DNA of 64,000 bases, taken from contig NZ_CP039865.1 in NCBI RefSeq assembly GCF_005160265.1, positions 3,434,828 through 3,498,827 of the forward strand, given 5' to 3'. A program made the translations under genes and the position numbers. Shown one piece after another: positions 1-64,000 of this stretch. Source of the DNA: Phreatobacter aquaticus. GTDB taxonomy: Bacteria; Pseudomonadota; Alphaproteobacteria; Rhizobiales; Phreatobacteraceae. The notes under the pieces are model-generated. The model was not told the origin of the DNA, did not search any database, and saw nothing but the letters and a program-made list of their open reading frames with translations. Position 1 is the stretch's first letter; every line of letters begins with the position of its first letter.

Positions 1-152
1 CCAGCCTCACCGCCCGCAAGGAACTCGCCAAGGAGCTGCACTATACCGGTTCCACCGACGACACCGCGACGATGAACGTCTGGCTGATCAAGGAAGTCAT
101 GAAGCAGCTCGCCGCGAACGGCGGCAAGGTTCCCGATTCCCTGAAGCATTGA
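1..152 (+). CDS. DUF3597 domain protein, C-terminal end only
   Basis: Reading frame open from the left edge to a TGA at 150-152, so only about 49 C-terminal residues are visible. They include TARKELAKEL, the YTGSTDD segment and the closing NGGKVPDSLKH, which match the C-terminal half of DUF3597 proteins. These are small soluble proteins of unknown function, common in proteobacteria and distantly reminiscent of LysM-associated stress proteins. The 5' end lies outside the window. A strong terminator follows at 195-222, so this gene ends its transcript. Confidence 0.75.
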   Translation, partial: SLTARKELAKELHYTGSTDDTATMNVWLIKEVMKQLAANGGKVPDSLKH

Positions 153-194
153 GGTTTTGGGCCGCAATCTCTGCGGCCTATGCCTTCCCGAAAG

Positions 195-222
195 CGCCGC
201 CGGAGCAATCCGGCGGCGTTTT
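195..222 (+). terminator. Rho-independent terminator after the DUF3597 gene
   Basis: Perfect 10-bp GC-rich stem CGCCGCCGGA / TCCGGCGGCG with a GCAA tetraloop, followed by TTTT. It lies 43 bases after the stop codon of the rightward DUF3597 gene and just before the end of the leftward ion-channel gene, so it could separate both transcripts. Confidence 0.85.
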
Positions 223-228
223 CGTGTC

Positions 229-1065
229 TCAGCGCGTCTGTCTGGCGGCGATATCCGCGCGCAGCGCTGCCACCTCGCGCATCAGGCCGTCGATCCGTTC
301 GGCCATGGCCGCATCCGATCCGGCGGGATGGGTGAGCTTGGGTTGCGCATCGCCGGTCTCCTCGTCCAGCGCCGTCACCACCACGCCGATGAACAGGTTG
401 AGCGCCATGAAGGCCGACACGACCATGAAGGTGATGACAAAGACGAAGCCGTAAGGGTGGCCCTTCTCGGTCAGCGGCTTGACGATACCGCCCGCCCAGT
501 CGTCGAAGGTCATCGCCTGGAACAGCGTGAAGCTGGAGGCGCCGATCGAGCCGAACAGCTCCGGATTGGTCTCGCCGAACAGCTTGGTGCCGATCACCGC
601 GAAGACATAGAAGATCAGCGTCAGCAGCAGCGCGATCGACCCCATGCCGGGCAGGGCATGGATGAGGCCTGCCACCACCCGCCGGAGCGATGGGATCGCG
701 GTGACCAGCCTGAGCACCCTGAGTACGCGCAGGGCTCGCAGCACGGAGAGCGCGCCGGTGGCCGGGATGATCGCGATAGCGACCACGATCAGATCGAACA
801 CGCTCCAGGGATCGCGGATGAAGTGCCGGCCATTGACCGCCATCCGGGCGATCAGCTCGATCACGAAGACCGCAAGGATCACCCGGTCGATCGCATCAAG
901 CAGCGGTCCGACCGCCGCCACGGCAGCAGGGCTCGTCTCCAGCCCCAGCGTCACCGCATTGATCAGGATGAGGACGAGGATCACCCGCTCGAAGCGCGGA
1001 TGGGCAATGAAACTGGCAAGACGCTGGAACATGGGGTCTCCGGGAATCCGCTTCAGAGCATCCAT
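229..1065 (-). CDS. Bacterial voltage-gated ion channel (ion_trans superfamily)
   Basis: Predicted six-helix, single-domain voltage-gated cation channel of the BacNav type, acting as a tetramer in the inner membrane. Counted from the ATG at 1065 (278 aa), the S4 sensor has arginines spaced every third residue (R110, R113, R116, R119; motif LRALRVLRVLRLV). The pore loop reads TFDDWAG (T186-G192) and S6 is ALNLFIGVVVTAL. The last 30 residues look like a short coiled coil, as in BacNav tetramerisation tails. A longer start at 1128 adds 21 unconserved residues across a CATGTG/CACATG hairpin, so I prefer 1065. No clear ribosome site decides this. It follows the M48 protease gene on the same strand. 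The DD in the filter differs from the usual TLESW. Confidence 0.85.
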   Translation of the reverse strand: MDALKRIPGDPMFQRLASFIAHPRFERVILVLILINAVTLGLETSPAAVAAVGPLLDAIDRVILAVFVIELIARMAVNGRHFIRDPWSVFDLIVVAIAIIPATGALSVLRALRVLRVLRLVTAIPSLRRVVAGLIHALPGMGSIALLLTLIFYVFAVIGTKLFGETNPELFGSIGASSFTLFQAMTFDDWAGGIVKPLTEKGHPYGFVFVITFMVVSAFMALNLFIGVVVTALDEETGDAQPKLTHPAGSDAAMAERIDGLMREVAALRADIAARQTR

Positions 1066-1140
1066 GCGAGAGCCTGCGGCGTCCAGCCTCACCAAACCGC
1101 AAAGCCAGTTTTCCCATGTGTTTCCCACATGCTCTGTCGC

Positions 1141-2211
1141 TCAGTGCGGTGGACGGATACCCCAGGGGCCGCGCGCCTCCACCATCTGGGGCAGCGCCTC
1201 CCGGTCGGCCATGGCGGGCGGACGTGGCGGCATGGCCTGCGGCAGCCGTCCGCCGGCGGTCGCCGCCAGCGCCTGCACGCGCTTGGTGACCGAGGGATGG
1301 GTCGAGAACAGGTCGGAAAAGGCATTGTCCGGGTCGTTCTCGACGCACATGTCCATGATGCCCGACGGCACGCCGTCGATATCGGCGCGGCCGGATATCT
1401 TGAGCAGCGCCGAGATCATGGCGTCCGGGTTCTTGGTCAGCTCCACCGCGCCGGCATCGGCAAGGTATTCTCGCGCCCTGGACAGCGAGAGGCGGACGAT
1501 GATCGCCAGCACCCAGGAGGCCACGATGATCGCGATGCCGATCAGCACGGCCGCGCCGCCGCCCTTGCGGTCGTCGCGGCTGGACGACGAGGAAAACCGC
1601 AGTCCGCCTTGCGTGAACATCCGGAACACGATCTCGCCGACCAGCGACAGGACGCCGGCGATCACCACGGCGATGATCATCATCCTGACGTCGCCATTGC
1701 GGATATGGGTCAGCTCATGGGCGAGCACCGCCTCGATCTCGGCATCGTCGAGATTTGCGATCAGACCGGTGGTGACCGTGATGGTGAACTGCTTCTCGTT
1801 GACCCCGCTGGCGAAGGCGTTCAGCGCCTCGCTGTCCAGGATCGCCAGCTTCGGCATGGTCAACCCGCGCGAGATGCAGAGGTTTTCCAGCATTTTGTAG
1901 AGCTTCGGATTGTCCTCGCGGCCGATGCCGCGCGCGCCCGACATCAGCCCGATCATTCCGACATTGAAGCGAAAGCCGATGAACACCCAGGCGAGCGTGC
2001 CGAGCGTCACGAAGGGCAGGGCGACCAGGAAGGTGCGCCCGGTCGCAGCCGCCGCGCTCTCACCGGCTGTGACGAACCCAAGTCCATAGGCCACCAGGAT
2101 CAGCCCATAGGCCATGGCATAGGCGAGCACGAACAGGCCGGCGAGCAGGAAGCCCGAGCGGATGCGGTTGCGGCGGATATGGCCATAGAGCCCGAAGGCC
2201 TGCCCCACCAT
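1141..2211 (-). CDS. M48 family metalloprotease (HtpX-like)
   Basis: Membrane-bound zinc endopeptidase of family M48 (356 aa). Two N-terminal hydrophobic segments lie at about residues 20-48 and 60-78, followed by the zinc motif HELTH (H165, E166, H169). A further hydrophobic pair lies around residues 175-195 and 225-245, and the third-ligand region is REYLADAGAVEL. HtpX relatives degrade damaged membrane proteins. The start codon is 10 bases downstream of the lemA stop, so the two are co-transcribed. LemA with an M48 protease is a recurrent gene pair. Whether this is true HtpX or a paralogue cannot be told here, so no symbol is given. Confidence 0.9.
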   Translation of the reverse strand: MVGQAFGLYGHIRRNRIRSGFLLAGLFVLAYAMAYGLILVAYGLGFVTAGESAAAATGRTFLVALPFVTLGTLAWVFIGFRFNVGMIGLMSGARGIGREDNPKLYKMLENLCISRGLTMPKLAILDSEALNAFASGVNEKQFTITVTTGLIANLDDAEIEAVLAHELTHIRNGDVRMMIIAVVIAGVLSLVGEIVFRMFTQGGLRFSSSSSRDDRKGGGAAVLIGIAIIVASWVLAIIVRLSLSRAREYLADAGAVELTKNPDAMISALLKISGRADIDGVPSGIMDMCVENDPDNAFSDLFSTHPSVTKRVQALAATAGGRLPQAMPPRPPAMADREALPQMVEARGPWGIRPPH

Positions 2212-2221
2212 GACTTAAGCC

Positions 2222-2779
2222 TCAGAACTTGACGGTCGGGGCCTGGTCGAGCTGGGCGCGCGCTTCCGTGCCGACGTCGAAGAAGTCGCGCGGTTGAAAG
2301 CCCATCGACGCTGCGAACAGCGCCGCTGGAAAGGCCTGGATCGAGGCATTGTATTCGCTGACAGCATTGTTGAAGAAGCGCCGGGCGGCGGCGAGCTTGT
2401 TCTCCACATCGGCGAGCTGCTGCTGCAGCTCCTGGAAATTGACGCTGGCCTTCAGGTCCGGATAGGCCTCGGCGAGCGCCATCAGGCGGCCGACAGCGCC
2501 CGACAATTGCTGTTCGGCGGCGGCCTGCGCCTGCGGACCCTGGGCGGCTACCGCCGCGTTGCGGGCATTCACGACAGCCTCCAGCGTGCCGCGCTCGTGG
2601 GAGGCATAGCCCTTCACGGTCTCGACCAGGTTGGGGATGAGGTCGTGGCGCTGCTTCAGCTGCACGTCGATGTCGGCGAAGGCCTGGGCCACCCGCTGCC
2701 TCAAGCCCACGAGGCCGTTATAGGTGAAGATGACATAGACGACGGCGAGGACGATCAGTCCGAGAATGGCCCAACCCAT
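2222..2779 (-). CDS. lemA: LemA family protein
   Basis: 185-aa protein with one N-terminal membrane helix (ILGLIVLAVVYVIF) followed by the helical LemA domain. Typical stretches are YNGLVGLRQRV, IDVQLKQRHDLIPNLVETVKGYA and RRFFNNAVSEYN. The ATG at 2779 is preceded by AGGAG at a 6-base spacing, which fixes the start inside a much longer open frame. Function is not well established. LemA proteins are often paired with M48 proteases and TPM-domain proteins and are thought to act in envelope homeostasis. It heads the lemA-M48-(ion channel) leftward cluster. Confidence 0.93.
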   Translation of the reverse strand: MGWAILGLIVLAVVYVIFTYNGLVGLRQRVAQAFADIDVQLKQRHDLIPNLVETVKGYASHERGTLEAVVNARNAAVAAQGPQAQAAAEQQLSGAVGRLMALAEAYPDLKASVNFQELQQQLADVENKLAAARRFFNNAVSEYNASIQAFPAALFAASMGFQPRDFFDVGTEARAQLDQAPTVKF

Positions 2780-2856
2780 GGTCTGCTCCTGTGGCGATCG
2801 AGGACAAGGACCCTCGCACGATGCGCCGCCCCGCGCAAAACCCGCGAGAGGGCCGT

Positions 2857-3711
2857 TTAGTTCCTGAGCACTGCGCAGGCGCCGCCGGCACCCCGGATGC
2901 GCTCGCAGAGGGCGTCGGCTGCCCGCCGCGATGGTGCGGGCGCCCTGACACGGTAATAGGTCGCCCGGCCGAAGCTGCGGAGCCGCGACCCCAGGATCAT
3001 CGGCTGGACGTTGCCCAGAATGCCGGCGAGCCGGGCCCGGGCGCGGCCATAGCTCGCCAGCGCCACCGAGCGCGAGAAATGGCCGGCAAGCTGCACGCCC
3101 CAGGGGGCAAATGGGCCTTCCGCGATCGCAGGCGTGCCGGCGCCGCCGGGCCGGCGGATCTGCGCCGTCACCATCAGGCAGGTCTGCGGTGGATGATCGT
3201 GCAGGCCATCCGTGGGTTGAACCGGCCGGCGGCTCTCCTCGAGCCAGGATTCCGGCGAGCGTCCTGTGATCTTCCACACATAGTCCAGCGTCTCCGCCGG
3301 CAGCGAGCGTCCCTCGAGAAAGCCCTGCACGCGGTTCGGCCCGGCATTGTAGGCGGCGGCGGCCAGCCCCCAATTGCCGAAGCGCTTCATCAGGTCGGCC
3401 AGGAACGAGGCCGAATGGGCAATCGCCTGCTCCGGATCGAAGGGATCGGCGAGGCCGCGCTCGGCGGCGGTTCCGGGCATGAACTGCGCCACACCCTGCG
3501 CACCCGCCGGGCTCACCGCCCGCAGGCGGAAGCCGCTCTCGGCGAAGATCAGGCGGGTGAAGAAATGGACGGGCAGGCCGCGGGTACGCGCATTGCCCTC
3601 GATCAGCCGGCAGAGCGACTGCTCCAGCGTCTCGCCGTCGGGTGCCTGCGCGACGGCGGGCGTCGCGAGCGCGAGCAGCATGGCAGCAAGGATGAACCAT
3701 CGAGCCTGCAA
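2857..3711 (-). CDS. Lytic transglycosylase with C-terminal SPOR domain
   Basis: Secreted murein lyase. With the TTG start at 3711 the protein is 284 aa and begins with a plausible signal peptide (MQARWFILAAMLLALATPAVAQ). An in-frame ATG at 3681 would leave only 12 residues before the AVAQ cleavage site and no positive charge, so I favour TTG with moderate confidence. The SLT/GEWL fold is shown by LIFAESGFR (catalytic Glu about E58), GVAQFMPGTA and AAYNAGPNRV. The last ~75 residues (GVQLAGHFSRSVALASY ... CERIRGAGGACAVLRN) form an SPOR domain that binds denuded septal peptidoglycan, pointing to a division-site enzyme. Confidence 0.88.
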   Translation of the reverse strand: MQARWFILAAMLLALATPAVAQAPDGETLEQSLCRLIEGNARTRGLPVHFFTRLIFAESGFRLRAVSPAGAQGVAQFMPGTAAERGLADPFDPEQAIAHSASFLADLMKRFGNWGLAAAAYNAGPNRVQGFLEGRSLPAETLDYVWKITGRSPESWLEESRRPVQPTDGLHDHPPQTCLMVTAQIRRPGGAGTPAIAEGPFAPWGVQLAGHFSRSVALASYGRARARLAGILGNVQPMILGSRLRSFGRATYYRVRAPAPSRRAADALCERIRGAGGACAVLRN

Positions 3712-3776
3712 GGCGGTCCCCGTCGTGCATCGATGTTTCGGGCTTACCACGGTGGGCGAGGGCGGACAAAACAGGC

Positions 3777-4616
3777 TCAGGCAGCGGCCCGCTTCGGCGA
3801 AACCACCGCCACCAGCACGCCGAGCAGGATCAGCGCGCCGGAGCCGACGAGATGCAGCGTCAGCGGCTCGCCGAGCAGCAGGGTCGCGCCGACAGCTGCG
3901 ATCACCGGGGCGGTCAGCTGGACGACGGCGGCCTGCGCGCCGGTGGCGCCCCTGACAGCACGGTACCACACGACATAGCCAAGCCCGGAGGCCAGCGCGC
4001 CCGAGGCAAGGCCGGCCGCGAGGCCCAAGAGGGTCCATGTCTCCAGGGTCAGCGCCGCCGCGATCATCGCGACGCCCAGCGGTGCCGCCCGCAGAAAATT
4101 GCCGGCGGTCGCGCCGATCGGATCGGGCTCGCCCTTGCCGCGCAGCGAATAGATGCCCCAGGCGAGGCCCGAAAGTGTCATCAGGGCCGCGGCCAGCGGG
4201 TCGGGCGCGCCGAGGCGCGGGAAGACCAGCGCCACGAAGCCGGCAAAGGCCGCGCCGATGCCGAGCCACTCGATCAGGCCCGGCCGCTCGCCACGCATCA
4301 GCGACCACGAGATCATCGTGATCTGCACCATGGCGAACAGGATCAGCGCGCCGATGGCCGCCCCCAGCCGCACATAGGCCAGCGAAAAGGCGACCGCATA
4401 GCCGGCCAGCGCCAGCGCCGATGCCCAGCTGCCGGGAAGCCCGCGGCCGAGCCTGCCTTCGCGCGCCATCAGCAGGGACAGAACGACGGCTGCCGCCACC
4501 AGCCTCACGCCGGTGAAGGCGAGCGGCCCCATCGCGCCATCGGCGAGCGCGAGACGCGCCAGAAGCGAGTTGGCGGCGAACGCCACCATGGCGACCGTGG
4601 TGAGGAGTAAGGGCAT
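3777..4616 (-). CDS. EamA/DMT family transporter
   Basis: 279-aa integral membrane protein of the drug/metabolite transporter superfamily. It has about ten hydrophobic helices in two tandem EamA repeats: the first repeat starts LTTVAMVAFAANSLLAR and the second LMTLSGLAWGIYSLRGKG. The signature GAALGTGLAYLLWY region appears as ASGALASGLGYVVWYRA. Substrate unknown; relatives export amino acids or metabolites. The ATG at 4616 matches the family N terminus, and an upstream extension of about 70 residues lacks membrane character and is not used. Confidence 0.88.
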   Translation of the reverse strand: MPLLLTTVAMVAFAANSLLARLALADGAMGPLAFTGVRLVAAAVVLSLLMAREGRLGRGLPGSWASALALAGYAVAFSLAYVRLGAAIGALILFAMVQITMISWSLMRGERPGLIEWLGIGAAFAGFVALVFPRLGAPDPLAAALMTLSGLAWGIYSLRGKGEPDPIGATAGNFLRAAPLGVAMIAAALTLETWTLLGLAAGLASGALASGLGYVVWYRAVRGATGAQAAVVQLTAPVIAAVGATLLLGEPLTLHLVGSGALILLGVLVAVVSPKRAAA

Positions 4617-4864
4617 GGGATGTGCCAGGGAACGGGAGGTTCTTTCTACAGGCTGATCGACGTGGCGGCAGCACGTCTCTCGACCGATGGCCCGACGGGC
4701 CGATATCTGGCGCGCATGACTGTGGGCGACGGTAGAAAGCGGTGTCTTTGCGGATTGACGTAAGGTTGGCGGCCACTCACTGTCCGCCCGCGCTGTGCAC
4801 CGATCAGTCATACCGTCGCTCTTCAGCACCGCCGGCGCCAGACGGTTCCCTTAAGGACGATTCA

Positions 4865-5215
4865 ATGCGTTCCCTTGCTCTGGCGGCCTTCGCGGCAGCC
4901 TCTCTCTTTGCCTCCGTCGAGGCCCATGCCCAGGCCCAGCAGAATTTCGCGATGGTCAACCGCTCGGGCGCTCAGATCGACGAGGTCTATGTCAGCGCGT
5001 CCAATCGTGACAGCTGGGGCCGCGACATCCTGGGCGACGGCGTGATGCCGTCGGGCACCCGCCGCAACATCACCTTCCCGCGCGGCACGCGCGCTTGCGA
5101 GTTTGACATCCGCGTCGTGTTCGCCAATGGCCAGCGCCGCGAGACGCGCGGCGTCGACCTCTGCCAGGTCTCGACCGTCACGGTCACCCCGAGCGGCCGC
5201 TTCGCCACCGAGTGA
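4865..5215 (+). CDS. Small secreted protein of unknown function
   Basis: 116-aa protein starting with a clear signal peptide (MRSLALAAFAAASLFASVEAHAQA, cleavage after AHA). The mature part is about 92 residues with a conserved-looking core (MVNRSGAQIDEVYVSAS, DSWGRDILGDGVMPSG, and two cysteines, one in ACEFDIRVVF and one in DLCQVSTVTV) that could form a disulfide. It resembles short periplasmic hypothetical proteins of Hyphomicrobiales. I do not recognise a function. It is monocistronic and closes with a strong terminator. Confidence 0.8.
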   Translation: MRSLALAAFAAASLFASVEAHAQAQQNFAMVNRSGAQIDEVYVSASNRDSWGRDILGDGVMPSGTRRNITFPRGTRACEFDIRVVFANGQRRETRGVDLCQVSTVTVTPSGRFATE

Positions 5216-5244
5216 GGCGAGGGCCGACTGGCCCGACCCATCAA

Positions 5245-5274
5245 CCCGGCCCTGGCGACAGGGCCGGGTTTTTT
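5245..5274 (+). terminator. Rho-independent terminator
   Basis: Nine-bp perfect stem CCCGGCCCT / AGGGCCGGG with a 6-nt loop, followed by six T on the + strand and preceded by AA. It sits 30 bases after the small secreted protein gene and in front of the convergent glycosyltransferase gene end. Confidence 0.9.
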
Positions 5275-5290
5275 GTGCTCGGAGTCGGCG

Positions 5291-6817
5291 TTATCGCCGC
5301 TTCAGAAGGATGAACAGGTTGTCGCCGGTGCTGTAATGGAGGCCCCAGCGGCTGAGCGGCGGCTTCGGCCCGCCGAAGCGCCGGATCTCCGCGTAGGCGG
5401 CGAGCGCCTGCGGAAACCGTTCGGCCAGCAGCGTCAGTTCGGCTGGTCGCATCACCACATAGGTCGGCCTGAGCGCATCCACGATGCCCTCCAGCGTGCC
5501 GGTCGGCTTCATGCCGCGCTGGGCTGCCACCGCTATCGGCGAGCCGAGGCCCGGAAAATCATAGGTCGTCTTGTTGCGGGCAAACCAGCCGATATAGCCG
5601 AGCGGCTCAAGGCTGACGGTGTTGTTCGGCCCCATCATCTCGTTCAGGGCAAGGCCGATGGGCGTGCGCACGCTGTCCTCGATCTGCGTCTGCCATTCCT
5701 TCTCGATGGGAAACGAGAAGGGGATATGCATGGCATAGGCAAAGGCCAGCGCCGAACCAAGCACCAGGCTGGTCCGCTGGCTGAGCCAGGACGCGCCATA
5801 GCCGGCCATGACGGCACCAATCGCCGTGAATGGCGGCAGGTACCACATGTAATAGGCCGGCACGAGAGCGCTTGCCCGATAGATGAGGAACACAATCCCG
5901 AAGCCGGCGATGGCCAGCACGCGCTTGTCTTCACGCGCGGCGCGCACCAGACCCATGAGGCAGAGCACGATCACCACGCTCACGATGGGCAGCAGCACAT
6001 AATCGGGCAGCGGCGCCTTGTCGATGAAGGTCATCTGCCAGAACGGCGCGAAATGGCGCCACCATTGCAGCACGTATTCGAGCGGGGCGAGCCAGCCGAA
6101 ACTGCCGGTGACGATCTGGAACGACTGGCTCTTGGCGACGATCGTGTGGGGAACCGGCGAGCCGTAATAGAGCGTCGCGAACAGGAACCATGGCCCGCCG
6201 ACCAGCAACGTTCCGAGCACCACCTTCGGCACCTGCCGCCAGTCGATCAGCAGCACGGTGAGCCCGACGATCGGCAGCCAGAAGACGAATTCCGGCCGGC
6301 ACAGCATTCCGGCGCCGCTGGCAAAGCCCAGCCGCCACCAGCGGGACGCCAGCAGATAATGGGCATTGGCCAGCGCCACGGCGACGACCACCTGCGTCTC
6401 CATGCCGGCCATGCCGAAGAAGATGTGGTGCTGGTCGAGTGCGAGATAGCCGAGCACCATGATCAGCGCACCGGTGGAGAAGCCCAGCCGCCGGCCGATC
6501 TCATTGGCGTAATAGAGCGCCGGGATAACGGCGAACAGGCTCACCAGTTTCTGGAAGGCGAGCCCCTGGCCCACCGCCTCGCCGATCAGCGGCGCCAGGA
6601 TGCTGGCCGCCGAGGTGAAGGATTGGACGCGCGGCTCGCTGATGTGATGGGTGAGACCGTAACCCTCCCAGGCATTGCGTGCCGAGGTCAGCGTAATCAG
6701 CGCGTCTTCCCAGGTGCGGCCTGTATAGAGCCAGAAAACCAGGCGTGAGACGAGGGCAGCCAGCAAGAAAACCGAAAAAACCGGATTGTCCCGCAAGTAT
6801 CGAATGGCTTTCTGCAT
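5291..6817 (-). CDS. GT-C type membrane glycosyltransferase
   Basis: 508-aa polytopic protein with roughly ten to twelve hydrophobic segments and a soluble C-terminal region of about 120 residues. The acidic motif in the first periplasmic loop (TGRTWEDALITLTSARN...GYGLTHH, about residues 32-58) matches the D/E-D motif of GT-C enzymes that transfer sugars from polyprenyl-phosphate donors to envelope glycans or proteins. Acceptor unknown. The gene stands alone: its start is about 200 bases from the end of the next leftward gene (DUF2336 stop at 7017), and no other glycan genes are adjacent. Assignment to GT-C is good; the specific family (39, 87 or other) is uncertain. Confidence 0.75.
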   Translation of the reverse strand: MQKAIRYLRDNPVFSVFLLAALVSRLVFWLYTGRTWEDALITLTSARNAWEGYGLTHHISEPRVQSFTSAASILAPLIGEAVGQGLAFQKLVSLFAVIPALYYANEIGRRLGFSTGALIMVLGYLALDQHHIFFGMAGMETQVVVAVALANAHYLLASRWWRLGFASGAGMLCRPEFVFWLPIVGLTVLLIDWRQVPKVVLGTLLVGGPWFLFATLYYGSPVPHTIVAKSQSFQIVTGSFGWLAPLEYVLQWWRHFAPFWQMTFIDKAPLPDYVLLPIVSVVIVLCLMGLVRAAREDKRVLAIAGFGIVFLIYRASALVPAYYMWYLPPFTAIGAVMAGYGASWLSQRTSLVLGSALAFAYAMHIPFSFPIEKEWQTQIEDSVRTPIGLALNEMMGPNNTVSLEPLGYIGWFARNKTTYDFPGLGSPIAVAAQRGMKPTGTLEGIVDALRPTYVVMRPAELTLLAERFPQALAAYAEIRRFGGPKPPLSRWGLHYSTGDNLFILLKRR

Positions 6818-7016
6818 GCCGGTATTCCAGTGTGATGCCGCCGTGACCGCGGCATGACGTTGGATGCCCTGCGGGGCGTTCGGCGATAGCCTGCGCGGGC
6901 GTCGATGTCCAGTCGGCCGGATGGGCAGGTCTGATGCGGCTTCAGCGGGGCAGGGCGCGCATGGACGAGAAGATGGTGACCCTGCGGTCCGCGCTTCTCC
7001 AGCAGCCTGCCAGCGC

Positions 7017-8066
7017 TCAGAAGCGCGTCGTCATGCGCACCTTGAGAAATCGCAAGGCGCGTTGCGCTTCCGCCAGTTCGATCGCGTCATAGCGATCCGC
7101 CAGATCGGCCGGAATGTTCAACGGCTCGCATCGGCGATCGGCCCGCAGGATGAGAACGCCTTCCAGCACGCTGTAGTCCAGTTCAAGCGAGCGCAGCAGC
7201 ACCATGATGAGATTGATGTCCTTGGACACCAGGGTCTGCAGGACGAAGGCGGCCTGGAAACCGGATGCTTTGCCGATCACCAGCGCGACGTCGAAGATCC
7301 GCTTCTGGTCGCAAAGTCGCGCCAATGCATCGCCCAGCGCGATCGTCGCGGTGCCAATCGCCGCAAGGATCTCTTCCGCCTCGAGGTTATCCGCGATGCG
7401 CTTGGCGGTCTGGTGCTCGAAGGTGGGCTGCGGGCGTGTGGGCGAGCGGGCCTGGCGGAGCGACAGTTGCAAGGCCAGCGCTTCCGAGACGAGCGGCGCC
7501 AGCTTGCGTGCGGCCTCCGGTGACAGGTCTGGCCGATCGACCAGAAGGGCGCCCAGCGTGACGTCGTAACGGGCAAGCCCGATCAAGGTCGACATCGAAT
7601 CCCGGGAGATCTCGGCGCGCGGGTGACCGGTGACGCCGTGACGGACGATTCGGCTGCCCCGCTGGATCAGGATGTCGGTGAGCGATGCCGGCAGGCTTGC
7701 ACGGCGGACGATGGCCTGCAGATGATCATCCGAGCCGGTGCTGGCCACTTCCGCGAGCTGGACATGCGGCAGGATCGGCGACTGGCTGAGCACAGGCCCG
7801 GCGACAGCGATCTGGGGATCATGGGCGAGCGTGCCGAGCACATTGACCGGCGCGCGGCTGCTGGGGGCGATGCGCTCCGAATAGGACACGCGATGGTCGT
7901 CCGGCATGTCGCGAAGCACGCGGGTGACGATCTCGCCGAACAGGTATTCCTCGGAATCGGAGGGCGGCGTCACCTGGTCCAGATAGAGGTCCGTGATGCT
8001 GCGCAGCAGTGCCAGCCGCTTGTCCGGCTCCCGTTCGGTTGCAAGGTGCTTCAGATCATCGAGCAT
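7017..8066 (-). CDS. DUF2336 domain protein
   Basis: 349-aa soluble, mostly helical protein starting MLDDLKHLATE. It contains the recurrent features of alphaproteobacterial DUF2336 proteins: FGEIVTRVLRDM, the HDPQIAVAGPVLSQSP segment, ILIQRGSRIV and a HEAT-like arrangement. Function is unknown; in other alphaproteobacteria members are found near regulatory or motility genes. The extended 5' intergenic region (8067-8510) separates it from a divergent LysR gene. Confidence 0.82.
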   Translation of the reverse strand: MLDDLKHLATEREPDKRLALLRSITDLYLDQVTPPSDSEEYLFGEIVTRVLRDMPDDHRVSYSERIAPSSRAPVNVLGTLAHDPQIAVAGPVLSQSPILPHVQLAEVASTGSDDHLQAIVRRASLPASLTDILIQRGSRIVRHGVTGHPRAEISRDSMSTLIGLARYDVTLGALLVDRPDLSPEAARKLAPLVSEALALQLSLRQARSPTRPQPTFEHQTAKRIADNLEAEEILAAIGTATIALGDALARLCDQKRIFDVALVIGKASGFQAAFVLQTLVSKDINLIMVLLRSLELDYSVLEGVLILRADRRCEPLNIPADLADRYDAIELAEAQRALRFLKVRMTTRF

Positions 8067-8510
8067 AGAAAGGCAGATCCCCGGGGCTAGCCATCAAAAT
8101 CGGGGCGAAACTGGCCCAGATTTGTTGAAAATTGTCCGGCTTGGCGGTCAGGGCTGCGGTAATGGCCGTTAATCCTGATGGTGGATTGAGCCGATGCACC
8201 CTGGCGGGAGAACGGGCATTAATCATGATGGTCTTGGCAATCATGTCGGGCATTCGAGCAATGGACAGGTGAGCGCCGCGCGAGGCGGGCATATTGTCAA
8301 TCCGTGATGAACGGCAGGAAGCATAAAAAGCGCAAACACAGTCGTTGGTTGCTGTGCTTAATGCATATCAGTATTCTGGAAGATCATAATGCAATCTTTG
8401 CATTAACAGGTGGCGCCCGATGATGGCCGATATGCATTAGGTCACCTTGCGTCATATCCGCCGCTGAACGAGGTGGGGATGTGGACGCCGCGGTTTATGC
8501 AGGGAATCCC
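8067..8510. other. Divergent intergenic region with LysR-type operator boxes
   Basis: 444 bases between the leftward DUF2336 gene and the rightward LysR gene. No convincing gene is present. The half nearest the LysR gene is locally AT-rich and holds three TAATGCA/TGCATTA boxes (8359-8366, the perfect palindrome 8387-8405, and 8431-8439). Confidence 0.6.
8387..8405. promoter_or_regulatory. Perfect palindromic operator candidate upstream of the LysR gene
   Basis: TAATGCAATCTTTGCATTA: two perfectly complementary 8-bp arms around a 3-bp centre, 105 bases upstream of the LysR start. Related half-sites TAATGCAT (8359-8366) and TATGCATTA (8431-8439) lie on either side at near-helical spacing. The T-N11-A geometry of LysR-family sites is satisfied, so autoregulation is the simplest reading. 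Confidence 0.6.
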
Positions 8511-9440
8511 ATGGACTTTCGCTGGCTTCACGACTTCCTGGCTCTGGCCGACATTCGCAATTTCCGGTTGGCGGCCGAGCGCCGCAACAGCTCGCAGCCT
8601 GCCTTCAGCCGTCGCATCCAATCCCTGGAAGCCTGGCTTGGCACCAGCCTGATCGATCGCTCGGCCCATCCCGTTCGCCTGACCGATGCCGGCGAACGCT
8701 TCGTCGATGCAGCCGATGCCATCATCCGCCAGGTGATGGTGGCGCGCGGCGCCCTCAGCGGCACCCCGTCTGATGACGGCCGGGCGATGATCAGCTTCTC
8801 GCTGCCCCATTCCCTTGCCTTGGCGCGCTTCCCCCAATGGTGGACGGTGTGGTCGGTCGCCAGCGGCGCGCGGTCATGCCGCGTAGTGTCCGGTTCCATC
8901 AACGAGATGCGGGCCCATCACGTGACGCGCCGGTCGGACATTCTCATCTCGTTCGACCATGCCGATCATCCGCTCCATCTCGACCCCGCGCATTATCGTC
9001 AGGTGGATCTCGGCCTGGAATGGCTGCGGCCCTATGTCTCGAGCCGGTCGAACGAGCGCCATCTGGTTCTGGCGGGCAAGGCCCGCGGGCCTTCCGCTCT
9101 CGTCCGCTACCCGAGCTGCAGTTTTCTCGGGCGTCTGGTCGACGCCATCCTCGCCGCCCGTCAGGCCCGGATGCAGACGATCTGCGAGGCGGATGCCGCC
9201 GAGGTCCTGCTCCGCATGGCGGTTGCAGGTCACGGCATCGCCTGGCTGCCGGAATCGACCGCTGCCGACGCTGTCGCAGCCGGGCGTCTGCGTCTCGCCG
9301 GTGACGAAACCTGGTCCATGCCCATGCGCATCGTCGCCTACAGCCCGCGCGCCCTGGTATCTCCGGCGGTCACCACCCTGATGGATTTCCTCGCCGACCG
9401 CCCGTCCGGCGGCCATGGGCAGGTCGCAGCGCTCGTCTGA
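8511..9440 (+). CDS. LysR family transcriptional regulator, HypT/YjiE-like
   Basis: 309-aa LysR regulator from the ATG at 8511. The N-terminal winged helix-turn-helix (WLHDFLALADIRNFRLAAE, then QPAFSRRIQSLEAWLG) is followed by the LysR effector-binding domain. The opening DFL-L---RNF--AA--RN-SQPAFSRRI pattern and the late GHGIAWLPES segment resemble E. coli HypT (YjiE), the hypochlorite-responsive regulator. This is resemblance from memory, not a computed alignment. Palindromic boxes upstream suggest autoregulation. No obvious target gene is adjacent. Confidence 0.85.
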   Translation: MDFRWLHDFLALADIRNFRLAAERRNSSQPAFSRRIQSLEAWLGTSLIDRSAHPVRLTDAGERFVDAADAIIRQVMVARGALSGTPSDDGRAMISFSLPHSLALARFPQWWTVWSVASGARSCRVVSGSINEMRAHHVTRRSDILISFDHADHPLHLDPAHYRQVDLGLEWLRPYVSSRSNERHLVLAGKARGPSALVRYPSCSFLGRLVDAILAARQARMQTICEADAAEVLLRMAVAGHGIAWLPESTAADAVAAGRLRLAGDETWSMPMRIVAYSPRALVSPAVTTLMDFLADRPSGGHGQVAALV

Positions 9441-9685
9441 GATCGCCGCGTTACGTCAACATTCCGGCTTGGCGCATCATCAGGGAATATTGTCGGTCAA
9501 TCGGGCAAATGAAGCAGATGACCTTTGTTTTTCCAGTAGGCAGCCTGGTGTCACAGTCTTTGACCTCTGACCGGCGCATCTATTGCTCAACGGATCTCCT
9601 CACCAATTCTCAACACTCACGCCTCATGGTGCCTGCAAGGGAGCGCGCCGCGGATGGCGCCGGCCCCCTGATCATGTTGGGGTCA

Positions 9686-10741
9686 ATGCGGGCTTTGAAG
9701 ACATCCGTCTACAAGGCGGGGCTGGAAACGCTCTGGTTCACGGGGGCGCATCGTGCGCTGCGGCCCGTGTTCGGCGGCGTCGGCGCGATCCTCATGCTGC
9801 ATCACGTGCGCCCGGCCGAGCCGCGCGAGTTCGCACCGAACCGGCTGCTGGAAGTCACCCCCGATTATCTCGAAAGCGTCATCGAGCGTGTCAGGGCGCA
9901 AGGCTTCGAGACCCTGTCGCTCGACCAGGCCTGCGACCGGCTGGCCGGGGGCGGTGACATCCGGCCGTTCGTCTGCTTCACCTTCGACGACGGCTACCGC
10001 GACAATGCCGACTATGCCTGGCCGATCCTGAAGCGCCACGGCGTGCCGTTCACGCTCTATCTGCCCACCGCCTTCATCGACCAGGAGGGCGAGCTCTGGT
10101 GGCTGGTGCTGGAGGACACGATCCGCACCCAGCGCTCGGTGACGGCGCAGATTGCCGGCCGCACCGTCCATTTCGACTGTTCGACCCCGGCGCTGAAGCG
10201 CGAGGCCTGGCGCGAGATCTATTGGTGGCTGCGCTCGCTGCCCGAAACCGAATTGCGCGCCTATGTCCGCGATCTCGCCGCGCGCCACGGGCTCGATTTC
10301 CGCGACACCTGCCGCCGGCTGTGCATGACCTGGGACGAGGTGAGGGCGCTAGCCAGCGATCCGCTGGTCACCATAGGCGCCCATACGGTCAACCATTACA
10401 TGCTGGCGAAATTCGACTGCGACACCGCGCGCGCCGAGATGCTGGGCTCGAAGGATCGGATCACCAGCGAGCTCGGCCGAGAGGTCAGCCATTTCGCCTA
10501 TCCGGTGGGCGACCCGACCTCGGCCGGCCCGCGCGACTTCCAGATGGCCGCCGAATGCGGCTTCCGCTCGGCCGTCACCACGCGTCCCGGCCTCATCTTC
10601 CCCGAGCACCGCGACCATTTGACAGCCCTGCCGCGTGTATCCCTCAACGGCGAATTCCAGTCGCTGCGCTATCTGGACGTGCTGCTTTCCGGCGCGCCCT
10701 TCGCCTTTTTCAACCGGTTCCGCCGGGTGAACGCTGCCTGA
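9686..10741 (+). CDS. Polysaccharide deacetylase family protein (NodB domain)
   Basis: 351-aa carbohydrate esterase family 4-like protein. The NodB motifs are visible: motif 1 FTFDDGYRDN (catalytic base and metal Asp), motif 2 IGAHTVNHYMLA (metal-binding His pair) and a motif 3-like FAYPVGDPTSAG. The domain removes acetyl groups from GlcNAc-type glycans; the substrate here is unknown. No signal peptide is evident, so a cytoplasmic or membrane-associated role in surface polysaccharide assembly is likely. An upstream extension to 9509 exists, but it is not family-like and was rejected in favour of the ATG at 9686. Confidence 0.85.
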   Translation: MRALKTSVYKAGLETLWFTGAHRALRPVFGGVGAILMLHHVRPAEPREFAPNRLLEVTPDYLESVIERVRAQGFETLSLDQACDRLAGGGDIRPFVCFTFDDGYRDNADYAWPILKRHGVPFTLYLPTAFIDQEGELWWLVLEDTIRTQRSVTAQIAGRTVHFDCSTPALKREAWREIYWWLRSLPETELRAYVRDLAARHGLDFRDTCRRLCMTWDEVRALASDPLVTIGAHTVNHYMLAKFDCDTARAEMLGSKDRITSELGREVSHFAYPVGDPTSAGPRDFQMAAECGFRSAVTTRPGLIFPEHRDHLTALPRVSLNGEFQSLRYLDVLLSGAPFAFFNRFRRVNAA

Positions 10742-10861
10742 TCGGCGCTTTTCGGGGACAACAGCAAAATCCGCCGCGAGGCCGTCGCGATTGAGCCTGA
10801 ATCAGATAGTTTGTGGGATGACGGTCCGCGCTCCGCGGCCGCCGAAAGCCCTTTCAGCCTG

Positions 10862-12130
10862 ATGTCTGACCCGACCGGAACCAAACCCTTCTCCGCCTTC
10901 GAATGGATGCTGTCGCTGCGCTATCTGCGCGCGCGGCGGAAGGAGGGATTCATCTCGGTGATTGCCGGCTTCTCCTTCATCGGCATCATGCTGGGGGTGG
11001 CCACCCTCATCATCGTGATGGCGGTGATGAATGGCTTCCGCAAGGAACTGCTCGGCAAGATCCTGGGTGTCCAGGGGCATATGGTGCTGCAGCCGATCGA
11101 TACCCCGCTCACCGATTTCTCCGATGTTGCCGCCCGGCTGATGCGCGTGCCGGGCATCCGGCTGGCAGCCCCGGTGGTCGAGGGCCAGGCGCTGGCCTCA
11201 TCGCCGTTCAATGCGGGCGGCGCCATCGTGCGCGGCATGCGCGCCGAGGACATTCGCCGCCTGCCGCTGATCGCCGGCAATATCAAGCAGGGCGGCATCG
11301 ACGATTTCGACACGATCGAGGGCGTCATGGTGGGACAGCGGCTGGCGGCGCAATTGTCGCTCCGGCTCGGCGACTCGCTGACGCTCGTCTCACCGCGCGG
11401 CACGCCGACACCGATGGGCATGACGCCGCGCATCAAGGCCTATCCGATCGTGGCGATCTTCGAGGTCGGCATGACGGAATATGACTCCGCCTTCGTGTTC
11501 ATGCCGTTCACCGAGGCGCAGGCCTATTTCAATCGCGAGGGCGATGCCTCCTCCATCGAGGTCTATACCGACAATCCGGACCGCATCGATCAGTACCGGC
11601 GCCTGGTCTCCGAGAAGGTCGAGCGGCCCGTGTTCATCGTCGACTGGCGCCAGCGCAATGCCTCGTTCTTCTCCGCCCTCCAGGTGGAGCGCAATGTCAT
11701 GTTCATGATCCTGACGCTGATCGTGCTGGTGGCGACGCTGAACATCATTTCGGGTCTGATCATGCTGGTGAAGGACAAGGGCCGCGACATCGCCATCCTG
11801 CGCACCATGGGGGCGACGCGCGGCGCGATCATGCGGATCTTCCTGATCACCGGCGCGTCCATCGGCGTGGTCGGCACGCTCGCCGGCTTCGCCCTCGGCG
11901 TGCTGGTCTGCCTCAATATCGAGAAGATCCAGGAATTCGTCTCCTGGGTCACCGGCACCACGCTGTGGGACCCCACCGTGCGCTTCCTCACCCAGATCCC
12001 CGCCGATATGTCGACCGGCGAGACGCTCACCGTGCTGTTCATGGCGCTCACCCTGTCGCTGCTCGCAACGCTCTATCCCTCCTGGCGCGCCGCGCGCCTC
12101 GATCCGGTGGAGGCCCTGCGCTATGAGTGA
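10862..12130 (+). CDS. lolC: Lipoprotein-releasing ABC transporter, permease subunit (LolC/E type)
   Basis: 422-aa FtsX-type permease. An N-terminal cytoplasmic stretch and first helix ([29 protein letters not shown]) are followed by a large periplasmic domain (about residues 50-270) and three C-terminal helices with the FtsX core ([23 protein letters not shown]). It extracts mature lipoproteins from the inner membrane for the LolA carrier. Alphaproteobacteria usually have a single LolC/E-type permease acting as a homodimer with LolD. It overlaps the next gene by 8 bases (ATGAGTGA), so translation of the two is coupled. Confidence 0.93.
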
Positions 12131-12845
12131 AGCCGCAATCGAAAAGCCGGCCGGAACGGGCGAGCGCGAAGCGCCGGTGCTCTGGCTCCATGCCGTCGAG
12201 CGCCGCTATTCGGAAGCCGGCGCGCCGCTGGAAATCCTGAAAGGGGCCGAGCTCGCGGTCTGGCCCGGCGAAAGCGTCGCGCTCATCGCGCCCTCTGGCA
12301 CAGGCAAGTCGACCCTGCTGCATCTCGCCGGCCTGCTCGAAGCCCCGGATGGCGGCGAGGTCTATATTGGCGGGCGCGCCACGTCCAAACTGTCGGATTC
12401 CGAGCGCACCCGCATCCGCCGCATCGATATCGGCTTCGTCTATCAGTTCCATCACCTGCTGCCGGAATTCTCCGCGCTGGAGAATGTCGTCCTCCCGCAG
12501 ATGATCCGCGGCCTGTCGAAAAAGGTCGCCCGCAACAATGCCAGCGAGCTCCTCGGCTATCTCGGACTTGGCGAGCGCCTGTCGCACCGGCCCTCGGAAC
12601 TGTCGGGCGGCGAGCAGCAGCGGGTCGCCATCGCGCGTGCCGTCGCCAACGCTCCGCGCATCCTGATGGCGGACGAGCCCACCGGCAATCTCGACCCCAA
12701 GACCGCCGACCACGTGTTCTCCGCGCTCGGCCAGTTGGTCCGGGCGTCCAGGCTCGCGGCGGTCATCGCCACCCACAACATGGAACTCGCCGGCCGGATG
12801 GATCGGCGCGTGACCATCCGCGACGGGCTGGTGGTGGAGCTTTAG
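12123..12845 (+). CDS. lolD: Lipoprotein-releasing ABC transporter, ATPase subunit LolD
   Basis: 240-aa ABC ATPase with Walker [11 protein letters not shown]-loop region [17 protein letters not shown], signature LSGGEQQR, Walker B ILMADEP and the H-loop in VIATHN. The [11 protein letters not shown] stretch is characteristic of the LolD/MacB subgroup. It powers lipoprotein release by the LolC/E permease encoded just upstream, with which it overlaps by 8 bases. Confidence 0.94.
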
Positions 12846-12897
12846 GGGGGCGTTCAGCCGCGAGCTTTTGGATCTCTCTGGGATAGCGCTTCCTCTC

Positions 12898-13007
12898 CAC
12901 CCTCATCCTGAGGTGCTCGCCGGAGGCGAGTCTCGAAGGACCTCTTGGCCTCGTGGCCTATCCTTCGAGGCCCGGACTATCGCCCTCGCGCCCGAGGCAT
13001 GAGGGTG
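12898..13007. repeat. Extragenic palindromic repeat (CCTCATCCTGAGG type)
   Basis: About 110 bases with nested complementarity. The left end CACCCTCATCCTGAGG and right end CATGAGGGTG are complementary, and inner arms TCGAAGGA / TCCTTCGA fold together. Elements with the same ends and inner TCGAAGGA arms occur in many copies between genes in Hyphomicrobiales. It lies directly downstream of lolD, where it may cap the transcript. Confidence 0.7.
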
Positions 13008-13050
13008 TGCGTGTGGCAAGCGTCCCGGGGGCATCCCGCAAGGCAACCAC

Positions 13051-13141
13051 GTCATGCCCGCCCTTGTGGCGGGCATCCACGTCTACCTTCTGCTCTTGGG
13101 ATGCCAAAGTCGTGGATGCCCGGGACAGGCCCGGGCATGAC
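13051..13141. repeat. Extragenic inverted repeat (GTCATGCCCG type)
   Basis: Two 31-base arms, 13051-13081 and 13111-13141, are near-perfect inverted copies. Each begins or ends GTCATGCCCG and CATCCACG, and each arm is itself a small hairpin (GCCCGCCCTTGTGGCGGGC and GCCCGGGACAGGCCCGGGC). This is the REP-like unit widely seen between alphaproteobacterial genes. With the repeat at 12898 it fills most of the 511-base gap 12846-13356. Confidence 0.75.
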
Positions 13142-13356
13142 GACAGAGAGTGTTGGTCTCCAGACGAAGGCCGGTTGCCGCGCTTGTCGTCGGACGGGGC
13201 CTCACAACTGGCGCCATTGCGCCATTTTCCGCTGTGTTCAGCTTTTGTTGACTCTCTCTGTTGCTCGTTTGTTCTCATTGCTTGTCATGAGAACAAAACC
13301 GGTACATGCTCCCTGGGTCAACGCAGTCACGTCACAACAGGACGAGGGAGAGACCC

Positions 13357-13455
13357 ATGATCCGCACGATGATCGAAGACGCAGCAGCTCTGGTGGCACT
13401 CGGGCTTTTCACCGGCATGGTGGCCGTATGGGCGCAGGCCTTTCAGGGGCTCTGA
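13357..13455 (+). CDS. Small single-helix membrane protein (32 aa)
   Basis: 32-aa frame MIRTMIEDAAALVALGLFTG... with one hydrophobic helix (about residues 9-28) and a C-terminal AFQGL. A good ribosome site, GAGGGAGA, lies 6 bases before the ATG at 13357. Very similar tiny proteins (start MIRT-/MLRT-, EDAAAL core, ending near VWAQ) recur in Hyphomicrobiales, as far as I recall. The 3' end overlaps the convergent Imm50-like gene by 13 bases. Function unknown. Confidence 0.6.
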   Translation: MIRTMIEDAAALVALGLFTGMVAVWAQAFQGL

Positions 13456-13928
13456 GGCTTGGGATAGGGCGGGCCGGGCAGGGGACCCGGTCCAACGGGC
13501 TCTGCCGATACGACCTCGATGCTCATGCAACGAAGCCGCGCGCTGAGGCCGAAGCCGCGATCAAAGGTCACGACGCGGTGTGGCGGCAGCGGTTCGCCCG
13601 AAGTGAAGGTGCCGCGTTCCTCGGTGGTGATCGTCAGCGAGACGATCATGTTGTCGTGGTTGAAGTCGTCGAGATGGATGGCATCCACGTCATGGAAGCG
13701 GAGCACCGCCAGCACGTCCGGCCCTTGCCAGACCTCCTGGGTCGCGCGCAGCACGCGGATCGTGACGGTCGCGACAGGCATGATGTTGGAATCGTCCCAG
13801 TCGCCAGGCGCGATCTGCCCGCGCCACAGATGGATATCGATCACTTCGGCGTCGTGGAACGATGGCCAGCCGCTGAAGTGCCGGGTCAGCCGATCATGAT
13901 GAAGGATGATGGCGGGATCGAAGGACAT
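13443..13928 (-). CDS. Imm50-like immunity-family protein
   Basis: 161-aa soluble protein. The segment FSGWPSFHDAEVIDIHLWRG and the later LRFHDVDAIHLDDFNHDNMI follow the pattern of Imm50-type immunity proteins, in which a -W-SFHDAEV- motif opens a compact alpha/beta domain. Many members stand alone and may not be true immunity proteins. No toxin gene is adjacent: the neighbours are a 32-aa membrane protein and dnaE. The ATG at 13928 fits the family start; the 42 residues encoded upstream are not convincing. Confidence 0.65.
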   Translation of the reverse strand: MSFDPAIILHHDRLTRHFSGWPSFHDAEVIDIHLWRGQIAPGDWDDSNIMPVATVTIRVLRATQEVWQGPDVLAVLRFHDVDAIHLDDFNHDNMIVSLTITTEERGTFTSGEPLPPHRVVTFDRGFGLSARLRCMSIEVVSAEPVGPGPLPGPPYPKPQSP

Positions 13929-14081
13929 CGGAACTGGTTCCGGCAAGACCGAGAAGCGCGCTGTCGAAGACCCGCCCGCTGGCCTGGCATGAGCCTGTGG
14001 CAGCAAGCGCGAGACTGGATTGTGTATCGCGCATGGCCAGCGCGCAATCCGCATTGCCCGCCGCTCCGGTAGCGGGCAAGA

Positions 14082-17000
14082 GTGAAGCGAGAGGCAGACT
14101 CACACCACAGTACAGCGAGACCCAAGGCCTTGGCCGAGCAGAATTTCGTCCACTTGCGTGTCCATTCGTCGTTCTCGCTGCTCGAGGGCGCGCTGTCGAT
14201 TGCCAAGCTGACCAAGCTCGCCTCCCACGACCGGATGCCGGCGCTGGCCGTCACCGACACCAACAATCTGTTCGCGGCCCTCGAATTCTCCGACAAGGTC
14301 GCCGGCTACGGCATCCAGCCGCTGGTCGGCCTGACCCTTGGCGTCGACTTCGCCGACCGCGAGGTCGATCCGCGCCGGCCGAACCTTGCCGGTATCAAGC
14401 CGCGCATCGCTGTCATCGCCGCGACGGAGGCCGGCTACCGCAATCTCATGGCGCTGTCGTCCAGTGCCTTCATGACCTCCAGCGATGTCGGCGACGCCAG
14501 CGTCACCGTCCAAATTCTGGAGGCCCATGCGGAGGGCCTGATCGCGTTGACCGGCGGCCCCGGCGGGCCGATCGACCGGGCCTTTCACGACAACCAGACC
14601 GATCTCGCCAAGGGGCGGCTCGACCGTCTGACCGCGATCTTCAGCGATCGGCTCTATGTCGAGCTGCAGCGCCACGGCCTGGAGAGCGAACGCCAGGTGG
14701 AACCGGCGCTGATCGAGGAGGCCTATTCACGCGGCCTGCCGCTGGTGGCCACCAACCAGTGCTTCTTCGGATCGATCTCGGACTACGAGAGCCACGACGC
14801 CCTGCTCGCCATCGCGGCGGGGCGCCTCCTGTCCGACACCGAGCGGCGCCAGCTGACGCCCGAACACCGGTTCAAGACTCAGGCCGAGATGATCCAGCTG
14901 TTTACCGATCTGCCCGAGGCGATTGCCTCGACGGTCGAGATCGCCAGGCGCTGCCATTATCGGCCGCGCACCCGCAAGCCCATCCTGCCGCGCTTCACCA
15001 GGGTCGGCGGCGATCCCGTCGACGAGGGCGCCGAGCTTGCCCGCCAGGCGCGCGAGGGCCTCGATGCCAGGCTCGCCGCCCATGGTCCGGCCGAGGGCCT
15101 GACCGAGCAGACCTATCGCGACCGGCTCGAATTCGAGCTCGGCGTCATCGAGAAGATGAAGTTCCCCGGCTACTTCCTCATCGTGTCGGACTTCATCAAA
15201 TGGGCCAAGGCCCAGAGCATTCCGGTTGGCCCCGGCCGCGGCTCGGGCGCGGGCTCGCTGGTTGCCTATGCGCTGACCGTCACCGATCTGGACCCGCTCC
15301 GGTTCAACCTGCTGTTCGAGCGCTTCCTCAATCCGGAACGCGTCTCGATGCCGGATTTCGACATCGACTTCTGCCAGGACCGGCGCGACGAGGTGATCCG
15401 CTACGTCCAGGAGCGCTATGGCCGCAGCCAGGTGGCCCAGATCATCACCTTCGGTACCCTGCAGGCGAGGGGCGTGCTACGCGACGTCGGCCGCGTGCTC
15501 GAACTGCCGTATGGCCAGGTCGACAAGCTCTGCAAGCTGGTGCCGCAGAACCCGGCGGCCCCGATCACGCTCGACAAGGCGATCGAGGGCGAGCCGAAGC
15601 TGCAGGCCGCCCGCGAGGAGGAGCCGGTGGTTGGCCGGCTGTTCGATATTGCGGTGAAGCTTGAGGGCCTGAACCGCCACGCCTCCACCCATGCCGCAGG
15701 TCTCGTCATCGGCGACCGGCCGCTGGTCGAGCTGGTGCCACTCTACCGAGACCCCAAGACCGACATGCCGGTCACCCAGTACAATATGAAATGGGTGGAA
15801 CAGGCCGGCCTGGTGAAGTTCGACTTTCTGGGTCTGAAGACCCTGACCGTGATGCAGAAGGCGATCGACCTCCTGAAGCAGCGCCACGTCGACGTGGAAC
15901 TGGCCAGCATCCCGCTCGATGACGCCAAGAGCTACGACATGATGGCGCGCGGCGAGACGGTCGGCGTGTTCCAGGTGGAAAGCGTCGGCATGCGCAAGGC
16001 GCTTGTCGAGATGAAGGCGAGCCGCTTCGAGGACATCATCGCGCTGGTGGCGCTCTACCGGCCGGGCCCGATGGCCAACATTCCGGTCTATTGCGCTCGC
16101 AAGCTGGGGCTGGAAAAGGCCGAATATCCCCATCCGCTGCTGGAGCAGGTGCTGTCCGAGACCCACGGCATCATCGTCTACCAGGAACAGGTCATGCAGG
16201 CCGCCCAGATCCTGTCGGGCTATTCGCTGGGCGAAGCCGACCTTCTGCGCCGCGCCATGGGCAAGAAGATCAAGGCGGAGATGGACCAGCAGCGCGAGCG
16301 TTTCGTCTCGGGCGCCGTGACCAATGGCATCACCAAATCCAAAGCCGACGAAATTTTTGATTTGCTGGCTAAGTTTGCCGATTACGGCTTCAACAAGAGC
16401 CATGCAGCCGCCTATGCGCTGGTTTCCTACCACACGGCATGGTTGAAGGCGAACCATCCGGTTGAGTTCATCGCGGCGTCGATGACGCTCGACATGTCGA
16501 ACACCGACAAGCTGTCGGAATTCCGCCGGGAGGCCGTTCGCCTGAAGATCGCGGTGGAGCCGCCCTGCGTCAACCGCTCGGGCGTCGAGTTCAACGTCGC
16601 CGACGGCAAGATCCTCTATGCGCTGGCGGCGGTGAAGGGTGTGGGTACCCAGGCGGTCGAGGCGATCGTGGCGGCGCGCGGTGACCGGCCTTTCGCCGAT
16701 CTCGCCGATTTCGCGAACCGCATCAATCCGCGCAGCCTCAATCGCAAGACGCTGGAAAATCTCGCTTGTGCCGGTGCCTTCGACGCGCTGGAGCCGAACC
16801 GCGCGCGCGCGCTCGCCGCGGTCGACCAGGTTCTGGCCGAGGCCCAGCGCCGGGCCGAGGGCAGGGCGCTTGGCCAGGACGAATTGTTCGGCGGCTCGGG
16901 CCCGGCCCCTCTGCGCCTGCCCGAGGTCGAGGCCTGGCTGCCAGGGCGCCTGCTCGACGAGGAGTACAAGGCGATCGGCTTCTTCCTCTCGGGCCACCCG

Positions 17001-17561
17001 CTCGACGATTATCAGCAGGCGCTGCGCCGCATGCGCATTGAGCCCTTCGCCGAATTTGCCCGCTCGGTGCGCCAGGGCGCCAGCGCCGGCAGGCTCGCCG
17101 GCGTGGTCACCTCGCGCCAGGAGCGCCGCACCAAGACCGGCAACAAGATGGGCATCGTCACCCTGTCGGACCCGTCCGGCCATTACGAGGCCGTGCTGTT
17201 CTCGGAAGGCCTCGCCCTTTATCGCGATCTCCTCGAACCCGGCCAGGCTGTGCTCATGTCGGTCGGCGCGGAGCTGCAGGGCGAAGAGGTCCGCGTGCGG
17301 CTCTTGACGGTTGAGCCGCTGGAGGCCGCCGCCATCAAGGTGCAGAAGGGCTTCCGCGTCTTTGTCGATGGGCCGGCGCCGGTCGAGAGCGTCGCCAAGC
17401 GGCTGATGACCAAGGGCGACGGCGAGGTCTCGATCGTGCTGGTCCTCCCCGATGCGCTGAGCGAGGTGGAGGTGAAGCTTCCCGGCCGCTACGCGGTGTC
17501 GCCGCAGATCGCCGGCGCGCTGAAGGCGGTGCCCGGCGTCATGACCGTGATGGAGCTCTAG
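14082..17561 (+). CDS. dnaE: DNA polymerase III alpha subunit
   Basis: 1159-aa replicative polymerase (DnaE1 size). An N-terminal PHP domain (FVHLRVHSSFSLLEGA, about residues 22-90) is followed by the polymerase core with the catalytic aspartates in PDFDIDFCQDRRDEV (D425, D427) and the third in VKFDFLGLKTL. A helix-hairpin-helix region and an OB domain (RLAGVVTSRQERRTKTGNKMG) complete it. The start is GTG at 14082; a downstream TTG before AEQNF is an alternative, since the first 15 residues are not conserved in the family. The gene is monocistronic. Confidence 0.97.
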   Translation: MKREADSHHSTARPKALAEQNFVHLRVHSSFSLLEGALSIAKLTKLASHDRMPALAVTDTNNLFAALEFSDKVAGYGIQPLVGLTLGVDFADREVDPRRPNLAGIKPRIAVIAATEAGYRNLMALSSSAFMTSSDVGDASVTVQILEAHAEGLIALTGGPGGPIDRAFHDNQTDLAKGRLDRLTAIFSDRLYVELQRHGLESERQVEPALIEEAYSRGLPLVATNQCFFGSISDYESHDALLAIAAGRLLSDTERRQLTPEHRFKTQAEMIQLFTDLPEAIASTVEIARRCHYRPRTRKPILPRFTRVGGDPVDEGAELARQAREGLDARLAAHGPAEGLTEQTYRDRLEFELGVIEKMKFPGYFLIVSDFIKWAKAQSIPVGPGRGSGAGSLVAYALTVTDLDPLRFNLLFERFLNPERVSMPDFDIDFCQDRRDEVIRYVQERYGRSQVAQIITFGTLQARGVLRDVGRVLELPYGQVDKLCKLVPQNPAAPITLDKAIEGEPKLQAAREEEPVVGRLFDIAVKLEGLNRHASTHAAGLVIGDRPLVELVPLYRDPKTDMPVTQYNMKWVEQAGLVKFDFLGLKTLTVMQKAIDLLKQRHVDVELASIPLDDAKSYDMMARGETVGVFQVESVGMRKALVEMKASRFEDIIALVALYRPGPMANIPVYCARKLGLEKAEYPHPLLEQVLSETHGIIVYQEQVMQAAQILSGYSLGEADLLRRAMGKKIKAEMDQQRERFVSGAVTNGITKSKADEIFDLLAKFADYGFNKSHAAAYALVSYHTAWLKANHPVEFIAASMTLDMSNTDKLSEFRREAVRLKIAVEPPCVNRSGVEFNVADGKILYALAAVKGVGTQAVEAIVAARGDRPFADLADFANRINPRSLNRKTLENLACAGAFDALEPNRARALAAVDQVLAEAQRRAEGRALGQDELFGGSGPAPLRLPEVEAWLPGRLLDEEYKAIGFFLSGHPLDDYQQALRRMRIEPFAEFARSVRQGASAGRLAGVVTSRQERRTKTGNKMGIVTLSDPSGHYEAVLFSEGLALYRDLLEPGQAVLMSVGAELQGEEVRVRLLTVEPLEAAAIKVQKGFRVFVDGPAPVESVAKRLMTKGDGEVSIVLVLPDALSEVEVKLPGRYAVSPQIAGALKAVPGVMTVMEL

Positions 17562-17689
17562 AGCCGGACGGAGGCCTCTCTCCTGTTCCAGGATGGCTCC
17601 GCCTGATCAGGGCTAAACCCTTGATATCCCGTGGGCCTGCCGGAGCGCCATTTCGCGTGGCCTCCGGCATGGTCCGCTCGCCGCCCGGA

Positions 17690-18859
17690 TCAGACAGAGA
17701 GGCCGGAGAGGCGTGCCGGCAGGCCGGAAATGGCGGCGACATCGGCATTGGCGAAGGCAAAGCGCAGGTGGCGCTCCTGGCCCGGCCCGAAATACGAACC
17801 GGGCAGGCCGAGCACACCGCGTTCCGCCGCCAGCGCCTCGGCCACCCGCTCGGCCGGTACGCCGTCGAAGGGATGGCGGACATAGGCGAAATAGGCGCCG
17901 ATCGAGGATATCTCCCAGCCCGGACAGCTGGAAACCACGCCTTCGAAGGCAGAGATGCGCCCGTTGATCGCGGCTCGCACCTCAGCCCGCCAGGGCTGCA
18001 TCGCACCGATCGCCCAGGCGAGCACGCCTTGGGCGGGTCTCGCCGCGCAGATCTGGAAGCTATCGAGCACCTTCAGGACCTGCGCCATGGGCGCGGGACC
18101 TGCCGTGATGGCACCGACCCGGTGACCAGGCACGGCATAGGCCTTGGAGAACGAGTAGAGCTGGATCACATGGTCGCGCCAGCCGGCCTCGGTGAACAGG
18201 CCATGGGCGCGGTTGGCACCGGGTGCGAGGAAGTCGCGATAGGTCTCGTCGATGATCAGCGCGACGCCTCGGGCACGCGCAAGCCCGGCAAAGGCCGCGA
18301 TCAGCCCGTCGGGATAGATCGCCCCAGTCGGATTGTTGGGCGTCACCAGCACGAGGGCGCGGGTTCGCCCGTCGATCAGCGCCTCGGCCGCGGCGACGGC
18401 CGGCACGAAACGGTCCTCCGGCCGGCAGATCAGCGGCCGTGCCTCGATTCCCAGCATCTGCAGGGTCATCTGGTGGTTGAAGTACCAGGGGGCCGGCAGG
18501 ATGACATTGTCGCCGGCCTTAGCCACGGCGAGGATCGCCGCCACGAAGGCGAGGTTGCAGCCCGCCGTGATGGCGACATCGGCGGACGCGATCTCTCCAC
18601 CGTAAAGATGAGAGAGTTCAGCGGCATAGCTCTCGCGAAGGTCGGCATCACCGAGGATCGCGCCATAGCGGGCGATGTCGGGACGGGCGGCGGCCTCGCC
18701 GAGGCGCTTGAGCAGTTCGGCCGGCGGCGCGGAGCCGGGCGCCGCCTGCGACAAGTCGATCGGCGGTCCGAAGCCACCGTCGTAGCGGGTCATCCAGGCG
18801 CGCGCCGCCGGGATCGGGGGCGTGCCGGTGTCGATCAGATCGGGATTGAGCTGGAGCAA
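17690..18859 (-). CDS. PLP-dependent aminotransferase, class I/II
   Basis: 389-aa fold-type I aminotransferase. Visible landmarks are ITAGCNLAF, TPNNPTGAIYP, IIDETYRDF and the PLP lysine motif YSFSKAYAVPGHRVGA. The family N terminus LQLNPDLIDTGTPPIPAARAW supports a TTG start at 18859, only 4 bases after the gloA stop. An ATG at 18793 would remove this conserved segment. The substrate is not predictable; the family contains alanine/aspartate-type enzymes and enzymes of unknown role. It is co-transcribed with the upstream glyoxalase gene. Confidence 0.88.
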   Translation of the reverse strand: MLQLNPDLIDTGTPPIPAARAWMTRYDGGFGPPIDLSQAAPGSAPPAELLKRLGEAAARPDIARYGAILGDADLRESYAAELSHLYGGEIASADVAITAGCNLAFVAAILAVAKAGDNVILPAPWYFNHQMTLQMLGIEARPLICRPEDRFVPAVAAAEALIDGRTRALVLVTPNNPTGAIYPDGLIAAFAGLARARGVALIIDETYRDFLAPGANRAHGLFTEAGWRDHVIQLYSFSKAYAVPGHRVGAITAGPAPMAQVLKVLDSFQICAARPAQGVLAWAIGAMQPWRAEVRAAINGRISAFEGVVSSCPGWEISSIGAYFAYVRHPFDGVPAERVAEALAAERGVLGLPGSYFGPGQERHLRFAFANADVAAISGLPARLSGLSV

Positions 18860-18863
18860 GCGA

Positions 18864-19322
18864 TCACCAGACCCCGGTATTGGGCATCGAGGCCCAGGGC
18901 TCGGCGGCAGCCTTGGCATCGCCCTTCTGCAACAGCTCGATCGAGACATTGTCCGGGGAACGGACGAAGGCCATGCGGCCGTCGCGCGGCGGGCGGTTGA
19001 TGGTGACGCCCGAGCGCATCAGCTTCTCGCATGTCGCGTAGATGTCGTCGACCTCATAGGCGAGATGGCCGAAATTGCGGCCGCCCGTATAGGTTTCCGG
19101 GTCCCAGTTGTAGGTCAATTCGAGCATCGGCGCGTCACGGCGGCCGGCGGCGATGTCGGCTGCCGCGCGCTCCTTGTCCTCGGGCGCGCACAGGAACACC
19201 AGCGAGAACCGGCCCTGCTCGAAATCGTTCTTGCGCACCTGAACCAGCCCGAGCTTGTTACAGTAGAAGTCCATGGACTGGTCGAGATCGGTCACCCGGA
19301 CCATGGTGTGAAGGTAGCGCAT
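18864..19322 (-). CDS. gloA: Lactoylglutathione lyase (glyoxalase I), VOC family
   Basis: 152-aa VOC-fold protein. The four metal ligands expected for GloA are present: H in [10 protein letters not shown] in [10 protein letters not shown] in NFGHLAYEV and E in VSIELLQ. The [19 protein letters not shown] segment is near-canonical. It converts the hemithioacetal of methylglyoxal and glutathione to S-lactoylglutathione. The C-terminal extension ([19 protein letters not shown]) is common in alphaproteobacterial GloA. It forms a two-gene operon with the aminotransferase downstream. Confidence 0.93.
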
Positions 19323-19353
19323 CTTTGGCTCCGCTCAAGGCTGAGGGCATGGA

Positions 19354-20136
19354 ATGGACGGCGAATGGACACCAGCAATAGCTGATCTGGCAAGCCTTGT
19401 CCGGCAATCCAGCTGCGCTGTGGCATTCACCGGGGCGGGTCTGTCGACCGAGAGCGGCATTCCGGATTTCCGCTCGCCCAGCGGCCTGTGGACCAAGAAC
19501 AAGCCGATCCCGTTCGATGCTTTCGTGGCCGATCGCGCCGTGCGCAACGAGGCCTGGCGGCGCAAGTTCGTCATGGACGAGAGTTTCCGCAACGCCTTGC
19601 CGGGCAGGGGCCACAGAGTGCTCGCAGCGATGGCGGCGGCTGGCCACCTCACGGGCATCATCACCCAGAACATCGACAACCTGCACCAGGATTCCGGTGT
19701 CGGCGACCAGCATCTGGTCGAATTGCACGGCAATGGCAGCTACGCGACCTGCCTCGAATGCCGCCACCGCTACGAACTGGATTGGGTGCGGGCCCGTTAT
19801 GAGGCCGCGGGCAACGTGGCGCCGGATTGTTCGGCCTGCGGCGGCCCGGTGAAGTCGGCGACCATCTCGTTCGGCCAGGCCATGCCGGAGGCGGAGATGC
19901 GCCGCGCGCTCGACTGGTCGCTGACGTCCGACCTGTTCCTGGCGATTGGCTCGTCGCTGGTGGTCCACCCGGCGGCCGGCCTGCCGGTTGCGGCCAGGCG
20001 CAACGGTGCGAAGCTTGTCATCATCAACCGGGAACCGACGCCGCTCGATGAGATCGCCGACCTCGTCATCTCCGCCGATATCGGCGATGTCCTGTCGCGC
20101 CTCGCCGACAGCCTTGACCTTCCGTTACGTCACTGA
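19354..20136 (+). CDS. Sir2-family NAD-dependent protein deacylase
   Basis: 260-aa sirtuin. The NAD site is GAGLSTESGIPDFRS, then QNIDNLHQDSG and the catalytic histidine in VELHGNG. The structural zinc site has two Cys pairs, CLEC and CSAC, about 30 residues apart. The late IGSSLVVHPAAGLPV and VIINREPTPLDEIAD complete the Rossmann fold. It removes acetyl or acyl groups from lysines. It is divergent from gloA, with 31 bases between the starts. Class (II/III versus U) is not assigned. Confidence 0.93.
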   Translation: MDGEWTPAIADLASLVRQSSCAVAFTGAGLSTESGIPDFRSPSGLWTKNKPIPFDAFVADRAVRNEAWRRKFVMDESFRNALPGRGHRVLAAMAAAGHLTGIITQNIDNLHQDSGVGDQHLVELHGNGSYATCLECRHRYELDWVRARYEAAGNVAPDCSACGGPVKSATISFGQAMPEAEMRRALDWSLTSDLFLAIGSSLVVHPAAGLPVAARRNGAKLVIINREPTPLDEIADLVISADIGDVLSRLADSLDLPLRH

Positions 20137-20292
20137 TGTTGCGTCAAGAACCGATCCACCAAAAGCCACGAAAGCCGTGGGAGCGCTGGAATTTCGGGCT
20201 TTGCCACACACGGAGCGGTGTTATCCTCTGCAGTGAGAATCAGGCGGGGTGGGACTGAGGCCAACGGTCCCGATTGAGCGGCGGTGAGAGTT

Positions 20293-20901
20293 ATGGCGGC
20301 GGACGGCTCTGATCCGGACGGCTTCGGCACGAAGAACGACATGCACGGTCGGCTCGACGACCAGCCGAACCTTGAAGATGTGCCCGGAGATCTCGTTGAG
20401 ATTGCTGGCACGATCAAGTGGTTCGACGTCGCCAAGGGTTACGGGTTCATCGTGCCCGATGGCGGCGGCGCCGACGTGCTGCTCCACGTGACCAGCCTGC
20501 GCCGCGACGGCTACCAGACCGCCTATGAGGGCGCACGCATCGTCGTCGAGGCAACCGCCCGCCAGCGCGGCCTGCAGACCTTCCGAATCCTGTCGATGGA
20601 CGATTCGACTGCCATCCATCCCTCGCAGATGCCGCCGCCTCGCACCCATGTCTCGGTCACGCCGACCAGCGGGCTGGAGCGGGCCGAGGTCAAATGGTTC
20701 AACCGGCTGCGCGGCTTCGGCTTCCTGTCCCGCGGACCCGGCACGCCGGACATCTTCGTCCACATGGAGACCCTGCGCCGCTACGGTCTGACCGAGCTCC
20801 GGCCCGGACAATGGGTTCTCGTGCGGTTCGGCGACGGCTCCAAGGGGCTGATGGCGGCCGAGGTTCGGCCGGATGGTCCATCCTTCCCGGCGGCCCATTG
20901 A
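20293..20901 (+). CDS. Protein with two cold-shock domains
   Basis: 202-aa protein with two CSD repeats. The first (IKWFDVAKGYGFIVPDGGGADVLLHV, about residues 37-65) and the second (VKWFNRLRGFGFLSRGPGTPDIFVHM, about 130-156) both keep RNP1-like KGYGFI / RGFGFL and RNP2-like VLLHV / IFVHM. A linker of about 35 residues rich in S, P and T joins them. Double-CSD proteins of this length are typical of alphaproteobacteria and bind single-stranded nucleic acid. The ATG at 20293 (after GTGAGAGTT) is used; an ATG at 20341 is possible. Confidence 0.9.
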   Translation: MAADGSDPDGFGTKNDMHGRLDDQPNLEDVPGDLVEIAGTIKWFDVAKGYGFIVPDGGGADVLLHVTSLRRDGYQTAYEGARIVVEATARQRGLQTFRILSMDDSTAIHPSQMPPPRTHVSVTPTSGLERAEVKWFNRLRGFGFLSRGPGTPDIFVHMETLRRYGLTELRPGQWVLVRFGDGSKGLMAAEVRPDGPSFPAAH

Positions 20902-20918
20902 AAGCTGGTGATGGCGCG

Positions 20919-21380
20919 ATGACTGCGTTCCCCATTTCGCGTCGTGCAGTTCTCCTTGGTGGCCTGGTCTGTTCGATCCCTGCCGCGTCGGCGGCCGACT
21001 CCGACCGTCTGACGATCGTCACCCGCGGCGGCCAGAGCCACGTGTTCACGCTCGAGCTTGCCAATACGCCCGAAGCGCGCTCGCGTGGCCTGATGTTCCG
21101 CCGCGAGCTGGCTCCGGATAAGGGCATGCTGTTCGAATTCGGCGCTCGCGAGAGCGAAGTCTCGATGTGGATGAAGAACACCTATATCTCCCTCGACATG
21201 GTGTTCATCCGTGCCGATGGCACGATCCGCCATATCGCCGAGAACACCACGCCGCTCTCGGAGGCGACCATCTCGTCCGGCGGCCCGGTCCGCGGCGTGC
21301 TGGAAGTGATCGGCGGCACCGCCAAGCGTCTCGGCATCGCACCGGGTGACCGGGTCGAACACCCGTATTTCCAGCGCTGA
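20919..21380 (+). CDS. DUF192 family secreted protein
   Basis: 153-aa protein. A twin-arginine-like leader (MTAFPISRRAVLLGGLVCSIPAASAA) is followed by the DUF192 domain with LELANTPEARSRGLMFRRELAPDKGMLFEF, MWMKNTYISLDMVFI and VLEVIGGTAKRLGI. DUF192 proteins are small beta-barrel domains of unknown function. The gene starts 17 bases after the double cold-shock gene and probably shares its transcript; this adjacency is common in Hyphomicrobiales. The ATG at 20919 gives the full signal sequence. Confidence 0.88.
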   Translation: MTAFPISRRAVLLGGLVCSIPAASAADSDRLTIVTRGGQSHVFTLELANTPEARSRGLMFRRELAPDKGMLFEFGARESEVSMWMKNTYISLDMVFIRADGTIRHIAENTTPLSEATISSGGPVRGVLEVIGGTAKRLGIAPGDRVEHPYFQR

Positions 21381-21450
21381 CGCGGTTGGGCCGGCACAAG
21401 CCGGGCTTCGCGCTTGCTGCTGGCCGCAGCCTCGGCTATGCCGTGGCCAA

Positions 21451-21527
21451 CGGGGCGTAGCGCAGCCTGGTAGCGCGAGAGTTTTGGGTACTCTAGGTCG
21501 CTGGTTCGAATCCAGTCGCCCCGACCA
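21451..21527 (+). tRNA. tRNA-Pro(TGG)
   Basis: 77-nt cloverleaf including encoded CCA. The acceptor CGGGGCG pairs with CGCCCCG, the D stem is GCGC/GCGC, and the anticodon loop TTTGGGT gives TGG. The T arm is GCTGG-TTCGAAT-CCAGT with one weak pair. Confidence 0.95.
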
Positions 21528-21544
21528 GATCCGGAGGGTTCACA

Positions 21545-21850
21545 TTGGTCGCCCGTATCTACAAGCCAGCCAAGACCGCCATGCAGTCGGGACAGGGCAA
21601 GACTCACGATTGGCGCCTGGATTTCGAGCCGGAGACGCCGCGCGTGGTCGAGCCGCTGATGGGCTATACGAGCTCCACCGACATGCGCCAGCAGCTGCGC
21701 CTCACCTTCGAGACGAAGGAAGAGGCCATTGCCTATGCCGAGAAGAATGGCCTGGCCTATCAGGTGTCGGAGGCCGAGGAGCCGAAGCGCCGGCTCGCCG
21801 CCTATTCCGACAATTTCAAGTTCAACCGGGTCGGCGCCTGGACTCACTGA
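21545..21850 (+). CDS. NDUFS4-family complex I accessory subunit
   Basis: 101-aa protein of the ETC complex I subunit family (NDUFS4/AQDQ 18-kDa). It starts VARIYKPAKTAMQSGQGKTHDWRLDF and contains the family core TSSTDMRQQLRLTFETKEEAIAYAEKNGLAYQV and the closing FSDNFKFNR-type element (YSDNFKFNRVGAWTH). In alphaproteobacteria it is the bacterial homologue of the mitochondrial supernumerary subunit at the N module of NADH:quinone oxidoreductase. The start is TTG at 21545, set by GGAGG 7 bases upstream. It lies between two tRNA genes, away from the nuo operon. Confidence 0.92.
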   Translation: MVARIYKPAKTAMQSGQGKTHDWRLDFEPETPRVVEPLMGYTSSTDMRQQLRLTFETKEEAIAYAEKNGLAYQVSEAEEPKRRLAAYSDNFKFNRVGAWTH

Positions 21851-21898
21851 CCCGCTCCGTCGCGGGCAGGGGGCACCGGTCTGCCGCGCCTGCTATCC

Positions 21899-21975
21899 GG
21901 TCCCGTAGCTCAGCTGGATAGAGCGACAGCCTTCTAAGCTGTTGGTCGCAGGTTCGAGCCCTGCCGGGATCGCCA
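21899..21975 (+). tRNA. tRNA-Arg(TCT), attachment site of the accessory island
   Basis: 77-nt cloverleaf including CCA. The acceptor GGTCCCG pairs with CGGGATC (one G-U), the anticodon stem is ACAGC/GCTGT, and loop CTTCTAA gives TCT. The T arm is GCAGG-TTCGAGC-CCTGC. Its 3' 47 bases (21929-21975) are repeated at 34104-34150 with two mismatches, marking it as the insertion site of the 12-kb island downstream. Confidence 0.95.
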
Positions 21976-22079
21976 GCATTTTCAATGACGGATGCTTGAT
22001 TGGCGGGAGCGTTGGGTCCCGCCAGACAACACCGAGTGAACACAAACCGTCTTGTGAATGTCGCTATCGCGGCCAGGCG

Positions 22080-22240
22080 GGCACTGTCAGAGGAAAATCG
22101 GGTTGCTGTCGTAGGGGCGGGCCGCTAGCCGGAGCGGATAAGCAATCCCGGCATTTTCGCTATTTCAAGACGTCGCCTGAGATCATCTGCCTGGCAGTGA
22201 TGATGTCTGTCCGCTACCCGCTACCCGCTGTCGCTGCGGT
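22080..22240 (+). pseudogene. IS6-family transposase remnant, 5' end
   Basis: Contains an end-like sequence (GTCAGAGGAAAATCGGG at 22086-22102) and then the transposase N terminus HFRYFKTSPEIICLAVMMSVRYPL (start of the IS6-family protein, about 25 residues). The frame is then lost, with a short duplication of CTACCCG and the edge of the LysR gene. The same sequence recurs near 33718-33850. Homology stops at about 22240, where the LysR coding sequence begins. Confidence 0.75.
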
Positions 22241-23116
22241 GCTGCGACTAAGTTCCTCAGCCAGTAGATCGAACACCAATCGGACCCTCCGGCTCGTGTG
22301 CAACTCGCGGTGACTCACCAGCCAGACGGGCACTGATGTCCCAGGCAGTTCAGGTAGCAAACGGACGACGTTTGGCATGAGTTCAGCAATTTCCTGCAAC
22401 ATCATGCCGATGCCGAGGCCCTGCCGCACCATTTCCCACAGGACGACGGAATTGTCGGAGACAATCCGGAATTGGTCTGCCGAAACGGGTATACCGGCGG
22501 CGCGCAAGTGCCCCGAAAATTGATCAACGGGGTCGAACCCCAGTACCTCGAGGGTACAGAGTTCCGCGACACTTTCCGGTTTCCCGTTCTCGGCAACCCA
22601 GCTTTCAGCCGCATAGAAGTGGGCCGTCATCTCTCCAACCAGCCTGGCGATGAGTTCAGGTTCGGTCGGACGCACGTGGCGGATGGCAATGTCGGCCTCG
22701 CGCTTTCTGAGGTCGCTGATTGAGTCCGAGGCGACGATGACCAGTGTGATCTGCGGTGCCATCGCGCGAACGCGAGCCAGCAGGCTCGGGAGAAGGTAGG
22801 CCGAGACCGCATCCGTCGCGCTGATGGTGACACGCCCCTGGATGTCTTGAGACTTGCCGGCGGCGGCCAGCGCCATCGCTTCTGCCGCTGTCGACATCGC
22901 GCGCGCATGGTCAAGCAGACTGAGGCCGGCGTCAGTCAAGACGAGCCGTTTGCCGATCCTCTCAAAAAGGGTGGTTCCGAGCGCTGCCTCCAGCGCGGCT
23001 ACCTGGCGCGATAAGGTGGGCTGTGTCAGCCCGAGCTTGCGCGCCGCACCCGAAAGCGAACCGAAAGCTGCCGTCGCAGAGAAAGCACGAGCCTGATTCC
23101 AATCCATTTTGCTCAT
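22214..23116 (-). CDS. LysR family transcriptional regulator
   Basis: 300-aa LysR regulator. The N-terminal HTH (MDWNQARAFSATAAFGSLSGAARKLGLTQPTLSRQVAALE) is followed by the effector domain (GRVTISATDAVSAYLLPSLLARV; GLGIGMMLQEIAELMP). It is divergent from a SAM methyltransferase gene 87 bases away, the usual arrangement of a LysR regulator with its target; the gap holds ATTCGTATATTCTTTGTACAAAT. The last nine residues (STAATAGSG) and the stop codon are encoded by the IS6 remnant, so the original C terminus has been replaced at the junction. Confidence 0.88.
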   Translation of the reverse strand: MSKMDWNQARAFSATAAFGSLSGAARKLGLTQPTLSRQVAALEAALGTTLFERIGKRLVLTDAGLSLLDHARAMSTAAEAMALAAAGKSQDIQGRVTISATDAVSAYLLPSLLARVRAMAPQITLVIVASDSISDLRKREADIAIRHVRPTEPELIARLVGEMTAHFYAAESWVAENGKPESVAELCTLEVLGFDPVDQFSGHLRAAGIPVSADQFRIVSDNSVVLWEMVRQGLGIGMMLQEIAELMPNVVRLLPELPGTSVPVWLVSHRELHTSRRVRLVFDLLAEELSRSTAATAGSG

Positions 23117-23203
23117 GCGAATTCGTATATTCTTTGTACAAATTTCGGCAATACCCCAAAATCATGCATGAACTAGGTCATGGGTCTTCAGAAGGAGACC
23201 ATC

Positions 23204-23845
23204 ATGCTTCGAACTATCGATGACACCCGCTTCTGGGACAGGTCTGCGCGGAAATATGCGGCAACTCACATAAAGGACATGCCCGGCTACGAGCGCACCA
23301 GCGAGCGCACGCGACACTTCCTCAACCCGTCCGACACAGTGCTCGAACTCGGATGCGGGACCGGCACGACCGCGCTTAAGCTTGCGCCGTTCGTTGGCCA
23401 TATCGTTGGAAGTGATTCTTCGACCGAGATGGTCGCCATCGCGCGGGAAAAGGCCACCGCGTTGGGGTGCGAGAACGCTGAGTTCACAGTTGCGGCTGCC
23501 GAAAGCGGTCCCGATTTGGTCGGCTCTTACGATGCAGTCCTTGCGTTCAACCTTCTGCACCTGATTGCCGATCGGCAGGCCGCCTTTGCGCGGATCCACC
23601 GCTTCCTTAAGCCGGGCGGGCTGTTTATTTCCAAGACCCCCTGCCTGTCTGAGATGAACCCGTTGATCCGCATCGTGGTGCCGCTGATGCGCTTCGCCGG
23701 GCAGGCGCCATTCGTATCGTTTTTTGCAGCCCCAGCCCTCGAAGCCGAAATCGCTGACGCAAGCTTCAATGTCCTCGACAGGGAGCGACATGGGACAGGT
23801 CGCAAAGATCCTCGGATTTTTATCGTCGCTCGAAAGTCAGGCTGA
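23204..23845 (+). CDS. Class I SAM-dependent methyltransferase
   Basis: 213-aa Rossmann methyltransferase starting MLRTIDDTRFWDRSARKYA. SAM motif I is VLELGCGTGTTALKLAP, the acidic residue ending strand 2 is in IVGSDSSTEM, and motif IV/post-I is SYDAVLAFNLLHLI, with FLKPGGLFISKTP after it. AGAAGGAG 7 bases before the ATG at 23204 fixes the start. The substrate is unknown; relatives act on small molecules such as quinone-like or polyketide compounds. It is probably controlled by the divergent LysR regulator. The pair is embedded in a broken IS6-like element. Confidence 0.87.
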   Translation: MLRTIDDTRFWDRSARKYAATHIKDMPGYERTSERTRHFLNPSDTVLELGCGTGTTALKLAPFVGHIVGSDSSTEMVAIAREKATALGCENAEFTVAAAESGPDLVGSYDAVLAFNLLHLIADRQAAFARIHRFLKPGGLFISKTPCLSEMNPLIRIVVPLMRFAGQAPFVSFFAAPALEAEIADASFNVLDRERHGTGRKDPRIFIVARKSG

Positions 23846-23886
23846 TCAGGTGCCTTAACGGGTAAGCGCCTTCGCTCAGTCGTCAT

Positions 23887-24147
23887 GGTGTTGTGGAAGC
23901 AAGCGTGACGGATCGCCTGGCGTCCTACGGCGCAGCACTGAAGACATCGGGCGCGGTCCAAAAGCGCGAGATCAGGCGTTGGCTGAACAATCGCGCGGAG
24001 AACCCCCACCAGCCCTTCCGACACAGAGAACTCGCAACGTTGCGGTTTCGGCGGATGAAAAGTCAGCAGAAATTTGCCGAATTCCACGGCTCGATCCACA
24101 ACCACATCAACCAGTAACGCTCACTGGTTGGTCTGACAGCACTGTGC
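23887..24147 (+). pseudogene. IS6-family transposase remnant, 3' end
   Basis: Encodes the C-terminal part of an IS6-family transposase: VTDRLASYGAALK, REIRRWLNNRAENPHQPFRHRE, LRFRRMKSQQKFAEFHGSIHNHINQ. The frame is open from the junction and stops at TAA 24115-24117, earlier than in intact family members; residual codons continue beyond it. The motif TCTGACAG near 24135 mirrors CTGTCAGA at the left remnant (22085) and may be the other IS end. The central part of the transposase, including the first catalytic Asp, is missing. Confidence 0.78.
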
Positions 24148-24156
24148 GCAGGGCGG

Positions 24157-24429
24157 TCACCGGTCGGCTTCCTCCCGCAGCATCTCCAGTGTTGCCGGAT
24201 CGAACTTGGCCTTGACCCGTCGTCCATCGGCCGTGACGGCATGGACCTTGTAGCAGCCATCATCCGTCCGGATGCGTGTCACTTGCCAGCCGCGCACCCT
24301 CAGGCGCTCGACAAGCGCGTCGCGGGGCTGCCAGTCGGCCATGGGCGCTGTGCAGCGCGGGCTTGCCGCAGCCATGCCGCCCCAAAGGGCTGTTACGAGC
24401 AGAGCGCTGGCTCCCAGGGTCCGCTTCAT
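24157..24429 (-). CDS. Small periplasmic PepSY-domain protein
   Basis: 90-aa protein. A signal peptide (MKRTLGASALLVTALWGGMAAASP) is followed by a single PepSY-like unit: DALVERLRVRGWQVTRIRTDDGCYKVHAVTADGRRVKAKFDPATLEMLR. GAGGAG lies 5 bases before the ATG at 24429. Such mini-PepSY proteins are frequent partners of two-component systems and ferric-reductase-like clusters, and may modulate them in the periplasm. It is divergent from the response regulator gene, and the shared gap (24430-24578) holds the TCAG-N7-TCAG element. Confidence 0.82.
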   Translation of the reverse strand: MKRTLGASALLVTALWGGMAAASPRCTAPMADWQPRDALVERLRVRGWQVTRIRTDDGCYKVHAVTADGRRVKAKFDPATLEMLREEADR

Positions 24430-24514
24430 CGTGCACTCCTCGCCGGCATTGGTCATTGTGTGGTGATGGACCATATTGACCTGACGCCAGCCTGAACCGC
24501 CGGACGAACCTTAT

Positions 24515-24533
24515 TCAGCCGATCGTCAGCTTC
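24515..24533 (+). promoter_or_regulatory. TCAG-N7-TCAG direct-repeat site upstream of the regulator gene
   Basis: TCAGCCGATCGTCAGCTTC, with the two TCAG units 11 bases apart, as expected for an OmpR-family dimer site. It ends 45 bases before the response regulator ATG and lies about 86 bases upstream of the divergent PepSY gene. A 16/19-identical copy stands at 26663-26681 in the same position before the DUF2271 gene. Confidence 0.65.
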
Positions 24534-24578
24534 CGGGGCTAGCGTCGTGCCGGATGACCATGGACCGGGACCCTGCAC

Positions 24579-25265
24579 ATGCGCGTTCTGCTCGTTGAAG
24601 ACGATACGCTTCTCGGGGCGGCGGTGCGCGATCAGATCGCTGCAGACGGGCATAGCGTCGATTGGGCGACCAGACTGGATGCCGCGAGCGACCATCTCCG
24701 CGTCGCCACCTATCAACTCATCCTCCTGGACCTGATGCTGCCCGACGGTCAGGGGCTGGACTTTCTGCGCCGCAGGCGCCTCGCGGGGGACGACACCCCG
24801 GTCATCATCCTGACCGCCCGCGACCAGATCTCCGACCGGATCGCCGGCCTCAACGGCGGCGCCGACGACTATCTGGTCAAACCCTTCGACCTGTCGGAGC
24901 TGACGGCCAGACTGGGTGCGGTCGCAAGACGCTATGCGGGCAATCCCAATCCGATCGTCCGTCTCGGCGAATTGCAGGTCGACATGGCTGGCCGGTCCGT
25001 TCAACGCGCCGGCCGCCGCGTGGCGCTGACCGCGCGGGAGTGGGCCCTGTTCGAGGCCCTGCTGCAGCATCCGCACCAGCTTCTGTCCAAGGCGCAGTTG
25101 GAGGAGCGACTCTACTCGTTCGACACCGAGATCGAGAGCAACACGATCGAGGTCTATGTCGGACGGCTGCGCAAGAAGGTCGGCCACGCGATGATCGAGA
25201 CGGTGCGTGGCATGGGCTACCGGCTCGGACAGAGCGTCGCCACAGACAGTACCGGAGATCGTTGA
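24579..25265 (+). CDS. Two-component response regulator, OmpR/QseB type
   Basis: 228-aa regulator. The receiver domain has the acidic pair EDD (residues 7-9), phosphoacceptor D51 (LLDLMLPDG) and K101 (YLVKPFD). The C-terminal winged helix has LTAREWALFEALLQHPHQLLSKAQLEERLY and the wing NTIEVYVGRLRKKVG...TVRGMGYRL. It most resembles the QseB/PmrA/TctD subgroup. It is coupled to the sensor kinase by a TGATG overlap. A repeated TCAG-N7-TCAG element before this gene and before the DUF2271 gene is the likely binding site. Confidence 0.93.
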   Translation: MRVLLVEDDTLLGAAVRDQIAADGHSVDWATRLDAASDHLRVATYQLILLDLMLPDGQGLDFLRRRRLAGDDTPVIILTARDQISDRIAGLNGGADDYLVKPFDLSELTARLGAVARRYAGNPNPIVRLGELQVDMAGRSVQRAGRRVALTAREWALFEALLQHPHQLLSKAQLEERLYSFDTEIESNTIEVYVGRLRKKVGHAMIETVRGMGYRLGQSVATDSTGDR

Positions 25266-26632
25266 TGAGGCAGCTGTTCCCGCATCCGAGGCTCAGCCTG
25301 CAACGCAGGCTTGCCCTCGCGCTGGCGGGATGCGTGACGGCATGCTGGCTCGCCGGGACGGTCGCGGCCGGTTTCGTCCTGCGTGAAGAGATCAGCGAGG
25401 TCTTCGACAGCGCCTTGCAGGAGGTTGCGCAGGGGGTCCTTCCGCTCGCCTATGCGGAAATCCTTGAGCGCGGCACGGACGGCCCCCCGGACAGCGCGCC
25501 AAACCGCGTCGCCTCTGTCGGGCCACACCGGGAGTATATCGCCTACATCGTCCGCAACGCCGCGGGGCGTGTGCTGCTGATGTCTCACGACGCGGACCTT
25601 GCGATGTTCCCGAGCACCATCCAGCCGGGATTTGCCGACGGCCCCGTGACCCGGCTCTACACGGAGGCCGCCATTCGCGGCACACTGTTCGTGACCTCCG
25701 CGGAGCGTCCAGGGCATCGGCGCGCGACGGTCGTGCAGGCAACACGGATGCTGGTCTGGCCGCTGGGGGTGCTTCTTCCCCTGATCGCGGCCGTCATCTG
25801 GCTTCTTGTTGCCCGGTCGTTCCGGCCGATCGGGGCGTTTCAGCGCGCCATCGAAGCGCGCGGCGGTGGGAATTTGACGCCGGTCGATACCAGCGCTCTG
25901 TCCGTCGAGATCGCCCCGGCGGCGGAGGCCGTCAACCAGCTGATCGAGCGGCTCAAGCAGGCGCTTGAAGGAGAGCGCAGGTTCACCGCCAACAGCGCCC
26001 ACGAGCTGCGAACGCCTGTTGCTGCTGCACTTGCCCAGACACAAAGGCTTCTCGCTGAATTGCCGGACGGGCAGAGCCATGACCGCGCCACCGCTATCGA
26101 GGCGGCCTTGCGTCGGCTGACCAGGCTGTCTGAGAAGCTGTTGCAACTCGCAAAGGCCGAAAGCGGACGCCTGAAGGCCGACAGGCCACAAGATCTCGCG
26201 CAGGCGCTGTCCCTTGTTCTCGCCGATCTCCAGGGCACACCGGGTGTCGAGGACCGACTGATCGTCGAGGTCCCCGAGAGCGGAACGTTCCTGTCGTGGC
26301 TGGACATCGACGCCTTCGCCATCCTTGCCCGCAACCTCATCGAGAATGCTGTCAGACACGGAGACATGTCCAAGCCGGTCCATGTGTCGCTGACGGCCGG
26401 TGGCCTCTTGCGCGTCTCCAATTCCGGCCGGGTGGTTCCGGTCGATAGCCTTGCCCTCATGACCAAGGCGTTTCAGCGTGGAAATACCAACGCAGACGGT
26501 GCCGGGATCGGATTGGCGATTGTCGCGGCCATTGCCGAGGGTATCGGGACGCGGCTGGAGCTTCGATCGCCTGCCCCAGGCATGGTCGACGGATTCGAGG
26601 CCAGCGTCTTGTTGCCGAAGGCGCCATGCTGA
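25265..26632 (+). CDS. Two-component sensor histidine kinase, QseC type
   Basis: 455-aa inner-membrane kinase. TM1 is LALALAGCVTACWLAGTVAAGFVL (about 16-40), followed by a periplasmic domain of about 120 residues and TM2 MLVWPLGVLLPLIAAVIWLLVA (about 160-182). HAMP-like linker and HisKA follow, with H246 in SAHELRTPVAAALAQ, then the ATPase N box NLIENAVRHG and the G box GAGIGLAIV. The start ATG overlaps the regulator stop. The signal is unknown. Small PepSY proteins and QseC-type kinases are often associated with metal or redox stress, so one of these is a reasonable guess. Confidence 0.92.
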   Translation: MRQLFPHPRLSLQRRLALALAGCVTACWLAGTVAAGFVLREEISEVFDSALQEVAQGVLPLAYAEILERGTDGPPDSAPNRVASVGPHREYIAYIVRNAAGRVLLMSHDADLAMFPSTIQPGFADGPVTRLYTEAAIRGTLFVTSAERPGHRRATVVQATRMLVWPLGVLLPLIAAVIWLLVARSFRPIGAFQRAIEARGGGNLTPVDTSALSVEIAPAAEAVNQLIERLKQALEGERRFTANSAHELRTPVAAALAQTQRLLAELPDGQSHDRATAIEAALRRLTRLSEKLLQLAKAESGRLKADRPQDLAQALSLVLADLQGTPGVEDRLIVEVPESGTFLSWLDIDAFAILARNLIENAVRHGDMSKPVHVSLTAGGLLRVSNSGRVVPVDSLALMTKAFQRGNTNADGAGIGLAIVAAIAEGIGTRLELRSPAPGMVDGFEASVLLPKAPC

Positions 26633-26662
26633 ACGCCAGCTGACGGTCTTTGTCGCCCAACG

Positions 26663-26681
26663 TCAGGCCATCGTCAGTTTC
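26663..26681 (+). promoter_or_regulatory. TCAG-N7-TCAG direct-repeat site upstream of the DUF2271 gene
   Basis: TCAGGCCATCGTCAGTTTC, two TCAG units 11 bases apart, ending 43 bases before the DUF2271 ATG. It matches the element at 24515-24533 at 16 of 19 positions. A further inverted CTGACG lies at 26640-26645. It falls between the kinase stop and the DUF2271 gene, which suggests a second promoter under the island's own response regulator. Confidence 0.65.
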
Positions 26682-26724
26682 GCGGCGCACGACTCCGGAT
26701 GCCAGACAAACCCGGAGACCGTCC

Positions 26725-27201
26725 ATGACACACAAGATCCTCGGCCTCGGCCTTGCCGCCGCCATCGGCCTCGCCGGCATCGTCCTGCCCCAAGCGGCGG
26801 AAGCGCGTCCCGTGCGCCTGACCACTACCTTGAAGGCCTATGGCGGCAACGGCGCCTATCTCGCGATCTACCTCATCGACCCGCAGGGACGCTTTCATTC
26901 CACACTGCGGGTGGCCGGGGGCAAGGCCAAGTATCACAGGCATCTCACTGGCTGGTTCCGTGGCTCCAATGGTCGTATCGACGGGACCACGGGCGCCAGC
27001 GTCGGCAGTGGCCAGACCCTCAGGATCAGTGTCGACATCGCCGACGCCCTGATTGACGCCGGCTACCAGATCCAGATCGACAGTGCGGTCGAGAATGAGC
27101 GCGACGTGCCCGCCGACGTGACCGTTCCGCTCGCTGCCGGAAATGCCGGGCGGGCGATCGCCGGCCGCGGCTACGTCCAGTCCTTCGCCTTCGACATGTG
27201 A
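26725..27201 (+). CDS. DUF2271 secreted protein, predicted ApbE-flavinylated
   Basis: 158-aa protein. A signal peptide (MTHKILGLGLAAAIGLAGIVLPQAAEA) is followed by a beta-rich DUF2271 domain (LTTTLKAYGGNGAYLAIYLIDPQGRFHSTLRVAG; TLRISVDIADALIDAGYQIQID). Residues 86-92, DGTTGAS, match the ApbE target motif DxxS/TGAT/S, so Ser92 is the predicted FMN attachment residue. GGAG lies before the ATG at 26725. It is the likely periplasmic electron carrier of the system, fed by the PepSY-reductase encoded next (overlapping by 4 bases) and modified by ApbE two genes downstream. Confidence 0.87.
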   Translation: MTHKILGLGLAAAIGLAGIVLPQAAEARPVRLTTTLKAYGGNGAYLAIYLIDPQGRFHSTLRVAGGKAKYHRHLTGWFRGSNGRIDGTTGASVGSGQTLRISVDIADALIDAGYQIQIDSAVENERDVPADVTVPLAAGNAGRAIAGRGYVQSFAFDM

Positions 27202-29435
27202 CCAGCACGAGGGCACCCGTCATGCTGCGCACGCTTCACTCGGTCACCGGTCTCGCCGCTGCCATCCTGGTGGTGGTCCTGGCGCTTTCGGGAGCCATCC
27301 TGTCGGTCAATCCGGTATCTGAATGGATGGCGGCCCCAGCCGTCCGGTCCGGCCACACCGAGATTGCCGCACTGGCCGATGTGGTCGCGGCACGGCGGCC
27401 GGAGGTCGACAAGATCGTCCGGACAGCCTCGGGCACCCTCGTCGTTTCCTATTTTGACGGGACCAGCGCGGGGTCCGAAGTTGTCGATCCCGAAACGGGC
27501 GCGGCCCTCGGGCCGCATGCGCCGTCGGGCTTCACCCGCATGGTCACGAACCTGCATCGCTCGCTGCTGCTCGGCCAGACGGGCCGAGCGGTAGCAGGCC
27601 TTGGCGCGGCCGCCATGGTCATCCTGACCATGTCTGGCGCCTTGATGCTTATGGCGCGGCTCGGAGGCTGGCGGGCGATCCTGCGGCCGGTCCGTGGCAC
27701 GCCCATGCAGCGCTGGCACGCGGGGATCGGCAGGCTGACGATGGTCGCCCTGCTGCTGTCATCGCTCACCGGCACCTATATGGCGCTTGCGACCTTCGAA
27801 CTCGTTCCCGATGGCTCTGCGCAGGCCTCGAAGAGCAGCGAGGGTGTCGGCGGGCCACGCCTGCCTGTCGGAAAGGTCGCGGCACTTGCCGCCGTTGATC
27901 TCGCCGATCTGAGGGAGTTGGCCTTTCCCTATGCGGGCGATCCGACCGACACCTACACGCTGACCACGTCCCGCGGCGTCAGCCAGATCGACGCAGCGAC
28001 AGGCGAGGTTCTTACCTTCGAGGCTCATGCCGCCGGCAGCCGGTTCTACGAGTTCGTCTACATGCTTCACACTGGCCAGGGGCTCTGGCCGCTTGGCCTG
28101 CTGCTCGGTCTCTCTGCCACCGCCGTGCCGCTCTTCGCAGCCACCGGCGCGCTAATCTGGTGGCGCCGGTTCAAGGCGATGCCACGTTTCCCCGGCAATG
28201 CCAGCGCAGCCTCTGCGGAGACCATCATCCTCGTTGGCAGCGAAGGTGGCAGTACCTGGGGCTTCGCGGCTGCGCTGCACCAGTCCCTGACCGCAGCGGG
28301 GCAGCGGGTGCGCACGGTGCCGATGAATGCGATCGGCTCCCCTTATCCAAAGGCAGCGCGGATGCTGATCCTGCCTGCGACCTATGGCGAGGGAACCGCG
28401 CCTGCGTCGGCCTCGGCCTTCCTGGCGCGCCTTGATGGCCTCGACATGCGACTGCCTGTTGCCGTCCTTGGCTTTGGCGATCGTCAGTTCCCGCGGTTCT
28501 GCGGCTTCGCCGACACCGTCTCCGCTGCTCTGGACGCCCGGGGCTGGCCATCCCTTCTTTCCCTTTGCCGCATCGATCGCCAGTCGGCGCAGGAGTTTGC
28601 GCGCTGGGGCGAAGACCTCGGCGTTGCGCTTGGTCTGGACCTGAACCTCAAGGCAGTTGCCGCGAGGCCGAAGACCTTCTCGCTCGAACTCGTCCGCCGC
28701 GTCGACTACGGTGCAGAGGTGCAGGCACCCACCGCGATCCTGTCCTTCGCCATGCCGGCGGACAGCCGGCACGGCGCCTGGTGGCGCACCCTTTTTCCGG
28801 CTGGGCTGCCTCAGTTCGAGCCCGGCGACATCGTCGGCATCATTCCGCCTGGCAGCGACAGGCCGCGCTACTACTCCCTGGCGTCGGCGAACCGCGACGG
28901 CGTTCTGGAGATCTGTGTCCGCAAGCAGCCCGGCGGCCACTGCTCGACCTTCCTGCACGACCTCGACCTCGGCGGGCGGATCGAGAGCTTCATCAGGCCG
29001 AACCCGGCGTTTCGTCCTTCTGCGGGCAAGGCACCGTTGGTGCTCATTGGAGCAGGGGCCGGCATCGGCCCCCTGGTCGGCTTCACACGGCACAACGAAA
29101 CCGGGCGTCCCATCCACCTCTATTGGGGTGGACGCAACCCTGCCTCGGACTTCCTCTACCGGGAGGAGTTGACGGAATGTCTCGCCGATCAGCGGCTGAC
29201 GGCGCTCAGGACGGCCTTCTCCCGTGTTCCGGGTGGCGGTTACGTCCAGGGCAGGCTGGCCGAAGACGGTGCGGAACTGCTCGACATGATCCGGAAGGGC
29301 GCCCAGATCCTCGTCTGCGGCGGCCGCGACATGGCAGTCGGTGTCGAGCGGACGCTCGAGGCCATCCTGAAACCCGCGGGCCTCGATCTGGCCCGGCTCA
29401 AGGAAGAGGGTCGCTATGTTGCCGATGTCTATTGA
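27198..29435 (+). CDS. PepSY-membrane / flavodoxin / FAD-NAD(P) reductase fusion
   Basis: 745-aa inner-membrane flavoreductase. The N-terminal PepSY-TM part has helices near residues 9-30 (LHSVTGLAAAILVVVLALSGAIL), 130-155, 175-195 and 285-315, with a heme-like HSVTG/NLHRSLLLG/RWHAGIG/LHTGQGLWP histidine set. A flavodoxin domain follows (IILVGSEGGSTWGFAAALH, about 330-460), then a CysJ-like FAD domain (RPRYYSLASA) and an NAD(P) domain (LIGAGAGIGPLVGF; C-terminal VADVY). It probably moves electrons from cytoplasmic NAD(P)H across the membrane to a periplasmic flavoprotein. GTG at 27198 overlaps the previous stop (GTGA); ATG at 27222 is an alternative. Confidence 0.88.
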   Translation: MTSTRAPVMLRTLHSVTGLAAAILVVVLALSGAILSVNPVSEWMAAPAVRSGHTEIAALADVVAARRPEVDKIVRTASGTLVVSYFDGTSAGSEVVDPETGAALGPHAPSGFTRMVTNLHRSLLLGQTGRAVAGLGAAAMVILTMSGALMLMARLGGWRAILRPVRGTPMQRWHAGIGRLTMVALLLSSLTGTYMALATFELVPDGSAQASKSSEGVGGPRLPVGKVAALAAVDLADLRELAFPYAGDPTDTYTLTTSRGVSQIDAATGEVLTFEAHAAGSRFYEFVYMLHTGQGLWPLGLLLGLSATAVPLFAATGALIWWRRFKAMPRFPGNASAASAETIILVGSEGGSTWGFAAALHQSLTAAGQRVRTVPMNAIGSPYPKAARMLILPATYGEGTAPASASAFLARLDGLDMRLPVAVLGFGDRQFPRFCGFADTVSAALDARGWPSLLSLCRIDRQSAQEFARWGEDLGVALGLDLNLKAVAARPKTFSLELVRRVDYGAEVQAPTAILSFAMPADSRHGAWWRTLFPAGLPQFEPGDIVGIIPPGSDRPRYYSLASANRDGVLEICVRKQPGGHCSTFLHDLDLGGRIESFIRPNPAFRPSAGKAPLVLIGAGAGIGPLVGFTRHNETGRPIHLYWGGRNPASDFLYREELTECLADQRLTALRTAFSRVPGGGYVQGRLAEDGAELLDMIRKGAQILVCGGRDMAVGVERTLEAILKPAGLDLARLKEEGRYVADVY

Positions 29436-30372
29436 GAAGGCATGTCCCTCGGCAGGTCCTGCGCCTTCGCGCAGGACCTTGAGTGGCCCGACGATGGGGA
29501 CGCGTTTTTCCTGCGTCTACTTCGCGCGGCAGGATTTCGACGAGAGCCGGCTCGCTCGCGCCTTGTTGGAGGCGGTGGGCAATGTCGACCAGCAGATGTC
29601 GAGCTGGAAGGCCAGCTCCGATCTGAACAGGCTCAACGCGGCAGATATCGGTGCATGGGTGTCCGTCCCGGGTGAACTGGAGACGGTCCTGGCATCGGCA
29701 ATCGAGATAGGTCGGCAATCGCAAGGCCTCTTCGACATCGGAGTTGGCGATGCGCTGCGCGCCTGGGGGTTCGGCGCGGCCGCCACGGCACCGGACGGCG
29801 CCCTGATCGCCGCCTTGCCACCAGTCCGACTCGCCGCCCATGACGTCCTCGACGTGGACATGCTGCAACATCGCGTCCGGAAGCGGGCGGCGATCAGTCT
29901 CGACCTGTCCGGGATCGCCAAGGGCTTTGGCGTGGATGAGCTGGCCCGCGTCATGAACGCCTTCGGCATGAGGGACTGGCTGGTGGGAATCGACGGCGAG
30001 ATGCGCGCGCGCGGAGCAAAACCGGACGGTTCCCCCTGGGTCGTCGCCCACGAGCGCCCAACTCCCGGAGTGCGGGAGCCTATGGGTGTGCTCGAACTGA
30101 GCGACATCGCAGTCGCCACTTCCGGCAATTACCGGCACTTCCACGAGATCGACGGCCGAAGGGTGTCGCACACCATCGTGCCGGAATCGGGCTGCCCACT
30201 CGACAACGGGATCGCATCCGTGACGGTGCTCGCCACGACATGCATGGCGGCGGACGCCTGGGCAACCGCCCTCCTGGTGGCAGGCCTCGTGTCAGGACTT
30301 GAGCTGGCGCGAAAAGCGGGTGTGGAAGCGATCTTTGTTCAGCAGGATGGCACGATCCACGGCTTGGGCTGA
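29416..30372 (+). CDS. apbE: FAD:protein FMN transferase ApbE
   Basis: 318-aa flavin transferase that covalently attaches FMN from FAD to Ser/Thr of target proteins. Landmarks: SGPTMGTRFSC, VDQQMSSWKASSDLNRLN, LDLSGIAKGFGVDELA, VGIDGEMRARG, the SGNYRHFHEIDGRRVSHTIVPESGCPLDN block and VTVLATTCMAADAWATAL with the magnesium-site acidic residue. No signal peptide or lipobox is evident at the N terminus, unlike many secreted ApbE proteins, so its compartment is uncertain. It overlaps the reductase gene by 20 bases, or 11 if ATG 29425 is used. Its expected substrate is the DUF2271 protein two genes upstream. Confidence 0.93.
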   Translation: MLPMSIEKACPSAGPAPSRRTLSGPTMGTRFSCVYFARQDFDESRLARALLEAVGNVDQQMSSWKASSDLNRLNAADIGAWVSVPGELETVLASAIEIGRQSQGLFDIGVGDALRAWGFGAAATAPDGALIAALPPVRLAAHDVLDVDMLQHRVRKRAAISLDLSGIAKGFGVDELARVMNAFGMRDWLVGIDGEMRARGAKPDGSPWVVAHERPTPGVREPMGVLELSDIAVATSGNYRHFHEIDGRRVSHTIVPESGCPLDNGIASVTVLATTCMAADAWATALLVAGLVSGLELARKAGVEAIFVQQDGTIHGLG

Positions 30373-30640
30373 GCGGCCGTGTGTGGTCGTGAGTGCGCTC
30401 ACGCATCCAGAAGCAGATTTCGGACCTTCGGCTGGGGGCCAAGAACAGTCTTTGGCCGCACCCCTTGCGGCTGAGTGTGAATGCAGAATTTTACCCAGGA
30501 TGAGTGGCGCTTCAAACGGGTAGCGCTTCAACTGATCTGAGCCCGGAAACTCTACCCTCGGACGGTCCAAAGATCTGTCTTGGATCAAGCAAACCACGAA
30601 TCCGCCCCATGGCCGGAGGAATGCCGGGGTCAGGTCGCGA

Positions 30641-31807
30641 TCAATCCACCGACAGGCTTCGGAGGAAAGCGACGAGATCGGCGATTTCGCTCTCCGTCAG
30701 TCGCAGGGGCTGTAGAATACGCTCACCATCCGTGTGCAAACGCGTGAGATCGATCTCGGAGTAATGCCGGACGACATCGGTCAAGCTCGCCCTCGATCCA
30801 TTGTGCATGTAGGGCGCGGTGTGCGTCAGATTGCGAAGCGTCGGCACCTTGAACGCGCCGAAATTGGCATGAAGGTCGGCGACATGGCGGGTGGCCCAGG
30901 CATCCCGCCGCTCCGGGTCGTCGTTGAACAGACCGAGCTGGTTGTAGGGGCTCGACCTCAACAGCAGAATGCCTTGTTGCCGACCGGGGTCGACGCGGCC
31001 CGGCTCGATGAAGAATGGCACTCCGACATCTGCGAATTCGCCGTTGGTGAAGGCCGGGCCAACATGGCAGAAATTGCATTTCCCCTGCCCGACGAACAGT
31101 GCGGCACCGCGCTGTGCCTGCTGTGGATAGCGGGCAGCGGCAACGCGATCCCCACGAGCGAGCGCATCGCGAAACTCGTCGAAACGCGTTCGGCCGGAGA
31201 CGATCGTTTCCTGAAAGGCGGCGAGGGCCTTGGCAACATCGGCCAGAACCCTGTCCGCGCCGGACGGATCGATCGTGTATCCGAACACGCCCTGGTAGGC
31301 CCGAGACAGAACCGGGTCCGTGCCAATCACTCGCGCCAGATGGCTTGCATCTGCTCCCATTTCGCGCGGATCGAGGATGGGACCGATGCTATGGGCCCAG
31401 AGACTGTCGGAACGGCCATCCCAGCCGAACCAGCGCTGGCGACCGACATCGAAAAGCGGCAGCGCATTCCGGTCGACGGTGGCAAGGCCGCGGCTTTGCG
31501 GAAGACCGTCCGTCCAGCCCCGGTCAGGGCGGTGACACGTCGCGCAGGATACGGTTCCGGTGCGGGACAGACGCTTGTCAAAGAACAGAATGCGTCCGAA
31601 TTCGATCGCTTCTGGCTTGCCCGATGCACGATTGCTCGGATCGGGCGATTTCGGGACCGGCCAAGGTCCATGCCGCACCAGCTCGGCGATCTCGCTATCA
31701 GTCAGAACAAGCTCGTTGGTGCGCGCCTGTTCGCCTGTCAGCAAGGCTGCGACCACGAGGAAAGCTGTCAGCAGGCATCCTCTTCGAGCGATGGTTCGGC
31801 GCGTCAC
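30641..31807 (-). CDS. Di-heme cytochrome c peroxidase (MauG/CCP family)
   Basis: 388-aa periplasmic protein with two heme c sites, CATCH in TVSCATCHRPDRGW and CNFCH in GKCNFCHVGPAFTNG. An N-terminal signal segment (RRGCLLTAFLVVAALLTGEQA) and the family's closing FKVPTLRNLTHTAPYMHNGS are present. The family reduces hydrogen peroxide or, as in MauG, oxidises protein residues. The start GTG at 31807 overlaps the preceding gene's stop by 4 bases (GTGA), so translation is coupled. It is the last gene of the amidohydrolase/YtkA-like/peroxidase operon, oriented opposite to the flavinylation operon. Confidence 0.9.
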   Translation of the reverse strand: MTRRTIARRGCLLTAFLVVAALLTGEQARTNELVLTDSEIAELVRHGPWPVPKSPDPSNRASGKPEAIEFGRILFFDKRLSRTGTVSCATCHRPDRGWTDGLPQSRGLATVDRNALPLFDVGRQRWFGWDGRSDSLWAHSIGPILDPREMGADASHLARVIGTDPVLSRAYQGVFGYTIDPSGADRVLADVAKALAAFQETIVSGRTRFDEFRDALARGDRVAAARYPQQAQRGAALFVGQGKCNFCHVGPAFTNGEFADVGVPFFIEPGRVDPGRQQGILLLRSSPYNQLGLFNDDPERRDAWATRHVADLHANFGAFKVPTLRNLTHTAPYMHNGSRASLTDVVRHYSEIDLTRLHTDGERILQPLRLTESEIADLVAFLRSLSVD

Positions 31808-32214
31808 CGAATGTCCATGTCCAAGGTCAGGCGCTCCGGACGTGCGCCTGCAAACACCGTGACGACGATCTCCCATCGGCCGGGCATATGAAACAACATG
31901 CCCGTCGCCTGATAGCGGCCGTCTCCGACCGCGACAATCGTCGGCCTGTAGTTCATGCCGTGGCGATGGGCTGGCATTGTCGCATCAATGGCGATCCGCT
32001 CAATCCGGCTGCTTGCCCCACAAAGTGCGATCCCGACATCAAAAGGCATGCCGACGGTGATGTTCGCCGGGCTTGTCGCGATCGCTGCGCGCACGGACCC
32101 TTGCGGCGGCGCTTTCATCGGCTCTCCTGAGCCTTGAGGCAGGCAATCGCCGTGCGCCGATGTCGCTGCGAGGAGGATAACCGCAGCGATGATCTGCGGG
32201 CCGGAACAGGTCAT
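31804..32214 (-). CDS. Secreted YtkA/FixH-like domain protein
   Basis: 136-aa protein with a signal peptide (QIIAAVILLAATSAHG) and an immunoglobulin-like beta domain. VRAAIATSPANITVGMPFDVGIALC, ATMPAHRHGMNYRP and ATGMLFHMPGRWEIVVTVF follow the YtkA-like/FixH pattern. The conserved PAHRHGMNYRP and MLFHMPG carry histidines and methionines that could bind copper. Coupled by 4-base overlaps on both sides (ATGA with the amidohydrolase, GTGA with the peroxidase). Function is not known; copper delivery to periplasmic redox enzymes is a guess. Confidence 0.75.
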   Translation of the reverse strand: MTCSGPQIIAAVILLAATSAHGDCLPQGSGEPMKAPPQGSVRAAIATSPANITVGMPFDVGIALCGASSRIERIAIDATMPAHRHGMNYRPTIVAVGDGRYQATGMLFHMPGRWEIVVTVFAGARPERLTLDMDIR

Positions 32215-33050
32215 TGTTGTAGTCCGGGCCCTGGCGCGACTTTCAGAAGCATCGCCTCGGCGTTGCGGTAGGCGATGCGTTCGGCCAGATCCCGGGGCAG
32301 GCTCGATAGCCAGCGCCGGCTGAAATCTGCGTGTGGACCAATATAGTGCCAGCGCTCCGGCGTGAATGTATCGGTGCCTACCATGAATCGATCCGGGAAC
32401 TCCTCGAACACCGCCTTCCAGTCCGCTGCGACAACACCTCCGCTCGCATGATCATTGCGGAAAGCAAGGTCGGCCCAGAGGTTGGGATATTTGTGCAGCA
32501 TTTCGCGCACGCGTTCGGGGCGGTCGAAACCGGAATGGGCCCAAAGAACGATAGCTTCCGGATAGGACTTGAAGATGCGGTCGATCGCATCGGCGTCGGA
32601 ATGGGCACGCAGCATGAGCTTGTGATGGCGCGCCAGCGCGATCATGCGTTGGACGACCGGCTTGTCGATATCCGATCCGAATGCATGGAACTCGCCAAGT
32701 GCCCTGTATCTGTACCTGCTCAACCGGTCCTCGACATAGGCGATGATCGTCGGGTCATTGGTCCATCCGGCGGTGTCACTACGGCGGCGATAAGGGCGCA
32801 ACGAGGGAACGATCAGATCAGGTGCTTCGCGCCACAGCCGCTGCGTTCCCTCATCATCTGAACTCGAGACCAAGGCCTTGCGGACCCCCGCCTGCCGAAG
32901 GATGGCCACGGCAGCAGCTGGAGGGATCATTTCGACAGCGTCATGGCTGTAGTGCACATGGGCATCGAAGAGAGGCAGGCGTTCCTGTGCCGTTGCTGCA
33001 ACAGCCGAGACCGCCATCACGACGGTCAGCGAGACGGCCAGACATCGCAT
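32211..33050 (-). CDS. Secreted amidohydrolase-family (TIM-barrel) protein
   Basis: 279-aa protein. A signal peptide (MRCLAVSLTVVMAVSAVAATAQE) precedes a metal-dependent hydrolase barrel: FDAHVHYSH (HxH after strand 1), LMLRAHSDADAI, IVLWAHSGFD and VGTDTFTPE (strand-8 Asp). This layout matches amidohydrolase-2-like enzymes. The substrate is unknown. First gene of a leftward three-gene operon with a YtkA-like protein and a di-heme peroxidase. Periplasmic location of all three implies a shared envelope pathway. Confidence 0.83.
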   Translation of the reverse strand: MRCLAVSLTVVMAVSAVAATAQERLPLFDAHVHYSHDAVEMIPPAAAVAILRQAGVRKALVSSSDDEGTQRLWREAPDLIVPSLRPYRRRSDTAGWTNDPTIIAYVEDRLSRYRYRALGEFHAFGSDIDKPVVQRMIALARHHKLMLRAHSDADAIDRIFKSYPEAIVLWAHSGFDRPERVREMLHKYPNLWADLAFRNDHASGGVVAADWKAVFEEFPDRFMVGTDTFTPERWHYIGPHADFSRRWLSSLPRDLAERIAYRNAEAMLLKVAPGPGLQQ

Positions 33051-33283
33051 CGTCTACTCCTCCAGATCGCGCGAAGGTCTCGTTTGTCGCGTCGCAAAAG
33101 ATGAACGTTGGTGCTGGGGCGCGTCAACGAAAATGCACGACCTGATCAGTGCCGGGGAAGGGGGCTTTCTGAGGTTGTTTTGGTTGGTTTGACAGCACCG
33201 GAATGCCGAGGGCCGCGATCGCCTGCGGCACAGAAGTGCCTGCAGATTGCCGAACTCGCGTGCGGCCTATCCGAGCCGACGCC

Positions 33284-33553
33284 CTACCAGAGCAACCTTG
33301 GTTGGGAAGGGGCAGCGAATCCGCCCTGGCAGCTGGGCAAGTTGCGGCGCGTGCCGTCCGGCCGGATGCACCTGCGCTGTTGGCGCCGGAACTCGCGGCC
33401 GATGCTGCCCCGGCCGCCGAAGCTGCGAAATCCGCGAAATCCGCCGCGCCGACGCATTTCCAGAAGTCCATTTTCCGTGACTGGGGTCGTCAACGGCCGG
33501 GCTGCGGGCTCCGCCGTGTTCAAGAAGGCCATCAGGGCAAGGGTCTCAAGCAT
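33284..33553 (-). CDS. Small Arg/Gly-rich protein, hypothetical
   Basis: 89-aa frame. After a short hydrophobic start (MLETLALMAFLNTAEPAA) it has a basic, glycine-rich segment (RRRGGFRGFRSFGGRGSIGREF) and a C-terminal part with two cysteines. GGGAGA lies 5 bases before the ATG, and this site forms the 3' arm of a perfect 10-bp hairpin (33560-33593). I do not recognise the family. It could be a short secreted basic protein or a degraded gene. It lies between the amidohydrolase operon and the right IS6 remnant. Confidence 0.45.
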   Translation of the reverse strand: MLETLALMAFLNTAEPAARPLTTPVTENGLLEMRRRGGFRGFRSFGGRGSIGREFRRQQRRCIRPDGTRRNLPSCQGGFAAPSQPRLLW

Positions 33554-33559
33554 GGGTCT

Positions 33560-33593
33560 CTCCCGTTGGGGTTCAAGAATGGTCCAACGGGAG
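33560..33593 (-). promoter_or_regulatory. 5' leader hairpin overlapping a ribosome binding site
   Basis: Perfect 10-bp inverted repeat CTCCCGTTGG / CCAACGGGAG with a 14-base loop. On the minus strand its 3' arm ends in GGGAG, the Shine-Dalgarno of the small Arg/Gly-rich gene, so the fold would mask translation initiation. Confidence 0.5.
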
Positions 33594-33717
33594 CCTTCCG
33601 CTCCCGTCGCTAGTCGCCCTTCGGCCCACCCCGGAACAGGATGCGCCAGCGCCCTTCGGCTGTCGAGATCCTTGCAATGTCATTTCGGGACCCATCCAAA
33701 CCTCAGGTGTTTGGGGC

Positions 33718-33982
33718 TGCCAAAGGAAAATCGGGTTGCCGGCATGGGGCCAAGACGGTTGGCTCGGCTCAAGCAGAACTCCCGCATTTTCGCTACCTCA
33801 AGACATCGCCTGAGATAATCCGCCTGGCAGTGATGATGTACGTCCGCTACCCGCTGTCGCTGCGCAACGTCGAGGACCTGCTTCACGAACGCGGTATCGC
33901 CATCACCCACGAGACAGTGCGGTTCTGGTGGAGCCGCTTCGGAGTGATCTTCGCCACAGAGATCCGCCGGAGCCGAGTTTAG
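33718..33982 (+). pseudogene. IS6-family transposase remnant, 5' part (right copy)
   Basis: The start resembles the left remnant (CAAAGGAAAATCGGGTTG) and continues into the transposase N terminus: HFRYLKTSPEIIRLAVMMYVRYPLSLRNVEDLLHERGIAITHETVRFWWSRFG, ending at a stop after RRSRV. About 70 of about 230 residues remain; the DDE catalytic core is absent. It marks the right flank of the island and pairs with the remnants at 22080 and 23887. Confidence 0.8.
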
Positions 33983-34336
33983 GCGATGCGGTCGTTCCGT
34001 CATCGGCGAAGCATTCTGACACCTCGGAATCGCCCAACGAATTCAATATCGCGCTCGAAATTGGATTTATCAGAGTGTTGTTGAAATCATTGGGCAACCT
34101 CAGGCCTTCTAAGCTGTTGGTCGCAGGTTCGAGCTCTGCCGGGATCGTCAGTTTCCGTTCCATGTCATGGTGGTCGGCGACGACCGCGCGGTGCCTGAGT
34201 TGGCTCCGAAGCTGCTTCCGAGGCTATCCGGGTTGCCACTGCGACCGCCCAATGCGCATTCCGAGTGTTGCTATTGGGGTACGCTAACGGAAGCTACTCC
34301 CTGCTATCGTACATGTCCTGACGTAATGAGGGTTCA
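33983..34336. other. Island right-end junction region
   Basis: 354 bases without a convincing gene between the IS6 remnant and the porin gene. It contains the partial tRNA-Arg copy (34104-34150), then sequence expected to be the original chromosome downstream of the tRNA, and the upstream region of the porin gene. Confidence 0.6.
34104..34150 (+). repeat. Partial tRNA-Arg direct repeat (right attachment site)
   Basis: 47 bases matching tRNA-Arg positions 21929-21975 (anticodon arm to CCA) with only two mismatches, including an uninterrupted run of 31 identical bases. The 5' half of the tRNA is absent, and the terminal CCA is changed to TCA. This is the expected attR/attL remnant of an element inserted in the tRNA-Arg gene. 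Confidence 0.88.
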
Positions 34337-35068
34337 ATGAACCGCCACCTGATTGCCACCGCATCCGCTCTCGCCCTTTCGGTCGGGTTTGCTCAGGCCG
34401 CTGATCTTGGCGCCCCGCGCATGCCGATCGCTGCTGCCGTAGTGGCTCCGGTCTTCAATTGGACAGGCTTCTACCTCGGCGCTCACGTGGGCTACGGATG
34501 GGGGCGGACCGGTGGCAGTTTGTTCACACCCACGGGCACGTTCCAGACAAATGAGCCGGCGTCGCCAAACGGCGTGTTCGGTGGCGGTCAGTTGGGATAC
34601 AATTGGCAGTTCAACAACATTGTTCTCGGCCTAGAGACCGATCTGAGCGCGGCCGGCTTCCGCGATAGCCGCCTATACAACGTGAACCCAGTGTTCTCCA
34701 ACAACACCCGCGTCAATTGGGTTGGTACAGCGCGCGCGAGGGCGGGTTTGGCCTTTGACAAGGCACTGCTCTATGTCACGGGCGGTCTTGCCTATGGCGG
34801 GGTCTCGATCGGCGCAGTGCCCGGCCCGGTCGGCGTCACCTCCAGCCGTACCCGCCTCGGTTTTGCGCTTGGGACCGGCGTCGAATACGCCTTTGCGCCG
34901 ACCTGGACCGCAAAGCTCGAGTACATGTACTACAATTTCGGCTCTGCGACGTACACGACCTCGGCTGCTGCCGAGTTCATTCGCGCGACCCCGCAGGTCC
35001 ACACCGTCAAAATTGGCGTGAACTACCTGTTCTCGACCGGTCCCTCGGCGGTCGTCGCCCGCTACTGA
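34337..35068 (+). CDS. Outer-membrane beta-barrel protein (Omp25/Omp31 type)
   Basis: 243-aa outer-membrane protein. A signal peptide (MNRHLIATASALALSVGFAQAAD) is followed by an eight-strand barrel pattern opening with FNWTGFYLGAHVGYGWGR, with later strands GVFGGGQLGYNWQFNNIVLGLETDLS, TRLGFALGTGVEYAFAPTWTAKLEYMYYNFG and HTVKIGVNYLF, and a terminal aromatic residue. This is the Omp25/Omp31/RopB-like family abundant in Hyphomicrobiales, with structural and host-interaction roles. First gene to the right of the island; a terminator follows. Confidence 0.92.
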   Translation: MNRHLIATASALALSVGFAQAADLGAPRMPIAAAVVAPVFNWTGFYLGAHVGYGWGRTGGSLFTPTGTFQTNEPASPNGVFGGGQLGYNWQFNNIVLGLETDLSAAGFRDSRLYNVNPVFSNNTRVNWVGTARARAGLAFDKALLYVTGGLAYGGVSIGAVPGPVGVTSSRTRLGFALGTGVEYAFAPTWTAKLEYMYYNFGSATYTTSAAAEFIRATPQVHTVKIGVNYLFSTGPSAVVARY

Positions 35069-35089
35069 GCCCCGGCGAACGGAACGCCG

Positions 35090-35118
35090 AAAGGCCGCAT
35101 CCGGGCGACCTTTCCTTT
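35090..35118 (+). terminator. Probable terminator after the porin gene
   Basis: AAAGG-C-CGC...GCG-A-CCTTT stem with one internal mismatch, followed by CCTTTT. It lies 22 bases past the porin stop and faces the convergent VUT gene end. Confidence 0.65.
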
Positions 35119-35156
35119 TGATCTCGGGACTGTGTCGGGTGCGCCGACTGTCAGCG

Positions 35157-35693
35157 TCAATGCGTTGGCGTCAGCCGGTCCAGATGGCGACGCGACAGCC
35201 AGATCGCGACCGTGGCGGCGGCCACCATCCAGATCTTGCCCAACACCAGGCCCGGCAGCAAAGCGACCGAGCCGAAGGCGAGCCACAGGAACAAGGCGCT
35301 GTCGATTGCCGTGCCGACCAGGCTGGAGGCAAGGACGGCCGGGATCAGTCGCTTGCGGGCAAGCGGCGTGTAGACTGCCGTGTCGGCGAGTTCGGAGAAG
35401 ATGAAGGCGGCCGCCGAGGCAATCGCCAGCGAGGGCGCCGCAACCAGCCAGGAGAGCGCCGCGCCGGCTGCGATGCCAGCCAGTGACCAGGACAGTCCAA
35501 GCGTCCGCTGCACCAGGTCACGCAGCACCAAGGCCAGGCCGATCATCAGCACGCCGGACGGCGCCATCAGGCCGAAGCCGACCGGGATGAGGCAGGGGCC
35601 ATTGGGAACGCAGGTCGTGCCGATGTTGCTGATCAGCCAGTTGGCTGCGGGAATGGTGGCGATGAAGCCGGCAAGCGCTGCATATCCGAGCAT
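35157..35693 (-). CDS. VUT family transporter (queuosine-precursor transporter-like)
   Basis: 178-aa membrane protein with five to six hydrophobic segments. VUT/YhhQ-type features are ANWLISNIGTTCVP, VGFGLMAPSGVLMIGLALVLRDLVQR, AFIFSELADTAVYTPLARKRLIPAVLASSLVG and DSALFLWLAFG. YhhQ imports queuine precursors (preQ0/preQ1) for tRNA modification, and family members with this length are often annotated as VUT proteins. I saw no preQ1 riboswitch in the 80-base upstream segment. It is shorter than E. coli YhhQ, so the substrate assignment is tentative. Confidence 0.78.
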   Translation of the reverse strand: MLGYAALAGFIATIPAANWLISNIGTTCVPNGPCLIPVGFGLMAPSGVLMIGLALVLRDLVQRTLGLSWSLAGIAAGAALSWLVAAPSLAIASAAAFIFSELADTAVYTPLARKRLIPAVLASSLVGTAIDSALFLWLAFGSVALLPGLVLGKIWMVAAATVAIWLSRRHLDRLTPTH

Positions 35694-35900
35694 GACGGGG
35701 GTCCGGAGCTTTGGAACGTGGATTTGCGCGGGCTCTACACGGTCAGGCGCGCGACCGCCACCTCAAAGAGCGCCTAGGCCTCACGAGGCTGTTGCGTGAC
35801 ATGCCCGTGACCTTCGCCTAGAAGGCGGTCGGCAGACCAAAGCGCCGCCTCTGTCTCCAGCCTTGCTTCAAGACCGAAAGGTCGCCTTGCCGAGACGTCC

Positions 35901-36764
35901 ATGACGCCAATGCCAGTGCCTTCGCCCGAGTTGACCACGTTCCGAAACCGCGCCGCGGCTTCATGGGAGATGCTGCGCGCCGGGCTCGTGCGACTGTTCC
36001 GGCCGGTCAGGCCGACAGCCACGCCCGCCTTGCGGATCTTTCCGGGATGGCCGGAGCGGTTCGCTGCGGCCGCGATCGCGCTGGCGCTGATCTTGGCCGG
36101 CATGGCCTATCTCGATCCGGTCCTGCAGCCCCTGCAATACGGCATCACGGGGCATCTCGCGACCTTCTTCCAGATCGTCACCGATTTCGGCAAGTCCGGC
36201 TGGCTGCTCTGGCCATGCGGTGTGGCGATCCTCGTCATAGTGGCAGTGATGCCGCCGGTTCAGCGTCTCGCCGACCGGGTCGTGCTGGCCCTGATGGCCC
36301 GTCTGGCCTTCGTGTTCATTGCGGTCGCCGGATCAGGGATCATCATCGCCGTCGTGAAGCGGCTGATCGGCCGTGGCCGTCCTCGCTACTTCCAGGAGTT
36401 CGGCTCGCTGCATTTCGATCTGACGGCATGGAAGGCGTCCTATGCGAGCTTCCCCTCAGGGCATTCGCAGACGGCTTTTGCCATCGCCGTATCGTTTGCC
36501 TGCCTGTTTCCCCGGTGGCGCAACTGGTTGTTGGCGGCCGCCGCTCTGGTGGCTGTCAGCCGGGTGGCCGTCGATGCCCATTATGCCACCGACATCGTGG
36601 TGGGCTCGGCTTGGGGCGCCTGGTTCACATTGATGACCCGCGAATGGTTCGCCCGGCGGGGCCTGGTCTTCTCGCCGGGCATGGATCGACGTCCGTTTCC
36701 AATGCCGGCGCGGCGCCTGCGACAGGCGGTCACAGCTTTGGCAGGGCGCCTGCGCGGGCGTTGA
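35901..36764 (+). CDS. PAP2-family phosphatase
   Basis: 287-aa membrane phosphatase with five to six helices. The three acid-phosphatase motifs are present: KRLIGRGRPRY (motif 1), ASFPSGHSQTAF (motif 2) and SRVAVDAHYATDIVVGS (motif 3, with the catalytic His). Relatives dephosphorylate undecaprenyl pyrophosphate, phosphatidylglycerol phosphate or lipid A in the periplasmic leaflet. The soluble N terminus of about 45 residues is basic; an internal ATG (MLRAGLVRLF) is an alternative start. Convergent with metC. Confidence 0.9.
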   Translation: MTPMPVPSPELTTFRNRAAASWEMLRAGLVRLFRPVRPTATPALRIFPGWPERFAAAAIALALILAGMAYLDPVLQPLQYGITGHLATFFQIVTDFGKSGWLLWPCGVAILVIVAVMPPVQRLADRVVLALMARLAFVFIAVAGSGIIIAVVKRLIGRGRPRYFQEFGSLHFDLTAWKASYASFPSGHSQTAFAIAVSFACLFPRWRNWLLAAAALVAVSRVAVDAHYATDIVVGSAWGAWFTLMTREWFARRGLVFSPGMDRRPFPMPARRLRQAVTALAGRLRGR

Positions 36765-36780
36765 CGTGTCCGCGCAGGCG
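36747..36780. terminator. Stem-loop between convergent PAP2 and metC genes
   Basis: CGCCTGCGCGG / CCGCGCAGGCG, 11-bp perfect inverted repeat with a 12-base loop, spanning the PAP2 stop and ending 12 bases before the metC stop. There is no strong T-tract (only TTGT follows), so it may slow polymerase from both sides or protect 3' ends. Confidence 0.55.
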
Positions 36781-36791
36781 TTGTCTGGCCG

Positions 36792-37973
36792 TCAGGACGC
36801 GGCCTTCATCCGCTCGAAGCCGGCTGCGAGATCAGCCTGCAGATCGACAACGTCTTCGAGTCCGATCTGGAAGCGCAGCGCCGTGCCGCCGGGGTTCCAA
36901 GTCGTCGCCGTCCGGTAGGTCGAGCAGTCGAACGGAACGACCAGGCTCTCGTAGCCGCCCCACGAATAGCCCATGCCGAACAGCTCGAGGCCATCGAGGA
37001 ATGCAGCTAGGGCTTTCTGAGAAACAGGATGAAGAATTACCGAGAACAGGCCTGATGCACCTTTGAAATCACGCTTCCAGATATTGTGGCCAGGGTGCGA
37101 CGGGAAAGCCGGATGCAGAAGCGTCTTGACCTCGGGACGCGCGGCCAGCCATTCGGCCATGGCCATGCCCTGACGCTGGGCCTCGTCGAGCCGAAGCTTC
37201 ATGGTGCGCAGTCCGCGCAGTGCCAGGAAGTGGTCTTCCGGGCCCGCACCGATGGCCATGGCGTCGAAGGTCTGGCGCAGCGGCTTCCAGCACCGCTCGT
37301 TGGCGGTGACCAGGCCCATCAGGATGTCCGAATGGCCGCCGAGATATTTGGTGCCGGCTTCGATGGCGAGGTCGACACCCCGCTCGTGGGGCGGGAAATA
37401 GAGCGGCGTTGCCCAGGTATTGTCCATCAGCACCACGGCGCCGTGCTTGTGGGCGACTTCGGCGATGGCCGGAATGTCCTGCATTTCGAAGCTCTGCGAG
37501 CCCGGCGCCTCGGTGAACACGGCCGTCGTATTGGGGCGCATGAGGTCGCCGATGCCAGCACCCACCAGCGGATCGTAATAGGTTGTTTCGACGCCGAAGC
37601 GCTTCAACACGCCATCGCAGTAATTGCGTGTCGGGCGGTAGACCGAATCCGGCACCAGCAGATGATCCCCGGCCTTCAGGCAGGATTGCAGCGCGACGAC
37701 GATGGCCGCGAGGCCCGAGGGCACGATCACCGTACCTGCCGCGCCTGATATGTCACTCCAGGCCTGTTCCAGCGCCTGGGTCGTCGGCGTGCCGTAGGTT
37801 CCATAGACGAAGCGCTGACGCCGGGCCTGAAGCTCCTCATAGGTCGGATAGAGAACAGTCGACCCCCGGTAGATCGGTGTGTTGACGAAGCCGAATTGTT
37901 CGGAAGGCTTGCGGCCGCCGACGACCAGTCGGGTGCGCTCGGACAGGCGCTTGGGATCAGTGGGGCCGGACAT
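36792..37973 (-). CDS. metC: Cystathionine beta-lyase
   Basis: 393-aa PLP enzyme of the Cys/Met metabolism family. Landmarks: FVNTPIYRGSTVLYPTYEEL, YGTYGTPTTQALE, VIVPSGLAAIVVAL, the PLP lysine in IEAGTKYLGGHSDILMG, and the closing YSWGGYESLV and LRFQIGLEDVVDLQADL. SWGGYESL and the DTT/DNTWATPLYF loop favour beta-lyase (MetC) over gamma-synthase. It cleaves cystathionine to homocysteine, pyruvate and ammonia. It is divergent from aapJ, and later cysK/sseA genes also handle sulfur amino acids. Confidence 0.92.
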   Translation of the reverse strand: MSGPTDPKRLSERTRLVVGGRKPSEQFGFVNTPIYRGSTVLYPTYEELQARRQRFVYGTYGTPTTQALEQAWSDISGAAGTVIVPSGLAAIVVALQSCLKAGDHLLVPDSVYRPTRNYCDGVLKRFGVETTYYDPLVGAGIGDLMRPNTTAVFTEAPGSQSFEMQDIPAIAEVAHKHGAVVLMDNTWATPLYFPPHERGVDLAIEAGTKYLGGHSDILMGLVTANERCWKPLRQTFDAMAIGAGPEDHFLALRGLRTMKLRLDEAQRQGMAMAEWLAARPEVKTLLHPAFPSHPGHNIWKRDFKGASGLFSVILHPVSQKALAAFLDGLELFGMGYSWGGYESLVVPFDCSTYRTATTWNPGGTALRFQIGLEDVVDLQADLAAGFERMKAAS

Positions 37974-38232
37974 GAATGCCTCGAATTCTGAGATGCGGCG
38001 ACTGTCGCCGGCAGGGAAGGGGAAGGCATTTCCGCGACCGCCTCTGCGTCAGTCAAGCCCTTGACCCTCGTTCCAAGATGGCCTGTGATGCAGGAATGCG
38101 AGGTCTCCAGGCTCAGCGGCGGCTAGAACCGGCGCGCTGGCCAGGGGGGAAGCGGCCTTTATGGCCGAAATCCGGGCGAACCAGCCTCGCAAGCTTCATC
38201 GACCGAACCACAAGAGTGGAAGGGCTGCCACC

Positions 38233-39261
38233 ATGAAACGGATCGTCTCAACCATCGCGCTCGGCGCGGCGCTCGGCCTCGCGGCCACCGCTGCCTCTGC
38301 GCAGACGGCGAATACCACGCTGCGCAATGTTCAGAACAAGGGCTTCGTCCAGTGCGGCGTGACCCAGGGCCTGGCGGGCTTCTCCCAGCCCGACAGCGCG
38401 GGCAATTGGGTTGGCTTCGACGTCGACCTGTGCCGCGCCATTGCCGCTGCGATCTTCAATGATCCGACGAAGGTGCGGTTCTCGCCGCTGTCGGCGAAGG
38501 ATCGGTTCACCGCTCTCCAGTCGGGTGAAATCGACGTCCTGTCGCGCAACACGACCTGGAGCCTCCAGCGCGACACCTCGCTCGGCCTCAACTTCGCTGG
38601 TGTGAACTATTATGACGGCCAGGGCTTCATGGTCCGCAAGGCGCTCAACGTGAAGAGCGCCCGCGAACTGTCCGGCGCTTCGGTCTGCGTCCAGACCGGC
38701 ACCACGACGGAGCTCAACGTCGCCGACTATTTCCGTGCAAACAACATGAAGTACGAGCCGGTGGTCTTCGTGACGGCCGACGAGACGATCAAGGCCTACG
38801 AATCGGGTCGTTGCGACGTTTTCACGACCGATGCCTCGGGCCTCTACGCCCAGCGCCTCAACCTTTCGAACGCCAATGACCACGTGGTTCTGCCGGAAAT
38901 CATCTCGAAGGAGCCGCTCGGCCCCGTCGTCCGCCATGGCGACGACCAGTGGTTCGACATCGTGAAGTGGGTGCTCTTTGCACAGGTCACTGCTGAAGAA
39001 CTGGGCATCACCAAGGCCAATGTCGATCAGCAGCTGCAGTCGACCAACCCCGAGATTCGGCGCGCGCTGGGCATCGAGGGCAATCTCGGCGAAGCGCTCG
39101 GCCTGACCAAGGATTGGGTCGTTCGCATCGTCAAGCATGTCGGCAATTACGGCGAGAGCTTCGACCGCAACCTCGGCCCCAGCACCCGGCTCGGCATCGC
39201 CCGCGGCCTGAATGCGCTGTGGAACAAGGGCGGTCTGCAGTACGCGCCGCCGATCCGCTGA
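38233..39261 (+). CDS. aapJ: General L-amino acid ABC transporter, substrate-binding protein
   Basis: 342-aa periplasmic binding protein of the PAAT family. A signal peptide (MKRIVSTIALGAALGLAATAASAQ) precedes FVQCGVTQGLAGFSQPDSAGNWVGFDVDLCRA, typical of AapJ/BztA. It binds a broad range of L-amino acids for import. The ATG at 38233 is preceded by GGAAGG; the upstream 24 codons are not family-like. First gene of aapJQMP. A stable stem-loop after the stop probably protects the aapJ message so that it exceeds the permease messages. Confidence 0.95.
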   Translation: MKRIVSTIALGAALGLAATAASAQTANTTLRNVQNKGFVQCGVTQGLAGFSQPDSAGNWVGFDVDLCRAIAAAIFNDPTKVRFSPLSAKDRFTALQSGEIDVLSRNTTWSLQRDTSLGLNFAGVNYYDGQGFMVRKALNVKSARELSGASVCVQTGTTTELNVADYFRANNMKYEPVVFVTADETIKAYESGRCDVFTTDASGLYAQRLNLSNANDHVVLPEIISKEPLGPVVRHGDDQWFDIVKWVLFAQVTAEELGITKANVDQQLQSTNPEIRRALGIEGNLGEALGLTKDWVVRIVKHVGNYGESFDRNLGPSTRLGIARGLNALWNKGGLQYAPPIR

Positions 39262-39293
39262 TACAGGATCGATCTTACCAGCTAGACACGACA

Positions 39294-39322
39294 TGCATCC
39301 CGGGTCCACGATCCGGGGTGCA
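39294..39322 (+). promoter_or_regulatory. Intercistronic stem-loop between aapJ and aapQ
   Basis: TGCATCCCGG / CCGGGGTGCA, ten pairs including one G-U, with a 9-base loop, 33 bases after the aapJ stop and without a T-tract. Its place between a binding-protein gene and its permease gene is typical of mRNA-stabilising hairpins. Confidence 0.6.
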
Positions 39323-39404
39323 TTCGGTGAAGACGAATGGCCCGCGAATTGCTCGATAGCAAACACGACAGGGTCGCTCACCGGCGGAGAAGGGGACGGC
39401 AAAA

Positions 39405-40598
39405 ATGACGGACGGCACATTGCCGGCTCAAGGGGGAACTGCGCCCAAAGTCGCATTCTTCAACGACCCGAAGATCAGAGGCTACATCTTCCAGGCTGTC
39501 GCGCTCGCGATCCTGATCTTCATGATCTATTCGGCGGTCAGCAACGCTGTCACCAATCTGACCAACCAGCGCATCGCCGCTGGCTTCGGCTTCCTCAACA
39601 ACACCGCCGGCTTCGGCATCTCCCAGACGCTGATTCCCTGGGGTGAGGCCATGTCCTATGGCCGAGCCTTCGTGGTTGGCCTGTTGAACACCCTGTTGGT
39701 CGCCGTTGTCGGCGTCGTGTTGGCAACGTTCCTGGGTTTTGTGGTTGGCATCGCGCGCCTCTCGCCGAACTGGGTGATCTCGAAGATCGCCTATTGGTAT
39801 GTCGAGGTGATCCGCAATCTGCCGCTGCTGTTCCAGATCCTGTTCTGGTACCTGGCGGTGCTGGCGACAATGCCTGGCCCGCGCGACGCCTACTCGATTT
39901 TCGGCAATTTCTACGCGTCCAATCGCGGCCTCACCATGCCGAAGCCGATGTTCGGTGATGCGGCTGTCGGTATCCTCATCGCACTCATCGTCGGCGTGAT
40001 CGCGGCTTTTGTGGTGCGTTCCTGGGCCTACAAGCGACAGGCCGAGACAGGACAGCAGTTCCCTGTGGCGCTCACCATGTGGGGGCTGATCCTCGGACTG
40101 CCGATCATTGCCTATTTCCTCACGGGCATGCCGATCAGTTTCGAATATCCGACCAAGGGCCGGTTCAACCTGTCCGGCGGCACGACGGTCATCCCCGAGT
40201 TCATTGCCCTCGTCATCGCGCTCGTTGCCTATACCGCCGCCTTCATTGGCGAGATCGTCAGGGCAGGCATCCAGGCGGTGAGCCACGGCCAGACCGAGGC
40301 GGGCCGTTCGCTCGGCCTGTCCGAGGGCCGTATCCTCAACCTGATTGTCATTCCCCAGGCCATGCGGGTGATCATCCCGCCATTGACCAGCCAGTACCTC
40401 AACCTGACCAAGAACTCGTCGCTGGCTGTCGGCATCGGCTATCCTGACATGGTGTCGGTCGGCGGTACGATCCTGAACCAGACGGGACAGGCAATCGAGA
40501 TCATCGCCATGTGGATGGGCTGCTACCTGACGGTGTCGATCATCACCTCCATCTTCATGAATTGGTACAATCAGCGCATTGCGCTGGTGGAACGGTGA
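39405..40598 (+). CDS. aapQ: General L-amino acid ABC transporter, permease
   Basis: 397-aa inner-membrane permease. An N-terminal helix (IFQAVALAILIFMIYSAVSNAV) and a long insert precede the MetI-type domain, with the EAA-like loop EIVRAGIQAVSHGQTEAGRSLGLSEGRIL. FLNNTAGFGISQTLIPW and YVEVIRNLPLLFQILFWY are typical of AapQ/BztB. It forms the heteromeric channel with AapM. Intercistronic distance to aapM is 10 bases. Confidence 0.95.
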   Translation: MTDGTLPAQGGTAPKVAFFNDPKIRGYIFQAVALAILIFMIYSAVSNAVTNLTNQRIAAGFGFLNNTAGFGISQTLIPWGEAMSYGRAFVVGLLNTLLVAVVGVVLATFLGFVVGIARLSPNWVISKIAYWYVEVIRNLPLLFQILFWYLAVLATMPGPRDAYSIFGNFYASNRGLTMPKPMFGDAAVGILIALIVGVIAAFVVRSWAYKRQAETGQQFPVALTMWGLILGLPIIAYFLTGMPISFEYPTKGRFNLSGGTTVIPEFIALVIALVAYTAAFIGEIVRAGIQAVSHGQTEAGRSLGLSEGRILNLIVIPQAMRVIIPPLTSQYLNLTKNSSLAVGIGYPDMVSVGGTILNQTGQAIEIIAMWMGCYLTVSIITSIFMNWYNQRIALVER

Positions 40599-40608
40599 GG
40601 CCGGCACC

Positions 40609-41922
40609 ATGACGACCTCCTTTGTCCGCTCCGAACTTGTCACGCCCGACGCGCCGCCAGCCTCGCTGGTCGGACCGGTCGGCTGGGTGCGCAAGAATCT
40701 GTTCTCCTCGATCCCGAATGCGGTGCTGACCTTGGTCGGCGCCTATATCGCCTACAAGCTCGTCTGGTCGTTCGTTGACTTCACGATCGTGCGGGCAGTC
40801 TGGACCGGAGCCGACCGGGAAGCCTGTCTGGATGCAAAGGTTGGCTGGGCCGTCGGTGCCTGCTGGCCGTTCATCTGGGCGAAATTCGGCCAGTTCATGT
40901 ACGGCTTCTATCCGGTCGAGTTCCGCTGGCGGGTGAATCTGACCTACATCATCGCCATCCTGCTGCTCGTTCCGCTGCTGATCCCAAAAGTGCCCTACAA
41001 GGCGCTGAACGCCGTCTTGTTCTTCGGCGCTTTTCCGATCCTGGCCTTCACGCTGCTCTATGGCGGGTCGATCATCAATCCGTGGCTGAGCGTCATCGGC
41101 TGGCTCGCGGTCATGTTCGCTGTCGTCCTGCTGGTCGCCTATGTCCTCAGCGTTATCGAGAAGAAGCCGGTCGCGCCGTATCTGAATTATGGAGCAGGCA
41201 TTCTGGCGGTTGGCGTCAGCTGCATGCTGCTCGTCCGCACCGGCCTGTTTGCCGAGCCGACAATGCCGATCGTCGAGACGCGGCAATGGGGTGGCCTGCT
41301 GGTGACCCTCGTTGTTGCAACGGTCGGCATCGTTGCGGCCCTACCGATCGGCGTCGCCCTCGCGCTTGGCCGCCGCTCGAAGCTGCCGATGATCCGTTTC
41401 CTGAGCGTTGCCCTGATCGAGGTCGTGCGCGGTGTTCCGCTGATCACAGTGCTGTTCTTTGCGACGTATCTGCTGCCGCTGTTCCTCGAGCGTTCCCCCG
41501 ACGCGCTTCTGCGCGTGCTGGTCGGCGTCTCCATCTTCTCCGGCGCCTATATGGCCGAGACGATTCGCGGCGGCCTGCAGGCGATCCCGAAAGGCCAGTT
41601 CGAAGGCGCTCAGGCGCTTGGCCTCAACTATCCGCGCATGATGGGACTGATTGTGCTGCCCCAGGCGCTGAAGCTGGTCATTCCCGGCATCGTCAATGCG
41701 TTTATCGGCCTGTTCAAGGACACGACGCTGGTGTCGATCGTCGCGATCTTCGACCTGTTGGGCGGCCTGCGTGCGGGCTTCACCGATCCGCAATGGGCAA
41801 GCCCGGTCACTCTCTACACCGGCTTCGCTTTTGCCGGGATCATCTACTTCTCGTTCTGCTACTTCATGTCCCGGTATTCGATCTTTGTCGAAAACCGCCT
41901 CAATACCGGCCGCCGCCGCTGA
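40609..41922 (+). CDS. aapM: General L-amino acid ABC transporter, permease
   Basis: 437-aa permease, partner of AapQ. Early segment [32 protein letters not shown], then [54 protein letters not shown] and the EAA loop [29 protein letters not shown] are characteristic of AapM/BztC. The ATG at 40609 excludes ten unlikely residues encoded upstream. A ribosome site for aapP follows 38 bases after the stop. Confidence 0.95.
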
Positions 41923-41960
41923 TCGCCGGCGCACAAGAACAAGGTTTTCAGGAGTCCCGA

Positions 41961-42734
41961 ATGACCAGTTCCGCTATCGCCAAGATGCCGACGACCAACA
42001 ATGAGGTCGCAGTCGACATCACGGGCATGCACAAATGGTACGGCGAGTTTCATGTGCTGAAGGACGTCAACCTGACGGTGAAGCGCGGCGAGCGCATCGT
42101 CATCTGCGGGCCCTCGGGCTCCGGCAAGTCGACGATGATCCGCTGCATCAACCGCCTGGAGGAGCACCAGAAGGGCACGATCGTCGTCGACGGGATCGAA
42201 CTGACCAACGACCTCAAGAAGATCGACGAGATTCGTCGCGAGGTCGGCATGGTGTTCCAGCACTTCAATCTGTTCCCGCACCTCACCATCCTCGAGAACT
42301 GCACGCTGGCGCCGATCTGGGTCAAGAAGATGCCCAAGAAGGAAGCCGAGGAAGTGGCGATGCACTACCTCAAGCGCGTCCGCATCCCCGAGCAGGCGCT
42401 CAAGTATCCAGGCCAGCTGTCAGGCGGTCAGCAGCAGCGCGTCGCGATTGCGCGCGCGCTCTGCATGAGCCCGAAGATCATGCTGTTCGACGAGCCGACC
42501 TCGGCGCTCGATCCGGAAATGGTCAAGGAAGTGCTCGACACCATGGTGGGCCTCGCCGAGGAAGGTATGACCATGCTCTGCGTCACCCATGAGATGGGCT
42601 TCGCCCGTCAGGTCGCCAACCGCGTGATCTTCATGGACTACGGGCAGATCATCGAGATGAACGAGCCCAATGCGTTCTTCTCGAACCCGCAGCACGAGCG
42701 CACCAAGCTGTTCCTGTCGCAGATCTTGCACTGA
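41961..42734 (+). CDS. aapP: General L-amino acid ABC transporter, ATPase
   Basis: 257-aa ABC ATPase of the polar amino acid family. Walker [12 protein letters not shown]-loop [13 protein letters not shown], signature [15 protein letters not shown], Walker [15 protein letters not shown]-loop [16 protein letters not shown] lies 6 bases before the ATG. It energises AapQM; last clearly functional member of the aap operon. Confidence 0.96.
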
Positions 42735-42761
42735 CGGGCGTCAAGCCGGAGGAGGTGGCCG

Positions 42762-43232
42762 ATGTCCGGTCTGGCGGGCCACCTGCTGCCCCTGCTGGCG
42801 GCCGCAAGCCTCGGCCTTCTCGCCGGTGCCCTGCTGGCCGAAGACCGGTTGCTCGTGCCCTATTGGCGGACACTGCCGGCCGAGACGTTCTTCGGCCTGC
42901 ACCCGACATACGGGCCGCTTCTCTATCGGTTCTTCGCGCCGCTGACCATGGTGGTTCCGCCGGCGGCGATTTTGGCTGCCGTTCAGGTGACCCTGCAGTC
43001 CGGCGGTTTCTCGCCGCGCAGTCTCTTGGCGATCGCGTCAGCGGTGTTGGCCTGCAGTCTGGTCGCCATCTACCTCGCGTTCTTCAAGTCGGCGAATGAA
43101 GCCTTCCTGCGGCGCGCCGTGTCTGCCACGGAGCTGCCGGCCGCCCTCGCACGCTGGGCGGCCTGGCACCGTGCTCGCGTCATTGTCTGCCTGACTGCCT
43201 TTGGGCTGTCGCTCCTGTCCCTGGTCGCCTGA
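42762..43232 (+). CDS. Four-helix membrane protein, DUF1772-like
   Basis: 156-aa membrane protein with four hydrophobic segments. It begins LLPLLAAASLGLLAGALLAEDRLLVPYWRTLP and contains FGLHPTYGPLLYRFFAPLTM, FFKSANEAFLRR and LARWAAWHRARVIVCLTAFGLSLLSL. The short-helix topology with an internal -W---H--R--- element resembles DUF1772/anthrone-oxygenase-like proteins. It starts 27 bases after aapP with GGAGG before the ATG, so it may be read from the aap transcript, but a link to amino acid uptake is not evident. Confidence 0.65.
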   Translation: MSGLAGHLLPLLAAASLGLLAGALLAEDRLLVPYWRTLPAETFFGLHPTYGPLLYRFFAPLTMVVPPAAILAAVQVTLQSGGFSPRSLLAIASAVLACSLVAIYLAFFKSANEAFLRRAVSATELPAALARWAAWHRARVIVCLTAFGLSLLSLVA

Positions 43233-43267
43233 CAATCAAGTCTTGGCGACGCGCTGGAGCAGCTGGC

Positions 43268-44128
43268 TCACGTCTGCGTACCGGTGACCACCGGGCAATC
43301 GTCAAGGCCGCCCCATTCGGCCCAGGAGCCGTCATAGAGGCCAGCGGGTTCCTTGCCGATGGCATCAAGGGCAAGCCACAGGATCGCCGCAGACACACCC
43401 GACCCGCAGCTGGTGATGACCGGCCGGTCGAGATCGACGCCAGCATCGGCAAATGCCCGCCTGATCGCCTCCTGCGACACCAGGCGGCCGTCCTTGACGA
43501 TCTTGCCGAAGGGTAGGTTGAGTGCGCCCGGCATATGACCCGATTTCAAGCCTGCGCGCGGCTCCGGCGTTTCGCCACGGAAGCGGTCGGCTGGGCGCGC
43601 ATCCACCACCTGCACCTTGGCCGAGGCCAGGGCTTTCTTGACATCGCCGAGATCGGCGACCGCGCCATGGTTGCGCCGCGCCGTGAAATGGCGCTCTTCG
43701 CGCGCCTTGGCGGGGCCGGCCTCGACCTCGCGACCCTCGGCCACCCATTTGGGCAGGCCGCCATCGAGAATGAACACGCGCTCGACGCCGAAGGTGCGGA
43801 ACATCCACCAGACGCGGGGTGCCGAAAACAGTCCTGCGCCGTCATAGACCAGCACCGACTTGCCGTCGCCGATGCCGAGCTTGCGGCACGCCGACTGGAA
43901 CACCGCCGAAGGCGGCATCATGTGCGGCAGATCGGAATCCTTGTCCTTCACGCTGTCGATATCGAAACGCTGGGCGCCGGGAATGTGGCCGGCGAGGAAT
44001 TCCGCCTCGGCATCGCGGTTCATGGTCGACAGGTAATAGGAGGCATCCAGGATGACCAGATCCGGGGCTTGGAGGTGGTCGGCTAGCCAGTCGGTGGAAC
44101 GGAGCCAGGAAGAGGGAAGGGCGGTCAT
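43268..44128 (-). CDS. sseA: 3-mercaptopyruvate sulfurtransferase
   Basis: 286-aa tandem rhodanese. The inactive N-terminal domain contains VILDASYYLS and AGHIPGAQRFDID; the C-terminal domain carries VVDARPADRFRGETPEPRAGLKSGHMPGALNLPF and the active-site loop CGSGVSAAI with the catalytic Cys. The CGSGVTA-type loop distinguishes mercaptopyruvate sulfurtransferases from thiosulfate enzymes. Third gene of a leftward cysK-alaX-sseA run; it starts 11 bases after the alaX stop. Confidence 0.92.
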   Translation of the reverse strand: MTALPSSWLRSTDWLADHLQAPDLVILDASYYLSTMNRDAEAEFLAGHIPGAQRFDIDSVKDKDSDLPHMMPPSAVFQSACRKLGIGDGKSVLVYDGAGLFSAPRVWWMFRTFGVERVFILDGGLPKWVAEGREVEAGPAKAREERHFTARRNHGAVADLGDVKKALASAKVQVVDARPADRFRGETPEPRAGLKSGHMPGALNLPFGKIVKDGRLVSQEAIRRAFADAGVDLDRPVITSCGSGVSAAILWLALDAIGKEPAGLYDGSWAEWGGLDDCPVVTGTQT

Positions 44129-44139
44129 CAAGCGGTTCC

Positions 44140-44859
44140 TCAGCCGAACACGACGCGCACGCGTCGGTTCTGTTTGCCTTTTTTCTCGATCGCCGAGACG
44201 ACCAGCCGGCCGACCTCGCTCGTATTCTTGACGTGTGTGCCGCCGCACGGCTGCAGATCAATGTCGCCAATTGCAACCAGCCGGACCTTGCCTGACCCCA
44301 TGGGCGGCTTCACCGACATGGTCTTCACCAGGCCGGGATTGGCCTCAAGCTCGGCATCGGTAATCCAACGGGTGGTCACGTCGGCATCGCGGCCAATCAG
44401 GCCGTTCAGCTTCTCGGTCACGTCGTCCTTGTCGATACCGGCCTCGGGAATGTCGAAGTCGAGCCTGCTCTCGTCGGTGCCGATCGACCCGCCCGTCACC
44501 GGATAGGTCAGCACAACGGACAGGAGATGGAGGCCGGTATGCATGCGCATCCGCTTGTAGCGGATCGGCCAGTCGATCTTGGCGGTGACCGTTGATCCGA
44601 TAGCCGGAGCGGCTGACCCAGGCGCCAGCGCATGAACGATATCCTGCTTGGTCTCGCCATAGACCGCAGTCGCAACCACAAGCTCCGCGTCGCCCACGAC
44701 CATCGTGCCGACGTCGCCCGGTTGCCCGCCGCCGGTGGGATAGAACACGGTCCGGTCGAGCTGAACCCCGAAGGCCCCATCCTTCTCGGTGATCCCCACA
44801 ACCGTCGCGGTGCATTCGGTGAGATAGGCGTCGTCGCGAAACAGAAACTCGGTCGGCAT
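44140..44859 (-). CDS. Alanyl-tRNA editing protein AlaX
   Basis: 239-aa trans-editing factor that hydrolyses mischarged Ser- or Gly-tRNA(Ala). Zinc-site motifs are RMHTGLHLL (HxxxH) and QPCGGTHVKNTSEVG (CxxxH). The FYPTGGGQPGD segment opens the second half of the AlaX-M layout. It starts 6 bases after the cysK stop, forming one operon with cysK and sseA. Confidence 0.92.
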   Translation of the reverse strand: MPTEFLFRDDAYLTECTATVVGITEKDGAFGVQLDRTVFYPTGGGQPGDVGTMVVGDAELVVATAVYGETKQDIVHALAPGSAAPAIGSTVTAKIDWPIRYKRMRMHTGLHLLSVVLTYPVTGGSIGTDESRLDFDIPEAGIDKDDVTEKLNGLIGRDADVTTRWITDAELEANPGLVKTMSVKPPMGSGKVRLVAIGDIDLQPCGGTHVKNTSEVGRLVVSAIEKKGKQNRRVRVVFG

Positions 44860-44865
44860 TGGGTC

Positions 44866-45906
44866 TCAGCTGCCTTCTATCAGGTCGACGACGGGTTCAT
44901 CGGGACGTTCGAGCCAGCGCGGAACGCCAAGGCCCTTGGAGCGCAGGAACGCCGGATCGTAGATCTTCGACGCATAGCGGAAGCCATAGTCGCAGAGAAT
45001 GGTCACGATCGTATGGCCGGGACCCATCTGACGCGCAAGCCTGATGGCACCCGCGACATTGACGCCGCTCGAGGGGCCGACACAGAGGCCCTCGTGGTCA
45101 AGTAGGTCGAACATGACCGGAATGGCCTCGTCGTCAGGGATCTGGAAGGCCACGTCCACCGGCGCGCCGTCGATGTTGCGGGTGACGCGATTCTGTCCGA
45201 TTCCTTCGGCGATCGACGAGCCACTCGCCGTGAGTTCGCCACGGGTGAACCACGAATACATGGCGGCGCCCAGAGGGTCGGCGCAACCGATGGTCACATT
45301 GGGATTGAAGCCCTTGAGCGCCATGGCAATGCCGGCAAGCGTTCCGCCGGAGCCGACCGAGCAGATGAAGCCGTCGACTTTGCCGTCTGTGTCGCGCCAG
45401 ATCTCCGGGCCGGTGGTTTCGATATGGGCCTGCCGGTTCGCGACATTGTCGAACTGGTTGGCCCAGAACGCGCCGTTGGGATTTTCCTTGGCGAGCCGCG
45501 CAGCGGTGCGTTCGGACACGCGGACGAAATTGTTCGGATTGGCATAGGGAGCCGGCGGCACCTCGATCAGGCGGGCGCCGAGATGGCGCAGCGCATCCTT
45601 CTTCTCGCGGGACTGGCTGTTCGGAATGACGATGACGCATTCAAGCCCGAGCGCCCGTCCGACCATGGCGAGCCCGATGCCCGTATTGCCGGCGGTGCCC
45701 TCGACGATGGTGCCACCCGGCCTCACCAGGCCCTTGGCCATGGCATCGCGGATCAGGAACAGCGCGGCCCGGTCCTTGACCGACTGGCCCGGGTTCAGGA
45801 ACTCAGCCTTGCCAAGGATGGTACAGCCGGTCGCCTCGCTCGCACCCTTGAGCTTGATGAGCGGCGTTTTGCCGATGGCATCGACGACGGATGGCAGGAA
45901 AGGCAT
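44866..45906 (-). CDS. cysK: Cysteine synthase (O-acetylserine sulfhydrylase)
   Basis: 346-aa PLP enzyme of the fold-type II family. PLP lysine in LNPGQSVKDRAALFLI, the substrate loop EGTAGNTGIGLAMV, the phosphate loop SVGSGGTLAGIAMAL, and SSGVNVAGAIRLA near the C terminus. It makes cysteine from O-acetylserine and sulfide. It is slightly longer than E. coli CysK at the C terminus (PRWLERPDEPVVDLIEGS). First gene of the cysK-alaX-sseA operon. Confidence 0.92.
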   Translation of the reverse strand: MPFLPSVVDAIGKTPLIKLKGASEATGCTILGKAEFLNPGQSVKDRAALFLIRDAMAKGLVRPGGTIVEGTAGNTGIGLAMVGRALGLECVIVIPNSQSREKKDALRHLGARLIEVPPAPYANPNNFVRVSERTAARLAKENPNGAFWANQFDNVANRQAHIETTGPEIWRDTDGKVDGFICSVGSGGTLAGIAMALKGFNPNVTIGCADPLGAAMYSWFTRGELTASGSSIAEGIGQNRVTRNIDGAPVDVAFQIPDDEAIPVMFDLLDHEGLCVGPSSGVNVAGAIRLARQMGPGHTIVTILCDYGFRYASKIYDPAFLRSKGLGVPRWLERPDEPVVDLIEGS

Positions 45907-45994
45907 CGCGGGCTCCGCAAACGTCGCCGGACGCTAGCTGAGCCGGTCCTGACGCTCAACCCGCCATCCGGCGAAGAAACCAACCGTTCTGCGA

Positions 45995-47251
45995 TCACCG
46001 CTGCGCGAAGATGAACTGTCTCACATCGATGGTGCCTGCGCGAAATCCCGCCTCGCAATAGGCGAGGTAATAGACCCACAAACGGCGGAACCGTTCATCG
46101 AAGCCGAGATGGGTCAGATCGGGCCAGACGGCGGTGAACCTGTCGGCCCAGGTCTTCAGGGTTGCCGCATAATCCCCACCGAAGGCCGTTTCGCCATCGA
46201 CCTTCAGCCCGGCCTGGCCGGCAAGATCGCGCATATGGCTTGCTGTCGGCAGCATGCCGCCCGGAAACACATAGGCGCGAATGAAGTCGATTTCCCTGAG
46301 ATAGTCGGCCCAGAGTTGTTCGGCGAGAGTGATGACCTGGACACCGGCCCGGCCGCCCGGCTTCAGGCATCCCGCGAGCGTGCTGAAATAAACCGGCCAA
46401 TATTCCTTGCCCACGGCCTCGAACATCTCGATCGATGCGATGGCGTCATAGGTGCCGGTCTCGTCACGGTAATCCTGGAGCTTGATGGTGACGCGATCGG
46501 AAAGGCCAGCTTCCGCCATCCGCTTCACGGCAAAGGCATGCTGTTCGTCGGACAGTGTCAGTGCGGTCACACGGGCCCCGTAGTCACGCGCCGCCACCTC
46601 GGCAAAGCCACCCCAGCCACAGCCGATCTCCAGCACATGGTCACCGGGCTTGAGCTGCAGCTGGTCGGCGAGCATCCGGTATTTCGCGTGCTGGGCCGAC
46701 GGCAGGTCAGCTGCGCCCGCGCCGAAATAGGCCGAGGAATAGGTCATGGAGGGGTCGAGCCATGCCTTGTAGAACGCGTTGCCCAGGTCGTAATGGGCAA
46801 CGATGTTGCGTTTCGCCTGGCGCTTCGTGTTGCGATTGCGCCAGTGGCGATAGCGCTGCACCAACCGGGCAAGCGGGTTGAAGCGGGTCAGGCGACGCAC
46901 GGCCTCGGTATTGGCGCAGAAGAAATAGAGGAAACCCGCAGGATCCGGGCTGTCCCATTCGTTGCGGATGAAGGCTTCGGCAAAGCCGACATCGCCGTCG
47001 AGAATCAGCCTGCGCGCGAATCGGTAGTCACGAATGATGACCTCGGCCGAAGGCCCGTCATCCGCGCCCCGAAACACCAGCCGCCGCCCGTCGGGAAGCG
47101 TCACTGTCAGCCTGCCTCGCCGGATGTCGAGCGGATATTTGAGGGCCTGACGCACGATCAGCGGCAGGCCTGCGGTCGCCATGCGCAGGCTTTCGCGGGT
47201 CACTTCGATGACGGATGAAAACGGCGCAGAACGCTCGGTACCAGTGGTCAT
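45995..47251 (-). CDS. cfa: Cyclopropane-fatty-acyl-phospholipid synthase family methyltransferase
   Basis: 418-aa SAM-dependent enzyme that adds methylene to double bonds of membrane lipids. Domains: an N-terminal lipid-associated part with GDVGFAEAFIRNEWDSPD, then AHYDLGNAFYKAWLDPSMTYSSAYF, SAM motif VLEIGCGWGGFAEVAARDYGARVTALTLS and IEMFEAVGKEYWP, and the closing FIRAYVFPGGMLP. The start at 47251 (or 47257) is set by the loss of family similarity upstream; no strong ribosome site. The gene stands alone. Confidence 0.9.
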   Translation of the reverse strand: MTTGTERSAPFSSVIEVTRESLRMATAGLPLIVRQALKYPLDIRRGRLTVTLPDGRRLVFRGADDGPSAEVIIRDYRFARRLILDGDVGFAEAFIRNEWDSPDPAGFLYFFCANTEAVRRLTRFNPLARLVQRYRHWRNRNTKRQAKRNIVAHYDLGNAFYKAWLDPSMTYSSAYFGAGAADLPSAQHAKYRMLADQLQLKPGDHVLEIGCGWGGFAEVAARDYGARVTALTLSDEQHAFAVKRMAEAGLSDRVTIKLQDYRDETGTYDAIASIEMFEAVGKEYWPVYFSTLAGCLKPGGRAGVQVITLAEQLWADYLREIDFIRAYVFPGGMLPTASHMRDLAGQAGLKVDGETAFGGDYAATLKTWADRFTAVWPDLTHLGFDERFRRLWVYYLAYCEAGFRAGTIDVRQFIFAQR

Positions 47252-47449
47252 GAACATGCTCGCTGTTGAAGTCCGGCGCAAAACCATGTCGGCTTCGCTC
47301 CGATGGCACGTGAGCGCTGGGGCATGGCAACGCGGCATCCAATTCCGGTTGCGTTGTCGACAATGCGAGCGCGGCGGAACGAGGCACGGACCAGAAGGTT
47401 ATGCATTTTTCCCGTTTGTTCAACGGTTGCGACCGGCAACACGTTCCGC

Positions 47450-48901
47450 TCAAACGTCATCGCGGCCACGCAGCGCCTGAAACGCGTCGAGCGCCCGGGC
47501 GCGGGCCACGGCATGGTCCACGATCGGACGCGGGTAGGTCACGCCCAGTCGGACGCCCGCGCCCTTCAAGACCTGGTCGTCAGCCTGCCACGGCGCGTGG
47601 ATTGCGCTATCGGGCAATCGTGCCAGTTCCGGCACATAGCGGCGGATATAATCACCCTTGGGATCAAAGGTTTCGCCCTGCTTGACCGGATTGAAAACTC
47701 GGAAATAGGGCGCGGCGTCGGCACCCGAACCGGCCACCCACTGCCAGCTCGCCGCATTGTTGGCGGCATCGGCATCGACCAGCGTCTCCCAGAACCAGGC
47801 CTCGCCCTCGCGCCAGTCGATCATCAGGTGCTTGATGAGGAACGAGGCGACGACCATGCGCACGCGGTTGTGCATCCATCCGGTCTGCCAGAGCTCGCGC
47901 ATGCCGGCATCGACCAGCGGATACCCGGTCAAGCCGCGCTGCCAGGCGGCGAGGCCAGCGGGGTCGGTCCGCCACGGAAAGGCGTCGAAGCGCGCCTGGA
48001 AGTTGTCCTGCGCCAGGCGTGGCCAGTGAAAGAGCAGGTGATAGGAAAATTCACGCCAGCCGACTTCCGAGAGGAACTTGTCGATTCCAGCCCGCCCGGA
48101 CGCCGCGCCCGCATGTTCGCTGGCGTGCCAGATTTGCACCGGGGAGAGTTCACCGAAGCGCAGATGCGGCGAAAGACGGGAGGTTGAAGCAAGATCGGGC
48201 CGGTTGCGCTCGTCGGGATAGCGCGCCAGGCCGGCGTCCAGGAAGTCCGCTAGCCGTGCACGGGCCCCGGCCTCTCCGGGAGACCAGACCTCTGCAAAAC
48301 CCGCAGCCCAATTGGGGGATGTGGGTTCGAGCCCCCAGCTTGCAAGCTCTTCGCTTGGGACGGGCGTCCTGCTGCCGACAAGGACCGCCGGCACCGGCAG
48401 GCTGGCGCCTGGCTCTCCGAGCCGTTGATGGGCGCGCCAGAAGGGCGTGAACACCCGCATGGGATCGCCAGCCTGGGTCTTCACCTCCCATGGCTCGCGC
48501 AGAAGGCTTCCGCCGAAGGTGTCCACCGCGACGCCAGTGGCCTTTAGATCGGCCTTGATGGCCGAATCGCACGCGATACCCACCGGATCGTAGCGCCGGT
48601 TCCAGGCCACCAGCCCCGCGCCAAGGCAATGGGCCAGATCAGGCACGATGGTGCGTGCATCGCCCGACCGAAGCACCAATTGCACGCCCCGCGCTTCCAG
48701 ATCGCGGCCGAGCGATTGAAGGCTTCGCGATAGCCACCAGCGCGCGGCGTCACCCACTGGTGCGCGTCCGCCCGCAGCATTCTCCAGAACATAGAGCGCA
48801 ATCACGGGCGCGCCGGTCTCGGCAGCCCGGCAAAGGGCTGGATTATCCGCAAGGCGCAGGTCGTTGCGAAACCAGAGCAGCGTGGGGGAGGGCAGGGTCA
48901 T
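47450..48901 (-). CDS. phrB: Deoxyribodipyrimidine photo-lyase
   Basis: 483-aa cryptochrome/photolyase. The N-terminal antenna domain starts PTLLWFRNDLRLADNPAL; the FAD domain has SRLSPHLRFGELSP, FLSEVGWREFSYHLL, GYPLVDAGMRELWQTGWMHNRVRMVVASFLIKHL and WFWETLVDADAANNAASWQWVAGSGADAAPYFRVFNP with the tryptophan electron chain. Class I CPD photolyase assignment is likely, repairing UV dimers with light. The ATG at 48901 restores the family N terminus. Confidence 0.94.
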   Translation of the reverse strand: MTLPSPTLLWFRNDLRLADNPALCRAAETGAPVIALYVLENAAGGRAPVGDAARWWLSRSLQSLGRDLEARGVQLVLRSGDARTIVPDLAHCLGAGLVAWNRRYDPVGIACDSAIKADLKATGVAVDTFGGSLLREPWEVKTQAGDPMRVFTPFWRAHQRLGEPGASLPVPAVLVGSRTPVPSEELASWGLEPTSPNWAAGFAEVWSPGEAGARARLADFLDAGLARYPDERNRPDLASTSRLSPHLRFGELSPVQIWHASEHAGAASGRAGIDKFLSEVGWREFSYHLLFHWPRLAQDNFQARFDAFPWRTDPAGLAAWQRGLTGYPLVDAGMRELWQTGWMHNRVRMVVASFLIKHLMIDWREGEAWFWETLVDADAANNAASWQWVAGSGADAAPYFRVFNPVKQGETFDPKGDYIRRYVPELARLPDSAIHAPWQADDQVLKGAGVRLGVTYPRPIVDHAVARARALDAFQALRGRDDV

Positions 48902-48985
48902 CCTGCCTATACACCGCAGAGGCGGCTTCGGATCAGGCGTGCCTGCTGAAAGCACGTGGCGGCGATCGGGCCATCGGAGCCAAAC

Positions 48986-49022
48986 AAAAAGGCGGACCTG
49001 ACACACGTCAGATCCGCCTTTT
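48986..49022. terminator. Bidirectional terminator for tRNA-Asn
   Basis: AAAAAGGCGGA-CCTGAC-ACAC-GTCAGA-TCCGCCTTTT: a long stem with a 4-base loop flanked by A and T tracts. On the minus strand it lies just past the CCA end of tRNA-Asn and ends in TTTTTG. Confidence 0.88.
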
Positions 49023-49028
49023 CGAAAG

Positions 49029-49103
49029 TGGCTCCCCGGGCCGGATTCGAACCAGCGACCAACCGGTTAACAGCCGGTTGCTCTACCACTGAGCTACCGA
49101 GGA
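49029..49103 (-). tRNA. tRNA-Asn(GTT)
   Basis: 75-nt cloverleaf including CCA. The acceptor TCCTCGG pairs with CCGGGGA (one T-G), anticodon loop CTGTTAA gives GTT, and the T loop is TTCGAAT. Its 5' end faces the prophage integrase 440 bases away. Confidence 0.95.
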
Positions 49104-49545
49104 TCATCGCTTTCGCGAATGAGCGGCGCGTCTAACACAGGTCTGACACGATTGCCAAGTGACGATTGTGAAGAACCTTGCAGCCGAGCCCGCAAATTGG
49201 GCCCGACGTGCATGTCGACGGTCAGGGAAACGGCAGAATTTCGGCCACCTAGGCCGAAATGCGAGCCTTTCGACATTATCGGGCTGAATGCTCGCCGAGC
49301 GAAAGATTTCAGGAGAAGGGAGGTGGAGGCCTCGCCCTATTTAGAACCCGTTGTTCTCTGGAGTTTCGCGCTGTTCTTCGCTGTTCCCTTGTATTTTGCA
49401 AAGACAGGTAAATCGCATCTTGTGCACCGTGTCAAGCGTGCACCCTTGTACGGCCCTGTATTCCTCGGTATGGCTCAATCTCCGTCGCCGAGTGCACAAG
49501 AAAGTGCACAAGGATCGTTCGAAGGCTCAGCGAGGAAGCGAACGC
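49104..49545. other. Region between tRNA-Asn and the integrase gene
   Basis: 442 bases without a gene I can support. A frame extends upstream of the integrase ATG, but its translation (Cys/Ser/Arg-rich) is not integrase-like. The left edge of the prophage should lie here, but no tRNA-Asn duplicate is visible in the window to define the attachment core. Confidence 0.5.
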
Positions 49546-50778
49546 ATGGCCAGTCAGGTCAACAAATTGTCGGCCCGCCGGGTCGAGACGCTCACTGAAC
49601 CCGGGCGACATTCGGATGGTGGCGGGCTCTATCTCGCTGTTTCGGACACCGGCGCAAAAAGTTGGGTCTTCGCTTGGGTCCGTTCCGGCAAGCGCAACAT
49701 GGTGGGCCTCGGTTCGTTCAAGGCCGTGCCGCTCGCCAAGGCCCGGGAGAAGGCCGCGGAGGCCCGTCAGGCAGTTGAGCGCGGCGAAGATCCCCGAATC
49801 GTCCTGAAGCCCGCCAGCGCGGCCCCTGCCGCCGTGGTGACCTTCGGCGACGAGGCCACGGCCATGATGGAATCGCTGCGGCCAATCTGGCGGTCTGAGG
49901 TCCATAGCCGCCAATTCGAGAACAGCCTCCGAACCTATGCCGCTGAGATCTGGAATCGCCCGATCGCCGTGTTGAACGCGGTCGACATCAAAAACATGCT
50001 GTTGCCGATCTGGAGCGAGAAGCACGAGACAGCGACACGCGTCCGCGAGAGGACCGAACGTGTCTTCGCCCATGCCCGGGCACATGGCCGATATGAGGGT
50101 TTCAATCCTGCCGCGTGGCAGGGGAACCTGAAGGATCTTCTGCCGAAGGGGAAACGCGTGGTCTCCCACAATGCCGCGCTCCCGTTTCAGCTGATGCCGG
50201 ATTTCATGGCGAAGCTCCGATCGTCCTATGGGCAATCGTACCGGCTGCTAGAGTTCATCATCTTGACGTGGGTTCGCACGGGCGAGGCGCGCGGCGCGCG
50301 CTGGGAAGAGATCGACGTCACCCGCCGTCTATGGACGGTGCCGGGCGAGCGCATGAAGGCGGGCAAGGTTCACGTTGTCCCCTTGTCCGATCAGGTGCTG
50401 CGGCTCCTCGGCAATCAGAACCGGCCTGAGAGCGGCAAGGGCTTGGTGTTCCCCGGGCCGAAGGGCGAGGAGCTATCCAACATGGCCGCAGCCATGCGCC
50501 TGCGGAAACTGATCGTCGGCATGAAGCACGGAGAGACGCCGGTCGAGGCGACGGTGCACGGCTTCCGCAGCACGGCCCGCACATGGGCAGGCGAGGTCAC
50601 CGACACGCCACGCGAGGTTGCCGAGGCTGCCTTGGCCCATGTGGTCGGCAATGCCGTGGAGCAGGCTTATTCGCGCGGCGATGCGCTGGAGAAGCGGAAG
50701 GGGCTCATGCAGGCGTGGGCCGACTATTGCTTCTCGCCTGTGGCTCCGGCTATTGACGCAACGTCACTTGCGGCCTGA
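49546..50778 (+). CDS. Tyrosine-type phage integrase (P4/DUF4102 group)
   Basis: 410-aa recombinase. The N-terminal DUF4102-like arm-binding part (KLSARRVETLTEPGRHSDGGGLYLAVSDTGAKSWVFAWVRSGKR) precedes the catalytic domain with Arg in WVRTGEARGARWEEID, HxxR in VHGFRSTARTW and the tyrosine in VEQAYSRGD. AGGAAG occurs before the ATG at 49546. It would catalyse site-specific insertion and excision of the element to its right. Confidence 0.92.
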   Translation: MASQVNKLSARRVETLTEPGRHSDGGGLYLAVSDTGAKSWVFAWVRSGKRNMVGLGSFKAVPLAKAREKAAEARQAVERGEDPRIVLKPASAAPAAVVTFGDEATAMMESLRPIWRSEVHSRQFENSLRTYAAEIWNRPIAVLNAVDIKNMLLPIWSEKHETATRVRERTERVFAHARAHGRYEGFNPAAWQGNLKDLLPKGKRVVSHNAALPFQLMPDFMAKLRSSYGQSYRLLEFIILTWVRTGEARGARWEEIDVTRRLWTVPGERMKAGKVHVVPLSDQVLRLLGNQNRPESGKGLVFPGPKGEELSNMAAAMRLRKLIVGMKHGETPVEATVHGFRSTARTWAGEVTDTPREVAEAALAHVVGNAVEQAYSRGDALEKRKGLMQAWADYCFSPVAPAIDATSLAA

Positions 50779-50786
50779 GGTCCCCG

Positions 50787-51107
50787 ATGCGCCTTGCTAT
50801 TGCGACCTTGTTCGTCGCCATCTCCGCTATTCCGGCTGCCGCTCAAATTTCACAGGCGTCCGCTGAAGCCGCGATCGACGCGACCACAGTCCTTACGCTC
50901 GGGGCCGGGTGCGCAATGCGGTTCGAACGTCGCCAAGCCGAGGTCTTCACGGCTTTTGACCGGAGGCCCGAAGTCGCGGCGATCCTGCGTGACCACGCTC
51001 AATTTATGAAAGAGTCGTGGGACATGGCCAACACCCAGCAGAAACGCGAGCTTTGCGATTTCGCCCGGGCAAAGGCGCGAAGCTTGGACATCACACTGCG
51101 GCGCTAG
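50787..51107 (+). CDS. Small secreted protein, hypothetical
   Basis: 106-aa protein. Signal peptide MRLAIATLFVAISAIPAAAQ, then a helical mature domain with two cysteines (GAGCAMRFERRQAEVF, RELCDFARAKARS). It starts 8 bases after the integrase stop and is probably co-transcribed with it. No family recognised; a lysogenic-conversion cargo gene is possible. Confidence 0.6.
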   Translation: MRLAIATLFVAISAIPAAAQISQASAEAAIDATTVLTLGAGCAMRFERRQAEVFTAFDRRPEVAAILRDHAQFMKESWDMANTQQKRELCDFARAKARSLDITLRR

Positions 51108-51385
51108 TCGCCAGTCGATCGATTGTCTGTTTCGCCGTGCATCAGGTCGTGCAGCGCCTCGCCAAGGCCATCCTTATAGTGCTGGAGAGCGTCCCGAAGT
51201 GCAGTGCTGGCGACGAGGAGCTTGTCGGCCATCACCATTCGCTTGCTTTCGGCAAGGGTGTCTTCGCTTAGGATTACCATCGCGCTGCTGATCTCCAACG
51301 CGGCCCTCTTTATCGCCTCTGCTAGCTCGCTGGCGGAGGGATCGGGCGGACGCGGTCCTGCTCCGGGGAAGCGCACAATCGTCAT
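51104..51385 (-). CDS. Hypothetical protein
   Basis: 93-aa helical protein (MTIVRFPGAGPRPPDPSASEL then AIKRAALEISSAMVILSEDTLAESKRMVMADKLLVASTALRDALQHYK). An upstream ATG at 51421 would add 12 residues. It overlaps the convergent secreted-protein gene by 4 bases. The proline-rich start followed by a coiled, conserved-looking helix resembles small accessory proteins of mobile elements; function unknown. Confidence 0.5.
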   Translation of the reverse strand: MTIVRFPGAGPRPPDPSASELAEAIKRAALEISSAMVILSEDTLAESKRMVMADKLLVASTALRDALQHYKDGLGEALHDLMHGETDNRSTGD

Positions 51386-51517
51386 ACGGGCCTGTCCCTT
51401 GTTGCAGGTCGCTCGACTCAAGAGACGACGTAAGGGAAGCTAGCTTGCACGCTACATTCTGAGCAATTGTGGAATTGCCTCAATGGCGGACAAAATGACG
51501 CATCTAACCGGTGCACG

Positions 51518-51820
51518 CTATGACTTTCCGCCCTTCACCACGCGGAGCTTCGCCGCACCTGGTGGCATGTCCGGCGGTCTTGGACGGCCCTCGATGTCCG
51601 GCAGATAGGCGAGGCACCGCGGCTCATACTTCCGGGGATCCCGGGCCAACTGCCACGGGCAATCCTTAGTCAGCCGCACCAGAAGCTCATCGAGGCCGAT
51701 GTCGGCGCCGAAGGCCTGTCCCAGACGCGCGATGCGGTATTGCCCGGCGCGCCGACATGGGTCGCACCGCAGGCGGAGGATGACATAGGGATAGGTGGCC
51801 AGCTTGCCGGGTTCGTCCAT
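51518..51820 (-). CDS. Hypothetical phage-region protein
   Basis: 100-aa basic protein starting MDEPGKLATYPYVILRLRCDPCRRAGQYRIARLGQAFG, with a CxxC (CDPC) plus later Cys residues (KDCPWQ, PRCLAYLPDIEGRPRP). This suggests a small zinc-binding fold. Proteins with this start are common in alphaproteobacterial prophages and islands. No function assigned. Confidence 0.6.
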   Translation of the reverse strand: MDEPGKLATYPYVILRLRCDPCRRAGQYRIARLGQAFGADIGLDELLVRLTKDCPWQLARDPRKYEPRCLAYLPDIEGRPRPPDMPPGAAKLRVVKGGKS

Positions 51821-52412
51821 GAGAACAAGACGAGAACACGGGGAGGGGGCCGGGTGTCAAGGTCGGCGGATGATGATCATCCGAGCGGCTGTGTATGGCT
51901 CTGGCACCGGGTGCCGCAACCATATGCCGATGATGATCGGTACCCGGAAACAAGAAGCCCCGCACGATGGGCTTCGGTCCCTCAAGCGTCGGCGGTCACA
52001 CGGCGGGCGTCGCCATGGCGGTCATGCCGGTCATTGCCGGGCGCGTGAGTAGCATGGCGGCTAGCCGACGAGTTGGGTAAATCCCTCGTGGTCTAGAAAT
52101 GTGGCATTTTCGGCCTATATTCCGGGGAGTGCGTTCGGGGCCGGTTGCAATTCGGTGTGCTAGGAACCCTTAGGGCTTGGGGACGTTGTCCTTGTGTCAG
52201 TGGGTTTTTCGGTTCCAGATTCTTGACAACTGGGACATCGAATGATACCCAAATGATACGTGATGAGATTTGAGGTGGGAACGGCTTCCCCACACACCTC
52301 CCTTCAAAAGGGGAGGTATAGTAGCCCGAAAGGGTGAAGAGATGCAGGGATTTAGCACCCTGCCAGCTTTCATCTCGGCGAAATGGAGCCCGGAGCAATC
52401 CGGGCTTTTCGC
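51821..52412. other. Gene-poor stretch in the prophage
   Basis: 592 bases without a supported gene. A terminator-like hairpin on the + strand lies at 52387-52409, preceded by a 9-bp CCTCCCCTT-type inverted pair (CCTCCCTTCAAAAGGGGAGG near 52299), so an unrecognised short + strand transcript may end here. Confidence 0.45.
52387..52409 (+). terminator. Terminator-like hairpin with no assigned gene
   Basis: AGCCCGGA-GCAA-TCCGGGCT followed by TTT: an 8-bp perfect stem and GNRA-type loop on the + strand. The only leftward gene nearby ends at 52413 on the opposite strand, so either it serves a short + strand RNA or acts in reverse (no A-tract for that). Confidence 0.6.
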
Positions 52413-52826
52413 TTATTTGGGGCTGCGCAAGTGCATTTTCTCGCGCCGCTTCATCACAGTTTGTTCTGCAATTCGATAAGCGCTGGCGATGTGGTAATTC
52501 CCATGATCGTCAGGCTCAATAGAAATTGCGACAAGCACATGTGATGTGCCGTCCGGCACCGGTATTTTTCCGATAAATTCAATCTTGCCGCCGTTTTTCC
52601 AATCGTCGCCAATATACAGCGGGTCCGCCACTAGCGAGACTATGTGCGGCAAAATTAGCGGATAGTCATTGGGGTGGCGCGATTGGGCGTGCTGCTGTGC
52701 ACGACTGGAGAAAATGACTTCTCCCGCATCTAATTCGGTACCTAGCGTCCTATTGATAGTTTCTACCGGCAGCCGGCCAACTTGAATAGAAGCGGGCGGC
52801 TTGGCTTTGTTTTTCCGTGACATCAC
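52413..52826 (-). CDS. PBECR-type (phage barnase/EndoU/ColE5/RelE-like) nuclease domain protein
   Basis: 137-aa protein. Core elements GEVIFSSRAQQHAQSRHPNDYPLILPHIVSLVADPLYIGDD, GKIEFIGKI, HVLVAISI and a closing basic AEQTVMKRREKMHLR match the PBECR nuclease fold, where the late Arg/Lys/His and the -HP--Y- segment are candidate catalytic residues. Such domains are usually at the end of phage capsid-associated polypeptides; here it is free-standing with a basic N terminus. It could be a virion-injected toxin or a degraded module. Confidence 0.6.
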   Translation of the reverse strand: MMSRKNKAKPPASIQVGRLPVETINRTLGTELDAGEVIFSSRAQQHAQSRHPNDYPLILPHIVSLVADPLYIGDDWKNGGKIEFIGKIPVPDGTSHVLVAISIEPDDHGNYHIASAYRIAEQTVMKRREKMHLRSPK

Positions 52827-52857
52827 CGGCGTTTATGCCACCGGAATGCCATTTGCT

Positions 52858-53151
52858 CTAGCCTTCCCGGCAGTTATCCGGAAAATTCGAGCATTCAACC
52901 CGAAGCCTGAAACGTTCTGCCTCTCCCCGAACAGCCATCCATGAGAGCCGGGCGCGCTCCCGCAGGCTCAGGGTTCCCGGCTCCATGCCGGACAGGAAGG
53001 CGTCGAGGGTGGCGTCGGCGAGGTCGGCGATGGCTTCCTCGCGATAGGGCGTTGCGCCGGTCCGGACGCCGTAGGCCGGGCAGATGCCATGGAAACGGCC
53101 ACGGCTCCGAATGAGCCAGCCGAACGGCGCGGCGACGATCTGATGTGACAT
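52858..53151 (-). CDS. Hypothetical phage-region protein
   Basis: 97-aa protein (MSHQIVAAPFGWLIRSRGRFHGICPAYGVRTGATPYREEA, then acidic helix DLADATLDAFL and a C-terminal Cys pair). AGGA lies 5 bases before the ATG at 53151, supporting translation. No family recognised. Confidence 0.55.
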   Translation of the reverse strand: MSHQIVAAPFGWLIRSRGRFHGICPAYGVRTGATPYREEAIADLADATLDAFLSGMEPGTLSLRERARLSWMAVRGEAERFRLRVECSNFPDNCREG

Positions 53152-53247
53152 TGGTTCCTCGTGAGATAGGTGCGGCGGGGCCTGACTGCCCGACAGCCCC
53201 GCCGCTGAGCCGGGCCAACCCGTGGGAGCCTTTCGGCCCGGCTCAAT

Positions 53248-53616
53248 TCAAAGGCGCGCCAGACGCTCCAGCGCGATGGAAACGGACACGGCCAATGCCG
53301 CGACCTCGTGCGGGTCGGCCTTGATCAGGGCCGGGAGAGACAGCGACAGCGCCTCCCGCATTTCAGGCGTGGCCGAACCCGCGTTCTCCTCGATCGCCAG
53401 TAGGGCGCGGGCCGCAGGCGCGGCGCCGGGGAGGTGGAGGCGTGTTTCGAGGATATCGCGGAACGTCTCCAGCTTGGCCAAGATCCCGCCATGGGTGACA
53501 GGGATCGTCATGGCCGCGCGGTTGATGGCCGACAGGGCTTCGCGCGGATCCGGGGAGCCGATGGATTGTTTCAGAAGGGCAACGGCTGTGAGCGCCGGGT
53601 CGCCGGAATAGTTCAT
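53248..53616 (-). CDS. Hypothetical phage-region protein, helical
   Basis: 122-aa, almost entirely helical and slightly acidic (DPREALSAINRAAMTIPV, LETFRDILETRL, MREALSLSLPALIKADPHEVAALAVSVSIALERLARL). It overlaps the small membrane-protein gene upstream by 4 bases (ATGA), indicating one leftward operon from the tape measure gene onward. Function unknown. Confidence 0.55.
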   Translation of the reverse strand: MNYSGDPALTAVALLKQSIGSPDPREALSAINRAAMTIPVTHGGILAKLETFRDILETRLHLPGAAPAARALLAIEENAGSATPEMREALSLSLPALIKADPHEVAALAVSVSIALERLARL

Positions 53617-53762
53617 TGCGGATCTCCGATGATGATCTGGGCGGTTGTCGCCGCGGTGGCCGGGGATTGGCCGACCTGGAGCGCGAAGAGGGCTGCGAGC
53701 GTGATCAAGGCACCGCGCGCGAAGGCAGCGCTGGCGATCAGAATGGCGTCATAGGTGGTCAT
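53613..53762 (-). CDS. Small membrane protein, hypothetical
   Basis: 49-aa protein with one strongly hydrophobic helix (AILIASAAFARGALITLAALFALQV). ATGA overlap with the downstream 122-aa gene. Its size and single helix would allow a holin-like or spanin-accessory role, but nothing beyond topology supports this. Confidence 0.5.
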   Translation of the reverse strand: MTTYDAILIASAAFARGALITLAALFALQVGQSPATAATTAQIIIGDPQ

Positions 53763-53830
53763 GGGGTGTCCGGTCTTTGGGTATCCGAAAGAGGAGCGCC
53801 GCACCGGAGGGACCGGCGCGGCGCGATGGC

Positions 53831-54244
53831 TTACAGAGGGTCGGGCGTATCGATGCCCAGCTGGGTCAACTCGAGTTCAGTGCGGCCCGTGCCGGATTTC
53901 AGGACGGTTCGGACTTCAAAGACCCGGCTCGAGTTCAGGTGCAGGATCCGATCGCCACGCTGAGGCTGATAGGGCAGCTGCGAGGCGTCGAAGTGCAGGC
54001 AAGGGCCGCGCGTGGTCACGATCGGCTCGTGGTCTCGTGAGCCCATCTTGCCGAGGTGACGCGGCCCGCTGTCCAAGTGCACGACGGCTGTGAACGTGAC
54101 CGGCGGGCGTGACGGATCCGGCTGGGTGCCGTAGTTGGGCTTGGTCACCTGCGGTTGCAGTTGCACGGGCTCGCCGAAGGCCTGATCGATGCCGCCATGG
54201 ATCTTGCCCAGCGCCTTGGTGAAGAAGGTGCCCCCGATCATCAT
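53831..54244 (-). CDS. Phage head-tail joining (gpFII-like) candidate
   Basis: 137-aa protein. It begins MMIGGTFFTKALGKIHGGIDQAFGEPV. The C-terminal half (HFDASQLPYQPQRGDRILHLNSSRVFEVRTVLKSGTGRTELEL) resembles the lambda FII-type attachment fold with its -RGD-L----F-V--V-----G-- pattern. It overlaps the tape measure stop by 4 bases (ATGA). A head-tail joiner downstream of the tape measure would be unusual order, so the assignment is tentative. Confidence 0.5.
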   Translation of the reverse strand: MMIGGTFFTKALGKIHGGIDQAFGEPVQLQPQVTKPNYGTQPDPSRPPVTFTAVVHLDSGPRHLGKMGSRDHEPIVTTRGPCLHFDASQLPYQPQRGDRILHLNSSRVFEVRTVLKSGTGRTELELTQLGIDTPDPL

Positions 54245-56763
54245 TGGACTCCTGTCGAGGGCGTGGCCGTTGCACCAGGTGCCGAGACACCCTGCGATCC
54301 GCCCATGCCTCGGCCGGTGTTCACGCCGTTGATCAGCGGCATGACCGCGTCACGGGCGATCTGGGCAACGTGCACCGCGAACATGGCGCCAGCCTCAACT
54401 GAGACTTTCACCTCGTTCCGCACCTCGGCAGTTCCGGTCACCGACACGCTCGATTGAGGCGTGTCACCGTGCACCCGGTTGAAAGCACGGCCTCGTGCAC
54501 CTTCCGGATCTCGGTCGCGCTCCCGCTGGGCTCGGTAGCTGCGTTCATAGTCCGCAGGGTCGAGGTTCGGGATCGTTGACGGGATCCGAGCCGGGCTGCC
54601 GCCTCCGCCCATTTCCCAGAGGCCCGCGCGTCCCGGCTGGGGGAAGAGCGTGTCACGGAACAGCCGGAGCGCCGCCGGGACAAATGTCGCCACGGCATCG
54701 CCGACAGGATCCCGCGACGGGGTGTAGTTGGGCGTGTGCGGTGAATCGGGGCCGTAGAAGTCCCGGTCTGCCGATCGCCGCTGATTGGCTTCACGCCACC
54801 TGCGGTTTTCGTCGACCGTCCCTTGCCTGAGCGCCAGGTCGGGCTGATCGCCGATCGCGGCGCCGGGGTTGGGCACGTTGTTTCGGGCCTCGATGTCGCG
54901 CCGGATCGTCGGCTCAAGAGCGACGCGAAGGCGTTCGGCCACCAGCGAGGCCGCGACACCCAGACCGCCAATCCAGCCGATCAGGCCGCTGATCGCCACG
55001 CCAGCCGCACCAGCTGCCGCACCGATGCCGCCAGCTGCACCAGCACCCGCGCCGCCAAGGCCTAGCAAGGCCACGGCACCACGCAGCAAGCCGATAGAGG
55101 TGGCGAGACCCGCGATGACGGACCCGGCACCGAGAGCCATGGCCTGCGTGTCGGTCAGGCTTCCGGTGAGGCTCTTCAACCCGGCGGCAGCCCGGTTGAA
55201 CATGGGCGTGAGAACGTCCGTGAACGGCTTGGTGATCCGGTCGAGGAACGAGTTGGTTGCCGACCCAAGGTCATTGAGCGACGTGGTGAAGGCTTCGAAC
55301 AGCTTCCGCCGCGCCTCGGCAAAGACCTCTGCCGCGCGCTGTTTCTCAAGCTCGCCTTGGATCGAATCCAGCTGTTCGATTGGCATTGCGAACAGACGCG
55401 AACCCATTTCCTGACCGAAAATGTTGTTGAACGCACCGATGCCCGCACCTTTTTCCTTAAGCTGCCGGATCATCTTGATGAGATCGACCTGTGTCGCCGC
55501 GTTCGACATGTAGGTGCTCAGGAAATTCTGCTGCTTCGCGCGGTCGCTGAAACGACGGTCGCCGGTTGCCTGCAGTGATGCACCCAGCCGTTCACGCTGG
55601 GCCTCCAGCGCCGCGTTCTCAGCGTTCTTGCGTGCCTCCGGATCCTGAAGCGCGCGCGCCGTGGCAAGGTCCGCCTGATACTTGGCGAAGTCAGCCTCGA
55701 ACCGCCTGCGATGCTGAGGAGAGAGCCGACCAATCCGGCTTTCGAGTGCCGAGTTGAAGCCGCGCGCATTGATCAGCGTCGGGTCGATCGACACGACATC
55801 TTCCCAGCGGATGCCATTGGCTGCCAGTGCCGTGCGCCCGGGGCCACGCGGGCTTGCCAGACGTGCCCAGCCGGAGCGGAGGGCGTTACCGGCTTCGGCG
55901 CCCATGATGCCGTTGCGCGCCAGCGCGATGCCCATGGCATCAAGCTGATCAGCGGGAACCTGGAAGCCGTGCGCCGCAGGCTGGGCAAACTTATAGAATT
56001 GGGCGGTTTGCTGCATGCCGCCGGGGGCAAGGCGGTTGACGCGAAGCAAGCGGCCCGATGTCTCGGTGAATGCGGTCTGAACCTCGTTGGAGGTCGCCAA
56101 TTCGACTGGGATCTGATCGCCGACGCGATATGTCCGGCGGTTGCGACCCTCGCCAACGGTGCGCTCGGTTTCTGCCCGAACCTGCCGCTGCATAAAGACT
56201 ATCTGCGCGAGTTCCTCGGCAGCCTTGGCCATCGGTTGGCCGGTCATGCGCGCGTACATCTGCACATGGTCGAGGGCCGAAGCTGCCGACGCCTGCGGGA
56301 TACCGGCTTTGATCAACTCCATGATGCCACGCATGTTGCCAGCGTAGCCTTCGGGGGTGAGAGCGCGGGAATTGCGCGCGATCGCTTCGGCTCGGGCGAG
56401 ATCCGGGCCGGACACGTCGCCGAAGACGTTGAGGTCGGTGCGGATGGTGTCCATCTCACGCGCGACCCGGGCCATCTGCACCGGGAGCGAGGCGATGACG
56501 CCGCCAAGGCTTGCGCCGACAGACGTGCCGATCGCACGGAAGCCCGACGCCAGCCGCGACTGCATCGTGACGGTATGGCCAAGGGCCGTGTTGAGGGCGC
56601 CGACCTTGGAGGCTGCCTGATCGATGCCGCCGATCTGGATATTGGCCGCGCCGATCTGCTTGAACGCGTCGGATAGCCGCTTCGCTTCCTGCGCGACCTT
56701 CAGGAAGACGGCTGTAGCGTTGTCTACGGCTGAAACTGTTGCCGTTACGCTCGGATTGCTCAT
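54241..56763 (-). CDS. Phage tail tape measure protein
   Basis: 840-aa protein. The N-terminal helical part (VTATVSAVDNATAVFLKVAQEAKRLSDAFKQIG, coiled-coil-like) leads into a TP901-type tape-measure region (EAIARNSRALTPEGYAGNMRGIMELIKAGIPQASAAS). A hydrophobic segment rich in A/G lies near residues 555-610 (LGAGSVIAGLATSIGLLRGAVALLGLGGAGAGA), and the tail is P/R-rich. It sets tail length and is ejected during infection. It lies directly after the frameshifted tail chaperone, the standard order of long-tailed phages. Confidence 0.88.
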   Translation of the reverse strand: MSNPSVTATVSAVDNATAVFLKVAQEAKRLSDAFKQIGAANIQIGGIDQAASKVGALNTALGHTVTMQSRLASGFRAIGTSVGASLGGVIASLPVQMARVAREMDTIRTDLNVFGDVSGPDLARAEAIARNSRALTPEGYAGNMRGIMELIKAGIPQASAASALDHVQMYARMTGQPMAKAAEELAQIVFMQRQVRAETERTVGEGRNRRTYRVGDQIPVELATSNEVQTAFTETSGRLLRVNRLAPGGMQQTAQFYKFAQPAAHGFQVPADQLDAMGIALARNGIMGAEAGNALRSGWARLASPRGPGRTALAANGIRWEDVVSIDPTLINARGFNSALESRIGRLSPQHRRRFEADFAKYQADLATARALQDPEARKNAENAALEAQRERLGASLQATGDRRFSDRAKQQNFLSTYMSNAATQVDLIKMIRQLKEKGAGIGAFNNIFGQEMGSRLFAMPIEQLDSIQGELEKQRAAEVFAEARRKLFEAFTTSLNDLGSATNSFLDRITKPFTDVLTPMFNRAAAGLKSLTGSLTDTQAMALGAGSVIAGLATSIGLLRGAVALLGLGGAGAGAAGGIGAAAGAAGVAISGLIGWIGGLGVAASLVAERLRVALEPTIRRDIEARNNVPNPGAAIGDQPDLALRQGTVDENRRWREANQRRSADRDFYGPDSPHTPNYTPSRDPVGDAVATFVPAALRLFRDTLFPQPGRAGLWEMGGGGSPARIPSTIPNLDPADYERSYRAQRERDRDPEGARGRAFNRVHGDTPQSSVSVTGTAEVRNEVKVSVEAGAMFAVHVAQIARDAVMPLINGVNTGRGMGGSQGVSAPGATATPSTGVQ

Positions 56764-56815
56764 GTGGGTGATCCCATAGGAGGCCGTCCGGAGCGCATTC
56801 GCGCGCCCCGTGGCG

Positions 56816-57276
56816 TCATTTGCTCAATTGAGCCTGTTGTTTCCGGTACTTGGACCCCATTTCGAGGTACATGATCATCCGGTCCAGCTGCATGTTCTCG
56901 ACCTCACTCGGGGCCATTTCGAGCCCGAAGATGAGGTGAGCCATCAGCTGTTTGAGTTCTCCAAAGGGTCTTTCGCCCCCACGGACGGAGCGAAGGCCGA
57001 CACCATGGACGCAAGCGCCTCGTTGAGGTCGGCAGCCGCCATCATCTCCAGGTCGGACTGATCGACGCCGGACATTTCCGCCATGAACTTGAAACAGCAC
57101 GCATAGTCGAAGCTGTTGCGATAGCTCACCGTTCCATCCCGGTTCTCGGTGAACGTGGTCACCAGCGGGGTGCCGTAGTCGAGGAACGCGCGGGCGCGCG
57201 GCGCCTTGAAGACGAGTTCGCGGATCTCACCCTTGTGGGTCTGGAGCGGCTCGGAAAGCTTGTAGGTGACAGGCAT
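56816..57276 (-). CDS. Tail assembly chaperone, -1 frameshift extended product (gpE-E'/GT-like)
   Basis: Predicted 153-aa transframe protein. It reads the short chaperone frame to residue 105, slips -1 at CCCTTTG (56962-56968), and continues GELKQLMAHLIFGLEMAPSEVENMQLDRMIMYLEM to the stop at 56816. The downstream frame has no good start of its own at the junction (an internal ATG before AHLIF lacks a ribosome site). Its content is conserved-looking and coding. As in lambda G/GT and P2 E/E', the long form would bind the tape measure protein encoded next. Confidence 0.75.
56944..57276 (-). CDS. Phage tail assembly protein (tail assembly chaperone, short form)
   Basis: 110-aa protein starting MPVTYKLSEPLQTHKGEIRELVFKAPRARAFLDYG, the pattern of phage tail assembly (Mu gp41-like/P2 E-like) proteins. 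AAGGA lies 7 bases before the ATG at 57276. The sequence FKFMAEMSGVDQSDLEMMAAADLNEALASMVSAF follows. It ends at TGA 56944 after the CCCTTTG slippery site; a fraction of ribosomes is expected to shift and make the 153-aa form. Confidence 0.82.
   Translation of the reverse strand: MPVTYKLSEPLQTHKGEIRELVFKAPRARAFLDYGTPLVTTFTENRDGTVSYRNSFDYACCFKFMAEMSGVDQSDLEMMAAADLNEALASMVSAFAPSVGAKDPLENSNS
56962..56968 (-). promoter_or_regulatory. Programmed -1 frameshift heptamer CCCTTTG
   Basis: In the chaperone frame the codons read GAC CCT TTG GAG, giving the canonical X XXY YYZ heptamer C CCT TTG 16 bases before the zero-frame stop. Slippage to CCC TTT enters the -1 frame, which stays open to 56816. The position relative to the tape measure gene matches known tail-chaperone frameshift sites. 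Confidence 0.78.
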
Positions 57277-57371
57277 TGGATAATCCTTCAGCGTTGCCCG
57301 GCTCATCGGCGCGGGACATTGGGTGGTCGGTTGAGTGGTCGTTGTGGTAGGTGCGGCGCGCCGTCTGGGCT

Positions 57372-58070
57372 CTAGGAGCGGACCCCAGCCGCCCAAGCGC
57401 GCAATGACGCTTCTTTCCCAGCCGTAGCTCGGTTGGCCGCGGTCACCGCGGTATCGAGGGGCTCTGTCGGGATCAGCCGGGGAGGTTCCACCCCAGCCGC
57501 AGCACAGGCCTTTTCGACGGGGACGCCGCGCCGGACGGCTGCCAGTGCCGTGTCGAGGCGGTTGACGCGATCCCAGTCGCCGGAGGCGCGCGCCGTGCTT
57601 GACGCAAGCTCCAGCGATCGGATGGCGAGAGGCGCCGGGGCCGCGGTGACCGGCGGCAGCACGAGGGGCGTTGCCGGTTGCCGGGATCGAAGGAACGCGC
57701 TCGCCGTCTGGGCCGTCATGCCGGGCGTCACCGATAGCTCAACGATCAGGCTGTCGGGCGCTGTCTGGGCTTCGGGGAGCGCGCTGATCTCTTTCAACAG
57801 CGCGATGCGCGGATCCTTGGCCCGGGGAGGGGCCGGGGGTGGCATCGGCGCGGCGGGAGCGGCTGGGGCGGCAACGCCGGGGGTGCTGTAGCCGTCGGCG
57901 TCCAGCTGGCGCGCCAGGCTGATGCACGCGATCTCGAAAGGGATGGTTCCGAGATCCGGCTGGGTCGCTTCGACGCGGCGGCAGGCTTCGAACAAGGCAA
58001 CCGGGATGACCTTGTAGATGGATGCCGCCTTGGCGATCTCGTGGTCGGTTCGTAGGGTAGGGCGCGCCAT
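57372..58070 (-). CDS. Hypothetical phage morphogenesis protein
   Basis: 232-aa protein. The N-terminal helical part (LRTDHEIAKAASIYKVIPVALFEACRRVEATQP; PFEIACISLARQLDADGY) is followed by a Pro/Ala linker (about residues 65-85) and a C-terminal helical half with the element VTPGMTAQTASAFLRSR. The ATG at 58070 begins 2 bases after the gpW stop. A similar GMxAxxAxxxL element occurs in the 144-aa protein at 60041. Function unknown; the position would suit a head or scaffold component. Confidence 0.55.
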   Translation of the reverse strand: MARPTLRTDHEIAKAASIYKVIPVALFEACRRVEATQPDLGTIPFEIACISLARQLDADGYSTPGVAAPAAPAAPMPPPAPPRAKDPRIALLKEISALPEAQTAPDSLIVELSVTPGMTAQTASAFLRSRQPATPLVLPPVTAAPAPLAIRSLELASSTARASGDWDRVNRLDTALAAVRRGVPVEKACAAAGVEPPRLIPTEPLDTAVTAANRATAGKEASLRAWAAGVRS

Positions 58071-58071
58071 G

Positions 58072-58353
58072 TCAGCGATACCTGTTGCGCCGGTCAAAGC
58101 CGGGGATGGATGTCGGGCCGACGCGGATCGATCGGGCCGTTGATTGGCCTTGCGCGGCGGCACATTCGATTTCGAGGCGCCGGATCTCGACCCGAAGGTC
58201 TTCGGGCCGGGCATTTGCGAACGCGACCTCCCGGTCGCCACTCGCCGTATTATCGCGGGCTCGCATCAGGCGTTGGCCGGTGAGCAACTCGTCTAGGGCG
58301 TTCCGGAGCGTCGCCAGCCGGGCGCACGGGTCATAGGTGGTCGTGATGGCCAT
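58072..58353 (-). CDS. gpW-type head-tail connector
   Basis: 93-aa protein. YDPCARLATLRNALDELLTGQRLMRARDN (first helix), VAFANARPEDLRVEIRRLEIECAAAQG (second helix) and a basic tail (GFDRRNRYR) match gpW, the small lambda head-completion protein that sits on the portal. The ATG shares its first base with the portal stop (TAATG), coupling the two. Confidence 0.82.
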   Translation of the reverse strand: MAITTTYDPCARLATLRNALDELLTGQRLMRARDNTASGDREVAFANARPEDLRVEIRRLEIECAAAQGQSTARSIRVGPTSIPGFDRRNRYR

Positions 58354-60029
58354 TAGTCTCGCTCCGCATGGTTGGGGTCGCGGGTGCCGCGCCTCGTGGG
58401 GATGGCGTCGGCGGGGGTGAGGCCTGCGGCGCGGAGGAGGTCATTCTCTCGCTTCCGTTGCTCAACGAATTGCTCGAAATCACTGCCCTGAGCCGCGTGG
58501 ATCGCTGTCAAGCTGTCGAGGTGGTTCTCGACCCTCAGGACGTCGGCTTGCGCCTGCTTCAGCGGGTCGGCGACAATCGCACCGGCTCCAGACCAAACCG
58601 CAGAAATCAGGGCCGCGCGGTGGGGGTAAAAGCCGCCCATGAGACGACGCGGCAGCACGACGCGGCCCGTGGCAACCGCTTCCTCAAGCCACGCTTCGAA
58701 GTGCAGCTGATAGAAGCGCGCGATGACCTTCCGACGGCGGAGCGTGATCCTATGCGGAACCTGGATGGCGAGGCGGGCCGCTGAGAACGAGGTCTTGCTG
58801 TAGTCGCCGCTCACCGTTTCGTAGGCCAACCCGGCGGCAGCCGCTGCCGATCGAGCCAAGGAACGTTCGAACGGCTCGAAATCATTCCCGTTGGCGTCCG
58901 CCGTGTTGAATCTCAGCTTGTCGCCGGGGTGCAGGTGCGAGAATGTGCCGGGATTGGCTTGGACCTTTGCTTCGGAATAGAAGCCAGCCCGTGACGCCAT
59001 CATGGCATCGAGGGTGGTCCCGTTCGTCAGCGACGGGGAAATGCCGGTGCCGCGCGATCCCGGCAAGGTTGCCGAAAGCTCGTCATTCACGCCAAGTCCC
59101 GCCAAAGCAAGGTTGCTAGGCAGTTCCGACTCAATAGTGGCCGCAAACTGCGACCTGAGGAGGAACGAGGCTAGAGTGAACTCTAGGGCGTTCGCGTGGT
59201 CGAGGGCAGGCGTTGCCGCCGCGACCAACGGGCTGGCGCCGCGAACCTGTCCGGGTGCCGTCGCTTCGAAGATCAGCGCGACCTGAGGACGGCCCCATGC
59301 CGATCGGGCGCGGACGTTGACCGGGATCCCGCTGGAGATATTGGACCCGGCAGGCTTCGGCATGACGCTGTAGCCGGTGACGCGCCCTTTCGCGTCAAGC
59401 CAGACGCCGCGGTAACAGCGCGGGCCGTCCAGCGGGCCTTGCTTCTCGTGGCGGCTGGAAAGCTGCAGCGGGTCGAGGAGCCGAACCTTGGTGCCGTAGC
59501 GCGACAGGCCGTCGCGATACCACTCGCTGGAGGTCAAAATCTCCCCAGAGAGCAAATACGAACGGCAGCCCGCGAAAGCCAGCTGATGAAAATCGCTGAC
59601 ACCTGCCAGGTCGCATTCGAGCGGCGACGAGGCGTAGCCGTTCCACTCTCGTTCGATGTCGCGCGACAGCTTCTTCGCCTCGTCGGGCGTGATGCCGAGG
59701 GCCGTGGCGTCGATCCGCGAGGAGAGCGTGAGGCCTTCCCCGCAAATGCTCGTCGCGGCCTGATCGACAATCGTCGCGACCAAGCTGTTGCCGGTCTGGA
59801 GATCCGTCAGCGCTGCCGAGATCCGGGGGCCTTCCGCGTGAGGGACAGCCGCCTGATAGCTCCATCCGAATCCGAGGCCGGTATTGTTGGCGTAGCGCGC
59901 CCATGAGAGCCGTCCGGATTTCCCGTCGCTCCCGCTCATGAAGCCAGCCGTGACCGGGCCGACGCCAGACGTCGGGACAGCCGAGGCCGTGCCCGCCGGA
60001 AGCTCCGGCAGGTTGTGGGTGATTTCCAT
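58353..60029 (-). CDS. Phage portal protein (lambda gpB family)
   Basis: 558-aa portal. LSWARYANNTGLGFGWSYQAAVPHAEGPRI, LVATIVDQAATSICGEGLTLSSRID, YLLSGEILTSSEWYRDGLSRYGTKVRLLDPLQLSSR, HPGDKLRFNTADANGNDFEPFERSLARSAAAAAGLAYETVSGDYSKTSFSAARLA are typical of the lambda-type portal, with the long C-terminal Arg/Lys-rich helix region. It forms the dodecameric DNA channel and pairs with the large terminase upstream. Confidence 0.92.
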   Translation of the reverse strand: MEITHNLPELPAGTASAVPTSGVGPVTAGFMSGSDGKSGRLSWARYANNTGLGFGWSYQAAVPHAEGPRISAALTDLQTGNSLVATIVDQAATSICGEGLTLSSRIDATALGITPDEAKKLSRDIEREWNGYASSPLECDLAGVSDFHQLAFAGCRSYLLSGEILTSSEWYRDGLSRYGTKVRLLDPLQLSSRHEKQGPLDGPRCYRGVWLDAKGRVTGYSVMPKPAGSNISSGIPVNVRARSAWGRPQVALIFEATAPGQVRGASPLVAAATPALDHANALEFTLASFLLRSQFAATIESELPSNLALAGLGVNDELSATLPGSRGTGISPSLTNGTTLDAMMASRAGFYSEAKVQANPGTFSHLHPGDKLRFNTADANGNDFEPFERSLARSAAAAAGLAYETVSGDYSKTSFSAARLAIQVPHRITLRRRKVIARFYQLHFEAWLEEAVATGRVVLPRRLMGGFYPHRAALISAVWSGAGAIVADPLKQAQADVLRVENHLDSLTAIHAAQGSDFEQFVEQRKRENDLLRAAGLTPADAIPTRRGTRDPNHAERD

Positions 60030-60040
60030 GGTTGAGATCC

Positions 60041-60475
60041 TCAGAAGCCCGGGTTGAACGGCAGGCCGGATGCCTTCTTGGCGAAATGGGCGATCTGTTC
60101 GGCGCGCTCCGGGCTCAACTCGCCAGCGCGCGCGGCGGCTGCCGGGGCGGTCGGTTCGAAGGGGATGCCGGTGCTGCCGACCTGGGCCATCAGGGCCGTG
60201 AAGGCGTCGGCTTGCCGGTTGATCGCGGCGAAGGTCGGGTCTTCGGCGGGCACCTTGCCGAGGATCGTCAGCGCGTTCTCAGCGGACATGCCTTGCATGA
60301 TTGCCAGTTCTGCGGCGAGCGCCGGGCGTGCCTTTGCGGCATCGGTTTCCATGATGGACCAGATGCGGATCCGGTCGGCCATCACGGCATCGTCTACCGC
60401 GGCGCGGATCTGGGCCGTGACGACGTCAGGGGAAAGAGCGGCGGCTGCCGGGATATTCTTGGGGGCTCGTGCCAT
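60041..60475 (-). CDS. Hypothetical phage protein, S49-peptidase C-terminus-like
   Basis: 144-aa helical protein. The ATG at 60475 has GGAG 6 bases upstream, so it is preferred over 60487. MARAPKNIPAAAALSPDVVTAQIRAAVDD is followed by AKARPALAAELAIMQGMSAENALTILGKVPAED, which resembles the C-terminal segment of phage S49 head-maturation peptidases. The peptidase domain itself is absent. It overlaps the terminase gene by 50 bases and precedes the portal gene by 11. It may be a scaffold-like remnant. Confidence 0.6.
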   Translation of the reverse strand: MARAPKNIPAAAALSPDVVTAQIRAAVDDAVMADRIRIWSIMETDAAKARPALAAELAIMQGMSAENALTILGKVPAEDPTFAAINRQADAFTALMAQVGSTGIPFEPTAPAAAARAGELSPERAEQIAHFAKKASGLPFNPGF

Positions 60476-62294
60476 TGGGGACTCCATTGGTAGCTTGATT
60501 GAGGGCGCGCGCCAGTTCGGCCATGGTTGGCTTGGCCGGTGCGCTTGTGTGGTGGGTCGAGGTGGCTTGCCGGGGGCGGGGTTTGATCCGCTCCAGCTTC
60601 AGGAGGTGTGCCGCAGCAAGAGCGAGCGCCGCGCAATCGAGCGGCTCGTTTCGGATGCTGGGGTGCAGTTTTTCGAAGATCAGTTTCGTGTAACCGCGCT
60701 TGTCCACCTTCCGGACTAGCTTTTCCGAGGTCAGGCCGGTGAAGTAGGTTTCCGGCAGGTGGTCCGGCAAATGCAGATAACGGGGGCCGTGTTCGACCTC
60801 CGAGAGCCTTTTCTGCACGTCCATTTTCGCGCGATCGGCACCGACAAGCATGATCCTGCCCGCCGGGTCATAGAACGCGCCTTGACGCGCGAAGGGCTTG
60901 TCAAAGCCCGCGGTACCCTTCGACGGGTAGATCCTCGGGACGCGCGATCTGAGGTGGCGGCAGGCCAGATAGACCGTCTCGGAAATGTACCCAGAGTCCA
61001 CGAGGGTGGCGAAGATCGTCACCTCGTGCTTTCCGTCTTCGGTCACCCAAGTGCCGGTTAGAAGCTCCTCCAGCTGGCGCCACGGCTCAGGGCCGGAGGT
61101 GTCGCCGAACAGAATCTTGTGGTCGAGGACCCACGACTCTCCGGTCGCGGCATGTCCGATGATGGTCGCCTCGATTCTGTTTCCCTGAACGTCGCACCCG
61201 CATGTCAACGCAACGACTTGATCGGGGATCAGGTCGAGGCTGATCTGTTCTGCCCGGGCCTGTAGGTCCCCGTCCGACAAGGACAGTTCCTCTGCCGAGG
61301 TCGAGAGCCCAAGGACCAGATTGTGGAACGCCTGCAGCGCGCCGGAAGCCAAGGCGGCTTCGTATTCCTGAACAATCTCGGATAGCGCCTTCCGAGGGTT
61401 GGCGAAGGCGGACAGGTGGAACGAGACGGTGCCGGGCTCGCCTTCTGCATTTGCCTCCCAAAACCCGCTGAGGAGCATTTCTTGGCGTTGGGCCTCGTGA
61501 ATCTTCTCCAGACATGCCGGGCATTCGAGGTGTGCTGTCTGGGGTTTGCCCTTCGTCCACCGAAGCTCGTCAAAGCCGAATGTCGATATCCCGCCGCAGT
61601 GAGGGCATGACGTCCTGTATTCGCGCTGGTCGCCACGATTGAACCATGTCTCAATTCGGCTGCCGCGAAATGTCGGGGTCGAGGCGAGGATGATCTTTTT
61701 CGTCTCTGGAAAAGAGGTGGTTCTCGCAATACTTAGCTGCACTGGATCCCCTTCTCCGTTTCCGGTGCCGGATCCTGCGGATTGGGCGAAGCGATCGACC
61801 TCGTCGAGGAACAAATATTTTATGGACTTCGATGCCAGATCTTCGGCTTTGTGGGAACTGCCGCTGTGCAGTGTGCCGCCGTCGAAGTTCAGCCGATTTA
61901 GGGGGCCGTCGATCCTTGGCAGCGCGCGACAGCCCGCGAAGAGCGGCACAAGCCTAGTCTGCACGTAGCTCTCAACCGCTGAGGTTGTCGGCTGCACCAG
62001 AAGCATGGGGCCGGGCTCGTTGGCGACGAGATAAGAGATCGCCGAGTCCATGAGCAACGATTTTCCGATTTGGGCCGCTGTCTTAAGGACGAGGGTTGTT
62101 GTCCTAGGATTGTACACCTCATCAAGGATGGCCTTTTGATAAGGGAACAGCTTGATGGGGCCGGGGATGGCGACTGCAGATGCCGGAAGCTCGAGGTTTT
62201 TCTCTACCCATTCACCCGGAGTGATGCGCTTCGGCGGGACAAGCGCGGCGAGCATCGCCTTAAGAATATCGTCCGCGTCATTGGTCGCGCGCAT
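60426..62294 (-). CDS. Phage terminase, large subunit (GpA family)
   Basis: 622-aa packaging motor. The ATPase half has ITPGEWVEKNLELP, the Walker A-like KTAAQIGKS and Walker B LFLDEVDRF, with STPTFRGSRIETWFNRGDQREYRTSCPHCGG (zinc-like CxxC pair plus a second CPAC). The nuclease half has LTCGCDVQGNRIEATIIG and DSGYISETVYLACR. It cuts and packages concatemeric DNA. It overlaps the small subunit gene by 17 bases. Confidence 0.93.
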   Translation of the reverse strand: MRATNDADDILKAMLAALVPPKRITPGEWVEKNLELPASAVAIPGPIKLFPYQKAILDEVYNPRTTTLVLKTAAQIGKSLLMDSAISYLVANEPGPMLLVQPTTSAVESYVQTRLVPLFAGCRALPRIDGPLNRLNFDGGTLHSGSSHKAEDLASKSIKYLFLDEVDRFAQSAGSGTGNGEGDPVQLSIARTTSFPETKKIILASTPTFRGSRIETWFNRGDQREYRTSCPHCGGISTFGFDELRWTKGKPQTAHLECPACLEKIHEAQRQEMLLSGFWEANAEGEPGTVSFHLSAFANPRKALSEIVQEYEAALASGALQAFHNLVLGLSTSAEELSLSDGDLQARAEQISLDLIPDQVVALTCGCDVQGNRIEATIIGHAATGESWVLDHKILFGDTSGPEPWRQLEELLTGTWVTEDGKHEVTIFATLVDSGYISETVYLACRHLRSRVPRIYPSKGTAGFDKPFARQGAFYDPAGRIMLVGADRAKMDVQKRLSEVEHGPRYLHLPDHLPETYFTGLTSEKLVRKVDKRGYTKLIFEKLHPSIRNEPLDCAALALAAAHLLKLERIKPRPRQATSTHHTSAPAKPTMAELARALNQATNGVPNGTSPQEYPGSRRSFP

Positions 62295-62898
62295 GCTTGG
62301 GAATATCCTCTAGGTCGGCGAGCGTGCCGAGGGCATCGCGTAGCTCGTCGTCAATGATCCGCGCGATTGATGCCGCGTCCTGCAGGCCGATGAGGCGTGT
62401 CGAGACGCGGATCGGCACGGAAAACAGGGCCTGTCGAACGCGGGCCGCGAAGTTGGCACCTGCGCGGCGAGCCGCTTCCCTGTCGATCAGGTTGCCGCGC
62501 TCCTTTTCGACAGCCAGCGTCATTTTCGCTGCCTTAGCCTCCTCCGATTGTATCTTGGCCAATGCGAGCCGCTCACTCGCATCGTTGCGCGCATGGATCT
62601 TGCCGCCGTTCTCGCCTCGTGGCGTGATGCCGAGGCCCGCAAGGCTGCTGTCCTTGTCGCCTCCAGCTGCGGCGCCCATGGCCTTGCCCACGTCGATCGA
62701 CGCGATCAATTCCGGCATCACCATGTCGACCAATTCGGAGTCGTAGCGCCCGGGCTCAACCTGGGGCAGCATTTCGCGGATCTTGCGGGCTACCGTCTGG
62801 TATGACAGGCCGTATTTGGTTGCGATCTCCTTCGGCCCCATCGTGCCGGGTGATACAGCTTTCGATGGCTTCGTCGGTTTCGTCGTGCTTTTGGACAT
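62278..62898 (-). CDS. Phage terminase small subunit (Nu1/DUF1441-like)
   Basis: 206-aa protein. An N-terminal helix-turn-helix, GPKEIATKYGLSYQTVARKIREML (about residues 21-44), is followed by a linker and a long helical C-terminal part (ERLALAKIQSEEAKAAKMTLAVEKERGNLIDREAARRAGANFAARVRQALFSVPIRVS) as in Nu1/DUF1441 small terminases, which recognise the cos/pac site. First gene of the morphogenesis operon; about 530 bases of possible control DNA lie upstream. Confidence 0.82.
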   Translation of the reverse strand: MSKSTTKPTKPSKAVSPGTMGPKEIATKYGLSYQTVARKIREMLPQVEPGRYDSELVDMVMPELIASIDVGKAMGAAAGGDKDSSLAGLGITPRGENGGKIHARNDASERLALAKIQSEEAKAAKMTLAVEKERGNLIDREAARRAGANFAARVRQALFSVPIRVSTRLIGLQDAASIARIIDDELRDALGTLADLEDIPKHARDQ

Positions 62899-63173
62899 GG
62901 CTCGGAGCGCCTCGGAGGGAACTGGGTGTCCACTTTTGGACCCCTAGCGCCGTAACGACGGCTGCTAAGTAACTGATATTTCGTGAAAAAATGACCAGAC
63001 CGAACGAAAGAAGTGGGGCCGCGGACCGCAACGCATATCAGCTATGCGCTAGGAGGACCCCAGACGCGTATGACAACGCGTCGAGCCATGCGCTCATTGC
63101 GTGGGTGGTTGATGTCGCATGATACAAGTCAGACGCTGCTTCACGTCGTGGCCGGTGATGTCCGGTTGATGCG

Positions 63174-63190
63174 TCGTGCATGTACACGAT
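63174..63190. repeat. 17-bp palindromic repeat, copy 1
   Basis: TCGTGCATGTACACGAT: arms TCGTG / CACGA around a 6-base centre. Copy 2 differs at two central positions. Likely protein-binding sites. Confidence 0.55.
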
Positions 63191-63231
63191 GACATCAGGT
63201 CAGCTGACACAGGGGGCGGGGGCCGGGCTAT

Positions 63232-63262
63232 CCCCACACCTACAGGGGCGGCAGGTGTGGGG
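63232..63262. repeat. Perfect hairpin CCCCACACCT / AGGTGTGGGG
   Basis: Ten-bp perfect inverted repeat with an 11-base loop between the two 17-bp palindromes. No T-tract on either strand, so a terminator is not obvious; an RNA structure or packaging-site element is possible. Confidence 0.5.
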
Positions 63263-63392
63263 GTCGCCGTGGTCGAGGGCATCACCGATGACCAGACCAA
63301 ACTGATGTCTCAACTGATCGGTTGACAGCGCAGCTACCGGGCGGGCCGGAGGGCGACTCGTGCGCTAATCGCACAACCATTGTCACAAGGTA

Positions 63393-63409
63393 TCGTGCAC
63401 CTACACGAT
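63393..63409. repeat. 17-bp palindromic repeat, copy 2
   Basis: TCGTGCACCTACACGAT, 219 bases from copy 1 and extended by one further pair (A/T) at the ends. Lies just after the tail-protein stop at 63428 on the leftward strand. Confidence 0.55.
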
Positions 63410-63427
63410 AGGGGCCGGGGCCGGGCT

Positions 63428-63994
63428 TCAACGCCGGTTGTCGAGGGCAGCCTGCACCGCAGTGCCCAGCCGCTCCGAGAGCGAGCGCGTTGCCGTCCGC
63501 TTCCACAGCTCTTGGACCGGCCCGGGCTGAGCCAGCGACGTCGCCGGGTGTTCACCGTAGATCGCCTTGATAGGCTTCCTCGCCGAACCCTTGCGGACTG
63601 CGATGAATGATCCACCGTTGGCCTTGACCTGGAACGCCTTCGGCAGGCGGAGCGCGGTTGACTTGCCCGGGTTGAGCCGGTGCACCGATGCCGAGAGGCC
63701 GCTGCCCTTGCTGATGGACGCGCCAGCCACGTTCGCGATGCCGATCCGCAGCTTGCTCACCCGCCATGTGGCCGTGAGCGTGGCCGCGCTGGAGCCTTGC
63801 ACGAGAGGCGTGGCGTCGCGGAACCGCGACTGAGGAATGCCCATGTCAGCCGCCATCGCAACCATGGTTTCGCGCCGGGCATCACGCGCCGCGCCGTCAA
63901 CGCCTGCCCGGATCGCCTTCACGATCTCACCGTTGCTCAGTGTGGCCATGGCCGCGGTGAGCGGGCCGAAGTCAGCCTGAACATGCATGGACAC
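63428..63994 (-). CDS. Phage tail protein, minor tail protein Z-like
   Basis: 188-aa protein. MHVQADFGPLTAAMATLSNGEIVKAIRAGVDGAARDARRETMVAMAADMGIP is followed by a beta segment (LTATWRVSKLRIGIANVAGASISKG) and LRLPKAFQVKANGGSFIAVRKG, the pattern of prophage minor tail protein Z and related HK97-gp10-like proteins. It lies upstream of the terminase genes, so this element's tail genes are split around packaging genes. The start ATG is 6 bases from the window edge; M3 is an alternative. Confidence 0.72.
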   Translation of the reverse strand: MSMHVQADFGPLTAAMATLSNGEIVKAIRAGVDGAARDARRETMVAMAADMGIPQSRFRDATPLVQGSSAATLTATWRVSKLRIGIANVAGASISKGSGLSASVHRLNPGKSTALRLPKAFQVKANGGSFIAVRKGSARKPIKAIYGEHPATSLAQPGPVQELWKRTATRSLSERLGTAVQAALDNRR

Positions 63995-64000
63995 GTTGGC

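Follow-up and report, generated by a model that had tools for sequence, protein, structure and literature searches.

A predicted trans-envelope electron exporter with its own two-component system and a leaderless flavin transferase in a tRNA-Arg island of Phreatobacter aquaticus

The six-gene module described here lies in a 64,000-nucleotide stretch of Phreatobacter aquaticus DNA (the window) and is best read as a horizontally acquired, self-regulated trans-envelope electron exporter, a reading to which we assign a probability of roughly 0.6. The cytosolic FAD/NADP reductase domain of a membrane fusion protein would oxidise NADPH and pass electrons via flavodoxin FMN to a FoxB-like PepSY_TM domain, in which two pairs of conserved histidines would form two b-haem sites, and onward to the periplasm, where a DUF2271 protein with FMN on Ser92 would hand them to an acceptor that is most probably metal, either Fe(III) or Cu(II). 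A leaderless ApbE is proposed to place the FMN on the DUF2271 precursor in the cytosol, with Sec export to follow. The sensor kinase, together with a mini-PepSY periplasmic co-sensor, would control a response regulator that binds both copies of a 49-bp operator and thereby may control how strongly its own gene, the mini-PepSY gene and the DUF2271 operon are transcribed. The class of system is known; its own sensor and DNA switch and an apparently cytosolic flavin transferase seem to set this version apart. The features, in order of position, are:

21899..21976, + strand: tRNA-Arg (TCT), left end of the island; repeated part 21929-21976
24157..24429, - strand: mini-PepSY (PepSY_2) secreted protein with two Cys, ATG at 24429; PF13670, E 1.2e-24
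24481..24529, no strand: 49-bp operator, first copy, between the mini-PepSY and regulator genes
24579..25265, + strand: OmpR-type response regulator (PmrA/QseB-like); PF00072 (Response_reg) and PF00486 (Trans_reg_C)
25265..26632, + strand: sensor histidine kinase, QseC-like; HisKA and HATPase_c; 35-sequence alignment
26629..26677, no strand: 49-bp operator, second copy, upstream of the DUF2271 gene
26725..27201, + strand: DUF2271 secreted protein; PF10029, E 1.4e-27; leader at about residues 1-27 (A-E-A, then R28); predicted FMN site Ser92
27222..29435, + strand: PepSY_TM - flavodoxin - FAD/NADP reductase fusion; 4 predicted TM helices, 4 conserved His; frame opens at GTG 27198
29416..30372, + strand: ApbE FAD:protein FMN transferase without visible export signal; PF02424, E 3.6e-73, whole profile
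34104..34151, + strand: 48-bp copy of the tRNA-Arg 3' end, right end of the island; 96% identity

On sequence grounds the module sits in a tRNA-Arg island. Two marks of a tRNA-borne genomic island are present, namely the att-like tRNA-Arg repeat and an empty site in relatives, the tRNA-Arg standing near the right-flank gene without the module in two of the nine same-genus loci read. The location given in the preliminary description thus holds, and its six-gene composition was also right, each gene carrying significant Pfam domains. No integrase or recombinase family was found among the island frames scanned with Pfam (ten proteins and nine frames, the short frames lying outside the scan). The same description had singled out the combination with the regulator in its island; the link to the regulator is strengthened by a conserved operator, and the combination is not peculiar to the island, recurring widely. 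Of 49 unique fused loci, the window's among them, 27 have all six genes and 35 have both the response regulator and histidine kinase genes (RR+HK). The other 14, some of them cut by contig ends, have no RR+HK, so that the regulator is not essential to the system.

The core of the module belongs to a known class, since it had already been reported that ApbE flavinylates DUF2271 proteins and that these are found together with PepSY proteins (Meheust et al. 2021, PMC8238504, here and below as given in the text available to us). That work, which counts 1077 PepSY genes with an NAD-binding domain, demonstrated experimentally the flavinylation of a DUF2271 protein at [S/T]GA[S/T], and this supports the earlier proposal of an ApbE-dependent DUF2271 flavoprotein. 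Clustered PepSY_TM, DUF2271 and ApbE genes, with the motif in a secreted DUF2271 protein, are common to the published systems and to the module. An export signal, which belongs to the general picture of ApbE, was not seen on ApbE here, yet the 2021 study required only that some member of the cluster, whether ApbE or another, carry a signal peptide, and therefore a leaderless ApbE does not bar membership. The leaderless ApbE, the two-component system, the mini-PepSY gene and the 49-bp operator do not appear in that text, and no DUF4198 is found among the proteins scanned at the module. Among the matches listed from an open-access literature collection, some of the lists being capped, no paper deals with a two-component system joined to DUF2271 and PepSY genes in this way, with the operator, or with ApbE action ahead of export.

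The DGTTGAS motif occupies residues 86-92 of the DUF2271 protein, counting from the ATG at 26725 (TGAS at 89-92), in agreement with the numbering first given. Ser92 does not vary in an alignment of 14 sequences, that of the window and those of 13 relatives, and [S/T]GA[S/T] is kept in all 48 fused loci that have DUF2271, the motif Asp being variable among them (D 30, N 8, S 4, Q 4, A 2). In the AlphaFold model, residues 87-91 lie between two strands in a stretch of pLDDT below 50; a fold search returned mostly antibody-like chains, none at E 0.001 or better, and DUF2271 has no significant solved-structure match.

The only ApbE found in the genome is that of the module, which resembles 5mgy (E 4.5e-55) and has no visible leader, a feature absent from the preliminary description, which did not take up the site of flavinylation. 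By a hydrophobicity window, which served for both proteins in place of SignalP, an ApbE export signal appears in 0 of 44 fused loci scored (the window's locus included), whereas DUF2271 has a hydrophobic leader in 47 of 47. In one locus, L054, a natural PepSY_TM-flavodoxin-ApbE fusion joins ApbE to the membrane reductase on its flavodoxin side, and the fourth TM stretch is the last. From the leaderless ApbE, the leader-bearing DUF2271 and this fusion, we infer that FMN is attached in the cytosol, prior to export. In existing descriptions exported proteins receive their FMN beyond the cytosol, and how FAD is supplied there is then a puzzle. If a cytosolic ApbE did serve a secreted substrate, no such supply would be needed, and Sec would have to be able to carry a flavinylated chain.

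The same distribution of leaders, present on DUF2271 and absent from ApbE, could also mean that the leaderless ApbE modifies another cytosolic protein and that DUF2271 is not its substrate here. This explanation is unlikely, even though the leaderless ApbEs named in the available text of PMC12052999 act on fumarate reductases in the cell: the Klebsiella cytosolic ApbE described there is without a signal peptide, as is that of the module, but its substrate is a soluble fumarate reductase, whereas the substrate predicted for the module is secreted. In the fused loci ApbE and DUF2271 share one cluster in 45 of 49 cases and the target motif is kept throughout, no FMN_bind match was found in the genome, and a DUF2271 protein produced in E. 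coli with its ApbE, leaders having been removed from both, was flavinylated (PMC8238504).

A link between the regulatory and the electron-transfer genes is supported by the 49-bp inverted operator, CTGA-N7-CTGA-N19-TCAG-N7-TCAG, which precedes both the regulator gene and the DUF2271 gene. A genome-wide scan allowing at most two mismatches recovered two operators, both inside the module. The exact operator is found in 12 of 398 phylum genomes (reversed control, 0), in 27 of the 35 fused loci with RR+HK, leaving 8 without the exact form, and in none of the 14 fused loci without RR+HK. The half-site pair occurs in 32/40 response regulator upstream regions (shuffle mean 0.22; coding windows 0/411) and in only 14/46 DUF2271 upstream regions, and inverted half-site pairs stand exactly 48 bp apart in 37 of 40 close pairs. 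An excess was also seen 5' of the DUF2271 gene at spacings of 9, 12, 15, 18 and 21 bp, perhaps owing to codon repeats of the upstream tails, and was left out of the operator evidence. The shared, conserved operator disfavours the regulator as a chance neighbour; the operator is read directly from the DNA, and regulator binding, with the sign of its effect, is what we infer from it. The operator makes the regulon of this redox-linked sensor cassette searchable by computation, and so offers a route to its signal, for which metals are the most probable candidates.

DbfQRS/BqsRS-type modules (PMC12714742, PMC4682146, in the text available) likewise have a small secreted PepSY protein adjoining a histidine kinase and a response regulator. 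BqsR binds TTAAG-N6-TTAAG, an operator not found at the module, where the 5-N6-5 spacing is equal but the half-site is CTGAC/CTGAA in place of TTAAG, the sites form inverted pairs 48 bp apart, and the system is coupled to a membrane electron conduit.

The operator also bears on the view that the module is nothing more than one of the Fur-regulated PepSY-like ferric reductases that serve iron assimilation, the two-component genes lying next to it by accident. In Shewanella and Caulobacter, Fur and the reduction of iron have been connected with PepSY-like clusters (PMC8238504, PMC12004947, as far as their available text goes), and VIT1-like genes lie near 8 unique fused loci (Pfam checked for one). 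This view is nevertheless unlikely, as the operator is common to the regulator and DUF2271 upstream regions, and in the phylum survey, once two duplicates of module loci are set aside, its exact form occurs in 0 of 55 non-fused DUF2271 loci. Searched with the module's DUF2271 profile, the classical non-fused proteins reach about 25-38 bits or give no score. Ferric-reductase-like genes lie near 7 unique fused loci (Pfam checked for three of the seven) and, with the VIT1-like genes, count in favour of the exporter reading; against that reading, the window's proteins scanned next to the module include neither VIT1 nor a ferric reductase. Neighbour clustering also gave antisense frames and common ABC, P-type ATPase and LysR genes, and only the VIT1 and ferric-reductase families were kept.

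The response regulator has PmrA as its top NCBIfam match (209 bits, below the cut-off of 330) and BasR as its best solved chain (E 6.4e-43); the kinase has QseC (127.5 bits, below 475), with a HAMP domain at 24.8 bits, slightly below the cut-off of 25. RExxE is an iron motif, and none was seen by eye in the sensor part of the kinase, the region between its two hydrophobic stretches, across the 35-sequence alignment. The mini-PepSY protein, in which C26 and C59 are invariant (16 aligned sequences, window included), is proposed as the periplasmic partner of the kinase; the search for it scored at most 14 candidates per genome, so that places can be missed. In other genomes the mini-PepSY/two-component cassette adjoins cytochrome b561, which suggests a portable device for controlling electron conduits across the membrane, one that, if the portable reading is true, swaps between them. 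We put at even odds the joint proposal that FMN is added in the cytosol before Sec threading and that a portable cassette of mini-PepSY, two-component system and 49-bp operator regulates interchangeable conduits, either a PepSY-diflavin reductase or cytochrome b561.

Of 34 mini-PepSY proteins, 14 have Asp/Glu/His-rich tails, a hint of metal that would suit a periplasmic copper reductase helping to assemble respiratory oxidases, on the pattern of CrpH from Bordetella. CrpH is a PepSY_TM protein for which copper reduction has been proposed in the available text of PMC13038864. The window's own mini-PepSY has no such tail, however, no oxidase or copper gene family is among the proteins scanned beside the module, and this reading is unlikely.

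The preliminary description had given the fusion's domain order and a route from NAD(P)H to the periplasm, and the profile search it suggested returned PepSY_TM, Flavodoxin_1 and NAD_binding_1 in that order (FAD_binding_6 at 18.5 bits, below the cut-off of 21.1); profile and fold evidence fit both. H14, H120, H174 and H291 are invariant in 15 aligned fusions, and in alignment A5 the first His is nearly invariant, L060 having been entered there cut past that residue. The membrane-part profile matches the solved FoxB-type PepSY protein 7abw at E 1.2e-8, in three pieces of which the best has E 0.0043 (single sequence, E 0.027). Two haem sites with two His each are described for the FoxB-type structure in the available text of PMC11334425, which is consistent with the four conserved membrane-part His here; the module protein differs from 7abw in its fused diflavin reductase and its place in a DUF2271/ApbE operon. 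The cytosolic part resembles NO-synthase and P450 reductases (top match Z 29.4, rmsd 4.3, 376 residues aligned), and since most of the best 50 fold matches begin after residue 320, a few near 160, the membrane-part assignment rests on the profile match. A sulfite reductase flavoprotein, a possible automatic annotation, is highly improbable: CysJ is the fusion's top NCBIfam match, but its 118 bits are far below the equivalog cut-off of 668 and the assignment was rejected, the membrane domain is of the PepSY_TM type, and no sulfite reductase haemoprotein is among the proteins scanned. The fusion may start at ATG 27222 rather than GTG 27198, the former being the start of most relatives as delimited; the frames of L060 and L063 also open earlier.

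All six genes of the module at 24157-30372 (mini-PepSY, response regulator, histidine kinase, DUF2271, fusion and ApbE) were recovered by a Pfam domain search in the domain order proposed by the preliminary description, whose numbering of the DGTTGAS motif in DUF2271 (residues 86-92) also proved right, with S92 invariant among 14 aligned DUF2271 sequences. In the fusion, four predicted membrane helices precede a half resembling P450 reductase, according to helix prediction and fold search, and its structure model reached a pLDDT of 76.5 and a pTM of 0.55. A profile match in three pieces (E 1.2e-8) relates its membrane part to 7abw, a PepSY protein of solved structure. The fusion has four invariant histidines (H14, H120, H174 and H291 in 15 aligned sequences), and a published reading of 7abw describes two haem sites, each with two histidines (PMC11334425). 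The combination of flavinylated DUF2271, PepSY and ApbE is already known, since PMC8238504 reports DUF2271 as an ApbE substrate which loses flavinylation upon Thr-to-Ala replacement; the study counts 3220 PepSY-like clusters and, among PepSY genes, 1077 that include an NAD-binding domain.

DUF2271 matches occur in 25 of the 199 genomes surveyed in the order and in 70 of the 398 in the phylum. The fused-locus set, composed of survey loci and of 17 named ones retrieved by a similarity search with the fusion, comprises 49 unique loci, counting the window (51 before two duplicates were dropped). The six-gene module is conserved across loci: all six genes appear in 27/49, both two-component genes in 35/49 and mini-PepSY in 34/49, several of the incomplete loci (e.g. 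L045, L048, L064 and L071) stopping at contig edges. Gene order and orientation differ among the module loci. The classical DUF2271 clusters that the phylum survey recovered lack the fusion.

Direct repeats of 11 bp were found in the 220-bp upstream regions and read by eye as CTGAC-N6-CTGAA. The half-site pair CTGA-N7-CTGA precedes 32/40 response regulator genes, 23/32 mini-PepSY genes and only 14/46 DUF2271 genes, and at least one of the three in 36/47 loci, counts that are biased upward because the motif was defined on those very sequences; dinucleotide-shuffle controls gave means of 0.16-0.24 with a maximum of 2, and none of 411 coding windows held the pair. Among 40 close inverted pairs, the spacing is exactly 48 bp in 37, 49 bp in two and 40 bp in one. 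The full 49-bp operator, allowing two mismatches, has two sites in the 4.97-Mb genome, both inside the module, and its reversed control has none:

24481-24529, operator before the response regulator gene
26629-26677, operator before the DUF2271 gene

These sites end 47 and 49 bases upstream of the start codons, and the predicted operators may therefore overlap the core promoter, where they could serve activation or repression.

The exact pattern occurs in 12 of 398 phylum genomes (reversed control, 0). Nine of the 12 contain the fused module together with both two-component genes, and the remaining three, of one genus, carry the same mini-PepSY, regulator and kinase beside a b561-like gene, with no DUF2271 match in the phylum survey. 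Nine of the 11 tabulated survey genomes with fusion, regulator and kinase have the exact operator, the exceptions being G353 and G409; it is absent from G248 and G251 (fusion, no two-component system) and from G442 (two-component system and DUF2271, no fusion). Over all loci, it is present in 27/35 fused loci with regulator and kinase versus 0/14 without them, and in 0/55 non-fused DUF2271 loci (57 minus two duplicates of module loci).

Judged from gene content, mini-PepSY and the two-component system would form a portable cassette. A class-wide alignment search, scoring up to 14 candidates per genome, matched mini-PepSY in at least 32 of 289 genomes. Twenty places were examined (the best 22 of 43, minus two already in the locus set): 14 have a b561-like gene, two a fused module and four neither. 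One of the two module places, L167, matches L065 at every one of the 5000 bases compared. Pfam was applied to a single b561, that of L164, and confirmed it (PF01292, 2.6e-26); this sequence then gave the profile by which the other b561-like genes were called. Of the 14 places, L178 has no regulator that the regulator profile could find. At L133 (5592-6887), the two-component system, mini-PepSY and DUF2271 stand beside a ferric-reductase-like protein, with no PepSY fusion. Next to the related cassettes of L171, L173 and L175, inverted half-site pairs are spaced 36 or 45 bp instead of 48.

Two cysteines are kept in the mini-PepSY alignment, and 14/34 of these proteins bear tails rich in Asp, Glu and His, the window's own having none. 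The 2CSK_N family is matched above cut-off by the kinases of L164 and L061 and below it by that of L040; those of L051 and the window gave no match at E 0.05. In V. cholerae, a small PepSY protein directly regulates a kinase, and PA2658 is a predicted binding partner of BqsS, according to PMC12714742; the BqsR site is given as TTAAG-N6-TTAAG in PMC4682146.

The ApbE of the fused loci scored shows no visible export signal. The leader test accepted any start up to 60 residues before the catalytic core and required a 12-residue hydrophobic stretch with a mean of at least 1.6. No ApbE passed among 44 fused loci (highest value 1.15; L054, whose ApbE lies within the fusion, and four loci where ApbE is missing or incomplete were left out), and DUF2271 passed in 47/47 (lowest 1.67; L064 and the truncated L071 left out). 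Clear ApbE leaders were seen in the same survey (L089, L121, L122, L124 and L125), thus the test can detect them. At L054 (5694-8138, -), a single PepSY_TM-flavodoxin-ApbE protein lies beside a DUF2271 gene; since no helix is predicted after the fourth, its ApbE would lie on the flavodoxin side, that is in the cytosol, if the flavodoxin receives NADPH-derived electrons there. The window's genome has one ApbE and one DUF2271, and no FMN_bind match was found in it. A Brucella ovis table in PMC9045290 places an ApbE domain at residues 18-296, adjoining a split PepSY/flavodoxin/reductase cluster that is listed under sulfite reductase, an entry that fits a leaderless ApbE; a review names cytosolic ApbEs for fumarate reductases (PMC12052999). 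Many classical clusters may also have leaderless ApbEs, because only 8/36 non-fused ApbEs, their starts not resolved, reach 1.6. Many ApbEs of the classical clusters L073-L120 lack a clear export signal.

The module is flanked by a 48-bp tRNA-Arg repeat and by transposase-like relics, and its island holds the following features:

22148-22222 and 33781-33855, same direction, at both island ends: transposase-like relics, 89% identity
30641-33050 (-): three consecutive genes (Pfam), for a MauG-like di-haem cytochrome peroxidase, a YtkA-like protein and an amidohydrolase

The relics look like remnants of an IS6-type transposase; frames over them matched no Pfam family. Frames similar to the three-gene row were not found in loci L032-L072. 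DUF2271 appeared in 0/6 same-genus genomes of the order survey. Two of nine same-genus loci, L201 and L207, have the tRNA-Arg at a distance of 1.2-1.3 kb to the right-flank gene, inverted in L207, and no match to the module; in 6/9, the right flank alone is visible. The tRNA-Arg may be a repeated integration target, because L199 has a further, 46-bp 3' copy (9492-9537), roughly 3.9 kb away from that right-flank gene, which suggests another island at this tRNA.

Metals are favoured as the possible electron acceptor or signal, because VIT1-like genes occur in the vicinity of eight unique fused loci and ferric-reductase-like genes in that of seven, at a distance of 0.5-5.6 kb to the fusion; the window's scanned frames contained neither. 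A second PepSY_TM gene of the window's genome (C1:3949463-3950311, in L055) lies away from its sole DUF2271 and ApbE.
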